42,529 nt of DNA from Erysipelatoclostridium sp. An173. Its GTDB lineage: Bacteria > Bacillota_I > Bacilli_A > Erysipelotrichales > Coprobacillaceae. The position numbers were made by a program, and so were the translations under genes. Below, one piece after another: positions 1 through 42,529 of this stretch. The stretch is from contig NZ_NFKR01000024.1 in assembly GCF_002160495.1 (NCBI RefSeq), positions 1 to 42,529 of the forward strand, read 5' to 3'. The notes under the pieces were generated by a model. That model was given only the letters and a program-made list of their open reading frames with translations. It searched no databases and was not told where the DNA came from. The number at the start of each line of letters is the position of its first letter. Position 1 is the stretch's first letter.

Positions 1-522
1 ATTATTGGTGGCGTTGATAAAGCAGATTCTGGAAGAATATTTTTAGATGATAATGAAATAAGCAGTTATGATTATAAAAAAATGGCTAGTTATCGTCGCA
101 AACAGGTTAGTATCATTTATCAGTTCTATAATCTATTACCGGTATTAAATGTCGTTGATAATATTATTTTGCCACTTAAGCTTGATAACCGAAAAGTAGA
201 TCAGCAGTATTTAGATGAATTATTACAATTATTGCAGTTAAATAATAAAAAGGATGCCTATCCATCTGAACTTTCAGGAGGACAGCAGCAGCGAGTAGCA
301 ATAGCCCGGTCATTAATAACAAGACCAAAACTATTATTGGCAGATGAACCGACAGGAAATTTAGATAGTGAAAATTCTAAGATCGTAGTGGATTATTTAA
401 AAAAGATCCATCATCAAAATGATATAACGATAATCATGGTAACACATGATTTAGAACTTGCTAGAAACTGTGATCGAATTTATGTCTTAGAGCAGGGAAA
501 GCTAAGAGAATATGAAACTTGA
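1..522 (+). CDS. ABC transporter ATP-binding protein (5'-truncated by window edge)
   Basis: The frame is open from base 1, so the 5' end including the Walker A loop lies outside the window; the ATG at 82 is internal. Visible are a Q-loop (YQFYNLLP), the ABC signature [15 protein letters not shown], Walker B with [12 protein letters not shown], and the H-loop VTHD. The DEPTGNLD form and the NLLP Q-loop are typical of the MacB/LolD/FtsE-like group, which energises FtsX-type permeases rather than classical importers. The stop codon overlaps the start of the permease gene by 11 bases, so the two are translationally coupled and form one complex at the membrane. The substrate cannot be told from sequence; peptide or antibiotic efflux and lipoprotein handling are family possibilities. 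Confidence 0.93.
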
Positions 523-2998
523 GAAACTAAAATTCTTAATTAAAATAAGCATACAGTTTATAAAAAAAGACAAGATTCGATCACTGCTTACATTATGTAC
601 TGTTATAATATGTGTATTTTTAATCAATGCTCTTACAACTAATATGGCTACTTATTCATATCAAAATTATGATGCAGCAGTAAAAATAACTGGTGACTGG
701 TTATTATATTATTCATCTGATTCATATGATATAGAAAATCAAATTGAGGATATTACTGATATAAAAGAAACAACTGTTACCAGTACTATTGGTTACAGTG
801 ATGTTGATGAATATTATCATGTTGAACTGATTAGTTATTCTAATTTTGATTTGTTACCGATGTATTTATACGATGGTGATTATCCTCAAAATGAAAATGA
901 AGTCTTAATTACCAGAGCATATAATAATAAAACCGGATTTAAAACCGGTGATACGATAACTATGGAAGTTACAGATCCTGCTGATCCAGAGAAAAAATAT
1001 GATAAAACTGTAAAAGTCAGTGGTATTATTCAGGGATTAGCTACCAGCAGTGATACAGGTGACTTTTATGATAGAATTATTACCAGATCATCTAAAAAAG
1101 CAGATTATTATACAGTATATGTAAAAACAGATACTATTTCTAACGATCAGTTAAGTGAGCTGCAAATATTAATTGAAAATACTGCTAACGCTGGCTTAAA
1201 TCATGATGAAGCAATAATAAAAGTATATACAGGACATTTACCATATGAATTCAGTAATATAGCTAAAACAGATATTATAATATTTATAGTTTTATTTATT
1301 TTAATGTATGTTACATTAAAAAATATCTTTTCGATGAGCTTTAAAAAAAGACAGCGCAATTTTGGTATATTATCAAGTGTTGGTGCTTCATTTAATGATT
1401 TAAAACTGTTGGCTATAATCGAGGCTATTTTGTATGCAATACCAGGATTGCTGATTGGAATATTTTCCAGTAATTTTATAATGAAGACCTTGCGAGATAA
1501 TCTGGTTGCTCACTTATTAGAAGCTGAATATAATTCTCATCCAGCAGCATTTGTTTCAATACCGCTAGTAACTATCATAGTAGCCTTGGTTATTACGATC
1601 GTTCTATCATTAGCTGGTTTGTCAGCGCTTAAAGGAATTAAAAAAATCAGTATAATAGATTTATTCAAAACAGCAAAATATCAAAAGAACAGTTTTTCTA
1701 AAAAACGTAAAACCATTCTTAAAAGCTGTAAAAATACTAGTCTGGCATTAGCGACGACGTATATGAAAATGGATAAAAAGAAATATTTGTCTGTTTTAAT
1801 AACTTTGATTTTTTGTATCGTATTTTTAAATGTGACTAATTACAATGCCAGTATTAATGAACAATATCTTCAAGAAACGATGGATATGAATGCTTTATAT
1901 GTTGATTGTAGTATATATGATTTTTATCAAAATAGAGATGATTTTAATAAATTAATTGAGACAATTAAAGAAAAACAACCCCAGAATAAAACCACTATAA
2001 GTGCTGATTTTGATTTTGAAAATATCAATAATTTACCATTTGATCAATACAGTGATGAATATTTATCATCATTTACTACTCCGGAAACTAATAATGTAAC
2101 TATGCGTTTTATAGGAATTGATGAAAAAGTATTAGAAGAGGTAACCGGACAAAGTGAACCAATCTTATTAAATAAAAAGATTATAACTGAAGGAACAAGA
2201 AACAGCAGAGATATTCCGATTTTTAATGATGGTACTATAACGATAACAATGTCATATGAATATCTTATCGAAGATGAGATGACCTGGATCCAGGAAAAAC
2301 TAGATTTTACAGCAAAAATAGACGGTATGTATGATCTTGATGATTTTGGAATTACAGATATTTTTGAACCAGAATTGCAAGATCCAGAGCGATTATGTAT
2401 ATATATGTTAGCCCCATATGATTACTATTTATCACGGTATCAGGAGATGGAATTTTCTAATGCTAATAGTACAAATATTCTATTTAAAATAGATACAGAT
2501 GATCGTAGCAGTTTAAAGAAAGAAATTTTAAGCGATGAATTTATTAGTAAATATTTAGTATCGACAGAAAAAAATCAGCCTGATCAATATTTAACATTAA
2601 CAAGTAAAACTACAAAGATGATTGCATATTTAGCGTTAGTAGTTTGTATTATTAATTTAGCGATAATTATTATTTCAAATTCATATGAAAGAGAAAATGA
2701 TTATGCAATTTTAGAATCACTAGGTATTGATGATCGTGATATGAAAAAAATGATTTTCTTTGAAAATCTGAGTCTGATAATAATTGCGATAATTATTTCT
2801 ACTCCATTGATAATAGGAATTGAAGGTCTGCTTTATTATTATCAATACACATATATAAAAGAGTTCAAGATTTCATACATTACTATTATCTCAATGGCAC
2901 TTATATCATTATTAATTGCAGTTTTAGCGTCAATATTATTATATAAACTAATCAAAAATAAGAGTATCATTGAAAAGATTAAAGGTAATGATATTTAA
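512..2998 (+). CDS. FtsX-type ABC transporter permease, 828 aa
   Basis: Large permease of the MacB/FtsX superfamily. A first membrane segment lies at about residues 23-43, followed by a long extracytoplasmic domain. A three-helix FtsX block follows at about 250-375. A second membrane segment (about 420-440), a second extracytoplasmic domain and a C-terminal three-helix block (about 705-820) complete the duplicated layout. It starts inside the ATPase gene in another frame, the usual coupling of a MacB-like ATPase and permease. FtsX permeases move substrate mechanically across the envelope without a transmembrane channel in many members. The extracytoplasmic parts are rich in Asp, Tyr and Asn and give no clear clue to the substrate. 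A terminator 45 bases downstream ends the unit. Confidence 0.85.
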   Translation: MKLEKLKFLIKISIQFIKKDKIRSLLTLCTVIICVFLINALTTNMATYSYQNYDAAVKITGDWLLYYSSDSYDIENQIEDITDIKETTVTSTIGYSDVDEYYHVELISYSNFDLLPMYLYDGDYPQNENEVLITRAYNNKTGFKTGDTITMEVTDPADPEKKYDKTVKVSGIIQGLATSSDTGDFYDRIITRSSKKADYYTVYVKTDTISNDQLSELQILIENTANAGLNHDEAIIKVYTGHLPYEFSNIAKTDIIIFIVLFILMYVTLKNIFSMSFKKRQRNFGILSSVGASFNDLKLLAIIEAILYAIPGLLIGIFSSNFIMKTLRDNLVAHLLEAEYNSHPAAFVSIPLVTIIVALVITIVLSLAGLSALKGIKKISIIDLFKTAKYQKNSFSKKRKTILKSCKNTSLALATTYMKMDKKKYLSVLITLIFCIVFLNVTNYNASINEQYLQETMDMNALYVDCSIYDFYQNRDDFNKLIETIKEKQPQNKTTISADFDFENINNLPFDQYSDEYLSSFTTPETNNVTMRFIGIDEKVLEEVTGQSEPILLNKKIITEGTRNSRDIPIFNDGTITITMSYEYLIEDEMTWIQEKLDFTAKIDGMYDLDDFGITDIFEPELQDPERLCIYMLAPYDYYLSRYQEMEFSNANSTNILFKIDTDDRSSLKKEILSDEFISKYLVSTEKNQPDQYLTLTSKTTKMIAYLALVVCIINLAIIIISNSYERENDYAILESLGIDDRDMKKMIFFENLSLIIIAIIISTPLIIGIEGLLYYYQYTYIKEFKISYITIISMALISLLIAVLASILLYKLIKNKSIIEKIKGNDI

Positions 2999-3042
2999 AA
3001 TAGACATTATTTATAATTATTAACTACAATAAAACTTTATAA

Positions 3043-3085
3043 AAAACAAAAGCAATGATAGGTATCAAAAAGCTTTTGTTTTTTT
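3043..3085 (+). terminator. Rho-independent terminator after the ABC permease
   Basis: Inverted repeat AACAAAAGC (3045-3053) / GCTTTTGTT (3072-3080) runs directly into a T tract. The loop is long (18 bases). It sits 45 bases after the permease stop and before the promoter region of the next gene. Confidence 0.75.
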
Positions 3086-3167
3086 ATAGTTATTTTATTT
3101 CCTTTAGGTATAAATGTTATTCTTTTTTAATATACTATAGATATATTTTAGTAATTAGAAAGGGAAT

Positions 3168-4352
3168 ATGAAAATGAAAAGTGAGGAAATAGTTATTAAA
3201 AATACGCTAAAAATGACCCAAGAAGCTGACAATCAGCTTTCATTATATGCAACTAAAAATCGCGACTGTATAAAAATAAAATCACCACTAAAACAACAAG
3301 AAGAATTTGATATTCGTTGGCCTTTTGAAGAAGATGTAGATCGTATTTTATATTCTAAATCATATCAGCGTTATGTCGATAAAACTCAAGCACTATCTTT
3401 TTTTAATAACGCGCATATTTCCAAACGTTCAATTCATGTTCAATGGGTAAGTCGAATAGCTCGGCAAATTGGTAAGTGTTTAGGTTTAAATACAGATTTG
3501 ATTGAAGCAGCAGCTTTAGGCCATGATTTAGGGCATGCTCCTTATGGACATGTTGGTGAAAAGATTTTAGATATAATTTTACAGAATAAAGGATTTGGGC
3601 ATTTTTGTCATAATGCTAATAGTGTACGAAATATTTTGTTTATTGAACGAGACGGGATTGGCTATAATGTTTCATTACAAGTATTAGATGCAATTTTATG
3701 TCATAATGGTGAGATGTTATCTAAAAAATATATGCCAGATTATGATAAAACAATAGCCCAGTTTTGGAAAGAATATAATGATTGCTGGTATCAAAAAGAT
3801 ATTAGTAAAAAAATACGTCCGATGACTTTAGAAGGATGTGTTGTTAGGGTATCAGATATAATTTCTTATATTGGTAAAGATATTGAAGATGCTATTAAAG
3901 TAGGATTGATAAAGGAAGATGATTTGCCTAGAAAGGCAACTAAGGTTTTAGGACATAATAATAAATCAATGATTAATCGTCTAATTGGTGATTTAGTGAT
4001 TCATAGTTATGAAAAACCTTATTTAAGCTTTTCACCAGAAGTATTTGATGCCTTACTAACAATGATGAATTTTTTATCAGCTAATGTTCATCATCATCCT
4101 GTTTTAGTTAAAGAAAATGCAAAATTAATGCGGATGATCAATCAGTTATATGATGTATATTATGAAGAGTTAACAGATGTTAATAATCATGATTGTAAAA
4201 TAAAAATGTTTGTAAGTAAAATGACACCAGAATATGCTAAAAATGATCCGGCATTAATTGTAACTGATTATTTATCGATGATGACTGATAGTTATGTGCT
4301 AAATGAATATGAAACAATATTTTTACCAATCATGCATAATACCATACTTTAA
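3168..4352 (+). CDS. dGTPase-like HD-domain phosphohydrolase, 394 aa
   Basis: HD-superfamily protein of the deoxyguanosinetriphosphate triphosphohydrolase type, which splits dNTPs into deoxynucleoside and tripolyphosphate. The metal-binding signature is clear: His90 in a helix ending SRIAR, then AALGHDLGHAPYGH with the His119-Asp120 pair. A later conserved Asp is plausible in the VVRVSDIISYIGKDIEDA stretch (about 225-242). An N-terminal segment with SYQRYVDKTQ resembles the family's RRLQDKTQ-like motif. The start has an AAAGGG ribosome site 4 bases before ATG; a second in-frame ATG two codons on cannot be excluded. It is a single gene with its own upstream region. dNTP-pool control is inferred from family; substrate preference is not visible. 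Confidence 0.85.
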   Translation: MKMKSEEIVIKNTLKMTQEADNQLSLYATKNRDCIKIKSPLKQQEEFDIRWPFEEDVDRILYSKSYQRYVDKTQALSFFNNAHISKRSIHVQWVSRIARQIGKCLGLNTDLIEAAALGHDLGHAPYGHVGEKILDIILQNKGFGHFCHNANSVRNILFIERDGIGYNVSLQVLDAILCHNGEMLSKKYMPDYDKTIAQFWKEYNDCWYQKDISKKIRPMTLEGCVVRVSDIISYIGKDIEDAIKVGLIKEDDLPRKATKVLGHNNKSMINRLIGDLVIHSYEKPYLSFSPEVFDALLTMMNFLSANVHHHPVLVKENAKLMRMINQLYDVYYEELTDVNNHDCKIKMFVSKMTPEYAKNDPALIVTDYLSMMTDSYVLNEYETIFLPIMHNTIL

Positions 4353-4387
4353 TCAATAAATTTGTACTAACTTTAAATAATAAGTGT

Positions 4388-4393
4388 TATAAT
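4388..4393 (+). promoter_or_regulatory. -10 box for darA
   Basis: Perfect TATAAT 30 bases before the darA ATG. No good -35 is present at 17 bases (a TTGTAC lies 20 bases upstream), so only the -10 is called. Confidence 0.45.
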
Positions 4394-4422
4394 ATATACA
4401 AGGAGTACAAGGAGGAGTCAAT

Positions 4423-4749
4423 ATGAAACTTATAATCGCAATTGTTAATTCTGATGACAGCTCAGCAGTTCAAGGTGCGCTTACTGAAAATGGATACTTC
4501 GTAACTAAACTATCTACGACTGGAGGATTTTTAAAGAAAGGAAATACAACATTTTTTGTTGGAACTAATGATGATAAAGTTGAAGACTGTATTTCTATAA
4601 TTAAAGCCCATTCGAAAAAAAGAGTGGAAAAAGAACCAACTGTTCCGCCAACTGAAATGGGTGAATTTTTTACCCCAATAATGGTTGATGTACTTGTTGG
4701 AGGAGCAACAGTATTTGTTTTGAATATCGATCAATTTGAAAAATTCTAA
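4423..4749 (+). CDS. darA: Cyclic-di-AMP receptor DarA (PstA-like), 108 aa
   Basis: Small PII-like trimeric receptor that binds c-di-AMP in Firmicutes. The family's N-terminal beta strand KLIIAIVNSDD, the VTKLSTTGGFLKKGNTTFFVG stretch (about residues 27-47, containing the Thr-Thr-Gly-Gly-Phe-Leu ligand loop) and the C-terminal GGATVFVLNIDQFEKF strand are all present. Length matches the family (about 109 aa). A GGAGGAG site lies 5 bases before ATG. It is monocistronic with a strong terminator directly after the stop. In other Firmicutes this gene often sits with tmk and holB; here it has been separated from them, so context adds nothing to its signalling role. Confidence 0.93.
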   Translation: MKLIIAIVNSDDSSAVQGALTENGYFVTKLSTTGGFLKKGNTTFFVGTNDDKVEDCISIIKAHSKKRVEKEPTVPPTEMGEFFTPIMVDVLVGGATVFVLNIDQFEKF

Positions 4750-4780
4750 AAAAGAAGTGGTAGTTCCACTTCTTTTATTT
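4750..4780 (+). terminator. Terminator after darA
   Basis: Eleven-base perfect stem AAAAGAAGTGG (4750-4760) / CCACTTCTTTT (4766-4776) with a 5-base loop and trailing Ts, starting at the darA stop. Confidence 0.92.
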
Positions 4781-4803
4781 TATAATTATCTAAGGTGAAG
4801 AAA

Positions 4804-6471
4804 ATGGAATATAGATTATTAGATAAAAAAGAAATTAATCAAGTTATTTTATTAGTCGATAAAGTTGCTAAAAAACATATATTTAATGATTATGATCAAG
4901 AAGGAATTGATAGTTTCAATCAAGTTAATCAGGAATCTTTTTATTTAGATCGACATAATTTAACATATGTTGCTTTAGAAAATGATCAAATCGTAGCTAT
5001 GGCTACACTTTCAAATAATAATCATTTAAGTTTGTTATTTGTTTTAGATAGTTATCAACATTTAGGAATTGGAACTAAATTATTAGAAATTATTGATAAT
5101 TTAGTATTAGGAGATTTGTCAGTTAATTCGGGAATCGAAGCTAAGGATTTTTATTTAAAAGCTGGATTTGAATTAACTGATAATCTAATAAAAAAGGATG
5201 GTATTTTATATTATCCAATGGTAAAAAAAAGAGAAGTTAAGCAGCAGTTTGAAAACTATGACCAGGTTATTGAGTTTATTAATAGTCAAAAAGACCGTGT
5301 TTATAGTTTGGATAATTTTAAAAGATATATGGATGATTTAGGTAATCCCCAGCTAATTCTTGATTGTATTCATATTGGGGGTACTAATGGTAAAGGTTCA
5401 ACTACAAATTATATAAAAGAAGTTTTAAAACAAGCAGGATATAGAGTAGCTACTTTTACTTCTCCAGCCTTATATTCTAGATTAGATATTATTCGTATCA
5501 ACGATCAATTTATCGATGATAAAACAATGGTCAAATATGCTAATCGTTATGTCGATTTATGGTTAAAATATGAAATTTCAATGTTTGAAATTGAAGTGTT
5601 TATTGCCATTATGTATTTTATTGAAAATAACGTTGACATAGCTATTTTTGAAGTTGGATTAGGTGGTTTATTAGATGCGACTAATATCATTAAACCAATG
5701 CTGGCTATTAATACTAATATCGGTTTAGATCATGTTGATTATTTAGGACATGATTATCAAAGTATTGCCTTAAATAAAGCCGGAATAGTTAAAGATGGCA
5801 TTGATTATTTAACTGGAGAAACAAAACCAGAGTGTTTAGAAGTATTTAAAGAAGTATGTAAGAAACATCATAGTCAATTATTACAAGTACAGCCAATTAC
5901 TAATATTATTGATGGTAATAATGTTGCTTATCGTTATCGTAATTATGATATTATTTTAGATACTCCAGCTCTATATCAAATTAAAAACAGTGCCTTAGCA
6001 TTAGAAGCTTTGTTGTATTTAAAGAAACATCAATTAATTAGTTTTAGTGATGATGATTTATTACAAGGAATGTATAACGCTAAATGGCCAGGACGTTTTG
6101 AAATGGTACATATTAATCCAGTAATTATTGTAGATGGTGCTCATAACAAAGAAGGAATTGATGCCTTTTATGAATGTGCAAAAAAATATGATAATATTAA
6201 AATTATTTTTAGTGCTTTAAGAGATAAAGATTATAAGCATATGATTGAAAAACTATTGCAATTAACTGATGATATTACTATATGTGAATTTGAACATGTT
6301 CGCGCTAGTACTGCTAAAGATTTAGCTAAAGGGTTTGAGGTTAAAATTCAGCCAGATTACAAACAGGCAATTAAAGAATCATTACATCATCAAGGAACAG
6401 TTTTTGTAACTGGTTCATTATATTTTATTTCTAAAGTTAGAAATTATATTTTAAATGAATTAAATGGGTAA
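4804..6471 (+). CDS. folC: GNAT acetyltransferase-folylpolyglutamate synthase fusion, 555 aa
   Basis: Two enzymes in one open frame. Residues about 1-145 are a GNAT N-acyltransferase: the acetyl-CoA loop YQHLGIGTKLLEI (about 84-96) has the Q-x-x-G-x-G pattern and is followed by an AKDFYLKAGFE helix/strand typical of the C-terminal half. Residues about 150-555 are FolC/MurE-type ligase: substrate loop YSLDNFKRYMDDLGNPQ, P-loop IGGTNGKGST (about 191-200), GLGGLLDATN, and HNKEG near the C-terminal domain junction. FolC adds glutamate to folates and may also make dihydrofolate. A GTG at 4795 is in frame, but it belongs to the AAGGTG ribosome site, so ATG 4804 is chosen. The acetyl acceptor is unknown. 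The frame is continuous through the linker. Confidence 0.88.
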   Translation: MEYRLLDKKEINQVILLVDKVAKKHIFNDYDQEGIDSFNQVNQESFYLDRHNLTYVALENDQIVAMATLSNNNHLSLLFVLDSYQHLGIGTKLLEIIDNLVLGDLSVNSGIEAKDFYLKAGFELTDNLIKKDGILYYPMVKKREVKQQFENYDQVIEFINSQKDRVYSLDNFKRYMDDLGNPQLILDCIHIGGTNGKGSTTNYIKEVLKQAGYRVATFTSPALYSRLDIIRINDQFIDDKTMVKYANRYVDLWLKYEISMFEIEVFIAIMYFIENNVDIAIFEVGLGGLLDATNIIKPMLAINTNIGLDHVDYLGHDYQSIALNKAGIVKDGIDYLTGETKPECLEVFKEVCKKHHSQLLQVQPITNIIDGNNVAYRYRNYDIILDTPALYQIKNSALALEALLYLKKHQLISFSDDDLLQGMYNAKWPGRFEMVHINPVIIVDGAHNKEGIDAFYECAKKYDNIKIIFSALRDKDYKHMIEKLLQLTDDITICEFEHVRASTAKDLAKGFEVKIQPDYKQAIKESLHHQGTVFVTGSLYFISKVRNYILNELNG

Positions 6472-6492
6472 AATCGTTAGATTTTACCCATT
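6463..6492. terminator. Bidirectional terminator between folC and the split regulator gene
   Basis: Perfect 13-base stem AATGGGTAAAATC (6463-6475) / GATTTTACCCATT (6480-6492), loop GTTA. It overlaps the folC stop and lies just before the convergent gene end at 6509. Confidence 0.8.
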
Positions 6493-6508
6493 ATCTTTAA
6501 AGCTGGAA

Positions 6509-7456
6509 TTATTTAAGATCTATTTTCCTAATTAACTCTTTTAATTCAGGAGTATCTTTTAAAAATTCAGTATTTTTATCAGTACCAATTGATTGAAGAA
6601 TTGTTTTTTGTAACTTTGTTGTAAATGTATTATCAACTTCTTTGGTTTTAATATGTTGATACAAAGGTGAACTGTTAATATCCCACTTTTTAGTAAGTGA
6701 TTCTAGCATCAACAAAAGTATTTTTAATAATTCAGCTTTATTTTTTGTAGTACTATAAAGCTGAAAATGAGCAAGATAAAAATTGTATTGCCATAAATCA
6801 AATAATTTAGCTGCTTGTTTATCAACATCAGCAATATATTTTGCATCCTCTAAACGGTTTTCTTTAAGAGCAATTTCCATTAAGGTCATTAATGATGTAT
6901 GAATTTCGTAGGTGGTAGCTAAAAGTTTTTCTTCTATCAGTTTTGCAGCTTTTTTTGTTTCTTGTTGAGCAATGTAGATATTTGCTTGAATCTGCTCTTT
7001 GTTTATTGGATTTTTATTTGAAATTGTATTAAGCATTTCTTGGGCGTGGTTATAATCTTGATTTTCCATTGCTTTAGAAATTAAATGTACTAGTGCCTGC
7101 TCTTTAATAGCAATATCATCACTTTGAGCAGCTCTATAATATAGTTCTTCTATTTTATCATGATATTTTTCGTTTAATCGTTGATTTTTACAAAGAATTA
7201 AAGCACCATCTAATAACATCGCTAAATTGATTATTAATAAATCACAAGTTGGAAATTCTTTTAATTTTTCAGTTGCTAATACATAGCCAGCTTCAAAACC
7301 ACTTTTATCTATCACTTCAGAAACTTTGTTTAAAAACAATGTAATTTCTTCTTTTGATAAATTATCTTGAAAAGATAAAAGAGTATTTAAATCGGTATCA
7401 AGAAGCCTGGCTAGAGCAGGTAATAAAACGATATCAGGATATGAGATCCCGGTTTC
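6509..7456 (-). pseudogene. C-terminal part of an XRE-HTH/TPR regulator, cut off by an integrated element
   Basis: Read on the minus strand, the frame is open from the element end at 7456 to the stop at 6509 (315 residues). It begins ETGISYPDIVLLPALARLL, which is the second half of a Cro/C1-type HTH (the usual WExGxSYPD turn). A helical, TPR-like region of about 260 residues follows with repeated A/L/E/K-rich helix pairs. There is no plausible start: an in-frame TAA lies three codons upstream inside the element, and the only candidates are internal (a TTG at 7339). The missing N-terminal 35 codons are at 14060-14197, on the other side of the element. XRE-TPR proteins are peptide- or stress-responsive regulators; this one is inactive unless the element excises. 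Confidence 0.9.
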
Positions 7457-7470
7457 CCTTAGTTAAAAAT
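7441..7470. other. Left element-chromosome junction (att site)
   Basis: Plus strand GATCCCGGTT then the TC core (GA on minus, 7455-7456) then CCTTAGTTAAAAAT inside the element. Chromosomal side continues the regulator reading frame. Confidence 0.75.
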
Positions 7471-7484
7471 ATTACTCTTGTTGA

Positions 7485-9098
7485 TTACTCAACTTTTCCG
7501 ATAAATCGGTAATATATCTCAATTTCCTGTATTCTTTCGTTATCCTCATTCGTTGTTGCTTCATGTATGAGGATTTTTTCTATCATGGCATTTAATAATG
7601 GTGCTGTCAGTTCCTTTGGTACGGAATATTCCTTGATTAACTCAATCCACTTTTCAGCACCTATCATATCCTGTTCCATTTTACTTAGTTCTTCTCTTAG
7701 GCTTGTTATCTGCTGTTCCAGTTCTATCTGTTCTTTTTGGTACTTGCTGGACAACATCACAAAATTTCGCTCTGTTATCTTCTCACAGGCTCTATCTTCA
7801 TACATTTTCGCAAATAAACGGTCAATCTCATTTTGTCTGTTCTCGGCTTTCTTCAAGGTACTTGCCTTTTTCTTCTTTTCCCGTATTCGCTCTGCATTGC
7901 CGACTTTCTGTATCTTGTTCAATACCTTTTCTTCGTCCTGCTGTACTGCCTTAGCCCAATACTGCAAGCGTTCCAATACGGCTTGATACAGCACATCATA
8001 ACGAATGTAGTGCATAGAACAATTACCTTTGCCAAACTGCCCGTAGTAACTGCAAGCATAATAACTGTATGGCGTTTTATTTGCCTTATTCGTTCCCAAT
8101 CTCATAGACCAGCCACAATCCGCACACTTGACAAGCCCTGCAAAAATCGGCGTTGCCTTTTCCTTTGTCTGTCTGCGTCTTGATTTTATCTGCTCCTGCA
8201 CACGATAGAACACTTCCTTGTCAATAATCGGCTCGTGAGTGTTTTCTACTCGAAACCATTCACTTTCGGGTTTACGCACTTTCTTTTTACTCTTGAACGA
8301 TACCGTAGACTGCATATTGTGAACACTGTTTCCGATATAAACCTCACTTTTCAATATCGCCTTGACATGAGCAATCGTCCACTCATAACGCTTACTTTCG
8401 GGTTTTCCCTCAAAGATATGTGCAAAAGTACCATACCTTGTAAAATTCAGCCATGACGCTGTCGGAACTTTTTCTACTCTTAACTGCTTTGTGATTTTTG
8501 CACTTCCATAACCTTGATAGGCTAGGGAAAAGATTTTTTCAATAATCCATTTTGTTTCCTCATCAATCAACAGTTTTCCTTTGATATCAGGGTGTTTCTT
8601 ATATCCCAACGGAGCATAAGCACCGTAATGAGCCCCCTCCGCAAACTTTGTCTTAAATGCTGATTTGACTTTACGGCTTGTATCTCTTGCCACCCATTCA
8701 TTGATGATGTTCTTAAATGGTGCAATCTCACTTTCGCCTTTTTCGCTGTCTACACCGTCATCAATCGCTATGTAGCGGACATTATGACTAGGGAAATACA
8801 ATTCTGTATATTGTCCTGTCATAATATAATTTCTGCCAAGACGAGAAAGGTCTTTCGTTACAACACAGTTGATTTTTCCTGCCTCTATATCCTCAATCAT
8901 TCTTTGAAAACTCGGTCTGTCAAAATTTGTTCCCGACCAGCCGTCATCAATATATTCATCAATGACATTCAAATGATGTTCTTTTGCATATAGACGCAAC
9001 ATACTTCTTTGTGTAGTAATGCTGGAACTTTCGCCCTGTAATTCATCATCTCGGCTTAACCTAAGATAAAGTGCAGTATTGTAAATCTGTTGTTTCAT
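7485..9098 (-). CDS. Large serine recombinase, TndX/TnpX-like, 537 aa
   Basis: Catalyses excision and integration of the element. The N-terminal resolvase domain (about 1-150) has the nucleophile in ALYLRLSRDDE (Ser15), DDGWSGTNFDRPSFQRM and the VTKDLSRLGRNY motif. A recombinase domain follows (about 170-300, with GYGSAKITKQL). A zinc ribbon is at about 325-365 (CADCGWSM ... YYACSYYG ... C). A coiled coil runs from about 390-480, rich in Lys, Glu and Gln, and then comes the C-terminal end. Length fits TndX (about 533 aa). An AGGAGG site lies 8 bases before the ATG. The gene reads toward the left end and stops only 29 bases from the GA core, the usual position for this class. Confidence 0.95.
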   Translation of the reverse strand: MKQQIYNTALYLRLSRDDELQGESSSITTQRSMLRLYAKEHHLNVIDEYIDDGWSGTNFDRPSFQRMIEDIEAGKINCVVTKDLSRLGRNYIMTGQYTELYFPSHNVRYIAIDDGVDSEKGESEIAPFKNIINEWVARDTSRKVKSAFKTKFAEGAHYGAYAPLGYKKHPDIKGKLLIDEETKWIIEKIFSLAYQGYGSAKITKQLRVEKVPTASWLNFTRYGTFAHIFEGKPESKRYEWTIAHVKAILKSEVYIGNSVHNMQSTVSFKSKKKVRKPESEWFRVENTHEPIIDKEVFYRVQEQIKSRRRQTKEKATPIFAGLVKCADCGWSMRLGTNKANKTPYSYYACSYYGQFGKGNCSMHYIRYDVLYQAVLERLQYWAKAVQQDEEKVLNKIQKVGNAERIREKKKKASTLKKAENRQNEIDRLFAKMYEDRACEKITERNFVMLSSKYQKEQIELEQQITSLREELSKMEQDMIGAEKWIELIKEYSVPKELTAPLLNAMIEKILIHEATTNEDNERIQEIEIYYRFIGKVE

Positions 9099-9123
9099 TG
9101 TCAGTTATCCTCCTTTATAACTA

Positions 9124-9168
9124 ACCCGTGTTTACAATACCTGCTTGCAAGTAAAGTATAACACGGGT
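9124..9168. repeat. Long dyad upstream of the recombinase
   Basis: ACCCGTGTT (9124-9132) / AACACGGGT (9160-9168), enclosing a smaller CTTGCAAG palindrome. It lies 26 bases upstream of the recombinase ATG, so it may be an operator or recombinase-associated structure. Ts follow on the plus strand, so a plus-strand terminator is an alternative. Confidence 0.55.
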
Positions 9169-9209
9169 ACTTTTTGTCATTCAATCTATTTCTTACAACT
9201 GCACCGATT

Positions 9210-9419
9210 TTATGCGATTGTCTGCTTTGCTTTTTCCAGCATGACATCAGTTAGAAGTTCTTCCATTGTTTTGCCCTTTTCGGAAAAATGCTCTTTTACT
9301 ACAATCTTTGTCTTTCCTCTGTTGCTAATGCCACACTTGCCATTTTTCTTTTGAATTGTTTTTACAGCATTATCAATAACACATACCCCCTTTCTGTAAA
9401 ATCTTTCTAAGCAATTCAA
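9210..9419 (-). CDS. Small transposon protein, TnpW-like
   Basis: The C-terminal 50 residues (KKNGKCGISNRG, then KTKIVVKEHFSEKGKTMEEL) look like the TnpW group of small proteins found beside TnpX/TndX recombinases (a strand-strand-HFSE-x-x-K-x-T-ME-x-L pattern); function is not established. It lies about 110 bases upstream of the recombinase on the same strand. The start is uncertain: the only in-frame canonical codon is a TTG at 9417-9419. A strong GAAAGGGGG site lies further down (about 9383-9391 on the minus strand), just before GTT ATT GAT, with no ATG or GTG in frame. The upstream gene fragment ends in TGA within this site, so reinitiation is possible. Coding is supported by the conserved look of the C-terminus, not by length. 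Confidence 0.5.
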   Translation of the reverse strand: MNCLERFYRKGVCVIDNAVKTIQKKNGKCGISNRGKTKIVVKEHFSEKGKTMEELLTDVMLEKAKQTIA

Positions 9420-9546
9420 CGGCTTTTGTCATAGCCCACAGGAGTTCCACCTCTGCATAGTTCTTATGTAGCCGTACCCATTGCGTGCGACGTTCTGAAC
9501 GCTCAAGCTGTGGCTGTACGGGAGTATCATTATCTGACAGCACAGG
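9373..9546 (-). pseudogene. C-terminal fragment of an unidentified element gene
   Basis: Minus-strand frame open for 57 codons and ending TGA at 9373. It encodes a protein-like tail containing DNDTPVQPQLERSERR, then QWVRLHKNYAEVELLW and AVELLRKILQKGG. Codon use is good and the end overlaps the ribosome site of the TnpW-like gene, as in an operon. Upstream the frame is closed by a stop at 9547 with no start codon or ribosome site, so the 5' part is lost or frameshifted. I do not recognise the family with certainty; a mobilisation or accessory protein of Tn916/Tn1549-like elements is a guess. Confidence 0.45.
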
Positions 9547-9837
9547 TCATGGCGATAAAAGAGGACAAGTCCTTTACAGGAACACAATAGGTTTTCGCTC
9601 GCTCTTGCAGGGGAAAGGTCGTGGCGTATTTGTTTCAACGGCTCGCTGTCTGTCAAACGTATTGAATTGCTTTATTCAGTTGTAAAAGAACGATTGAAAG
9701 AAGAAAATCGTCTTTCCTATATACCGCGTCGGAAAAGAGGGGAAACGTAACCAAAATCCAAAACTTTTTCCATTATTAGTACAAATGGAACGGTTCATTT
9801 TGGCAATCAACGGTTGATTTTCTCCTTTTTCATTACT
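9547..9837. other. Stretch without a convincing gene (decayed coding scraps)
   Basis: No frame on either strand has a start with a ribosome site. On the plus strand a frame open from 9559 to a TAA at 9748-9750 reads protein-like near its end (KRIELLYSVVKERLKEENR). On the minus strand a frame opposite it also stays open. Both are probably remains of element genes rather than working genes. Confidence 0.4.
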
Positions 9838-10405
9838 ATCTGTATAGCAAACGTCCATTTGCTAAGTTGAAATAGAAAAATTTTAACTTCTTTTCTTACA
9901 CCATATAGGGACAGAAATTGTCGTTTTGCTAAGTTGATGATGAAAAAGATTATTTTTCTTCTCACACCCTAACTACCCATACAACACCGTTACTGCCAAC
10001 TATGGAATGAAATATTTTCTTTGCACCATATAGGGAACGGAAACCATGAATTGTTAAGTTGAGAACAAAGTATTTTCATCTTTTCACATCAACACTCAAC
10101 TGCTAATGCCTGTTTGAATACAAAATGATGATGTTTTTCCTCTTTTCATAGAACACTGTCCACTAATCACGAATTTCCGTCATTTTTTCAAAACTTTTTT
10201 CTCCTTTCACATCATATAGGGACAGCAAGACCCGATTTAATGACCTATTTTCAAAAAAAGTTTAGATTTCCTTTTCTCGCACCATATCTGTACGCAAGTA
10301 GCCGTTTTGTTGCAGATTTGATAAAAAATTTATTTTTCTTCTTTCACTTCACATAGGGAATGAAAACAGCTCTTTGCTGACTAAATCTGAAATTTTTCAA
10401 TTACA
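9838..10405. repeat. Tract of about nine degenerate 60-70 bp repeats downstream of mobT
   Basis: On the plus strand each unit ends in a pyrimidine tract plus CAC (for example CTTCTTTTCTTACACC, CTTCTCACACC, CTTTTCACATC, CTCCTTTCACATC) and most of the next begin ATATAGGGACAG or a variant. Unit starts fall near 9838, 9902, 9968, 10027, 10089, 10148, 10212, 10282 and 10349. Several units also share GCTAAGTTGA-like sequence in the middle. Sequence divergence is high, so this is an old array. No frame is open across it. Possible roles are a single-strand origin, a binding array for MobT or a host factor, or decayed copies of one regulatory unit. Confidence 0.65.
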
Positions 10406-11620
10406 TTAAAAAATACCGTCATTCTCTTGTGGAACAGCGGTATCTATACGTTCTTCTATGGTTGATTTCTCTAATTGTAATAAATGTTTATGCTTGTCTT
10501 TAAGTTCTGCCTGCTCAATCATATCTTTCAGTATCGTTGTATGATTTTCTCTGTCTAATGCCTGTACCATTTTTATTGTTGGTGCAACTTGTCTTTGTAG
10601 CCAATGCAACGCTTTTTGTAAAGTGTAAGGCTCTGGCTTTGTGGTTAAGCGTATCGGCTCTCTGTTTTCCCCTACAAACCATGCCCAATCATCATTTGTT
10701 ATCCATTGACTTTTTGGCTTGTCGTCCTCTCTGTCAACAAAGCGGACATAATGATTGATGATAGAAAAAGCGGTGCGTTCAGCGTCCCGATAGGTCAGTA
10801 AATCTACAACCGCATAATAGGCTCGTTCATTCTTCATGCGTATTTCAAAACGGTTCTTAATCTCCGTATCTTCAATTTCTGTGCCATTCTTGACATACTG
10901 CTCATAATTTTTCTGATAAGCACACATATATAATTCGCTACTTGTTGAACCGAGATATAAGGTTTCTCCTGTATTCTTTGGTAAATCGCTACCGCATTTT
11001 TCTGTACCGCTGTAATCTTTCTGCATACGAAAATAGGAAACACATTCGCCAGCCTTGTATTTTTCCTTTAACTTTGGAATATCCAATATTCCTGCTCGGT
11101 CATTGATAGCCAAATCAAGCCGTTTCATCACACCACCAGCTGTCATACAATCCAGCATGAAGTCATACCATGAGCGTTCCTGTGCCAGCAGATAACATTC
11201 CATTTGCCGACAGCCTTTGCCTTTCAGTTCCAATAAAACACCTAAATGCTCCTGCATGGAACACATGATATTGATGTCGCCAAGTACATATTTGCTTTCA
11301 TATCCGTATTTTCCATAATCTTCATAAAGCATATAATCAGATTTCAGTTGCAATACATCACGGATAATCGCCAATGCGTCCGTAGTAGGAAAGCGGACAC
11401 GAAAGTAATCAATCAATAAGAATAGTGGTTCTTGCGGATTGAAACGCTCAATCTGTTTTTCTATGACTTCTCTTAATTCGTCATTCAATGGCTGTTTCCC
11501 TTTTTCAATGCGGTTGTAATATTCACGGCTGATACCACAGGCAACAGCAAGCCTTGTTTGTGTTACTCCGTATTCCTCACGCTTTTGTCTTAATTCTTCA
11601 ATAAAGTTTTTATCATTCAT
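10406..11620 (-). CDS. mobT: MobT-type relaxase, Tn916 Orf20-like, 404 aa
   Basis: Relaxase that nicks oriT to start transfer, from the Rep_trans/replication-initiation-factor family that serves Tn916, ICEBs1 (NicK) and many IMEs. The N-terminus (about 1-60) is an XRE HTH: KREEYGVTQTRLAVACGISR, then EYYNRIEKGK. The Rep_trans domain follows, with LFLLIDYFRVRFPT, a GCRQMECYL strand, RLDLAINDRAG and the FEIRMKNERA strand. The longer frame to 11824 has no support: ATG 11620 follows a GGAGGA site 8 bases upstream, and the HTH begins there. A terminator-like hairpin lies between the upstream gene and this ribosome site. Full length, with no frameshift seen. The oriT-like region lies 1.2 kb upstream, displaced by the cargo pair. 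Confidence 0.9.
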   Translation of the reverse strand: MNDKNFIEELRQKREEYGVTQTRLAVACGISREYYNRIEKGKQPLNDELREVIEKQIERFNPQEPLFLLIDYFRVRFPTTDALAIIRDVLQLKSDYMLYEDYGKYGYESKYVLGDINIMCSMQEHLGVLLELKGKGCRQMECYLLAQERSWYDFMLDCMTAGGVMKRLDLAINDRAGILDIPKLKEKYKAGECVSYFRMQKDYSGTEKCGSDLPKNTGETLYLGSTSSELYMCAYQKNYEQYVKNGTEIEDTEIKNRFEIRMKNERAYYAVVDLLTYRDAERTAFSIINHYVRFVDREDDKPKSQWITNDDWAWFVGENREPIRLTTKPEPYTLQKALHWLQRQVAPTIKMVQALDRENHTTILKDMIEQAELKDKHKHLLQLEKSTIEERIDTAVPQENDGIF

Positions 11621-11634
11621 TTTTAAATTCCTCC

Positions 11635-11671
11635 AATCAAAAAAGGCAACTACCATAATTGATAATTGCCT
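11635..11671 (-). promoter_or_regulatory. Attenuator-like hairpin just before mobT
   Basis: On the minus strand GGCAATTATCAATTATGG and then TAGTTGCC form a stem (GGCAA/TTGCC plus inner pairs) followed at once by TTTTTT and then the GGAGGA site of mobT. A terminator placed directly before a ribosome site suggests read-through control of mobT. The core 20 bases recur at 12636-12655. Confidence 0.5.
11650..11669. repeat. 20-bp direct repeat, copy 1
   Basis: CTACCATAATTGATAATTGC, identical to 12636-12655. Weaker similarity continues for about 40 bases on the right side of both copies (AT-rich, CTGNANAGAAAA, CAATC). The two copies bracket the GyrI-like/DUF3781 gene pair. Confidence 0.85.
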
Positions 11672-11690
11672 GTCATTAAAAATCTGTATA

Positions 11691-11723
11691 GAAAAAGCAG
11701 TCAATCCTAAGACTAACTGCTTT
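11691..11723 (-). terminator. Terminator after the GyrI-like gene
   Basis: Minus strand: AAAGCAGT stem (11716-11723) / ACTGCTTT (11694-11701) followed by TTTTTC, 25 bases after the GyrI-like stop. Confidence 0.75.
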
Positions 11724-11747
11724 GTGTGTATGGATATAAAATTGTTT

Positions 11748-12218
11748 CTAATCTTGAATAGGTATCCAAATTTCAATAACTGAATTATCACTATTCCAAT
11801 GAAAACGATAATCGTATTTTTCAAAGTGTAGGATAATATCTTTTATAGGAATATACGATGTACTAGGAATAATTTCTTGATAAATCTTGCCATAAGTTTC
11901 ATATATTTTATCCATAGCACCAATATGCTCCACAACCAAATATTTATAAGACGGTATTTCTTTATACAGAAAGCCCTCTGGGGTAATGGTTCTTTGGGGA
12001 ATAGAACAGAAATAATAAAGTTTTCCATTTCTTCTTTCCATAAAAGCATATTTTACCCAATTTCCCGATTGTGAAAGATACGCTTTTTTCAAACTACTGT
12101 TAAACTTTCTCCAAAACTGTGTACTAATCTGAATATTCTTTTTTTGATAATTAGTCAGTTCTACTTCTTGCCCAATAACTGCAAATGCGTTTAATTCCTT
12201 TATAGAAAAATTTATCAT
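11748..12218 (-). CDS. GyrI-like / AraC effector-binding-domain protein, 156 aa
   Basis: Stand-alone small-molecule-binding fold of the GyrI/BmrR-C family, which binds drug-like ligands or acts as an anti-toxin-like shield in some members. Seen here: the IKELNAFAVIGQEVEL opening strand, the central FCSIPQ and YKYLVVEHIGAM strands (family pattern Y-x-V-x-x-H-x-G), and the closing FHWNSDNSVIEIWIPI strand with the characteristic E-x-W-I-P-I end. The longer frame to 12275 is rejected: ATG 12218 has an AAGGT site and overlaps the stop of the DUF3781 gene as ATGA, so the pair is translationally coupled. No DNA-binding domain is present. It is cargo of the element; its ligand is unknown. Confidence 0.75.
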   Translation of the reverse strand: MINFSIKELNAFAVIGQEVELTNYQKKNIQISTQFWRKFNSSLKKAYLSQSGNWVKYAFMERRNGKLYYFCSIPQRTITPEGFLYKEIPSYKYLVVEHIGAMDKIYETYGKIYQEIIPSTSYIPIKDIILHFEKYDYRFHWNSDNSVIEIWIPIQD

Positions 12219-12457
12219 TTTACCTTGTGAGCAGTGATAACGGTATAACTGTACGCATTTACCGTTATAATACAATTATCAATCGTTATATACCAGTTTT
12301 TTCCTTTTCTTGTGATTTCCGCATTAGAAAGGCTAATTTTTTCTTTGCACCATTCAATTACATTTTCTACATTCAAAGATAAGTTCTTTTTAATTCTAAT
12401 AACGCCAAGTTCAGTTGTGTGAAGTCTTCCTAAGTTTTCCAGTAATTCATTTTCCAT
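12215..12457 (-). CDS. DUF3781-like protein, 80 aa
   Basis: Small protein whose sequence (LHTTELGVIRIKKNL ... VENVIEWCKEKI ... RKGKNWYITIDNCIITVNAYSY, split here, ending VITAHK) fits the DUF3781 family, for which I know no function. The C-terminal half is a run of alternating strand residues. ATG 12457 is chosen over the in-frame ATG at 12472 because GAGGT lies 8 bases before it and the upstream ATG has no ribosome site. The stop overlaps the GyrI-like start, and a good promoter lies about 50 bases upstream, so these two genes form their own transcription unit inside the element. Pairing with a ligand-binding protein hints at a shared resistance or stress role, which is inference. Confidence 0.72.
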   Translation of the reverse strand: MENELLENLGRLHTTELGVIRIKKNLSLNVENVIEWCKEKISLSNAEITRKGKNWYITIDNCIITVNAYSYTVITAHKVK

Positions 12458-12507
12458 ATTTTGATACCTCATTTTTCAGCAAATTTATTTGTATGTTTTA
12501 TATCCCA

Positions 12508-12536
12508 ATTATAACATTCTCATATCAGCACTACAA
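12508..12536 (-). promoter_or_regulatory. Promoter of the DUF3781/GyrI-like unit
   Basis: Minus strand -35 TTGTAG (12531-12536), 17-base spacer, -10 TATAAT (12508-12513), 50 bases before the chosen ATG. Confidence 0.65.
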
Positions 12537-12598
12537 TAAAAAATAATTAAGCACCAATAATCTTATTGAACATCTACAACCGTAAATCTTTCACACCA

Positions 12599-12615
12599 TC
12601 AGTGTTAAACACTGA
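12599..12615. promoter_or_regulatory. 17-bp palindrome, possible operator
   Basis: TCAGTGTTAAACACTGA is a perfect 8-base dyad around one base. It lies about 60 bases upstream of the -35 box of the DUF3781 unit. No binding protein is known. Confidence 0.45.
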
Positions 12616-12635
12616 GCTGACAGCAATTACGACAG

Positions 12636-12655
12636 CTACCATAATTGATAATTGC
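12636..12655. repeat. 20-bp direct repeat, copy 2
   Basis: Identical to 11650-11669. To its right an imperfect 13-base stem (GACAATCAATTTC / GAAATCAACTGTC, about 12685-12719) followed by T-rich sequence on the minus strand mirrors the terminator beside copy 1. Confidence 0.85.
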
Positions 12656-12746
12656 ATGCACTTAAATTTCTGCAAAAGAAAACGACAATCAATTTCTTAT
12701 TTTTTGAAATCAACTGTCTTTCTCATATTTACTATTCAATTTTCAT

Positions 12747-12773
12747 AGTGATATAGGTACAATTTATATCACT
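12747..12773. repeat. Perfect 9-bp inverted repeat
   Basis: AGTGATATA (12747-12755) / TATATCACT (12765-12773), 9-base loop, about 75 bases from the oriT-like hairpin. It may be part of the transfer origin region. Confidence 0.5.
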
Positions 12774-12844
12774 ACTGTAAAAATGCGGTTTTGCCTTATA
12801 AATACAGCGTTTTCCGCTTGTTAGTGTATAGTGTTTCTTGTTTT

Positions 12845-12990
12845 TTGTGCCCCCCTTGTTAGATAACGGGGGCTTATAAGGCTCGCTACGCTCGCCCAAC
12901 CGACGAAGTGAACCAGCCCCTCGCCAGCTTTGCTGGCGTGGCGCTATGTCTTACGACCGCCACCGTGGACGGATCACTCCGTCGGTTTGC
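12845..12990. other. oriT: oriT-like region of the mobilizable element
   Basis: A G+C-rich island with no open frame. It starts with GCCCCC (12849-12854) / GGGGGC (12868-12873). Read on the minus strand the stem-loop is CCCCCGTTATCTAACAAGGG, close in form to the C-run / CTAACA loop / G-run nick hairpin I know from ICEBs1 and Tn916 oriT. Two more structures follow: CGCCAGC/GCTGGCG (12922-12938), and a 17-base inverted repeat with two mismatches (12898-12914 against 12971-12987). MobT-type relaxases use this kind of oriT. The 12458-13079 gap holds this island, the repeats listed separately and no gene. Confidence 0.7.
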
Positions 12991-13079
12991 GAGATTTTGA
13001 GCGTATCTTCCACACAAACTGGGAGTTGTAATTACATTTCTAAAAAATCGAATAATCTTTTATAAAATTAAATATATAT

Positions 13080-13874
13080 TTAGATTTCAATAACATCACC
13101 GCAAGACATATAATTCATATTATCCATTTGTTGAGATAGATAATGATATGCCTTTTCACCAGTGCAATGACAAGTATAAAATTCAATATCTTTATACTTT
13201 TGTAATTCCATTGCAATACTGTTTAACAATTCTTTTGATACTGTTTTCTTTGTAAGTGGGTTGAACAAATGAAAACCACCAATACAAAAATGTGGTTGAT
13301 ACTTCTCTGCTTCTTCCATGATATTTACAACACCAGAATGCCCACACCCCATAATAACTACTACTTTATTTTCTGAAATAATCAAGTTTTGTTCGTGTAC
13401 AAAAGTATCTTTGCCCTTTTTATCATAAAGAGCATTATTGGCAGGAGAATAAAATTTATTTGTTTTACTTACTGTAAATAGCGATAATTCTTCATCAATT
13501 TTATAATTACCATTCAATAGTTTGATTTGCCTATTAGATTTAAGCTTACTATCAATTCCAACTGGTATTTTAAGAAATAAGGTTTTACTGTAATGTGGTT
13601 CAAAGGCTTCCTTTTGCACATAGATATTTGCCACAGAATTAATATCTAAAAATTTTTTCAATGCTCCTCCATGGTCAAAATGCCCATGAGAAATAATAAC
13701 AGTATCCACTTTTGAAATATCTATATTTCTTTTCATAGCATTTTCAAATAATGTGCTATCTGAACCTAAATCAAATAGAATTTTATGTGATTTCGTTTCA
13801 ATATATAAGGAAAGTCCGTGTTTTGTTTTAAGTTCTGACTTAGTCGTATTTTCAACTAATGAAGTTATTCTCAT
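13080..13874 (-). CDS. Metallo-beta-lactamase-fold hydrolase, 264 aa
   Basis: MBL-fold protein with the Zn-binding signature ISHGHFDHGG (about residues 61-70) and further His/Asp positions in VIMGCGHSGVVN and YTCHCTGEKAYHYL. This layout, starting with an LVENTT strand and a KHGLSLYIET strand, is the subfamily annotated after the methanopterin-related ribofuranosyl-aminobenzene phosphate synthases, whose bacterial members have no firm function. The start ATG has a GGAGAT site. It is the last gene before the right end of the element and therefore cargo. It could also have been carried in with host sequence of an earlier site. It does not look like an antibiotic beta-lactamase. Confidence 0.82.
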   Translation of the reverse strand: MRITSLVENTTKSELKTKHGLSLYIETKSHKILFDLGSDSTLFENAMKRNIDISKVDTVIISHGHFDHGGALKKFLDINSVANIYVQKEAFEPHYSKTLFLKIPVGIDSKLKSNRQIKLLNGNYKIDEELSLFTVSKTNKFYSPANNALYDKKGKDTFVHEQNLIISENKVVVIMGCGHSGVVNIMEEAEKYQPHFCIGGFHLFNPLTKKTVSKELLNSIAMELQKYKDIEFYTCHCTGEKAYHYLSQQMDNMNYMSCGDVIEI

Positions 13875-13948
13875 AAAATCTCCTTTACAATTCTAATTTA
13901 TCGTTCTCTTTTACAAAAATTATATCACGCTAGAAACGAACAGTCATT

Positions 13949-13991
13949 CTTTTTCAGTTATCTAATGAAAATTTATTAGATATAGAAAAAG
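13949..13991. repeat. Imperfect hairpin upstream of the MBL gene
   Basis: CTTTTTC...ATCTAAT (from 13949) pairs with ATTAGAT...GAAAAAG (to 13991) around an AT-rich loop. It lies about 75-120 bases upstream of the MBL start, within 100-140 bases of the element's right end. Terminator or promoter-proximal structure; undecided. Confidence 0.4.
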
Positions 13992-14031
13992 ACACTATAT
14001 TTCAAGTGCCATTCTCTTATACATCAGTATT

Positions 14032-14054
14032 CTGCAAGCAGGTAAACACAGGTT
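14032..14054. repeat. Inverted match to the recombinase upstream region
   Basis: The reverse complement, AACCTGTGTTTAC then CTGCTTGCA, matches 9123-9149 (AACCCGTGTTTAC, five extra bases, CTGCTTGCA) with one substitution and the 5-base gap. It lies about 37 bases inside the right end of the element. Confidence 0.6.
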
Positions 14055-14059
14055 GTTTC

Positions 14060-14197
14060 TTAATATCCTTTTGTTTGGGAAACTCCACGTTCCCATTTAT
14101 TTACAGCTGGAGTGGAAACGCCTAGATAATTTGCAATTTGTTCTTGGGTAAGTCCTTTTGCTAAACGTTTTTCACGGATTATATCATTTATTTTCAT
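14060..14197 (-). pseudogene. N-terminal HTH part of the split XRE/TPR regulator
   Basis: Minus strand ATG at 14197 with a GAAGG site encodes an XRE HTH: MKINDIIREKRLAKGLTQEQ, then IANYLGVSTPAVNKW. It then crosses the GA core into the element and ends after ERGVSQTKGY at a TAA (14060-14062). Only the first 35 codons are host sequence. The element end happens to supply ERG, so a complete-looking recognition turn WERG is kept and a 45-residue peptide could still be made. The rest of the gene is at 6509-7456. Together they would give about 350 residues. Whether the short HTH peptide binds DNA is unknown. Confidence 0.88.
14075..14105. other. Right element-chromosome junction (att site)
   Basis: Minus strand AATAAATGG (host), GA core at 14092-14091, then ACGTGGAGTTTCCC inside the element. 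The element side contains GGGAA/TTCCC in both orientations around the core. Confidence 0.75.
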
Positions 14198-14229
14198 AAA
14201 CAAATGCCTTCATTTAATTTTCTACTTAT

Positions 14230-14258
14230 ATTGTAATGATTTAACTTTATATTTTCAA
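14230..14258 (-). promoter_or_regulatory. Promoter of the split XRE/TPR gene
   Basis: Minus strand -35 TTGAAA (14253-14258), 17-base spacer, -10 TACAAT (14230-14235), 32 bases before the ATG. Confidence 0.6.
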
Positions 14259-14317
14259 TTTACTGTTTATTAACTTTTTAGAAGTTTTATTAACTATAAG
14301 TTATTTAGTCTATAAAA

Positions 14318-14343
14318 AAACAGGGAATTGAAACTCCCTGTTT
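14318..14343 (-). terminator. Terminator of the NCS2 permease gene
   Basis: Nine-base stem AAACAGGGA (14318-14326) / TCCCTGTTT (14335-14343), followed on the minus strand by a run of Ts. It overlaps the stop codon. Confidence 0.88.
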
Positions 14344-15697
14344 AAATGATCGCTAGTAATATAAAGTTAATAATGAACAATATTGCTACTACAGCGATAA
14401 TTGGATGAATTTCTTTTGCTTGTTTTTTAATAATTTTTACAATGCAATAGAAGATAAATGCTGTAGCAATACCATATGAGATACTGTAGCAAAGTGCCAT
14501 GAAGATTCCGGCAAAGAAAGCAGGTACAGCTTCTTCTAAATCATTCCAGTTAATTTCTGTAAATGATGAAACCATCATGCATCCAACAATAACTAGTGCT
14601 GGTGCAGTAGCTGCTGAAGGAATAGCACTTACAAATGATGATAAAAAGGCACTTAAAGCAAAACAGATTGCTACAACTACAGAAGTCAAACCAGTTCTAC
14701 CACCAACACCGATACCAGCTGCACTTTCAACAAATGTAGTAGTATTACTTGTACCAAAGATTGCACCGATTGAAGTTGCAGTAGCATCAGCGAATAATGC
14801 TTTATCCATTTTTGAACTAAATCCACTACTGTTTTCTAAAGCAGCTTCATCTTCAGCTGAGAAGATACCTGATTTACGACCAGTTCCGATAAATGTTCCA
14901 ATTGTATCAAATGTATCAGACATACTGAATGCAAAAATAGTAATAATTACTAAAGGAATTTTAGAAGCATCAGCAAATAATGAAGGTAAACCTTCAGAAG
15001 TAAAGATAACCCCAAAAGTAGAAGGTAAAACACCTAAAGCTTCTGAAAAACTAACAGTATCAGCTGTTGATGTTACTCCAAAAGGAATCCCGATCAATGT
15101 TGTTATGATGATAGCAATTAAAATACCACCTTTAACTTTTAAAATAGTTAAAACAACAGCTAAAACTAAACCAATTAAAAATACCCATAATACTGGCTGA
15201 TTCATATTTGATAAAGCTGGTACACCAGAATCAAAATTAATCATACCAACATTTAAAAATCCTAAATAAGCAATGAAAACACCAATTCCACCACCAATAG
15301 CATTTTGTAAAGATTGTGGAATTGCTTTAATAATTGTTTTACGAATTTTAGTTACTGTAATAAAAATATTAATTAATCCACAAATAAAAACCATTGATAA
15401 AGCTTGTTGCCATGTAAATTTTAATGCAAAGCAAACTGTATAAACGAAGAATGCATTTAATCCCATTCCCGGTGCTTGAGCATATGGAACATTGGCAACT
15501 AGACCCATAATTAAAGTCCCGATTACTGAAGCAATAATTGTTGCTAAGAAAACAGCACCCCATTCCATTCCAGATTGGCTTAATGTATTTGGATTTACCG
15601 CAATAATATAAGCCATTGCAAAGAAAGTGGTAATACCTGCAATTATTTCTGTTGAAACAGTGGTATTGTTTTCTTTCAATTTAAAAAATTTTTCCAT
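14342..15697 (-). CDS. NCS2-family purine (adenine/guanine/hypoxanthine) permease, 451 aa
   Basis: Polytopic membrane transporter of the AzgA/PbuG branch of NCS2. Diagnostic parts: the N-terminal EIIAGITTFFAMAYIIAVNP stretch with the conserved NP, NVPYAQAPGMGLNAFFVYTV (helix 3), the Asp-rich SMSDTFDTIGTFIGTGR loop, GAIFGTSNTTTFVESAAGIG (re-entrant helix 10 region), and about 12-14 hydrophobic segments. Length is normal. It takes up purine bases with protons. An AGGAGA site precedes the ATG. It is alone on the minus strand. I looked for a purine riboswitch upstream, where such genes often carry one, and found none. Confidence 0.94.
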   Translation of the reverse strand: MEKFFKLKENNTTVSTEIIAGITTFFAMAYIIAVNPNTLSQSGMEWGAVFLATIIASVIGTLIMGLVANVPYAQAPGMGLNAFFVYTVCFALKFTWQQALSMVFICGLINIFITVTKIRKTIIKAIPQSLQNAIGGGIGVFIAYLGFLNVGMINFDSGVPALSNMNQPVLWVFLIGLVLAVVLTILKVKGGILIAIIITTLIGIPFGVTSTADTVSFSEALGVLPSTFGVIFTSEGLPSLFADASKIPLVIITIFAFSMSDTFDTIGTFIGTGRKSGIFSAEDEAALENSSGFSSKMDKALFADATATSIGAIFGTSNTTTFVESAAGIGVGGRTGLTSVVVAICFALSAFLSSFVSAIPSAATAPALVIVGCMMVSSFTEINWNDLEEAVPAFFAGIFMALCYSISYGIATAFIFYCIVKIIKKQAKEIHPIIAVVAILFIINFILLAII

Positions 15698-15892
15698 TTA
15701 ATTTCTCCTCTTTAATCTATTTCAACGTTAAGACTTTATCATGTTTTAAAAAAAGTTGCAAACAAATATCGTATATATGTAAAAAATTGAATAAAATAGC
15801 TTATTTAAAGTGTGAAGATGTAAATTATATTGAAGCTATAATATATTTATAGTATTATATTTTTCGTATACACTTTTGTATATAGATTAAGA

Positions 15893-15988
15893 AAAGGGGG
15901 AGTCTACTTTTAAGTAGCAATCGCATGTACGGTCATTGATCGGAATTAACGCCTGTGGACTAGAAATGAGGATGAAGCAGGAAAGATT
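15893..15988 (+). mobile_element. Orphan IS200/IS605 (TnpB) right-end / omega-RNA-like segment
   Basis: The segment GGGGGAGTCTAC... ends GCCTGTGGAC ... GATGAAGCAGGAAAG. The CCTGTGGA...GAAGCAGGAA arrangement, in which CCTG pairs with CAGG, is what I know from the right ends and overlapping guide RNAs of TnpB-only (IS1341-type) transposons in Firmicutes. A perfect CTACTT/AAGTAG hairpin is at 15904-15917. There is no tnpB frame upstream, so this is a leftover or a non-autonomous end. It sits directly before the folT-like ATG and could instead be an unknown leader RNA. The identification is from memory of the motif, not from a search. Confidence 0.5.
15911..15922. repeat. 12-bp direct repeat, copy 1 (TAAGTAGCAATC)
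   Basis: Identical to 15994-16005; the repeats enclose most of the TnpB-type right-end sequence. Confidence 0.8.
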
Positions 15989-15993
15989 GTAAA

Positions 15994-16005
15994 TAAGTAG
16001 CAATC
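15994..16005. repeat. 12-bp direct repeat, copy 2 (TAAGTAGCAATC)
   Basis: Identical to 15911-15922 and ending 4 bases before the folT-like ATG, so it occupies the place where the ribosome binding site should be. Confidence 0.8.
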
Positions 16006-16009
16006 AATT

Positions 16010-16810
16010 ATGATTCAAATTATTTGCGGAATTATTTTAGTATTGATCGGAGTTTTGGTTTTCTGGAAATATCCGATTAAAAGTGATGCTAAATCACTAT
16101 CGCTGGCAGCCTTGTTCATTATTTTAGCTGCTATTTTAAATCGGTTATCAATTATGATACCGTTATTTGGCTTTGAAAGCTTAAATATTTCTATCGAAGT
16201 TATTCCTATGATGTTAGCCGGGATATTATTAGCTCCGGGATATTGTTATATTATTGGAATAGCTATTGATTTAGTAGGGTTGCTTGTAAACCCGACCGGT
16301 TTTCCATTTTTAGGATTTACTTTAAATGCAGTATTACAATGTTTAATACCTTCCTTAATTGTAACAACGATCAAAGAAAATCGTTTAAATTATTTAGAAA
16401 AAGTTATCAAGATTTTATTGATTGTTTTAGTTGTTGGTGCTTGTAGCTATGTATTTAGTTTAAATCAAGTTACTATTTCTAATAATGTAGTTACAATTAG
16501 TACTAGCTTTAAGATAATTATGAGTATTATCTGCGTAATAATGATTGCAATATTGTTTATTGTAATGTATTTTTATAAAAAGAAATTAAATGAAGAAGAG
16601 TATTATTTATTTAATATCTGGTTGATTTCAGTTGTAATTGTTGAAATGGCTGTTTCTTTTGTTTTAACGCCATACTGGTTAGAGGCAATGTATGGAATAC
16701 CGTTTACTTTGTCGTTATTTATTCGAGTAATTAAAGAATGTATAATGATACCAGTGGATATCATTTTAGGATATAGTGTTTTAAGAATATTGAAGAAGCT
16801 TAAAGTGTAA
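16010..16810 (+). CDS. ECF transporter substrate-binding (S) component, FolT-like, 266 aa
   Basis: Integral membrane S-component that captures a vitamin and works with the shared EcfA/EcfA'/EcfT module encoded elsewhere. The typical S-component opening SLSLAALFIILAAILNRL starts at about residue 27, followed by a loop and the helix-end motif GYCYIIGIAIDLVGLLVNP that fits the folate-family S-components. About six to seven hydrophobic segments are visible. An additional N-terminal membrane segment (residues 3-19) is unusual. No ribosome site exists in the 20 bases before the ATG, the nearest AGGAAAG being about 30 bases away. So either initiation is weak, or the true start is an internal codon. 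Folate as substrate is the best guess. Confidence 0.72.
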   Translation: MIQIICGIILVLIGVLVFWKYPIKSDAKSLSLAALFIILAAILNRLSIMIPLFGFESLNISIEVIPMMLAGILLAPGYCYIIGIAIDLVGLLVNPTGFPFLGFTLNAVLQCLIPSLIVTTIKENRLNYLEKVIKILLIVLVVGACSYVFSLNQVTISNNVVTISTSFKIIMSIICVIMIAILFIVMYFYKKKLNEEEYYLFNIWLISVVIVEMAVSFVLTPYWLEAMYGIPFTLSLFIRVIKECIMIPVDIILGYSVLRILKKLKV

Positions 16811-16831
16811 TCGATTGATTACACTTTTTTT
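16802..16831 (+). terminator. Terminator after the folT-like gene
   Basis: Eleven-base perfect stem AAAGTGTAATC (16802-16812) / GATTACACTTT (16817-16827), 4-base loop and T run. It overlaps the stop codon. Confidence 0.92.
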
Positions 16832-16880
16832 GTTTATTTTTTTTATTAGTGGAAAAAATATTTATTGTGAGGTGATAAAA

Positions 16881-17324
16881 ATGGAAACATCTAAGTATAA
16901 TCAAATTGCAGAAAGTTTAAAACCGAAAAAAACGGTTTTAAAACATTGTATATATGCTTTTGTTTATGGTGGTGCTATTGGGGCAATCGGACAATTTTTC
17001 TTAGAATTATATATGAATATTTTTGAAATTGATCAACAGGAAGCAACACCAATGATGATCATAACTATTGTTTTAATTGCTGCAATATTAACTGGACTAG
17101 GAATTTATGATCGTCTAGGTAAAAAAGCTGGAGCGGGAACTTTTATTCCGATTACTGGTTTTGCTAATAGTATGACTTCTAGTGCTTTAGAAGCTAAAAG
17201 TGAGGGATTAGTAACTGGAATTGGTGCTAATATGTTTAAACTTGGCGGTACGGTAATAACTTTTGGAATTGTGGCTTCATTTGTATTAGGAGGAATCCGA
17301 TATGTCATCAGTCTTATCTGGTAG
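16881..17324 (+). CDS. spoVAC: Stage V sporulation protein AC, 147 aa
   Basis: Membrane protein of the SpoVA channel that moves dipicolinic acid into the forespore and out at germination; SpoVAC is the mechanosensitive part. Recognised from YNQIAESLKPKKTVLKHCIYAFVYGGAIGAIGQF (read in two parts, residues 6-39) and the GTFIPITGFANSMTSSALE region with EGLVTGIGANMFKLGG. Length is normal. ATG 16881 follows GAGGTGA; the longer frame back to 16815 runs into the previous terminator and is rejected. It is the first gene of spoVAC-AD-AE-AF and overlaps spoVAD by 23 bases. Expression would need the forespore sigma factor SigG; I did not find a clear SigG promoter. Confidence 0.95.
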   Translation: METSKYNQIAESLKPKKTVLKHCIYAFVYGGAIGAIGQFFLELYMNIFEIDQQEATPMMIITIVLIAAILTGLGIYDRLGKKAGAGTFIPITGFANSMTSSALEAKSEGLVTGIGANMFKLGGTVITFGIVASFVLGGIRYVISLIW

Positions 17325-18306
17325 TTCGATGGGATTAAATAATGTATATATTCGCTCAATTGGATCAACATGTGGTATTGATGAATTTAATGGTCCTTTA
17401 GGTGATTATTTTGATCGTCATTATCCTGACTTTCATTGTGGTTATCCTTCTTATGAACAGGCTGAAATTGCGATGTTGGAAGAAGCAATAAAATTTGCTT
17501 TAAAAAAAGGAAAATTAAAAAAAGAAGATATTAATTTATATATGGGTGGCGACTTAAATAATCAATTAACAGCAACTAATTATATGGCTAAAAAAATCAA
17601 ACGACCATTAATGGCAATGTATGGAGCCTGTGCAACAATGGGACTAGTAATAGATAATGCTGCAATGTTAATCGAAAATCATTGTATTCATAACGCTAAT
17701 TGTTTTGTGTGTAGTCATAACGCTACTGCTGAAAGACAATTTCGTTACCCGCTTGAATATGGTGTGCAGCGCAAAGAAACGATGACAACAACGGCTACTG
17801 GTGCTGTTAGTGTAATTTTAGATAACAATCCTAGCAATGTAAAAGTAGAATCAATAACAATAGGTAGAGTCGTTGATTTAAATCAAAGTGATCCCAATGA
17901 TATGGGACGAGCCATGGCTCCAGCTGCTTTTGATACTTTAGTTACTCATTTAAAAGATCTAAAAAGATCGGCTTCATATTATGATTTAATTGTAACTGGT
18001 GATTTATCAGCCTATGGTAAAAAAATTATGAAAGAATTGATGAAACAAAGTAATATTGAATATCGTCGTTATGATGATTGTGGCTGTTTATTATATGATT
18101 CTAATCAGGATGTTAATCAAGGCGGTAGTGGACCTTCTTGTAGTGCCTTAGTAACATTTGGTTATTTATTTGCTAAGATGTTAGAAGGGAAATATAAGCG
18201 AATTTTAGTAATTACAACGGGAGCTTTATTATCACCAGTAATGACTAATCAAAAACAAAGTATTCCTTGTATTGGCCATGCTTTTTCATTGGAGGTAGTA
18301 CAATGA
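17302..18306 (+). CDS. spoVAD: Stage V sporulation protein AD, 334 aa
   Basis: Soluble thiolase-fold protein that binds dipicolinic acid for the SpoVA channel. Seen: VYIRSIGSTCGIDEFNGPLG, the Cys-containing LMAMYGACATMGL segment at the position of the thiolase nucleophile, the FRYPLEYGVQR motif, TTTATGAVSVIL, and GGSGPSCSALVTFGY near the end. Length matches the family. It starts inside spoVAC with GGAGG in the preceding coding sequence, and its stop overlaps the spoVAE start as ATGA, showing a tightly coupled operon. Confidence 0.96.
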   Translation: MSSVLSGSSMGLNNVYIRSIGSTCGIDEFNGPLGDYFDRHYPDFHCGYPSYEQAEIAMLEEAIKFALKKGKLKKEDINLYMGGDLNNQLTATNYMAKKIKRPLMAMYGACATMGLVIDNAAMLIENHCIHNANCFVCSHNATAERQFRYPLEYGVQRKETMTTTATGAVSVILDNNPSNVKVESITIGRVVDLNQSDPNDMGRAMAPAAFDTLVTHLKDLKRSASYYDLIVTGDLSAYGKKIMKELMKQSNIEYRRYDDCGCLLYDSNQDVNQGGSGPSCSALVTFGYLFAKMLEGKYKRILVITTGALLSPVMTNQKQSIPCIGHAFSLEVVQ

Positions 18307-18656
18307 TGAATTATGTTTTAGCGTTTTTATTTTGTGGTAGTGTTTGTGTAATTGCGCAGTTAATTTATGAATACACTAAGTTAACACCTGGACATATTAC
18401 AAGTTTGTTTGTGGTAATTGGTGCATTTTTAGATTTGTTTCATATTTATGATCGTTTGGTTGAAATATTTCATGCTGGGGCATTATTGCCGATTACCAGC
18501 TTTGGTCATTCTTTGATGCATGGAGCTTTGGCGGCTACTAAAGATTATGGCTTTTTTGGTTTAGCGATGGGTATTTTTGATTTAACGGCTGCGGGTATTA
18601 GTAGTGCGATTTTATTTGCTTTCTTAGTTGCGATAGTTACTAAACCTAAATCATGA
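18303..18656 (+). CDS. spoVAE: Stage V sporulation protein AE (SpoVAEb-type), 117 aa
   Basis: Small membrane subunit of the SpoVA channel, with three to four hydrophobic helices. The family's LTPGHITSLFVVIGAFLDLF and GAGALLPITSFGHSLMHGA-like sequence (here HAGALLPITSFGHSLM) are clear; it resembles SpoVAC in fold. ATG 18303 follows GGAGGT; the longer frame from 18267 lies within spoVAD and has no ribosome site. Start and stop both overlap neighbours by four bases (ATGA), so it is coupled to spoVAD and to spoVAF. Confidence 0.94.
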   Translation: MMNYVLAFLFCGSVCVIAQLIYEYTKLTPGHITSLFVVIGAFLDLFHIYDRLVEIFHAGALLPITSFGHSLMHGALAATKDYGFFGLAMGIFDLTAAGISSAILFAFLVAIVTKPKS

Positions 18657-19942
18657 AAAATCCATCATTTGATATTAATACCCGTATCTTAGACTATAAT
18701 AATGAAAAAGTATCAATTAGTTTCCTTTCTAGTCTATGTGGCGATGATATGGTGGCCTATATTGTTGAAGGAATCACAAATAATCGCGGGGAAACATTAA
18801 AAGATTGTATCAATAATGGAGCGATAACTGAAGAACCGGATCATCAAAAAGCATTATATGCCATGCTTTCAGGATGTGCTTTGGTTGCTTATCGTGATAA
18901 AGAATATGTTGTTGATACAAGACGCTATCCCAATCGTTCTGTAGAAGAACCAGAAACAGAAAAAAGTGTGCGTGGTTCTAAGGATGGTTTTAATGAATCA
19001 ATTTTAACTTGTGCAGGATTAATTAGAAGAAGAATTAAAACTATGGATTTGATCTTACAGAAATATACGATTGGAAAGAATAATCCGCTTGATATTTGTG
19101 TTTGTTATTTAGATAGTGTTGTAGATAAACAGATGTTGGATACAGTAACTAGACGAGTTAAAGAAATAAAAAATGATGATTTAGTTATGACTGACCGAGC
19201 GGTTGAAGAAATCATATTAAATCAAAGTTATAATCCGTTTCCATTAGTTAGATATAGTGAACGACCTGATGTTGTTGCGACCCATATATTAGATGGTAAA
19301 ATTGCGATAATTTGTGATACTTCATCTTCGGTAATGATGTTACCAACAACTATTTTTGAAATTTTAGAGCATGTTGAAGAACATCGGCAAACACCAATTA
19401 TTGGTACATTTATTCGTTTAATTCGTTGTAGCGCTGTATTACTTTCAATTTATCTGGTGCCATTGTGGCTTTTAATAAGTAGCCATGGAAATTTAGATAT
19501 ATATTTTTTAGGTCAGGTTTTATTGATGGAATTATCAATTGAATTATTAAGAATTGCTACGATTCATACGCCAACTCCTTTATCTAACGCTATGGGGATG
19601 ATTGCAGCAGTATTATTAGGACAGTTTGCCATTGATTTAGGTTTTTTTAGTGAAGAAATTTTATTATTTTGTGCTATTGGTGATGTTGGTGGTTTTGCAA
19701 CACCGAATTATGAATTATCACTTACTAATAAGTATATTAAAATATTTTTGATTATTTTTGTTGGTTTATTGGGATGGGCTGGTTTTATTGTTTTTCATAT
19801 TATTTTAATTGGTTATTTAATTTCTATTAAACCACTAGGAGTTTCTTATTTGTATCCATTAATACCGTTTGATGGTAAGGCATTATGGAATTTTATTATT
19901 CGAAAACCGAAAACGAAAAAAGGTAGTAAAACTGTAACATAG
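18653..19942 (+). CDS. spoVAF: GerA-family spore germination protein SpoVAF, 429 aa
   Basis: Homologue of the GerAA germinant receptor subunit that is encoded at the end of spoVA operons. Soluble N-terminal half (1-250) with FNESILTCAGLIRRRIKT and ICDTSSSVMMLPTTIFEILE, then five to six membrane helices from about 260, including the family loop TPLSNAMGMIAAVLLGQFAI. It is somewhat shorter than the Bacillus protein (about 490 aa), mainly at the C-terminus, with no sign of a frameshift. Start ATG overlaps the spoVAE stop. Related proteins modulate germination and may form an ion channel with a partner; no such partner gene lies next to it here. Confidence 0.9.
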   Translation: MKNPSFDINTRILDYNNEKVSISFLSSLCGDDMVAYIVEGITNNRGETLKDCINNGAITEEPDHQKALYAMLSGCALVAYRDKEYVVDTRRYPNRSVEEPETEKSVRGSKDGFNESILTCAGLIRRRIKTMDLILQKYTIGKNNPLDICVCYLDSVVDKQMLDTVTRRVKEIKNDDLVMTDRAVEEIILNQSYNPFPLVRYSERPDVVATHILDGKIAIICDTSSSVMMLPTTIFEILEHVEEHRQTPIIGTFIRLIRCSAVLLSIYLVPLWLLISSHGNLDIYFLGQVLLMELSIELLRIATIHTPTPLSNAMGMIAAVLLGQFAIDLGFFSEEILLFCAIGDVGGFATPNYELSLTNKYIKIFLIIFVGLLGWAGFIVFHIILIGYLISIKPLGVSYLYPLIPFDGKALWNFIIRKPKTKKGSKTVT

Positions 19943-19956
19943 TTGCAGTTTTTTTA
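19928..19956 (+). terminator. Terminator of the spoVA operon
   Basis: AAAACTGTAAC (19928-19938) / GTTGCAGTTTT (from 19942), one wobble pair, short loop, long T run, overlapping the spoVAF stop. Confidence 0.85.
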
Positions 19957-19983
19957 GTTCTTCTAATGATTTTAAATCTGTGC

Positions 19984-19989
19984 TATAAT
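19984..19989 (+). promoter_or_regulatory. -10 box for scpAB
   Basis: TATAAT 26 bases before the scpA ATG, with a poor -35. AAGGAGG lies 7 bases before the start. Confidence 0.45.
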
Positions 19990-20014
19990 AACAAGGTCAT
20001 AAGGAGGAAACAGG

Positions 20015-20743
20015 ATGGAATATCAAGTAATAATGGATGATTTTCAAGGACCCCTTGATTTATTGTTACATTTAATCAAGGAAAAAGAAATGGATTTAGA
20101 AACTTTAGAATTATCTGTGATCGCTGATCAATATTTACAATATATTCATGCAATGGATCCTTCAAAACTAGAAGAAATGTCAGAGTATTTAGTAATGGCA
20201 GCAGATTTGATTGAAATGAAAAGTAAGCTGTTATTACCAAAAGAAAAGGTTGATATTAATGATGAGTATCAAGAAGATCCTCGTGAAACATTGATCAAAC
20301 GATTGATAGAATATAAAAGATATAAAGATGTTTTAGATGATATCAAAAATCAATATGAACATCGTCAGACAATGATCATTAAACCAGCTGCTTCAATGGA
20401 TGAATATGTAGTGGATACTAGTACAATGATTCCTAAAGATTTAGAAGTATATGATTTAATGAAGGCGATGCAAAAAATGTTTCAACGTAAAGCGTTAATG
20501 AAACCATTAGATACCCATATCGCTAAAAAAGAAATTTCAATTGATGAAAGAACATCACAAATAAAAGATTTCTTTAGAACCAGGGTAAATAAAAAAGTTA
20601 AATTTGAAGAATTATTTGATCATTATGATCGAACATATTTTATTGTTACATTTATGGCTATTTTGGTTTTAGCTAAAGATAAAGAAGTTGAAATAATTCA
20701 AAATGGATTATTTGAAGATATATATATAGAAGGGAAACTTTAA
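20015..20743 (+). CDS. scpA: Segregation and condensation protein A, 242 aa
   Basis: Kleisin subunit that bridges the SMC heads in the bacterial condensin complex. The N-terminal signature FQGPLDLLLHLIKEKEMDL and the SEYLVMAADLIEMKSKLLLP helix are typical, as is the C-terminal winged helix (FEELFDHYDRTYFIVTFMAILVLAKDKEV, about residues 195-225) that binds the SMC cap. Length is normal. The stop shares one base with the scpB start, the standard arrangement. Confidence 0.97.
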   Translation: MEYQVIMDDFQGPLDLLLHLIKEKEMDLETLELSVIADQYLQYIHAMDPSKLEEMSEYLVMAADLIEMKSKLLLPKEKVDINDEYQEDPRETLIKRLIEYKRYKDVLDDIKNQYEHRQTMIIKPAASMDEYVVDTSTMIPKDLEVYDLMKAMQKMFQRKALMKPLDTHIAKKEISIDERTSQIKDFFRTRVNKKVKFEELFDHYDRTYFIVTFMAILVLAKDKEVEIIQNGLFEDIYIEGKL

Positions 20744-21357
20744 TGAAAGATAACAATTATTTAGATATTATCGAAGGTATGCTTTATTTAGCTGGTGATG
20801 ATGGTATAGATATTAAACAGATTGCTGGGGTACTAGAGATTAGTAGAAAAGAAGCGACTGTTTTAATGGATCAGTTTATTGAGCTATATGAAAATAAGAT
20901 GTTTAAAGGTATTAAATTAGTCAATTTTGGTGGGCGTTATAAACTAGCTACTAATGAAGATTATTTTATGTATTATCAAAAAATGGTTGAACAAAGCAGT
21001 AGTACTTTATCAAATGCAGCCTTAGAGACATTAGCAATTATTGCTTATAACCAGCCAATTACTCGTTTAGGTGTTGAAGATATTCGTGGGGTTGGTTGTG
21101 ATGCGATGATTAGAAAATTAGTTGCTAAAGCATTAATAAAAGAAGTAGGGCGTGAAGATAGTCCAGGAATGCCAATTCTTTATGGGGTAACTGATGAATT
21201 TATGGATGCTTTTGGATTAACTTCATTAGATGAATTGCCTGATTTAGCTGATATTGTAGAAATTGATGAGCAGGAAGATATTTTTGCAACTCGATATCGA
21301 GAAACTGATGTTGAGGAAATTGGTAAGAAAGAAAGTGATGATAGTGAAACTAATTAA
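20743..21357 (+). CDS. scpB: Segregation and condensation protein B, 204 aa
   Basis: Winged-helix dimer that binds the ScpA linker in SMC-ScpAB. Seen: the N-terminal helix IEGMLYLAGDDGIDIKQIAG, FGGRYKLATN, and the strongly conserved SNAALETLAIIAYNQPITR then IRGVG motif at about residues 87-112. The C-terminus is acidic and low complexity (residues 165-204), as in many homologues. The end overlaps the start of the next gene in another frame. Confidence 0.96.
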   Translation: MKDNNYLDIIEGMLYLAGDDGIDIKQIAGVLEISRKEATVLMDQFIELYENKMFKGIKLVNFGGRYKLATNEDYFMYYQKMVEQSSSTLSNAALETLAIIAYNQPITRLGVEDIRGVGCDAMIRKLVAKALIKEVGREDSPGMPILYGVTDEFMDAFGLTSLDELPDLADIVEIDEQEDIFATRYRETDVEEIGKKESDDSETN

Positions 21358-21868
21358 GCACTTAAAAACAATAACTAAACATAAATACTATGTTATGAAA
21401 TTATGTTTTCGTTTTGGATTGTATAAACAAGGCTTGCTCCATGATTTATCAAAGTATTCGTGGTGTGAGTTGTCTACGGGAGCTAAATATTATTTAGGCT
21501 ATAAGTCACCTAACAGTAATGAACGCCAGCAAAAAGGATATAGTAGTGCCTGGTTACATCATAAAGGACGTAATAAACATCATTGGGAATATTGGATTGA
21601 TTTTACGCGTGATGGTATTATTGCAATTGAGATGCCAATTAAATATGTAGTTGAAATGTTTTGTGATCGGGTAGCGGCTACGATGGTATATCGCGGTAGT
21701 GATTTTGATTTTACGGCACCATTAGATTATTATAATAAGACTCATCATTATTATGTAATTAATGAAAAAACAGATCAGATTATCAAAGACATGTTAGAGC
21801 ATTTAGCCAATAGCAATCTTGATGAAACAATTAAATATATAAAAAACAATTATTTAAACAAAAAATAA
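21338..21868 (+). CDS. DUF5662-like protein, 176 aa
   Basis: Protein of the DUF5662 type: HKYYVMKLCFRFGLYKQGLL leads into HDLSKYSW, then WLHHKGRNKHHWEYW and KYVVEMFCDRVAA. The repeated His and Asp residues (HDLSK, HHKGRNKHHWEYW) look like an HD-phosphohydrolase-like metal site, but I know no proven activity. The start is uncertain: ATG 21338 is used, a GTG at 21344 is equally possible, and both lie inside scpB; the frame back to 21263 is not needed. Coupled to scpB by a 20-base overlap. A terminator follows immediately. Confidence 0.75.
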   Translation: MIVKLIKHLKTITKHKYYVMKLCFRFGLYKQGLLHDLSKYSWCELSTGAKYYLGYKSPNSNERQQKGYSSAWLHHKGRNKHHWEYWIDFTRDGIIAIEMPIKYVVEMFCDRVAATMVYRGSDFDFTAPLDYYNKTHHYYVINEKTDQIIKDMLEHLANSNLDETIKYIKNNYLNKK

Positions 21869-21869
21869 A

Positions 21870-21914
21870 AATGAAGGTCAGCTAATGAATTAACATTGGA
21901 AAATGACCTTCATT
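21870..21914. terminator. Bidirectional terminator between the DUF5662 gene and the ABC permease
   Basis: Perfect 11-base stem AATGAAGGTCA (21870-21880) / TGACCTTCATT (21904-21914) with T/A tracts on both sides. The loop is 23 bases. It ends the scpAB-DUF5662 unit and the long hydrogenase operon. Confidence 0.82.
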
Positions 21915-22632
21915 TTTTTAGATATGAAAATACTTTTTTACAAATAAAGTTTATTCCTAGAATAATGATTACCATCCAAAGCGTCCAGGCAAAAATACTA
22001 ACCATATCGATTTGAACTCGGGCGAAATATAATTGTTTACCAATTCCACGATTGGCAGAAACAAATATTTCAGCCATAACACCAACTTTTAAACTAAGTG
22101 GTAAGGCAGTTTCAATTGCTGAAACCAAATAACCTTTAATCAAAGGAAGGTAAACGTGAAATAAATTAAATGAAAAAGAATGATGATATAAATTAATAAC
22201 ATCTTTTAAATCAGAATCAATATTTACAATACCATTAACTGCATTATTATAAAATATTGGTAAAATCATCAATAAAACAATAACAATTAAAGCAGTTAAA
22301 CTTTTAAACCAGACTAATAAAATTAATATATAGGCAATTTGAGGAATTGTCTGCATCAAAGAAATAATTGGATATAAGTAATCATTAACTTTTTTTGATA
22401 AACCACTAAATATTCCTAAAATTGTACCAATTATTAATGCTAATAAAAAACTAATAAATACTCTTAGTAATGTAGCTAAAATGGCTAAATAAAAAGACTT
22501 TGAGGAAACAAATGTAATCATTTGTTTAAAAACTGTAAGTGGTAATGGCAAGATTACCACTTTATCAATCGATAAAGCAAAACCTTGCCAAATTACCAAT
22601 AATACTATAATTGTAATAAATTTGCGTTTCAT
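21910..22632 (-). CDS. ABC transporter permease (SsuC/ThiX-like), 240 aa
   Basis: Inner-membrane permease of the nitrate/sulfonate/taurine/pyrimidine-type importer group. Six hydrophobic helices; the ATPase-contact (EAA) region reads VINLYHHSFSFNLFHVYLPL at about residues 143-162, weaker than usual. It follows the binding-protein gene with a one-base overlap (stop TAA/ATG), so the two are partners. No ATP-binding subunit is encoded next to them or anywhere in this operon; it must be shared from another locus or be lost. The end of the gene lies in the operon terminator. Confidence 0.85.
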   Translation of the reverse strand: MKRKFITIIVLLVIWQGFALSIDKVVILPLPLTVFKQMITFVSSKSFYLAILATLLRVFISFLLALIIGTILGIFSGLSKKVNDYLYPIISLMQTIPQIAYILILLVWFKSLTALIVIVLLMILPIFYNNAVNGIVNIDSDLKDVINLYHHSFSFNLFHVYLPLIKGYLVSAIETALPLSLKVGVMAEIFVSANRGIGKQLYFARVQIDMVSIFAWTLWMVIIILGINFICKKVFSYLKK

Positions 22633-23525
22633 TAAACTATCATATCATCACTATATTCAATATTGTATAATTTCAAAAAGTCTTCAATTTGTTTAGCGCA
22701 TTCACTAGCTGGTCGATAATGAAGATTTTGACGTTCAATAGAATTTACAGTAATATCAACACTTGGTAATCCTAATGTTTCAATACCAATATTTTCTAAA
22801 TCTTCTTTTAATCCATCGTAACCATTATTAGTAAATTCATCAATTTTGCTAAATAAAGAATCATAATTTTTTCCTTCTTTAACAAATATTGCTGCTTGAG
22901 GATAACCATCTTCACCATATGATTCTTGTAAATCAGTGATAATTGATAATTCAAGACCACTTTGTTTTGCTTTAGCAATTGTTGCACTAGCAAGTGGTTC
23001 GGCCAATAATCCGACTTGAACATTACCAGCTAAAAGCTGTTGTTGTACTAAAGTAGCTGATTGATAATAAGTAGGAGTTAATGAAGTTTCAATATTCGTT
23101 GCTTCTACTATTAATTGGGGAACTGCACCTTCACCAAATAAAGCCAATTCACCGGTTTGTGATAAAGCTTCTTTGCTTGTACCAACTAAATATAAATTCC
23201 CCCAAGTAATTACTGCCTGGATACGATAATCACTCTGGTCGCTAGCAATTAATTTTGCACCTAAATTAATGGGAGCAACTATAATATCGTATTCACTGTT
23301 ATCTTTAGATAATTCGGCTACTAATTGATCACTGCCATCAACAAAATCAATTTTACCGTTTTCTGTTATATTTTCATATTCACTGACAAAAGCTAATGAT
23401 GGTGCGCCTACAGGACAAAGGATGTTAGCAGTATCTGATTCATCTGAACTATTTGTACCTCCTGAACATCCGACTACTGTAGTCAACATCATAAAACATA
23501 ATAAATATTTAAATAATTTCTTCAT
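22632..23525 (-). CDS. ABC transporter substrate-binding lipoprotein, 297 aa
   Basis: Extracytoplasmic solute receptor of the NMT1/SsuA/ThiY-like fold. Signal peptide with lipobox TTVVGC (Cys20) followed by a Gly/Ser/Asp-rich linker. The mature part opens NILCPVGAPSLAF, then VAPINLGAKLI and LLAEPLASATIAKA, which fit the type II fold of this group. It lies only 18 bases downstream of hydA on the same strand with a GGAGGAG site, so it is transcribed with the hydrogenase genes. The ligand is not evident; a cofactor precursor or small organic acid would fit the fold. Confidence 0.82.
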   Translation of the reverse strand: MKKLFKYLLCFMMLTTVVGCSGGTNSSDESDTANILCPVGAPSLAFVSEYENITENGKIDFVDGSDQLVAELSKDNSEYDIIVAPINLGAKLIASDQSDYRIQAVITWGNLYLVGTSKEALSQTGELALFGEGAVPQLIVEATNIETSLTPTYYQSATLVQQQLLAGNVQVGLLAEPLASATIAKAKQSGLELSIITDLQESYGEDGYPQAAIFVKEGKNYDSLFSKIDEFTNNGYDGLKEDLENIGIETLGLPSVDITVNSIERQNLHYRPASECAKQIEDFLKLYNIEYSDDMIV

Positions 23526-23543
23526 AAAACTCCTCCTAATAAA

Positions 23544-25292
23544 TTATTTAAAACGTGGTTTTCCACTATAGTGAGTATGCAGAAGATGGTGTGCTTTTTC
23601 ACTATTTGGTTCTCCTAAGAAGTTTGCATATAATTGTTGTATTTGTGAATTCTTATGAGATTTTCTAACTGGAAGTGACATATCTTCGTCATATAAAGCT
23701 TTAGCACGAGCTTGTTTCCAGTCAAAACCGCTATTTCGAACTAGAGCATTAACATAAGATTGACCGCCACCGTTAACACAACCACCTGGACAACCCATAA
23801 CTTCGATAAAGTGGTATTTAGAAGTACCGTTTTTGATTTCTTCAAGTAATGGTTTAGCTAGGACCATGCTATGAGCAACAGCTACATTTAAAGTCTGATC
23901 ACCAATTTTAACCGTAGCTTCTTTAATTCCTTCTTCACCACGAACAGCATGGTAGTCAATATTAGTTAGATCTTCATGTGATAAAACATCAGCTACAGTT
24001 CTTAAAGCTGCTTCCATAACACCACCGCTGGCACCAAAGATAACTCCAGCACCCGTATATTCACCAAACATATCTTGATCGAAGTCTTCGTCTTTTAAAT
24101 CTCTAAAATTGATACCAAACATTTTAATTAATTTACCTAATTCACGAGTAGTTAAAACTGCATCAACGTCTTTTAGACCATCAGTTAGATTTTCTTCTCG
24201 TTCTTTTTCACCTTTTTTTGCAACACAAGGCATGATTGAAACAACATAAATATCTTGTGGATCAATATTATTTACCTTAGCGTAGTATGATTTGATCATC
24301 GCACCTAACATCATATGTGGTGATTTACAGCTAGAAAGATGATCTAGTAAATCAGGATATTCATGTTCAATATAATTAACCCAGCCTGGACTACATGAAG
24401 TAATCATTGGTAATACACCATTATTATTTAAACGATGCAAGAATTCATGACCTTCTTCCATTATTGTTAAATCGGCACCAAAGTTAGTATCATAAACTTT
24501 ATCAAAGCCCATTAGTTTTAAAGCGTGAACCATTTTACCAGTTACTCGAGTACCGATTGGCATTCCAAATTCTTCACCTAAACTAGCTCTAACAGCTGGA
24601 GCAGTTTGAACAATTACATGTTTATCAGGATCATTTAAAGCGGCAATTACATCATGAATTTCTTCTTTTTCTGATAAAGCCCCAACCGGACAAACATTAA
24701 TACATTGACCACATTGCATACAGTTAACATCAGCAAAACTTTTATCATAAACTGGACCAACTTTAGTTTTAAATCCACGATTGATATAGCCTAATACGCC
24801 TAGTCCTTGGGTTTTAATACATGTTTCAACACAACGACCACAAAGGACACATTTAGATGTATTGCGGACAATACCTGGAGAAACTTCATCAAAAGTTGGT
24901 TTTGATTTTTCACCAGCAAAGGCATCTTCACGAACCCCTAACTCCTGACAAAGACGTTGTAATTCACAGTTTGTATTTCGAATACATGAAAGACAGTCTT
25001 TAGAGTGGTTAGATACAATTAATTCGACTACTCTTCTTCGGGCATCTAATGCTCTTTGAGAGTTTGTTTTTATTACAAGCCCTTCACGAACTGGATAAAC
25101 ACAAGCGGCTGCTAATGTTTTAGCTCCTTCTATTTCAACCTGACAAACACGGCAAGCGCCAGTTCCCGTCACTCCTTTTAAATAACACAAAGTAGGGATA
25201 TGGATACCGTTATTTTTGGCTGCTTCTAAGACTGTTTGCCCTTCGTAAGCTTCTACGACACGGTTGTTGATTGTTATTTTTACTTTTGACAT
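23544..25292 (-). CDS. hydA: [FeFe] hydrogenase catalytic subunit HydA of a bifurcating-type complex, 582 aa
   Basis: Makes or splits H2 in the cytoplasm. Domain order: [2Fe-2S] plant-type ferredoxin (Cys36, 47, 50, 64); His-ligated [4Fe-4S] (His96, Cys100, 103, 109); two [4Fe-4S] (Cys148/151/154/158 and 191/194/197/201); H-cluster domain with TSCSPGW (298-304), MPCVAKKGE (354-362) and EVMGCPGGCVNGGGQ (497-511). The Ser in TSCSPGW replaces the Cys of TSCCPGW, a form seen in NAD-linked multimeric enzymes. With hydB and NuoE-like subunits in the same operon this predicts a ferredoxin- and NADH-using trimer. Length is normal. It follows hydB by 11 bases with an AGGTG site. Maturases HydE, HydF and HydG are not in the window. 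Confidence 0.96.
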   Translation of the reverse strand: MSKVKITINNRVVEAYEGQTVLEAAKNNGIHIPTLCYLKGVTGTGACRVCQVEIEGAKTLAAACVYPVREGLVIKTNSQRALDARRRVVELIVSNHSKDCLSCIRNTNCELQRLCQELGVREDAFAGEKSKPTFDEVSPGIVRNTSKCVLCGRCVETCIKTQGLGVLGYINRGFKTKVGPVYDKSFADVNCMQCGQCINVCPVGALSEKEEIHDVIAALNDPDKHVIVQTAPAVRASLGEEFGMPIGTRVTGKMVHALKLMGFDKVYDTNFGADLTIMEEGHEFLHRLNNNGVLPMITSCSPGWVNYIEHEYPDLLDHLSSCKSPHMMLGAMIKSYYAKVNNIDPQDIYVVSIMPCVAKKGEKEREENLTDGLKDVDAVLTTRELGKLIKMFGINFRDLKDEDFDQDMFGEYTGAGVIFGASGGVMEAALRTVADVLSHEDLTNIDYHAVRGEEGIKEATVKIGDQTLNVAVAHSMVLAKPLLEEIKNGTSKYHFIEVMGCPGGCVNGGGQSYVNALVRNSGFDWKQARAKALYDEDMSLPVRKSHKNSQIQQLYANFLGEPNSEKAHHLLHTHYSGKPRFK

Positions 25293-25303
25293 TCCTTACA
25301 CCT

Positions 25304-27103
25304 CTACTTTCTTTCAATTACATTAAAGTGACAAGCGTTGATACATTGACCACACTTAATACATTTTTCTTGATCAATAACATAAGGAACTTTTCCTAAT
25401 TCCCCATGGATAGCACCAACTGGACATTGTTTTGCACATAAACCACATTTACGGCATTTTTCTTCATCAATAACATATTTAAGCAATGCTTTACAAACAC
25501 CAGCAGGGCATTTTTTATCAACGATATGGGCAATATATTCATCTCTAAATTGATTGATTGTTGATAAAACTGGGTTAGGAGCTGTTTGTCCTAGTCCACA
25601 TAAAGCAGTATCTTGAATTGTTTTAGCTAGCATCTCTAATTCATCTAAAGTATGCATAGTTGCTTTACCATCACAAATTTGTTCTAATAGTTCTAACATT
25701 CGTTTAGTTCCTACTCGACAAGGAGTACATTTACCACATGATTCATCAACGATAAAGTCCATATAGAAACGAGCAACGTCAACCATACAGTTATCTTCAT
25801 CTAAAACAATCATTCCACCTGATCCCATCATTGAACCAAGTTTAACTAATTCATCGAATCCAATTGGGGTATCTAATTGTTCTTCAGTTAGACAGCCACC
25901 GGAAGGACCTCCAGTTTGAACGGCTTTAAAGCGTTTATGATTTGGACATCCTTCACCAATTTCATAGATAACTTCTCTTAAAGTAGTTCCCATTGGTACT
26001 TCAACTAATCCAGTATTAACGATTTTTCCACCTAAAGCAAATACTTTAGTTCCTGGTGAAGTTTCAGTACCGATTGATCTAAACCATTTAGCACCATGTT
26101 GAATGATCTGGGCAATATTGGCATAAGTTTCTACGTTATTAATAATTGTTGGTTTACCCCAAACTCCTTTATGAGCTGGAAATGGTGGTTTTGGATTTGG
26201 CATACCACGTTCACCTTCGATTGATTTGATCAATGCTGTTTCTTCACCACAGACAAAGGCTCCAGCACCAAGACGAATTTCTAAGTCAAAATCAAATCCA
26301 GTATCAAAAATATTTTTCCCTAATAATCCTAGTTCACGAGCTTGAGTGATTGCTGTATTCAAACGATCAACAGCAATTGGATATTCAGCACGAATATAAA
26401 TATAACCATGATTAGCACCAATTGCATAACCAGCAATTGCCATTGCTTCAATGACACTATGAGGATTTCCTTCTAGAATGGAACGATCCATAAATGCTCC
26501 TGGGTCACCTTCATCAGCATTACAAATTACATATTTTTCATCACCAGGTTCATCTAAGGCAAATTGCCATTTAACTCCAGTAGGGAAACCACCACCACCA
26601 CGGCCACGCAAACCGCTGGCTTTAATTTCGTCAACAACTTCTTGAGGTGTCATTTCCTGTAATACTTTAGCAAGAGCAAAGTAACCATCTTTTCCAATAT
26701 ATTCATTAATATTTTCTGGATCGATAACACCACAGTTGTGTAAAGCGATTCTTCTTTGTTTATGATAGAATTTGGTGTCGTTAATATCATGGATTTCCCG
26801 AGTATCTTCATCTGATTCATTTAACATTAAACGATGAACAGGACGTCCTTTATATAAATGTTCCATAACAATTTCTTTTACATCGGAAACTTGAACTGAT
26901 TTATAAATGATATTATCAGGGTAAATTGAAATATTAGGACCAACACCACAAAGACCTAAACATCCAGTTCTTAAAACTTCGATTTCATTATCTAATCCTA
27001 AGGACTTAATTTCTTTTTCAAATTCAGTGATTAATTCTCCTGAATTCCCGATTGTACAGCCAGTTCCAGCACAGACTAATACTTGTGTTCTTTTTGCTGC
27101 CAT
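25304..27103 (-). CDS. hydB: NuoF-like NADH/flavin subunit HydB of the hydrogenase, 599 aa
   Basis: Carries electrons between NADH and the hydrogenase, and is the probable bifurcation site. Thioredoxin-like [2Fe-2S] domain (Cys11, 16, 48, 52); FMN/NADH-binding core with GLRGRGGGGFPTG (164-176) and NADEGDPGAFMDR (195-207); SLBB region; [4Fe-4S] motif SCGKCTPCRVG (455-465); C-terminal two [4Fe-4S] ferredoxin (from Cys550 and Cys581). The fused N-terminal 2Fe-2S and C-terminal ferredoxin domains separate HydB from respiratory NuoF. Its ribosome site is GGAGG. Neighbours are a separate 2Fe-2S protein upstream and hydA downstream. Confidence 0.96.
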   Translation of the reverse strand: MAAKRTQVLVCAGTGCTIGNSGELITEFEKEIKSLGLDNEIEVLRTGCLGLCGVGPNISIYPDNIIYKSVQVSDVKEIVMEHLYKGRPVHRLMLNESDEDTREIHDINDTKFYHKQRRIALHNCGVIDPENINEYIGKDGYFALAKVLQEMTPQEVVDEIKASGLRGRGGGGFPTGVKWQFALDEPGDEKYVICNADEGDPGAFMDRSILEGNPHSVIEAMAIAGYAIGANHGYIYIRAEYPIAVDRLNTAITQARELGLLGKNIFDTGFDFDLEIRLGAGAFVCGEETALIKSIEGERGMPNPKPPFPAHKGVWGKPTIINNVETYANIAQIIQHGAKWFRSIGTETSPGTKVFALGGKIVNTGLVEVPMGTTLREVIYEIGEGCPNHKRFKAVQTGGPSGGCLTEEQLDTPIGFDELVKLGSMMGSGGMIVLDEDNCMVDVARFYMDFIVDESCGKCTPCRVGTKRMLELLEQICDGKATMHTLDELEMLAKTIQDTALCGLGQTAPNPVLSTINQFRDEYIAHIVDKKCPAGVCKALLKYVIDEEKCRKCGLCAKQCPVGAIHGELGKVPYVIDQEKCIKCGQCINACHFNVIERK

Positions 27104-27114
27104 CTTGCAACCTC

Positions 27115-27483
27115 CTATTTTTTATAGTGTCCGACTGTGTACTCGTCGATTATTTCATCATTTTTTAAATGTCTTTCAGCAATTTCTTTAGCCTTTTTTT
27201 CATCGACTAAAACATAAGTAGTTTTATTATCATCTTTATCAAAGACTTCAACAATTGGCTCTAATGTACACATTCCGATACATCCAGTTTGTAGTACTTT
27301 AGCTGAAAGTTTTTGTCTAGCAACTTCTTCAACTAATGTATTTAATACAGGTCGTGCCCCAGCAGCAATACCACATGTTGCCATCCCAACAACAACACGA
27401 TATTTTTGTAATCCTTCATCACGAATACTCATATTATTTCTTGCTGCATCACGAATTTTCTTTAAATCTTCTAAGGATTTCAT
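27115..27483 (-). CDS. Thioredoxin-like [2Fe-2S] ferredoxin, 122 aa
   Basis: Small electron carrier with the NuoE/Shethna-type fold: VVVGMATCGIAAGARPV gives the first Cys, and LQTGCIGMCTLEP the Cys-x3-Cys pair; one of the usual first two Cys positions is not obvious (a single Cys in ATCGIAAG), so a ligand may be different from the NuoE pattern. ATG 27483 has an AGGAGG site; the longer frame to 27519 lies inside the previous gene. It sits directly before hydB, as in other clostridial-type hydrogenase operons, and likely donates to or replaces the N-terminal cluster domain. Confidence 0.82.
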   Translation of the reverse strand: MKSLEDLKKIRDAARNNMSIRDEGLQKYRVVVGMATCGIAAGARPVLNTLVEEVARQKLSAKVLQTGCIGMCTLEPIVEVFDKDDNKTTYVLVDEKKAKEIAERHLKNDEIIDEYTVGHYKK

Positions 27484-28013
27484 AGCTGTAATCCCTCCTT
27501 TATATAATTTTTTAGCCAAATAATTATTTCTGGTTCATTAATTAAGACATCATCAAGAATTTCTTTTATTTCTCGAGTGTCTAATTTAAATTCAGTATCA
27601 TCAGTTGTATATTTAAATAAATAATCTATTTTTTCATCAGCTTGAATTAAAGTAATTATTGTATCAACGATATTACCCATCGGTGGGGTATCTAAATGAT
27701 CTTTAACAAAAGAGCCAATTACTTCAGTCCCCTTGCCAAGTGAAGAGCTGATAGTAAAAGTTCCACCGGTTGCCTCGATATTTTCCTTAAAGATTGGAAT
27801 TCCTAAACCTACTTTGCGGGTAGTTCTAGTTGTATAAAAAGGATCGCATACTTTGGCAATTGTTTTTTGATCCATACCACAACCATTATCAATGATCTTA
27901 ATTTCAATAACATTTTGTTTGCTGCTATCTAAGATTAAAATTTGAATAAATGTAGCTTTAGCTCGAATTGAATTGTAGGCAATATCCAGGATATTCATAG
28001 CAATTTCCTGCAT
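27480..28013 (-). CDS. Histidine-kinase-like ATPase protein, 177 aa
   Basis: GHKL ATPase domain without a membrane part or a phospho-acceptor His domain. N-box-like NILDIAYNSIRAKA (residues 7-20), G1 box IIDNGCGMD (about 42-50), and G2 box VGLGIPIFKENIEATGGTF with SSSLGKGTEV. An ATG at 28028 is in frame, but the bases GGAGG following it are the ribosome site of ATG 28013, so the latter is used. It lies between the PHP and 2Fe-2S genes in the hydrogenase operon. A signalling or anti-sigma type role is inferred; the partner is unknown. Confidence 0.8.
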   Translation of the reverse strand: MQEIAMNILDIAYNSIRAKATFIQILILDSSKQNVIEIKIIDNGCGMDQKTIAKVCDPFYTTRTTRKVGLGIPIFKENIEATGGTFTISSSLGKGTEVIGSFVKDHLDTPPMGNIVDTIITLIQADEKIDYLFKYTTDDTEFKLDTREIKEILDDVLINEPEIIIWLKNYIKEGLQL

Positions 28014-28015
28014 TA

Positions 28016-28717
28016 TTATTTCCTCCATAGCTGATAGAATTTTTCACGATCAAATTGATTTTCAGGTTCACTAATTGCCTCTAAATAATGGGCATCACTG
28101 TTAAAAAAAACATATTCATCATTTAAATAAGGACATATTTCCCGTAATTTTTTTAGCTCTTTAATACTAGTAACTTCAATTCCATCATAGTTTAATGACA
28201 TTGGGATATCTTGATATACTTCATAAAGTCCAAATTTTTTAGCCATTACATGAGCAAGAATAGCCACGCCATTGAATTGATGGATTTTTTCAATGATCTT
28301 AGCAACATCTAAATCCAAAGATTCTAATAATAGATTTTCTTCAGTAGCAATAATATTATCATTTTCATCAAATATTACTTGGTTACCATAATAATCAGGG
28401 TTATTTGGACTTTTAATTAAATGTTTATCAATCCACTTTTGAATTGGCTGTAATGGTGTTTCTTTAAGAAAATATGCCAAAATATGCACTTTTTCGATAC
28501 TTTGAAGCTCAACACCATGAACAAAATCAATTTTCCCTTTTAAAACATCATGTTCAATAATCTTAGATAAATAATGCTGCTGTTTTAAAGAATTATGATC
28601 AGTAATCGCAATTAAATCCAAACCTTTAATATAGGCCATATTAAAAATATTATTAATTGTCATTAAATCATCGCCACAAGGTGATAGGGCTGAATGAATA
28701 TGCAAATCATAGTACAT
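28016..28717 (-). CDS. PHP-domain metal-dependent phosphoesterase, 233 aa
   Basis: PHP hydrolase: the first metal-binding motif YYDLHIHSALSPCGDD at residues 2-17, the second in LIAITDHNSLKQ (about 36-47), a His in VHGVELQS, and C-terminal FFNSDAHYLEAI (about 205-216). These are the usual His/Asp metal ligands. Substrates of such stand-alone PHP proteins include 3',5'-phosphonucleosides, but the target here is not known. It is embedded in the hydrogenase operon between a DRTGG protein and a HATPase gene, each a few bases apart, so a regulatory or nucleotide-related role in hydrogenase control is inferred. Confidence 0.85.
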   Translation of the reverse strand: MYYDLHIHSALSPCGDDLMTINNIFNMAYIKGLDLIAITDHNSLKQQHYLSKIIEHDVLKGKIDFVHGVELQSIEKVHILAYFLKETPLQPIQKWIDKHLIKSPNNPDYYGNQVIFDENDNIIATEENLLLESLDLDVAKIIEKIHQFNGVAILAHVMAKKFGLYEVYQDIPMSLNYDGIEVTSIKELKKLREICPYLNDEYVFFNSDAHYLEAISEPENQFDREKFYQLWRK

Positions 28718-28718
28718 T

Positions 28719-29045
28719 TTATAAACCTAGATTCACTAATTCTTTAGCTACATGATAAGCATCATCTTCACTTATAAAAAGCGGTATTTTGAGTTCGGTT
28801 GCTTTAGCAATTGTATCTTGATCAGGATAACTATTTTGAACGAAAATTATTCCTGCAAAGTCATTTAAATCAGCTACTGCTATTACATTTAAATGCTTTT
28901 GTACCGTAAGCCATAAAGCACCAGTTTTTCCATTTGCCATCACGAAGCTTAACAAATCCCCGATGTAAACACCTTCAATTTCATTTGAAAGATCAACATC
29001 ATTGATTTGTTTAAGTGATAATTTTAAAATTTCGCTTACTTTCAT
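28719..29045 (-). CDS. DRTGG-domain protein, 108 aa
   Basis: Small protein with the fold named DRTGG, found also next to CBS domains and in PTA-like proteins, where ligands are poorly known. MKVSEILKLSLKQIND, then GVYIGDLLSFVMANG, then NVIAVADLNDFAGIIFV and IPLFISEDDAYHVAKEL follow the domain. ATG 29045 with an AAGGT site is preferred to the longer frame at 29150, which overlaps the HsfB-like gene. It is one of two DRTGG genes in this operon. A binding or sensing role is inference. Confidence 0.75.
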   Translation of the reverse strand: MKVSEILKLSLKQINDVDLSNEIEGVYIGDLLSFVMANGKTGALWLTVQKHLNVIAVADLNDFAGIIFVQNSYPDQDTIAKATELKIPLFISEDDAYHVAKELVNLGL

Positions 29046-29049
29046 ATTA

Positions 29050-30213
29050 TTACCTTTTCTTGATACGACATAGCGAGTCATCAACTTCACCTTTAGCAAT
29101 TCGCGCTGCCAGCCCGCGACAGTTTGCAAAACCACAACTGCCACAATCAAATTGAGGCAAGGTTTCTAAAATAGCATTTACTTTATTAAACCATTGTAAA
29201 CGTTCTTTAAAGTTTTGTTCATTACTGCTATCAATTTGATGGACTTTAGTATATTCATCTTTTGATAATGCTTTTAATGGGCCATTACAATCTTCAAAAA
29301 TACTTTCAATATTAAAGCAGCCTTCAAATGGATTAGACCACAAATAATAACCACCAATACAACCTTGAAAACAATTAAATAAAGCAATTAAATCAACATG
29401 TTGTAACTGATCAAATTCAATTAAATCCAAAACAGTATTTATTTGTGTCAATCCTTCAACACTAATAACTGATAAACTACGATTACCATATAAATCACTA
29501 ACATTACTTTTAACACCATAACGGTTAAATGAAATTTCGGTTTTTTCTTCATTTTTTAAACGATTAATTTGAGGAAATATTTGAGAAATACTAATCGCAT
29601 AGTCAATATTAGAATCCTGGTTATCAAATGGTTCTTTTGCAAGGGTTAACTTTGATACACATTCACAAAGTGAAAAGATCCCGATATCACGATCATTATA
29701 TTTTTTCTTTAATCTTTTAGCGGCTATTTCTACTGGATAGTCGTAAGGTAATAAATGATCGATTAAAGTAGGGTATTCATTTTCAATAAGTTTATTAATT
29801 GTCGGACAAAAAGACGTTAACATTGGAAGATGCTTATCTTTACTATCCTCAATTCCTTGTTTATAAAGAAATCCCTCAATATCGCTATATTGAACCACTT
29901 CATCAAAACCAAACTTTTTAATAGCCTGTGCAATATTTTTTGCTTCCTCATAAGTTTTTAAATCAGATAATATCGCAGTTGGAATTAATGCAATATTATA
30001 ATCATGTTTTTCTAGACAGGTTTGTAAATCAATATTTCTGGTTCTTAAAATTTTCTGGTCACATGCCTGAATACAGATATCACAATTAATACACTTATCT
30101 TGATCGATAATTACTTGCTTATTTACAATTGAAATAGCATCTACTGGACAGGATTTAACACATTTAATGCATTTTTGACAATGGGTACCTAAATAACTAA
30201 TTACTGGCTTCAT
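29050..30213 (-). CDS. HsfB-like [FeFe]-hydrogenase homologue with altered H-cluster motifs, 387 aa
   Basis: Two N-terminal [4Fe-4S] ferredoxin motifs (Cys12/15/18/22 and Cys41/44/47/51), then a hydrogenase large-subunit-like domain, then a Cys-rich C-terminal cluster domain (DCGSCGFANC 356-365 plus Cys382). The three H-cluster loops are present but changed: TSFCPTI (133-139) for TSCCPxW, SLCECVSK (181-188) for MPCxxK, and LFNCFQGCIGGYY (278-290) for MxCxGGCxxGGG. The four cluster Cys positions remain possible, but the proton-path Cys of loop 1 is absent. This kind of protein is thought to sense H2 or redox state rather than catalyse turnover; that is family-based inference. It overlaps the HATPase gene before it by four bases. 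Confidence 0.82.
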   Translation of the reverse strand: MKPVISYLGTHCQKCIKCVKSCPVDAISIVNKQVIIDQDKCINCDICIQACDQKILRTRNIDLQTCLEKHDYNIALIPTAILSDLKTYEEAKNIAQAIKKFGFDEVVQYSDIEGFLYKQGIEDSKDKHLPMLTSFCPTINKLIENEYPTLIDHLLPYDYPVEIAAKRLKKKYNDRDIGIFSLCECVSKLTLAKEPFDNQDSNIDYAISISQIFPQINRLKNEEKTEISFNRYGVKSNVSDLYGNRSLSVISVEGLTQINTVLDLIEFDQLQHVDLIALFNCFQGCIGGYYLWSNPFEGCFNIESIFEDCNGPLKALSKDEYTKVHQIDSSNEQNFKERLQWFNKVNAILETLPQFDCGSCGFANCRGLAARIAKGEVDDSLCRIKKR

Positions 30214-30617
30214 TTAAAAGTCATCTTAATATGTGTACCTTCTTTTGAAGAAGTTATTTCAAAAGTAGAGGCCACACTTTGCATATTATAAAGGCCCATT
30301 CCAGCTCCAAAGCCTAATTCTCGTGCTTTAGGCGAAGCGGTCGAATAACCTGGAGTTAAAGCAAGTTCAATATCTTCAATTCCTGGGCCAATATCATCAA
30401 ATGATAAATGAATGATACCCTCGTCATCGATTTCAAAGGTAACTGTGCCACCATCAGAATGAATTGCAATATTGATTTCTGCTTCGTAGCAGGCAATCGC
30501 TACTGCTTTTAAAACTTTACGATCAATTCCTAGGGCTTTTAAAGTTCTTTTGATATCGCTAGAAGCTGTTCCAGCATCCTGGTAATTATCTTTGATAACT
30601 TGATAAGTTTTTTTCAT
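30210..30617 (-). CDS. Anti-sigma-factor-like HATPase (SpoIIAB/RsbW-type), 135 aa
   Basis: GHKL ATPase with the small Ser/Thr-kinase anti-sigma size. IACYEAEINIAIHSDGG (about residues 46-62) is the N-box helix, FDDIGPGIEDIELALTPGYS the G1 region and GFGAGMGLYNMQSVA the G2 region. ATG 30617 is chosen because the DRTGG gene stop overlaps it as ATGA. It is the second HATPase of the hydrogenase operon and, like the HsfB-like gene beside it, probably belongs to a control branch. No cognate sigma or anti-anti-sigma gene is next to it. Confidence 0.8.
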   Translation of the reverse strand: MKKTYQVIKDNYQDAGTASSDIKRTLKALGIDRKVLKAVAIACYEAEINIAIHSDGGTVTFEIDDEGIIHLSFDDIGPGIEDIELALTPGYSTASPKARELGFGAGMGLYNMQSVASTFEITSSKEGTHIKMTFK

Positions 30618-30967
30618 CGGCGCATTCCTGCCGTATATAGCTTCCCGCAAGCTTCAAACATTGCTTCATCAGTTTGAAAAAGATTTATATGCAATTTTTT
30701 AGCCATATCAACAATTGACATATCTAATGGCTTTCCTCTTACAAATAAAATTGTTTCTAAATCTAAAACCTCTGCGGTACGTAATGATTGAACATTGGCA
30801 AGACCAGTAATAAATAAAATGTCCTCAGTTTCATTTTTTAATAAAGCTAAAGCATCTGACATTAAATCAGTTGCAAAACCTTTATCATAATTTTTTTCAT
30901 AGATTGAAGTATCATCAACATAAATTTCACGAGCATTTAATAATTTAACAATTTCTTTAACTTGCAT
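30614..30967 (-). CDS. DRTGG-domain protein, 117 aa
   Basis: First DRTGG gene of the operon: MQVKEIVKLLNAREIYVDD, a LFITGLANVQSLRTAEVLDL segment, TILFVRGKPLDMSIVDMAKK, and INLFQTDEAMFEACGKLY. It shows the domain's alpha/beta repeats. The start overlaps the NuoE-like gene's end by 11 bases, and its stop overlaps the HATPase start, so it is translated with both. Substrate or ligand unknown. Confidence 0.75.
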   Translation of the reverse strand: MQVKEIVKLLNAREIYVDDTSIYEKNYDKGFATDLMSDALALLKNETEDILFITGLANVQSLRTAEVLDLETILFVRGKPLDMSIVDMAKKLHINLFQTDEAMFEACGKLYTAGMRR

Positions 30968-31457
30968 GTGATTCTTCTTTTAAATAGTCTAAGACTAACA
31001 TTTTTAAATCTTCTAATTGCTTAGAACATCCAAAAACTGTCCCATCAACGCTTACTACTGGAGCTAGTCCACAGGCTCCAACGCAGCGAGTAGCGTCAAT
31101 TGAAAATAGTCCGTCTTCACTTGTTGAATTTACTTCGCATCCCGTCATTTCACAAAGCAAGTCAAGAATTGTCTGAGAACCATTGACATAACAAGCTGTT
31201 CCTAAGCAAACTGAAATAACGTGTTTCCCTTTTGGCTCAGTAGTAAATTGAGAGTAGAATGTTACAACTCCGTATACTTTTGATACTGGTACATTAATAG
31301 CCTGAGAAATTTTTTCCATTGCTTCAAAAGGAATATAGCCAAGACTTTCTTGAACTTCATGAAGCATTAGTTTCATGGGTCCTTTTTCGTCTTTGTATTT
31401 AGCAACAATTTCATCAATTTTATCTAAATACTCTTGTTTCAGCTTTTTCATTTTCAC
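30957..31457 (-). CDS. hydC: NuoE-like [2Fe-2S] subunit HydC of the hydrogenase, 166 aa
   Basis: First gene of the operon and the third subunit of a HydABC-type hydrogenase. N-terminal helical bundle with LMLHEVQESLGYIPFEAMEK, the SKVYGVVTFYSQFTTEPKGK motif, then thioredoxin-like 2Fe-2S domain with CLGTACYVNG (first Cys pair) and ATRCVGACGLAPVVSVDG (second). This is the NuoE/24-kDa pattern and length. The start has an AGGTG site. hydC is separated from hydB and hydA by seven genes, which is common in clostridia where the signalling genes are inserted between. Confidence 0.92.
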   Translation of the reverse strand: MKMKKLKQEYLDKIDEIVAKYKDEKGPMKLMLHEVQESLGYIPFEAMEKISQAINVPVSKVYGVVTFYSQFTTEPKGKHVISVCLGTACYVNGSQTILDLLCEMTGCEVNSTSEDGLFSIDATRCVGACGLAPVVSVDGTVFGCSKQLEDLKMLVLDYLKEESHAS

Positions 31458-31484
31458 ACCTCTTTCTTTTTCATCATATGATTA

Positions 31485-31513
31485 ATTATAACATACTTTG
31501 AAAGCGCTTTAAA
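31485..31513 (-). promoter_or_regulatory. Promoter of the hydrogenase operon
   Basis: Minus strand -35 TTTAAA (31508-31513), 17-base spacer, -10 TATAAT (31485-31490), 27 bases before the hydC ATG. The cre-like palindrome overlaps the -35 and spacer, predicting repression by steric block. Confidence 0.7.
31499..31512. promoter_or_regulatory. cre-like operator in the hydrogenase promoter
   Basis: TGAAAGCGCTTTAA is close to the CcpA site consensus TGWAANCGNTNWCA, missing only in the last part. It is positioned on the -35/spacer. Confidence 0.6.
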
Positions 31514-31585
31514 TAGGGTGATGAAAAAGGTCCCATATATTTAAATAGATATATATTTAGATAAAAACTAATATATCAGGATATT

Positions 31586-31605
31586 TTTGTTACGAAAGTA
31601 ACACA
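31586..31605. promoter_or_regulatory. TTGTTAC-GAAA-GTAACACAA dyad, Rex-like or LysR operator
   Basis: A perfect TGTTAC/GTAACA inverted repeat around GAAA, in the divergent region 50 bases before lysR and about 75 bases from the hyd -35. It resembles the clostridial Rex site TTGTTAANNNNTTAACAA with C/G in place of the central A/T. Confidence 0.45.
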
Positions 31606-31652
31606 AAAATATTATTTTATGATAGAATTGTCTCATTAAGGGAGGCGAAATA

Positions 31653-32600
31653 ATGAATCTTTTGCATTTGAAATATGTAATTGAGGTAGCTAAAGCTGGT
31701 TCAATAAGTAAAGCTGCTAATCATCTTTACATGAATCAACCGCATTTAAGTAAGATAATTAAAGAATTTGAAGAAACTATGCATATTAAAATATTTGAAC
31801 GTACTTCTAAAGGGGTTGTCCCAACCAAAAAAGGGGCTGAATTTATTGAACGAGCCAAAGATATTATCAGACAGGTTGATCAAATGGAGGCGTTATATTG
31901 CAATTATGATGAAAAATCAGTGCATTTAGATGTTAGTGTACCTCGAGCAAGCTATATTGCAAATGCATTTACTAATTATTTGTCTAAAATAAATTTTCAA
32001 GATAAAAAGATTACTGTTAATTATCGGGAAACTAACTCTTTTGATACGATCAAAGCGGTTTATGAAGGTGATGCTAATATTGGGATTATTCGCTTTTTTC
32101 AAGACGAAGAAAGTTATTTTATAAATTTATTGAAATCAAAGGAATTGGAATATAAAGAAATATATAAATTTAATTATCAGCTATTAGTATCCAAGGAAAA
32201 TCCTTTGGTCTATAAAAAAGAAGTTAAATTAAAAGATTTAAAAGACCAGATTGAAATAACTCATGGTGATGTATCATTGCCAGAGCGGCCATTAGTTTCG
32301 ACTAACCGTAATAGTGAAATTCGTCAAAATAAAAAAGAAATTTCTATTTATGAACGAGGAATTCAATTTGAATTATTGAATTGTTTACCGCATTGTTATA
32401 TGTGGGTTTCACCAATGCCTAAACAAGTTTTAAATCGTTATAATTTAACGACATTAACATTAAAAGAGCATAAAGCGATAAGTTATGACTGGCTTATTTT
32501 AAGAAAAGGATATCGTTTATCAAAAGAAGATTTGAGTTTTATCGACGAAATTCATTGTATTATTCAAAATAATTATGGAGGTATATGTCAAAAGGAATAG
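31653..32600 (+). CDS. LysR-family transcriptional regulator, 315 aa
   Basis: N-terminal winged HTH: LKYVIEVAKAGSISKAANHL, YMNQPHLSKIIKEFEE and FERTSKGVVPTKKGAEFI, residues about 4-62. The effector-binding domain (about 88-300) has two alpha/beta lobes and is rather divergent. It is transcribed away from the hydrogenase operon, the classic LysR arrangement with its target, and ends just before an alcohol dehydrogenase gene. Ribosome site GGGAGG, 8 bases before ATG. Control of hyd, of adh, or of both is inferred from position only. Confidence 0.9.
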   Translation: MNLLHLKYVIEVAKAGSISKAANHLYMNQPHLSKIIKEFEETMHIKIFERTSKGVVPTKKGAEFIERAKDIIRQVDQMEALYCNYDEKSVHLDVSVPRASYIANAFTNYLSKINFQDKKITVNYRETNSFDTIKAVYEGDANIGIIRFFQDEESYFINLLKSKELEYKEIYKFNYQLLVSKENPLVYKKEVKLKDLKDQIEITHGDVSLPERPLVSTNRNSEIRQNKKEISIYERGIQFELLNCLPHCYMWVSPMPKQVLNRYNLTTLTLKEHKAISYDWLILRKGYRLSKEDLSFIDEIHCIIQNNYGGICQKE

Positions 32601-32617
32601 CACTATTCCTTTTTTGT
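32591..32617 (+). terminator. Terminator after the LysR gene
   Basis: AAAGGAATAG (32591-32600) / CTATTCCTTT (32603-32612) with a short loop and T run, overlapping the stop codon. Confidence 0.85.
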
Positions 32618-32633
32618 ATCTACTACATTATTT

Positions 32634-32647
32634 TGTAAGCGCTTATA
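32634..32647. promoter_or_regulatory. cre-like operator of the alcohol dehydrogenase gene
   Basis: TGTAAGCGCTTATA overlaps a TATAAT -10 (32644-32649), 24 bases before the ATG. It shares AAGCGCTT with the site in the hydrogenase promoter and fits the CcpA consensus except near its end. Confidence 0.6.
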
Positions 32648-32673
32648 ATTAGAATCATGGAGGTGCTTATGAC

Positions 32674-33891
32674 ATGCAAAGATTTACATTACCAAGAGAT
32701 TTATATCATGGAAAAGGAGCTTTAGAAGCTTTAAAAACATTAGAAGGGAAAAAGGCTATCGTTTGTGTTGGTGGCGGAAGTATGAAACGTTTTGGTTTCT
32801 TAGATCGCGCTGTTGAATACTTAAAAGAAGCTGGAATGGAAGTAGAATTATTTGAAGGGATTGAACCAGATCCATCTGTAGAAACAGTTATGAAAGGTGC
32901 AGCTGCAATGGAAAAATTCCAACCAGATTGGATTATTGCTATGGGTGGAGGATCACCTATCGATGCTGCAAAAGCAATGTGGATTAAATATGAATATCCT
33001 GAAATTACTTTTGAAGAAATGTGCAAAGTGTTTGGTATTCCAAAATTACGTAAAAAAGCTCATTTCTGTGCAATTCCATCTACAAGTGGTACTGCAACAG
33101 AAGTAACTGCATTTTCAATTATTACTGATTATGAAAAAGGAATTAAATATCCAATCGCTGATTTTGAAATCACACCTGATATTGCAATCGTTGATCCTGA
33201 TTTGGCAGAAACTATGCCTGTTAAATTAGTTGCTCATACAGGAATGGATGCTATGACTCATGCAATTGAAGCATATGTATCAACTGCAAATTGTAACTAT
33301 ACAGATCCACTTGCAATTCATGCAATTGAAATGATTCAAGCTAACTTAGTAAAATCATATAATGGAGATATGTCATGCCGTGATGATATGCATGATGCTC
33401 AATGTTTAGCTGGACAAGCATTTTCTAATGCTTTATTAGGTATTGTTCACTCAATGGCTCATAAAACTGGTGCTGCCTTTGTTGATCAAGGTGGACACAT
33501 TATTCATGGTGCTGCTAATGCGATGTATTTACCAAAAGTAATTGCATTTAACGCTAAAGATGAAACAGCTAAAAAACGTTATGGTGTAATTGCTGATTAC
33601 ATGCATTTAGGTGGTAAAGATGATGATGAAAAAGTAGAATTATTAATTGCATACTTAAGAAAAATGAATGATGATTTAAATATTCCACATTCAATCAATC
33701 ATTATGGTGCTGATGGTTTACCAGCTGAAACTGGATTTGTACCTGAAGATGTTTTCTTAGACAGAGTTGAAGAAATCGCTGCTAATGCAATTGGTGATGC
33801 TTGTACTGGATCAAATCCACGTATTCCAACTCAAGAAGAAATGGTTAAATTATTAAAAGCTTGCTACTATGATACAGAAGTAGACTTCTAA
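32674..33891 (+). CDS. Iron-containing alcohol dehydrogenase, 405 aa
   Basis: Group III (Fe2+) alcohol dehydrogenase that reduces aldehydes with NAD(P)H. N-terminal nucleotide-binding motif CVGGGSMKRFG with IEPDPSVETV, the GGGSPIDAAKAMW motif (about residues 91-103), IPSTSGTATEVTAFS, and the iron ligands in DAMTHAIEAYVS and GIVHSMAHKTGA ... GGHIIHGAANAMYLP. Length is standard for stand-alone members (butanol dehydrogenase/1,3-propanediol dehydrogenase group). Codon use is unlike its neighbours: smooth, with many GCA/GCT, as in highly expressed genes. GGAGGTG precedes the ATG. Physiologically a sink for reducing equivalents, like the hydrogenase operon beside it. The substrate (ethanol, butanol or diol) cannot be told. 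Confidence 0.93.
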   Translation: MQRFTLPRDLYHGKGALEALKTLEGKKAIVCVGGGSMKRFGFLDRAVEYLKEAGMEVELFEGIEPDPSVETVMKGAAAMEKFQPDWIIAMGGGSPIDAAKAMWIKYEYPEITFEEMCKVFGIPKLRKKAHFCAIPSTSGTATEVTAFSIITDYEKGIKYPIADFEITPDIAIVDPDLAETMPVKLVAHTGMDAMTHAIEAYVSTANCNYTDPLAIHAIEMIQANLVKSYNGDMSCRDDMHDAQCLAGQAFSNALLGIVHSMAHKTGAAFVDQGGHIIHGAANAMYLPKVIAFNAKDETAKKRYGVIADYMHLGGKDDDEKVELLIAYLRKMNDDLNIPHSINHYGADGLPAETGFVPEDVFLDRVEEIAANAIGDACTGSNPRIPTQEEMVKLLKACYYDTEVDF

Positions 33892-33905
33892 TATAAAATA
33901 ATCTA

Positions 33906-33934
33906 AACCCTGCATTTAATTTGCAGGGTTTTAT
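33906..33934 (+). terminator. Terminator after the alcohol dehydrogenase
   Basis: AACCCTGCA (33906-33914) / TGCAGGGTT (33922-33930) with following T-rich tail. Confidence 0.88.
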
Positions 33935-34000
33935 TTATAGTAAAAAAGATTGGTTATTGTAGATAAATATAGTAGAATGATTTTGTTAGGTGGTGATTTA

Positions 34001-34537
34001 ATGAGTTTATATGTTACTAGACATGGGCAGACTGATTATAATGTTGAAAATTTAGTATGCGGTATTTCACCGGCTGTTTTAACTAAACTAGGGATACAAC
34101 AAGCTAAGGAATTAGGAAAAAGATTAGAAAATATTGATTATAAATATTTATATGTTTCACCATTAAAGCGAGCTTTGGATACTGCTAGCTTAGCAAATAT
34201 AAAAGAAGTTGAAATGGTTATCGAACCACGAATTCAAGAGATCAATTTTGGTATTTATGAAGGCTTACCTCGAGATACTCAAGGTTTTTTAACTAATAAA
34301 TATGATTTGGCGTATCGTTATCCTACTGGTGAATCGTTTATTGAATTATGTAACCGAGTTTATTCATTTCTTGATGAAATTAAAAGACAAGCAATAGAAA
34401 ATGATGTTTTGCTTGTCTGTCATGGAGCAGTTTGTCGGGCTATTAATACATATTTTAATGATATGACTAATGATGAAATATTTGAATATACAACTGAAAA
34501 TTGTCAGTTATTAAAATATGATTATTTATCTAAATAG
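34001..34537 (+). CDS. Histidine phosphatase / phosphoglycerate mutase-like protein, 178 aa
   Basis: His-phosphatase superfamily: LYVTRHGQTDYN with the catalytic His (residue 8) near the start, VSPLKRALDTA with the conserved Arg, EINFGIYEGLPRD, and LLVCHGAVCRAI with the second His. Size fits the small phosphatase (CobC/GpmB-like) group rather than classic mutases; substrate unknown. ATG 34001 follows AGGTGGTG; the longer frame to 33950 has no ribosome site. The 3' end overlaps the convergent Crp-family gene by 16 bases. Confidence 0.88.
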   Translation: MSLYVTRHGQTDYNVENLVCGISPAVLTKLGIQQAKELGKRLENIDYKYLYVSPLKRALDTASLANIKEVEMVIEPRIQEINFGIYEGLPRDTQGFLTNKYDLAYRYPTGESFIELCNRVYSFLDEIKRQAIENDVLLVCHGAVCRAINTYFNDMTNDEIFEYTTENCQLLKYDYLSK

Positions 34538-35133
34538 TCTTTTAAAGCTGTCCGGTTTAAAATATTTATTTTTTTATATTTTAATTCAATCCAGCCAAAT
34601 TGGCAAAAATCGTTTAATATTTTTGTAACAGTGACCCGATTTAAGCCGGTTAGAGAAGCTATTTCTTCATGAGTATAAGAGATAGTTTTTTTATTTTGTT
34701 CTAATAAAAAAGCAGCAATTTTTTCATGGCGATTATATAAGTAAGCTTTTTTTACTTGATTAACTAAATAATCATTGGTTGATGATAATAATTGTAAAAT
34801 AGCGATAGTTAATTCCTGCGATTTTAAAATAGTAGGGTACATTGTTTCTAATTGACATGAAATTAATTCAACTTCATCGATAGCGCTAACACATACAGGC
34901 CGATTAGTATTTTGAAGAAATGATGATTCACCAAAGATCCGCCCTTTACCAATGATATCAAGGGTTATTTCCTGTCCATCTTTGGAAATTAAATAGACTT
35001 TGACCCGCCCTTTTAAAATTAAGTATAAGTTATTAGTAGTATCTTCTTCCATGTAAATAACATCGTTTGGATGATATTTAATTAAAGTACCAGCTTCTTT
35101 AAAATATTTAAATAAATCTTCTGAAATCTTCAT
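34522..35133 (-). CDS. Crp/Fnr-family transcriptional regulator, 203 aa
   Basis: N-terminal cyclic-nucleotide-type beta roll (about residues 15-120), with NNLYLILKGRVKVYLISKDG and IFGESSFLQNTNRPV. A dimer helix follows, then a C-terminal winged HTH with YTHEEIASLTGLNRVTVTKIL. The cAMP ligand residues are not clearly kept, and no FNR-like set of four N-terminal Cys is present, so it senses something else or nothing. It is transcribed toward the phosphatase gene with overlapping ends, and away from the yitT-like gene. Targets unknown. Confidence 0.87.
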   Translation of the reverse strand: MKISEDLFKYFKEAGTLIKYHPNDVIYMEEDTTNNLYLILKGRVKVYLISKDGQEITLDIIGKGRIFGESSFLQNTNRPVCVSAIDEVELISCQLETMYPTILKSQELTIAILQLLSSTNDYLVNQVKKAYLYNRHEKIAAFLLEQNKKTISYTHEEIASLTGLNRVTVTKILNDFCQFGWIELKYKKINILNRTALKDYLDK

Positions 35134-35228
35134 ACTTCCTCCATTATTTTACTTTTTTTCTTTAATTGTAGCATAGAATACATTTTTTAGATAGCTAATG
35201 TGGTATCTTATCTCCTGAGGTGAGTAGG

Positions 35229-36077
35229 ATGAAAGAAAGATTGGTAAAAATTGGATTAATTATTTTAGGAAATATTTTAGTAGCATTTGCAATTAGTACT
35301 TTAGTTTTAGAAAATGAATTGATTTCTGGTGGGGTAACTGGTCTAGGGATTGTCGGAAATCATTATTTAGGTATTAATATTTCACTAGTAGTAGGGGTTA
35401 TTAATATTGGTTTGTTTTTGCTTGGGCTTTTATTTATTGGTAAAAAGTTTGCTCTTTCGACATTAATTTCGACTTTTACTTTTCCGTTATTTTTAGAATT
35501 TTTTAATACTCATAGTTTTTTCCATAATTATTGTGATGATACTTTATTAGCTGTTGTTTTAGCAGGGTGTTTACTTGGAGTTGGAACTGGATTGATGATT
35601 AGAAATGATGCATCATCTGGAGGAATGGATATCATTGCAATTATTTTAAATAAAAAATTTAAGATTCCAGTTTTTATCGTAGTTAATCTTTGTGATTTTA
35701 CAATCTTATGTTTACAAGCAGCGTTTAGTGATATTAATAAAATTATTTATAGTATTGTTTTAGTTTTCATTACTTCATTTATGTTGAATAAGACTTTAAC
35801 AAAAGGTTCTAAAATGGTGCAATTATTAATTATTAGTGACTATTATGAAGAAATTAAAAAACTAATTATTGGTGATCTTGATGCTGGTGTCACAGCTTTA
35901 TATAGCGAAAAGGGTTATACTGGTAATGATACTAAAGTATTGATGACAATTATTCCACCTGTAAAACTAAACCGGCTTAAAGAACAAGTTAAAAAAATAG
36001 ATCCACTGGCTTTTATGGTTGTTGCGACCGTTGATGAAGTCAGTGGAAGAGGATATACATTTTCAAGAAATCAGTAA
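35229..36077 (+). CDS. YitT-family membrane protein with C-terminal DUF2179 domain, 282 aa
   Basis: Five to six membrane helices (about residues 7-170) with the family's ISGGVTGLGIVGNHYLGINI and DASSGGMDIIAIILNKKF motifs, then a cytoplasmic DUF2179 domain (about 190-280) with TALYSEKGYTGNDTKVLMTI and DPLAFMVVATVDEVSGRGYT. The function of the family is not well known; a transport role is proposed. The GTG at 35220 is in frame, but it is the GAGGTG ribosome site of ATG 35229, so the later start is used. Ends against the convergent Nudix gene. Confidence 0.9.
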   Translation: MKERLVKIGLIILGNILVAFAISTLVLENELISGGVTGLGIVGNHYLGINISLVVGVINIGLFLLGLLFIGKKFALSTLISTFTFPLFLEFFNTHSFFHNYCDDTLLAVVLAGCLLGVGTGLMIRNDASSGGMDIIAIILNKKFKIPVFIVVNLCDFTILCLQAAFSDINKIIYSIVLVFITSFMLNKTLTKGSKMVQLLIISDYYEEIKKLIIGDLDAGVTALYSEKGYTGNDTKVLMTIIPPVKLNRLKEQVKKIDPLAFMVVATVDEVSGRGYTFSRNQ

Positions 36078-36475
36078 TCGCTTAATGCGATTACTTTTAT
36101 TATGTGGTAAATATTACCATCACCAGCAAAACGACTATCATCTTTAAAATCTTCATTAATATCGATCCAGACTAATTCGTTTTCATCACCATGGATGTTT
36201 ACATCCTTAAAAAGGGTAGCAACATATGTTTCTAAAAGAGTATCATCTAAATAATATGTAAAGTCCATAAAATGAGTTAAAGTAACATCTTTATTTGTAA
36301 TATTGGTTTCTTCTTGTAATTCACGATAGGCTGCTTGAAGATGGTCCTCGCCTGGTTTTATTTTCCCGCCAACAAAATTATATTTGCCTTGATAGGGATC
36401 TTTTTTTCGTTTACACATCAATAGTTTTGTTTTATTTTGATTAAAAATTACAATAATATTTACATTTCGTTTCAT
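36071..36475 (-). CDS. Nudix hydrolase, 134 aa
   Basis: Nudix box GGKIKPGEDHLQAAYRELQE plus ET follows the GX5EX7REUXEEXGU pattern at about residues 36-58, here ending EETNI instead of EExGU. The N-terminal strand reads RNVNIIVIFNQNKTKLLMCKR, split at the usual place, and CKRKKDPYQGKYNFVGGK is typical of MutT/ADP-ribose-type members. It may sanitise oxidised nucleotides; substrate not determined. Its end overlaps the yitT-like stop by 7 bases, and a shared dyad AGTAATCGC/GCGATTACT (36073-36095) may terminate both. Confidence 0.9.
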   Translation of the reverse strand: MKRNVNIIVIFNQNKTKLLMCKRKKDPYQGKYNFVGGKIKPGEDHLQAAYRELQEETNITNKDVTLTHFMDFTYYLDDTLLETYVATLFKDVNIHGDENELVWIDINEDFKDDSRFAGDGNIYHIIKVIALSDY

Positions 36476-36597
36476 TTTTATTACCTCTAGTAAATTTTAT
36501 CATAATTATTAGTATATTTATAAAAAATTAAGAATATATTTAATGTAATTTTTTTAAGATAGTGCTATAATGCAAAAGTATATTGGTGGAGGAGATT

Positions 36598-37422
36598 ATG
36601 GACATTATAGAGTTAATTAAAGTTTTTATTTTAGGAGTTGTTGAAGGTATAACCGAATGGTTACCAATCAGCAGTACTGGACATATGATTTTAGTTGATG
36701 AGTTCATTAAGTTAGATGTTAGTGCTGAATTTTTGGAAATGTTTTTAGTAGTAATTCAGCTTGGAGCGATTTTAGCTGTTATATTCCTTTATTTTGATAA
36801 GCTGATGCCATTTGATTATCGCCATGGCTGGAAAGTAAAAAAAGATACTTTTTCAATGTGGTTTAAAATTATCTTTGCTTGTTTACCAGCGGCAGTTGTT
36901 GGTATATTGTTTGATGATCAGTTAAATGAATTATTTTATAATCCTCTTACAGTTGCCATTGCTTTAATTGTTTTTGGGATCTTGTTTATCTTTATTGAAA
37001 ATTATAATAAAGGTCGTTCATCAAAAATTAATTCCATTAGCGAGATTACTTATAATACTGCTTTGATCATTGGTATTTTTCAATTAATAGCAGCTATTTT
37101 TCCAGGAACATCACGTTCTGGAGCAACAATTGTTGGGGCTTTATTAATTGGGGTTAGCCGTACTGTAGCAGCTGAATTTACTTTCTTTTTAGCGGTTCCG
37201 GTAATGTTAGGAGCTAGTTTATTAAAGATTGTAAAATTTGGTTTTGCTTTTACTTCTTATGAATTAATATTATTAATTTTTGGAATGGCGGTTGCCTTTG
37301 TTGTTAGTATGATAACAATCAAATTTTTAATGAGTTATATTAAAAAGCATGATTTTAAAGTCTTTGGCTGGTATCGAATTATTTTAGGGGTAATTGTCTT
37401 AGTTTATTTTATGATTTTTTAA
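36598..37422 (+). CDS. uppP: Undecaprenyl-diphosphatase, 274 aa
   Basis: BacA/UppP membrane phosphatase that recycles undecaprenyl pyrophosphate for cell-wall synthesis and gives basal bacitracin tolerance. Characteristic motifs: [17 protein letters not shown] (residues about 17-33, with the catalytic Glu and Ser) and the second repeat [18 protein letters not shown] with the conserved Arg. Eight hydrophobic helices. ATG 36598 is preceded by GGAGGAG; the in-frame TTG at 36583 is upstream of this site and is rejected. A TATAAT is at 36566-36571. Confidence 0.96.
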
Positions 37423-37450
37423 AAGTCCAGATTGAATCTGGGCTTTTTTA
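37421..37450 (+). terminator. Terminator after uppP
   Basis: AAAAGTCCAGA (37421-37431) / TCTGGGCTTTT (37437-37447), one G-U pair, 5-base loop and T run. Confidence 0.88.
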
Positions 37451-37506
37451 TATGATAAAATAATTATATATGATACAATTATATTAATAAAAAAGGAGGT
37501 CGTTTT

Positions 37507-37800
37507 ATGAAAATTTTATTATGTTGTACAGCTGGTGTTACTTCTAATATGTTTGCAGCTGCTTTAAAAGATGAGGCGGATAAGCGTAACTTAGAAATTA
37601 TTGTTTGGGCCGCAGCAGAAACTGCAGTTGAATATTCTATTGAACAGGCAGATTTAATTTTGGTTACTCCACAATTAGCAGGTTCAATTAAGAAATTCAA
37701 AGATTTAGCTAATCCAGGTGTACCAGTTTTATTAATTAGTGAAGATGACTTTAGGAACTTTAATGCTAAAAAAGTTTTAGACGAAGCAATTAGTGTATAA
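37507..37800 (+). CDS. Orphan PTS EIIB component, cellobiose/lactose type, 97 aa
   Basis: Phosphotransfer protein of the lactose/cellobiose (CelA/GatB-like) EIIB fold: N-terminal strand KILLCCTAGVTSNMF, where the phospho-acceptor Cys (residue 6 or 7) opens the P-loop, then QADLILVTPQLAG and VPVLLISEDDF. The loop CCTAGVTSNM differs from the more common CSAGMSTS. Length is normal. There is no EIIA or EIIC gene next to it, so it works with components encoded elsewhere or has become a regulatory phosphoprotein. Strong AGGAGG site and its own terminator. Confidence 0.85.
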   Translation: MKILLCCTAGVTSNMFAAALKDEADKRNLEIIVWAAAETAVEYSIEQADLILVTPQLAGSIKKFKDLANPGVPVLLISEDDFRNFNAKKVLDEAISV

Positions 37801-37810
37801 TAATATTTAG

Positions 37811-37838
37811 GAGTTAACTTATGTTAACTCTCTTTTTT
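37811..37838 (+). terminator. Terminator after the EIIB gene
   Basis: GAGTTAAC (37811-37818) / GTTAACTC (37823-37830) followed by TCTTTTTTT. Confidence 0.85.
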
Positions 37839-37934
37839 TATGCAAAAAAGTTAAGAATTTGTTAAGAATATTTGTGTTATCTTAATTTTATGTTAAATTA
37901 TTAGGGATTGCAAAAATATAATTAGGAGATAAGA

Positions 37935-39584
37935 ATGGAAATTACAGATATTTTTGGTTTATTAGGCGGTTTAGCATTATTTTTATATGGAATGAAAATG
38001 ATGTCAGATAGTTTAGAACTAGCTGCCGGTAATAAAATGAAAACAATTTTAGAAAAATTAACTACTAATCGTTTTTTAGGAGTTATAGTTGGTGCTTTAA
38101 TAACAGCGGTTATTCAATCATCATCGGCAACAACTGTTATGACGGTTGGCTTTGTTAATGCAGGATTAATGAAACTTAAAAATGCGGTTTGGATCATTAT
38201 GGGTGCTAATATTGGTACAACAATAACTGGACAGTTAATTGTTATTGATATTAGTGCTTTAGCACCGTTGATTGCTTTTATTGGTGTTGCATTAATTGCT
38301 TTTTTTAAAAATAAAAAATTAGATATGATCGGTGGAATTATTGCTGGTTTAGGAATTTTATTTATGGGAATGGATATGATGTCTGGGGCAATGATGCCTT
38401 TAAGAGATTCTAAAGAATTTGTCAATATTGTATCAACATTTAAAAATCCTTTAATAGGAATATTAGTTGGAGCTATTTTTACTGCAATCATTCAAAGCTC
38501 TTCAGCTTCAGTTGGGATTTTAATTGCTTTAGCAAAAAGTGGCGTTATTACTTTATCGTCATCTATCTATGTGTTATTTGGACAAAATATTGGAACTTGT
38601 ATAACTGCAGTGTTAGCTAGTATTGGTACTAGCAAAAATGCTAAAAGAACAACAATTATTCATTTGTCTTTCAATATTATTGGAACAATTATCTTTGTAA
38701 CGATCAGTTTATTGTTCCCGTTTGCTGATATTGTTGCTTCTTTGACACCAGGAAATGTTCCAGCACAAATAGCTAATGTTCATACGATCTTTAATATTGG
38801 AACAACAATTTTATTATTACCATTTGGTAAACAATTAGTTGATTTATCGTATAAACTTTTACCAAAGAGAGATGAAGATATTGAAATCAAGAAAGTTAAA
38901 TATTTAGATAAGACGATTTTTGTTAATGATTATCATATTGGAACTAGTGCGATTGCTAATCGACAATTGTTCAATGAAATTCAAAATATGTTAACGGTAG
39001 CAAAAACTAATTTAGAAATGGCTTTTTCAATCCTGGTTAATTGGGATGAAAAGAAATTTGATAAAATTATTGATACTGAAGATTATATTGATTATTTAAA
39101 TAAAGAAATAATCGAATTTACAACACTAGCAATATCTTCAGAATTACCAGTTGAAAACTCTAAATCAATTGGATTGTTTTTAAAAACAGCAGGTGATTTA
39201 GAAAGAATTGGTGATCATGCTATCAATATCGCTAAACGTGCTAAAAAATTGAATGAAAATCAAAACAGTTTTTCAAGTGAAGCAATGCAGGAAATTAATG
39301 AGATGAATGATTTAACAATGAATGTTTTAAAAAGATTAAATACTGTAAACATTGATGATCCAGATACATTAATTCATAAAGTAGATTCTTTAGAAACAAT
39401 CATTGATGAAAAAACAAGTAAATTTTCATATAACCAAATGTTACGCTTACGTGATAAAAAATGTACCCCAGAAAATAGTGCTTTGTTTACTGAGACATTG
39501 ATTGATTTTAAACGTGTAGGTGAACATGGTGTAAATATTGCTAATGCATTTAATGAAATAAAAGATGTATTAACAACAATCTAG
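37935..39584 (+). CDS. Na/Pi-cotransporter family protein with PhoU-like tail, 549 aa
   Basis: Type II Na+/phosphate symporter of the NptA/YjbB kind. Two repeated membrane halves have the QSSSATTVM (about residue 63-71) and QSSSASVGI (about 186-194) motifs, with the GANIGTTITGQL and GQNIGTCITAVL helices. The soluble C-terminus (about 320-549) is a helical bundle resembling PhoU, with ERIGDHAINIAKRAK and GEHGVNIANAF. Bacterial members export or import phosphate; direction is unknown. An AGGAGAT site precedes ATG. It stands alone with its own terminator. Confidence 0.93.
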   Translation: MEITDIFGLLGGLALFLYGMKMMSDSLELAAGNKMKTILEKLTTNRFLGVIVGALITAVIQSSSATTVMTVGFVNAGLMKLKNAVWIIMGANIGTTITGQLIVIDISALAPLIAFIGVALIAFFKNKKLDMIGGIIAGLGILFMGMDMMSGAMMPLRDSKEFVNIVSTFKNPLIGILVGAIFTAIIQSSSASVGILIALAKSGVITLSSSIYVLFGQNIGTCITAVLASIGTSKNAKRTTIIHLSFNIIGTIIFVTISLLFPFADIVASLTPGNVPAQIANVHTIFNIGTTILLLPFGKQLVDLSYKLLPKRDEDIEIKKVKYLDKTIFVNDYHIGTSAIANRQLFNEIQNMLTVAKTNLEMAFSILVNWDEKKFDKIIDTEDYIDYLNKEIIEFTTLAISSELPVENSKSIGLFLKTAGDLERIGDHAINIAKRAKKLNENQNSFSSEAMQEINEMNDLTMNVLKRLNTVNIDDPDTLIHKVDSLETIIDEKTSKFSYNQMLRLRDKKCTPENSALFTETLIDFKRVGEHGVNIANAFNEIKDVLTTI

Positions 39585-39608
39585 GCTGTAATTGGCAGCC
39601 TTTTTTTA
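39582..39608 (+). terminator. Terminator after the Na/Pi cotransporter
   Basis: GGCTG (39584-39588) / CAGCC (39596-39600) followed by seven Ts, overlapping the stop. Confidence 0.75.
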
Positions 39609-40025
39609 TTAATGGTATATGCATTATTTTAAGATATTAAAAAAATCATTATTTTGTAGATATTCTGAAAGAATCACTATATCATGAAGATCAATATAAT
39701 ATTGATAGCTTAATATGTGGATGATATACTATAAATGATATTCTATACCTTGTGGTATAAGTATTATAACAAATGAATAATATAAGGCTTTATAAACAGT
39801 GTGAACATGAAATACAGTTACAATAATCATAGAAGATTTTGATTGATAGAAAAATTTTTAAAACTAGGAAGTAATTAATTATTGGAGTTGCAAAGAATAT
39901 ACTTACAAAGATTGATGAAGAAGAAGCTGTTAATTTTGGCACACTTGTAAAATAGCATTATACTTCGATTGTGGAATCAATAAGGTGTTTTTGAGTTTGA
40001 AAATAAAGTGAAGGAGATAAATAAA
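39609..40025. other. Intergenic region before the type I R-M genes
   Basis: AT-rich, no confident gene. A TATACC/GGTATA hairpin lies at 39744-39759. On the plus strand 39881-39955 is an open 24-codon tail reading IGVAKNILTKIDEEEAVNFG then TLVK and a TAG, which looks like the end of a lost gene. The last part holds the hsdM ribosome site. Confidence 0.5.
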
Positions 40026-41630
40026 ATGGCAGAAGCAGAAAATAGTAAAGATCTTATAAGTGTATTATGGAGTGGGGCTGATATACTTAGATCAAAAATG
40101 GATGCAAATGAATATAAAGATTATTTATTAGGAATTGTCTTTTACAAATATTTATCTGATTCTTTTTTGATTAAAGTATATGATCTGATCAATGATGAAA
40201 AACCGTCATCATTAAAAGAAGCACTTGAAGAATACCGAGAAGCATTAAAAGATGAAAGTGCTGATGAGTTGATGGAAGAAATCAAGTCTGCTTGTCACTA
40301 TGTTATTGAACCTGATTTAACATATACTTATTTTGCAGACGCGGCTAGAAATAATTCATTTAACAGAGAGTATTTACAAAAAGCGTTTAATAATATTGAA
40401 CAAAGTGATCCGTTATTCGCTGATTTATTCACTGATATTGATTTATATTCTAATCGTTTAGGAACTGGTGACCAAAAACAAAGTGATACTATTTCAAATT
40501 TAATCAAGGAAATCGATAAAGCAGATTTATTAAATACTGATGCTGATATTTTAGGAAATGCCTATGAATATTTAATCGGACAATTTGCATCAGAAACCGG
40601 AAAGAAAGCTGGAGAATTTTATACCCCTCAAGCAGTCTCTAAAATTTTAACAAAGATTGCAATTGCTGGACAGGAGAATAAAAAAGGGTTATCTGTATAT
40701 GATCCTTGTATGGGATCTGGTTCATTACTTTTGAATGCAAAGAAGTATTCTAAGGATCCAAGAAATATAAAATACTATGGTCAGGAACTTATGACCTCAA
40801 CATATAATTTAGCAAGAATGAACATGTTTTTGCACGGTGTTGTTCCAGAAAACCAGAAATTAAGAAATGGTGATACATTAGATGCGGACTGGCCAACTGA
40901 TGAAGAAACAAATTTTGATATGGTTCTTATGAATCCACCATATTCAGCAAAGTGGAGTGCAGCTGCTGGATTTTTACAAGATGAACGTTTCAGTGATTTT
41001 GGTGTATTAGCTCCAAAATCAAAAGCAGATTATGCGTTCTTGTTACATGGACTTTACCATTTAAAAAATAGCGGAACTATGGCAATCGTATTACCACATG
41101 GTGTTCTCTTTAGAGGTGCTGCTGAAGGTAAAATAAGAGAAAAATTACTTCGGTCAGGAAATATTTATGCTGTTATTGGATTACCAGCAAACTTATTCTA
41201 CAATACGTCTATTCCAACTTGTATTGTTGTTTTGAAAAAGCATAGAGATGGACGAGATGTACTATTTATTGATGCATCTAAGAAATTTAATAAAGGTAAA
41301 AAACAAAATGAAATGACAGATGAACATATTGAATCAGTAATAGATTTATATATGAAAAGAGAAACTGTTGATAAAGAATCTTATCTTGCCAGTTTTGAAG
41401 ATATCGAAAAGAATGATTTCAACTTAAATATTCCTCGATATGTAGATAACTTTGAAAAAGAAGAACCTGTTGATATTAATGCGCTTTTAACAGAAATGAA
41501 ACAAACAGACGCCGAAATTCAAAAAGTACAAAATGATTTTGTATCATTATTACATGAATTAACCAGTACTGATGAAAACATAATGGCATCATTAAATGAG
41601 TACATTAAGATGGTTGAGGGGGGATTATAG
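40026..41630 (+). CDS. hsdM: Type I restriction-modification methyltransferase subunit HsdM, 534 aa
   Basis: N6-adenine methyltransferase and core of the type I complex. N-terminal helical domain with DILRSKMDANEYKDYLLGIV and FYKYLSDSF, then GNAYEYLIGQFASETGKKAG and EFYTP before the SAM motif I DPCMGSGSLLLNAKK and motif IV VLMNPPYSAKW (the NPPY catalytic loop). C-terminal coiled helix at about 480-530 contacts HsdS. ATG 40026 follows AAGGAGA at a 7-base spacing; the GTG at 40008 overlaps this site and is rejected. The stop TAG shares a base with the hsdS start. Full length and apparently intact. Confidence 0.95.
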   Translation: MAEAENSKDLISVLWSGADILRSKMDANEYKDYLLGIVFYKYLSDSFLIKVYDLINDEKPSSLKEALEEYREALKDESADELMEEIKSACHYVIEPDLTYTYFADAARNNSFNREYLQKAFNNIEQSDPLFADLFTDIDLYSNRLGTGDQKQSDTISNLIKEIDKADLLNTDADILGNAYEYLIGQFASETGKKAGEFYTPQAVSKILTKIAIAGQENKKGLSVYDPCMGSGSLLLNAKKYSKDPRNIKYYGQELMTSTYNLARMNMFLHGVVPENQKLRNGDTLDADWPTDEETNFDMVLMNPPYSAKWSAAAGFLQDERFSDFGVLAPKSKADYAFLLHGLYHLKNSGTMAIVLPHGVLFRGAAEGKIREKLLRSGNIYAVIGLPANLFYNTSIPTCIVVLKKHRDGRDVLFIDASKKFNKGKKQNEMTDEHIESVIDLYMKRETVDKESYLASFEDIEKNDFNLNIPRYVDNFEKEEPVDINALLTEMKQTDAEIQKVQNDFVSLLHELTSTDENIMASLNEYIKMVEGGL

Positions 41631-42355
41631 TGAAAAAACCTAAAATTAGATTTAAAGGTTTTAATGATGATTGGGAACAGCGTAAGCTATCCGAGATTGC
41701 TACAATGCATGCAAGAATTGGATGGCAAAATTTACGAACATCAGAGTTTTTGGAAAACGGCGATTACATGCTTATCACGGGAACAGACTTTGTTGATGGA
41801 TCGATTAACTATTCTACTTGTTACTTTGTTAACAAAGAACGATACGAACAGGATAAAAATATACAGATAAAAAATGGAAGTATTTTGATAACAAAAGACG
41901 GAACTCTTGGAAAAGTTGCGTTAGTTCAAGGATTATCAATGCCTGCGACACTTAATGCAGGGATATTCAATATTGAAATCAAAAATGAATTGGAGATAGA
42001 TAATAAATATCTCTTTCAATATCTAAAAGCACCGTTTTTACTAGATTATGTAAAAAAAAGAGCAACTGGTGGAACTATTAAACATTTAAATCAAAATATA
42101 CTTGTAAACTTTCCTGTATTAACGCCTCAAAAATTGGAGCAAACTAAAATCGGACAGTATTTTTCAAATCTTGACAATCTCATCACTCTTCACCAGTGGA
42201 AGTGTATTGTTTGTACAAAAATAAAGGTAAATACTTGGATACAGTGTAAGTTCATAAAAATAGGTGTTAAATTACAAAAATGTATACTTCTAAGTATCAT
42301 TTTACTGTTTAAGCGAAGAAAAGTAAGTTGTGTTTTCTCAATGTCATTAAGTTAA
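41630..42355 (+). CDS. hsdS: Type I specificity subunit HsdS, one TRD with abnormal C-terminus
   Basis: DNA-recognition subunit that directs HsdM. Residues 1-190 are normal: PKIRFKGFNDDWEQRKLSEI opening, one target recognition domain, ATGGTIKHLNQNILVNFPVL, and the conserved-region start KIGQYFSNLDNLITLHQ. After residue about 190 the sequence departs from the usual QRKCxxLKKIKKxLLxxMF pattern to WKCIVCTKIKVNTWIQCKFI and a poor hydrophobic tail, ending at 42355. The protein is thus about half a normal HsdS (usually near 400 aa). GTG start at 41630 overlaps the hsdM stop. The break lies in the conserved repeat where phase-variable hsdS alleles recombine, so further copies may lie beyond the window. 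A half-size subunit could dimerise. Confidence 0.8.
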   Translation: MKKPKIRFKGFNDDWEQRKLSEIATMHARIGWQNLRTSEFLENGDYMLITGTDFVDGSINYSTCYFVNKERYEQDKNIQIKNGSILITKDGTLGKVALVQGLSMPATLNAGIFNIEIKNELEIDNKYLFQYLKAPFLLDYVKKRATGGTIKHLNQNILVNFPVLTPQKLEQTKIGQYFSNLDNLITLHQWKCIVCTKIKVNTWIQCKFIKIGVKLQKCILLSIILLFKRRKVSCVFSMSLS

Positions 42356-42370
42356 GATGACAAAATTTTA

Positions 42371-42411
42371 GCCAGGAGCTATATAGAAAATATATTTTCT
42401 CCTGGTTTTTA
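42371..42411 (+). terminator. Terminator after hsdS
   Basis: CCAGGAG (42372-42378) / CTCCTGG (42399-42405) followed by TTTTT. A second weaker hairpin (about 42427-42455, GTAGT/ACTAC within A/T tracts) lies downstream. No gene is seen from 42356 to the end. Confidence 0.7.
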
Positions 42412-42529
42412 ATATTTATTCAAGCTAAAAAAGTGTAGTCTTGAAACTACATTTTTCAAGGTATATAATAAACTATGTTAGTTATAACGATAGTTAAAGA
42501 ATACGACAGTCTTTGGCTTGACATGTCGC

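Follow-up and report, generated by a model that had tools for sequence, protein, structure and literature searches.

The closest described relatives of the RNA reported here belong to transposons. RAGATH-18 (Rfam RF03064) is the scaffold of the IS607 TnpB guide RNA, and its carriers occur in seven phyla (Ren et al. 2024, PMC11061315). TnpB-derived proteins have already been exapted for gene control, as in the TldR systems, which are nuclease-dead TnpB homologues with guide RNAs (PMC13418256). Two further systems are close in position or in geometry. The THF (THF-I) riboswitch RF01831 stands before folT in sister genera, and in the T4 genes 25 and 38 RNA structure is proven to bring a distant Shine-Dalgarno sequence to working distance (PMC3014915). 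In the open-access literature, no report was found in which the guide RNA by itself had been taken over for the control of an mRNA.

The leader of folT in Erysipelatoclostridium sp. An173 can be compared with each of these. Like RAGATH-18 and the TnpB omega-RNAs of IS607- and IS605-type elements, it has a GUACGG hairpin, GGAAUUAACGCC, a stem of the form CCUGUGGA...GAAGCAGGAA and a kink-turn-like loop. Unlike them, it comes without tnpB, terminal hairpin or guide, lies within an mRNA leader, scores below the gathering threshold, has a P3b helix of only 2 bp in Coprobacillaceae and carries new flanking helices, P1 and P0. With TldR it would share the exaptation of a TnpB-family component for the control of a host gene. 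However, TldR has kept its protein as well as the guide and targets DNA in trans, whereas the leader keeps the RNA core only and would act in cis on the mRNA. The leader holds the same place before folT that the THF riboswitch holds in sister genera, presumably with the same task, but it gives no match to the RF01831 model and accompanies another type of FolT. As in the split ribosome-binding sites of the T4 genes, a structure between the Shine-Dalgarno sequence and the AUG is predicted to shorten an extended spacing (PMC3014915). The spacing in the leaders is 100-139 nt, and longer with three tandem cores, in contrast to 22-27 nt in T4. What is inserted in the leaders is moreover a structured domain that has been conserved and is possibly switchable, whereas the T4 structures are not known to switch. 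We consider it probable, with some reserve, that the folT leader is a cis-regulatory RNA with its origin in the 3' core of a TnpB guide RNA, that it no longer needs TnpB and that it works as a translational switch with P0 as a bridge.

The folT leader and its neighbourhood

The window is the whole stretch of DNA that was analysed, 42,529 nt of contig NZ_NFKR01000024.1. Its folT gene (16010-16810, + strand) encodes a long-form folate-family ECF S component of 266 aa that scores 196.6 bits against TIGR04518 (cut-off 60), in agreement with the folate-type ECF-S gene named in a first-pass annotation, and it alone exceeds this cut-off in a profile search of the whole genome. An intrinsic-terminator-like hairpin (16802-16827, + strand) lies 3' of folT. 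It is noted that a GerXA-type spore germination protein is encoded 3' of folT, within 16815-19942, so that the folT unit adjoins a sporulation-type cluster; the genes after folT in this interval are presumably similar to SpoVAC/AD/AE. At the gathering threshold, Rfam finds only a pemK RNA motif (RF02913, 55.1 bits, 9436-9533, - strand) in the whole window, and nothing at the folT leader. A promoter scan for the leader gave no well-placed match.

The whole leader element spans approximately 15896-16009, and all its parts lie on the + strand. From 5' to 3' these are GGGGGAG (15896-15902), CUACUU, the first AAGUAGCAAUC, the core (15924-15983), GAUUGU, the second AAGUAGCAAUC and the folT ATG. The Shine-Dalgarno-like GGGGGAG is kept in leaders, being GGAGGAG or AAAGGAG in relatives. 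CUACUU (15904-15909) is the putative 5' strand of helix P0 and can pair either at long range with 15995-16000 or in a local hairpin with 15912-15917. The 5' strand of P1, GCAAUC (15917-15922), has its partner GAUUGU at 15985-15990, and the latter has an alternative partner at 16000-16005. Within the core, which scores 90.6 bits against a covariance model described below (R1) and was aligned in our alignments A3 and A5, are the P2 hairpin (CGGUC/GAUCG, 15930-15942) and the CCTGTGGA...GAAGCAGGAA block at 15952-15983. This block contains P3, formed by CCUGU (15952-15956) and GCAGG (15977-15981), and a kink-turn-like internal loop at 15957-15976, in which GGA, a 3-nt loop and GAA are combined with P3b (CU/AG).

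The 12-base direct repeat seen in the first-pass annotation to frame the segment is exact, TAAGTAGCAATC being present at 15911-15922 and 15994-16005 on either side of the core. Copy 1 comprises the 3' strand of the local hairpin and the 5' strand of P1; copy 2 comprises the P0 3' strand AAGUAG and the CAAUC of an alternative 3' hairpin. Rather than a target-site duplication, the repeat is more plausibly a means of offering the same strands a choice of two partners to pair with, GUAG and CAAUC. The annotation had also placed the second copy where the ribosome site should be. There is indeed no local ribosome site beside the folT ATG; what it overlooked is the Shine-Dalgarno-like GGGGGAG that lies 107 nt upstream, at the 5' flank of the element, and likewise the extent of the leader, its conservation across the order and its tandem repetition in one genus.

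Conservation and secondary structure of the leader

The element is present in 9/9 genomes of the genus at 97-100% identity (blastn). Some blastn match was found in 34 of the 43 Coprobacillaceae genomes, the weakest (G040) being a chance match in a coding sequence. The leader stands before long-form folT in 33 of these 43 genomes and in 5 genomes of the sister family, at one locus per genome. In the Coprobacillaceae genomes inspected, every element is followed by folT, and the leaders of the sister family stand 3' of folC. The genome of the window is Thomasclavelia-like, and the named relatives nearest to it in which the element occurs are Thomasclavelia and further Coprobacillaceae/Erysipelotrichaceae; among named genomes, a pattern scan located it in Thomasclavelia, Massilimicrobiota, Faecalibacillus, Stoquefichus, Longibaculum and Eggerthia catenaformis. 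Phages and plasmids gave no blastn match to the element, and 30 folT-family loci from leaderless genomes contain neither the element nor a diverged leader.

Both the order and the class were searched with two covariance models: R1, built from 32 distinct cores of folT leaders only, and R2, to which the sister-family members were added. In 315 genomes of the order, no folT leader scores below 57 bits and no other match above 51 bits. Among these other matches, those that were inspected are for the most part TnpB right ends, and a few could not be assigned.

The core is strongly supported by covariation. Across both families, 96.9% of the alignment cells are paired and 8 of the 12 pairs change on both sides; such changes occur in 27 cells, a number that 0/500 shuffles reach (shuffle mean 6.4), and slid controls collapse. 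In P3, 4/5 pairs have changed on both sides with zero broken cells (100% of cells paired). Covariation in P2 includes GGU/AUC to GCG/CGC-type changes, and P3b shows a C-G to G-C change. The P1 helix, which lies outside the core, differs in sequence by genus (GCAAUC/GAUUGU, AGCAAA/UUUGCU, UUCGAAUGU/ACAUUUGAA, UUGAAAAGA/UUUUUUCAA and others). Its summed helix score is 254.5, and the highest among 2000 shuffles is 188.5; in the four sister-family members taken alone, P1 is not significant. It should be mentioned that folding the window leader as a single sequence gives no unusual stability (minimum free energy, z -0.08).

The loop between P3 and P3b consists of GGA, three to four bases and GAA. 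The key pairs of the RAGATH-18 kink-turn are A:G at 3b:3n and G:U at 4b:4n (PMC8191799), and the internal loop of the leader fits both pairs position by position. The unpaired bases GGAAUUAACGCC, GUGGA and GAAG are invariant across about 20 genera. The leader thus has one of the features expected of a riboswitch, a conserved, structured, aptamer-like domain with covariation in the 5' leader. The aligned leaders demonstrate conservation of the predicted P1, P2, P3 and kink-turn-like loop, linkage to long-form folT in two families, and placement between the putative Shine-Dalgarno sequence and the AUG. An upstream open reading frame starting from the RUGUAC motif was considered and rejected, because variation in the length of the P2 loop leaves neither its frame nor its peptide conserved.

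In Faecalibacillus-type genomes, three tandem cores precede folT (L046-L050, L059, L062, L063, L065 and L067). The two linkers that flank the central core can pair with each other (CAUAUG/CAUAUG or CAUAUG/CAUGUG), which gives this core a P1 of its own, and the outer two appear to share one.

A proposed bridge between the Shine-Dalgarno sequence and the start codon

In four leaderless genomes of the sister family (L160, L167, L172 and L173), folC runs directly into the ATG of long-form folT, with AAAGGAG or AAGGAG 6-7 nt before it in L172 and L173. In the leader-bearing members, the same folC end (AAAGGAGAG in L120 and L127) leads into the RNA, after which comes the ATG. Since the leaderless folC-folT junctions do not have the RNA that the carriers have before the ATG, the element interrupts a ribosome-binding site. 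In a tree of long FolT proteins, the leaderless ones fall outside the leader-bearing ones, weakly and on long branches. A single insertion of the leader is compatible with these comparisons, not proven by them.

RNAalifold, applied to 22 full leaders, chose a long-range P0 in which CUAC after the Shine-Dalgarno sequence pairs with GUAG before the AUG, in addition to P2 and P3. Across this predicted helix, the distance between the Shine-Dalgarno sequence and the AUG is reduced to 7-14 nt in 15/16 leaders, and to 18 nt in L118. The energies with and without P0, computed by soft constraints, place the best folds -3.1 to +2.3 kcal/mol apart in 16 leaders. In single sequences, P0 is no longer than expected by chance (sum 71, shuffled mean 64.6, maximum 82), so the case for it comes entirely from its conservation and the RNAalifold consensus. 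P0 is absent from L124 and L051.

A bridge helix is the most likely mechanism in the structural model that we propose. In one state, P0, with CUAC paired to the GUAG beside the AUG, and P1 would close the folded core as a bridge, which would leave about 7-14 nt between the Shine-Dalgarno sequence and the AUG, so that folT could be translated. In the other state, P0 would open into two local hairpins and leave the Shine-Dalgarno sequence out of reach. In Coprobacillaceae, P1 is predicted to compete with a 3' hairpin in which GUAG would be sequestered; for this reason, a more stable core should shift the balance towards P0 and translation. The anatomy of the leader therefore predicts that the folded core with P1 and P0 is the ON form.

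It could be argued that the bridge needs no small-molecule ligand, and that the core is either a structural bridge that restored the Shine-Dalgarno/AUG spacing after an ancestral insertion and was retained for this purpose, or a site for a kink-turn-binding protein. The insertion does sit between the Shine-Dalgarno sequence and the AUG, the kink-turn-like loop has been retained, and the split ribosome-binding sites of T4 function without a ligand (PMC3014915). However, a stem would suffice for a bridge; neither the invariant unpaired GGAAUUAACGCC, GUGGA and GAAG across some 20 genera nor the three tandem cores would be needed. We regard this explanation as unlikely, though it is the strongest of the alternatives.

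Exclusion of the THF riboswitch

Within the Coprobacillaceae, the leader and the THF riboswitch exclude each other: 33 genomes have only the leader, 8 only the THF riboswitch and 2 neither of them, and in no genome do the two occur together. Of the 30 folT-family loci from leaderless genomes, 20 were scanned first, and the THF riboswitch RF01831 was found at 17 of these; the other 10, with the four leaderless long-folT loci among them, have no Rfam family. The RF01831 covariance model has no match in the window or in the leader genomes.

The leader occupies the place of the THF riboswitch in sister genera, and by analogy the core most likely senses a metabolite of the folate pathway. An ON switch on an importer would suit a signal of deficiency better than the vitamin itself. 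As a tentative extension of the switch proposed above, the leader could represent a new folate-pathway riboswitch class, with an aptamer derived from the TnpB guide-RNA scaffold, inserted between the Shine-Dalgarno sequence and the start codon, regulating by the bridge, and standing in for the THF riboswitch in one gut-bacterial family. If this is true, one origin of a riboswitch-like class is a transposon RNA, the leaderless junctions and the THF riboswitch alternative in sister genera make up a natural experiment, and the control of folate uptake becomes testable in the common gut bacteria Thomasclavelia, Faecalibacillus, Massilimicrobiota and Eggerthia.

The two RNAs accompany different types of FolT, the leader going with the long form (~265-290 aa) and the THF riboswitch with the short form (~170-190 aa), and the exclusion may for this reason follow the gene, through cassette replacement, and not the ligand. 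Regulation by the leader could then be unrelated to folate, the exclusion being a by-product of a long-FolT cassette that was inherited with its own leader and replaced short FolT with its THF riboswitch. The four sister-family genomes with long FolT and no leader at all would agree with such a history. On the other hand, all leaders examined are linked to folT, those of the sister family stand between folC and folT, and Thomasclavelia has retained the leader before folT even though folC no longer adjoins. A role outside folate metabolism is therefore doubtful, and a folate-pathway signal remains the reading that we prefer.

Relationship to TnpB guide RNAs

The first-pass annotation had recognized before folT the form of a TnpB-type right end and its guide RNA, and a covariance search, which it had proposed as a check, bears this out with a difference. 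RAGATH-18 scores the window block at 25.8 bits, below its gathering threshold of 44.9; six related loci are RAGATH-18 above gathering. In the reverse direction, R1, though trained on folT leaders only, detects the TnpB right ends L052, L055, L056 and L057 with 52-54 bits and E values of 3e-11 to 6e-11 in 137 kb. L052, L055 and L057 are segments after tnpB in viral contigs, and L056 is similar. TnpB right ends are detected by R2 as well. The stretch common to leaders and tnpB right ends is GUACGGU...AUCGGAAUUAACGCCUGUGGA...GAUGAAGCAGGAA. Sequence comparison thus establishes that the leader is homologous to the guide-RNA core and conserved in cis. The annotation had held that conservation upstream of folT across distant species, with no match to any IS200/IS605 end, would speak against its reading; conservation before folT does extend across two families, which counts against it, and the match to TnpB right ends counts in its favour.

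The transposon RNA is the likelier ancestor, since the leader is confined to one order within the genomes searched and RAGATH-18 carriers span seven phyla. The leader also looks derived because the class-level matches outside the order, where inspected, have a TnpB motif upstream, bar a few without a readable motif.

The leader is nevertheless independent of TnpB. The lack of tnpB reported by the annotation extends from the segment to the genome, where a profile search found neither PF07282 nor PF01385, so the full tnpB element that it had suggested seeking elsewhere in the genome is not there. Most carriers are without TnpB, PF07282 being absent in 23/33 Coprobacillaceae carriers. That the RNA still acts in trans with TnpB or a TnpB-like protein, as the guide RNA of a TldR-like repressor, might be suggested by the conserved guide-RNA core sequence and by the presence of some TnpB in the other 10/33 carriers. 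We consider it very improbable, given the carriers without PF07282, the window genome among them, and the bases after GAAGCAGGAA, the guide position: these are the P1 3' strand instead of a terminal palindrome with a guide, and they covary with the 5' flank and contain no conserved guide. The annotation had also raised a relic of a non-autonomous element; as a neutral remnant of the IS200/IS605 type, this reading has next to nothing in its favour beyond the true homology to right ends, in view of the single locus per genome, the conservation across the order (including all nine genomes of the genus and 33/43 of the family), the compensatory changes and the absence of a terminal palindrome. The annotation was right to raise, as its other option, a captured guide-type RNA acting on folT: the leader is conserved, covarying and TnpB-independent, as would be expected of the cis-regulatory RNA that we propose.

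Other guide-RNA-type sequences were seen in the two families. Four cores in the sister family (L121, L123, L125 and L136), with R1 scores of 27-45 bits, adjoin neither folT nor an evident tnpB, and may be relics or further exaptations. In the same genus as the window, an orphan TnpB-type right end of the form CGCCTGGGGA...GATGAAACAGGAA...GGTAGTTCAA lies between genes without an evident tnpB (L135, G007:C56:57666-57736), which suggests past activity of such elements in this genus.
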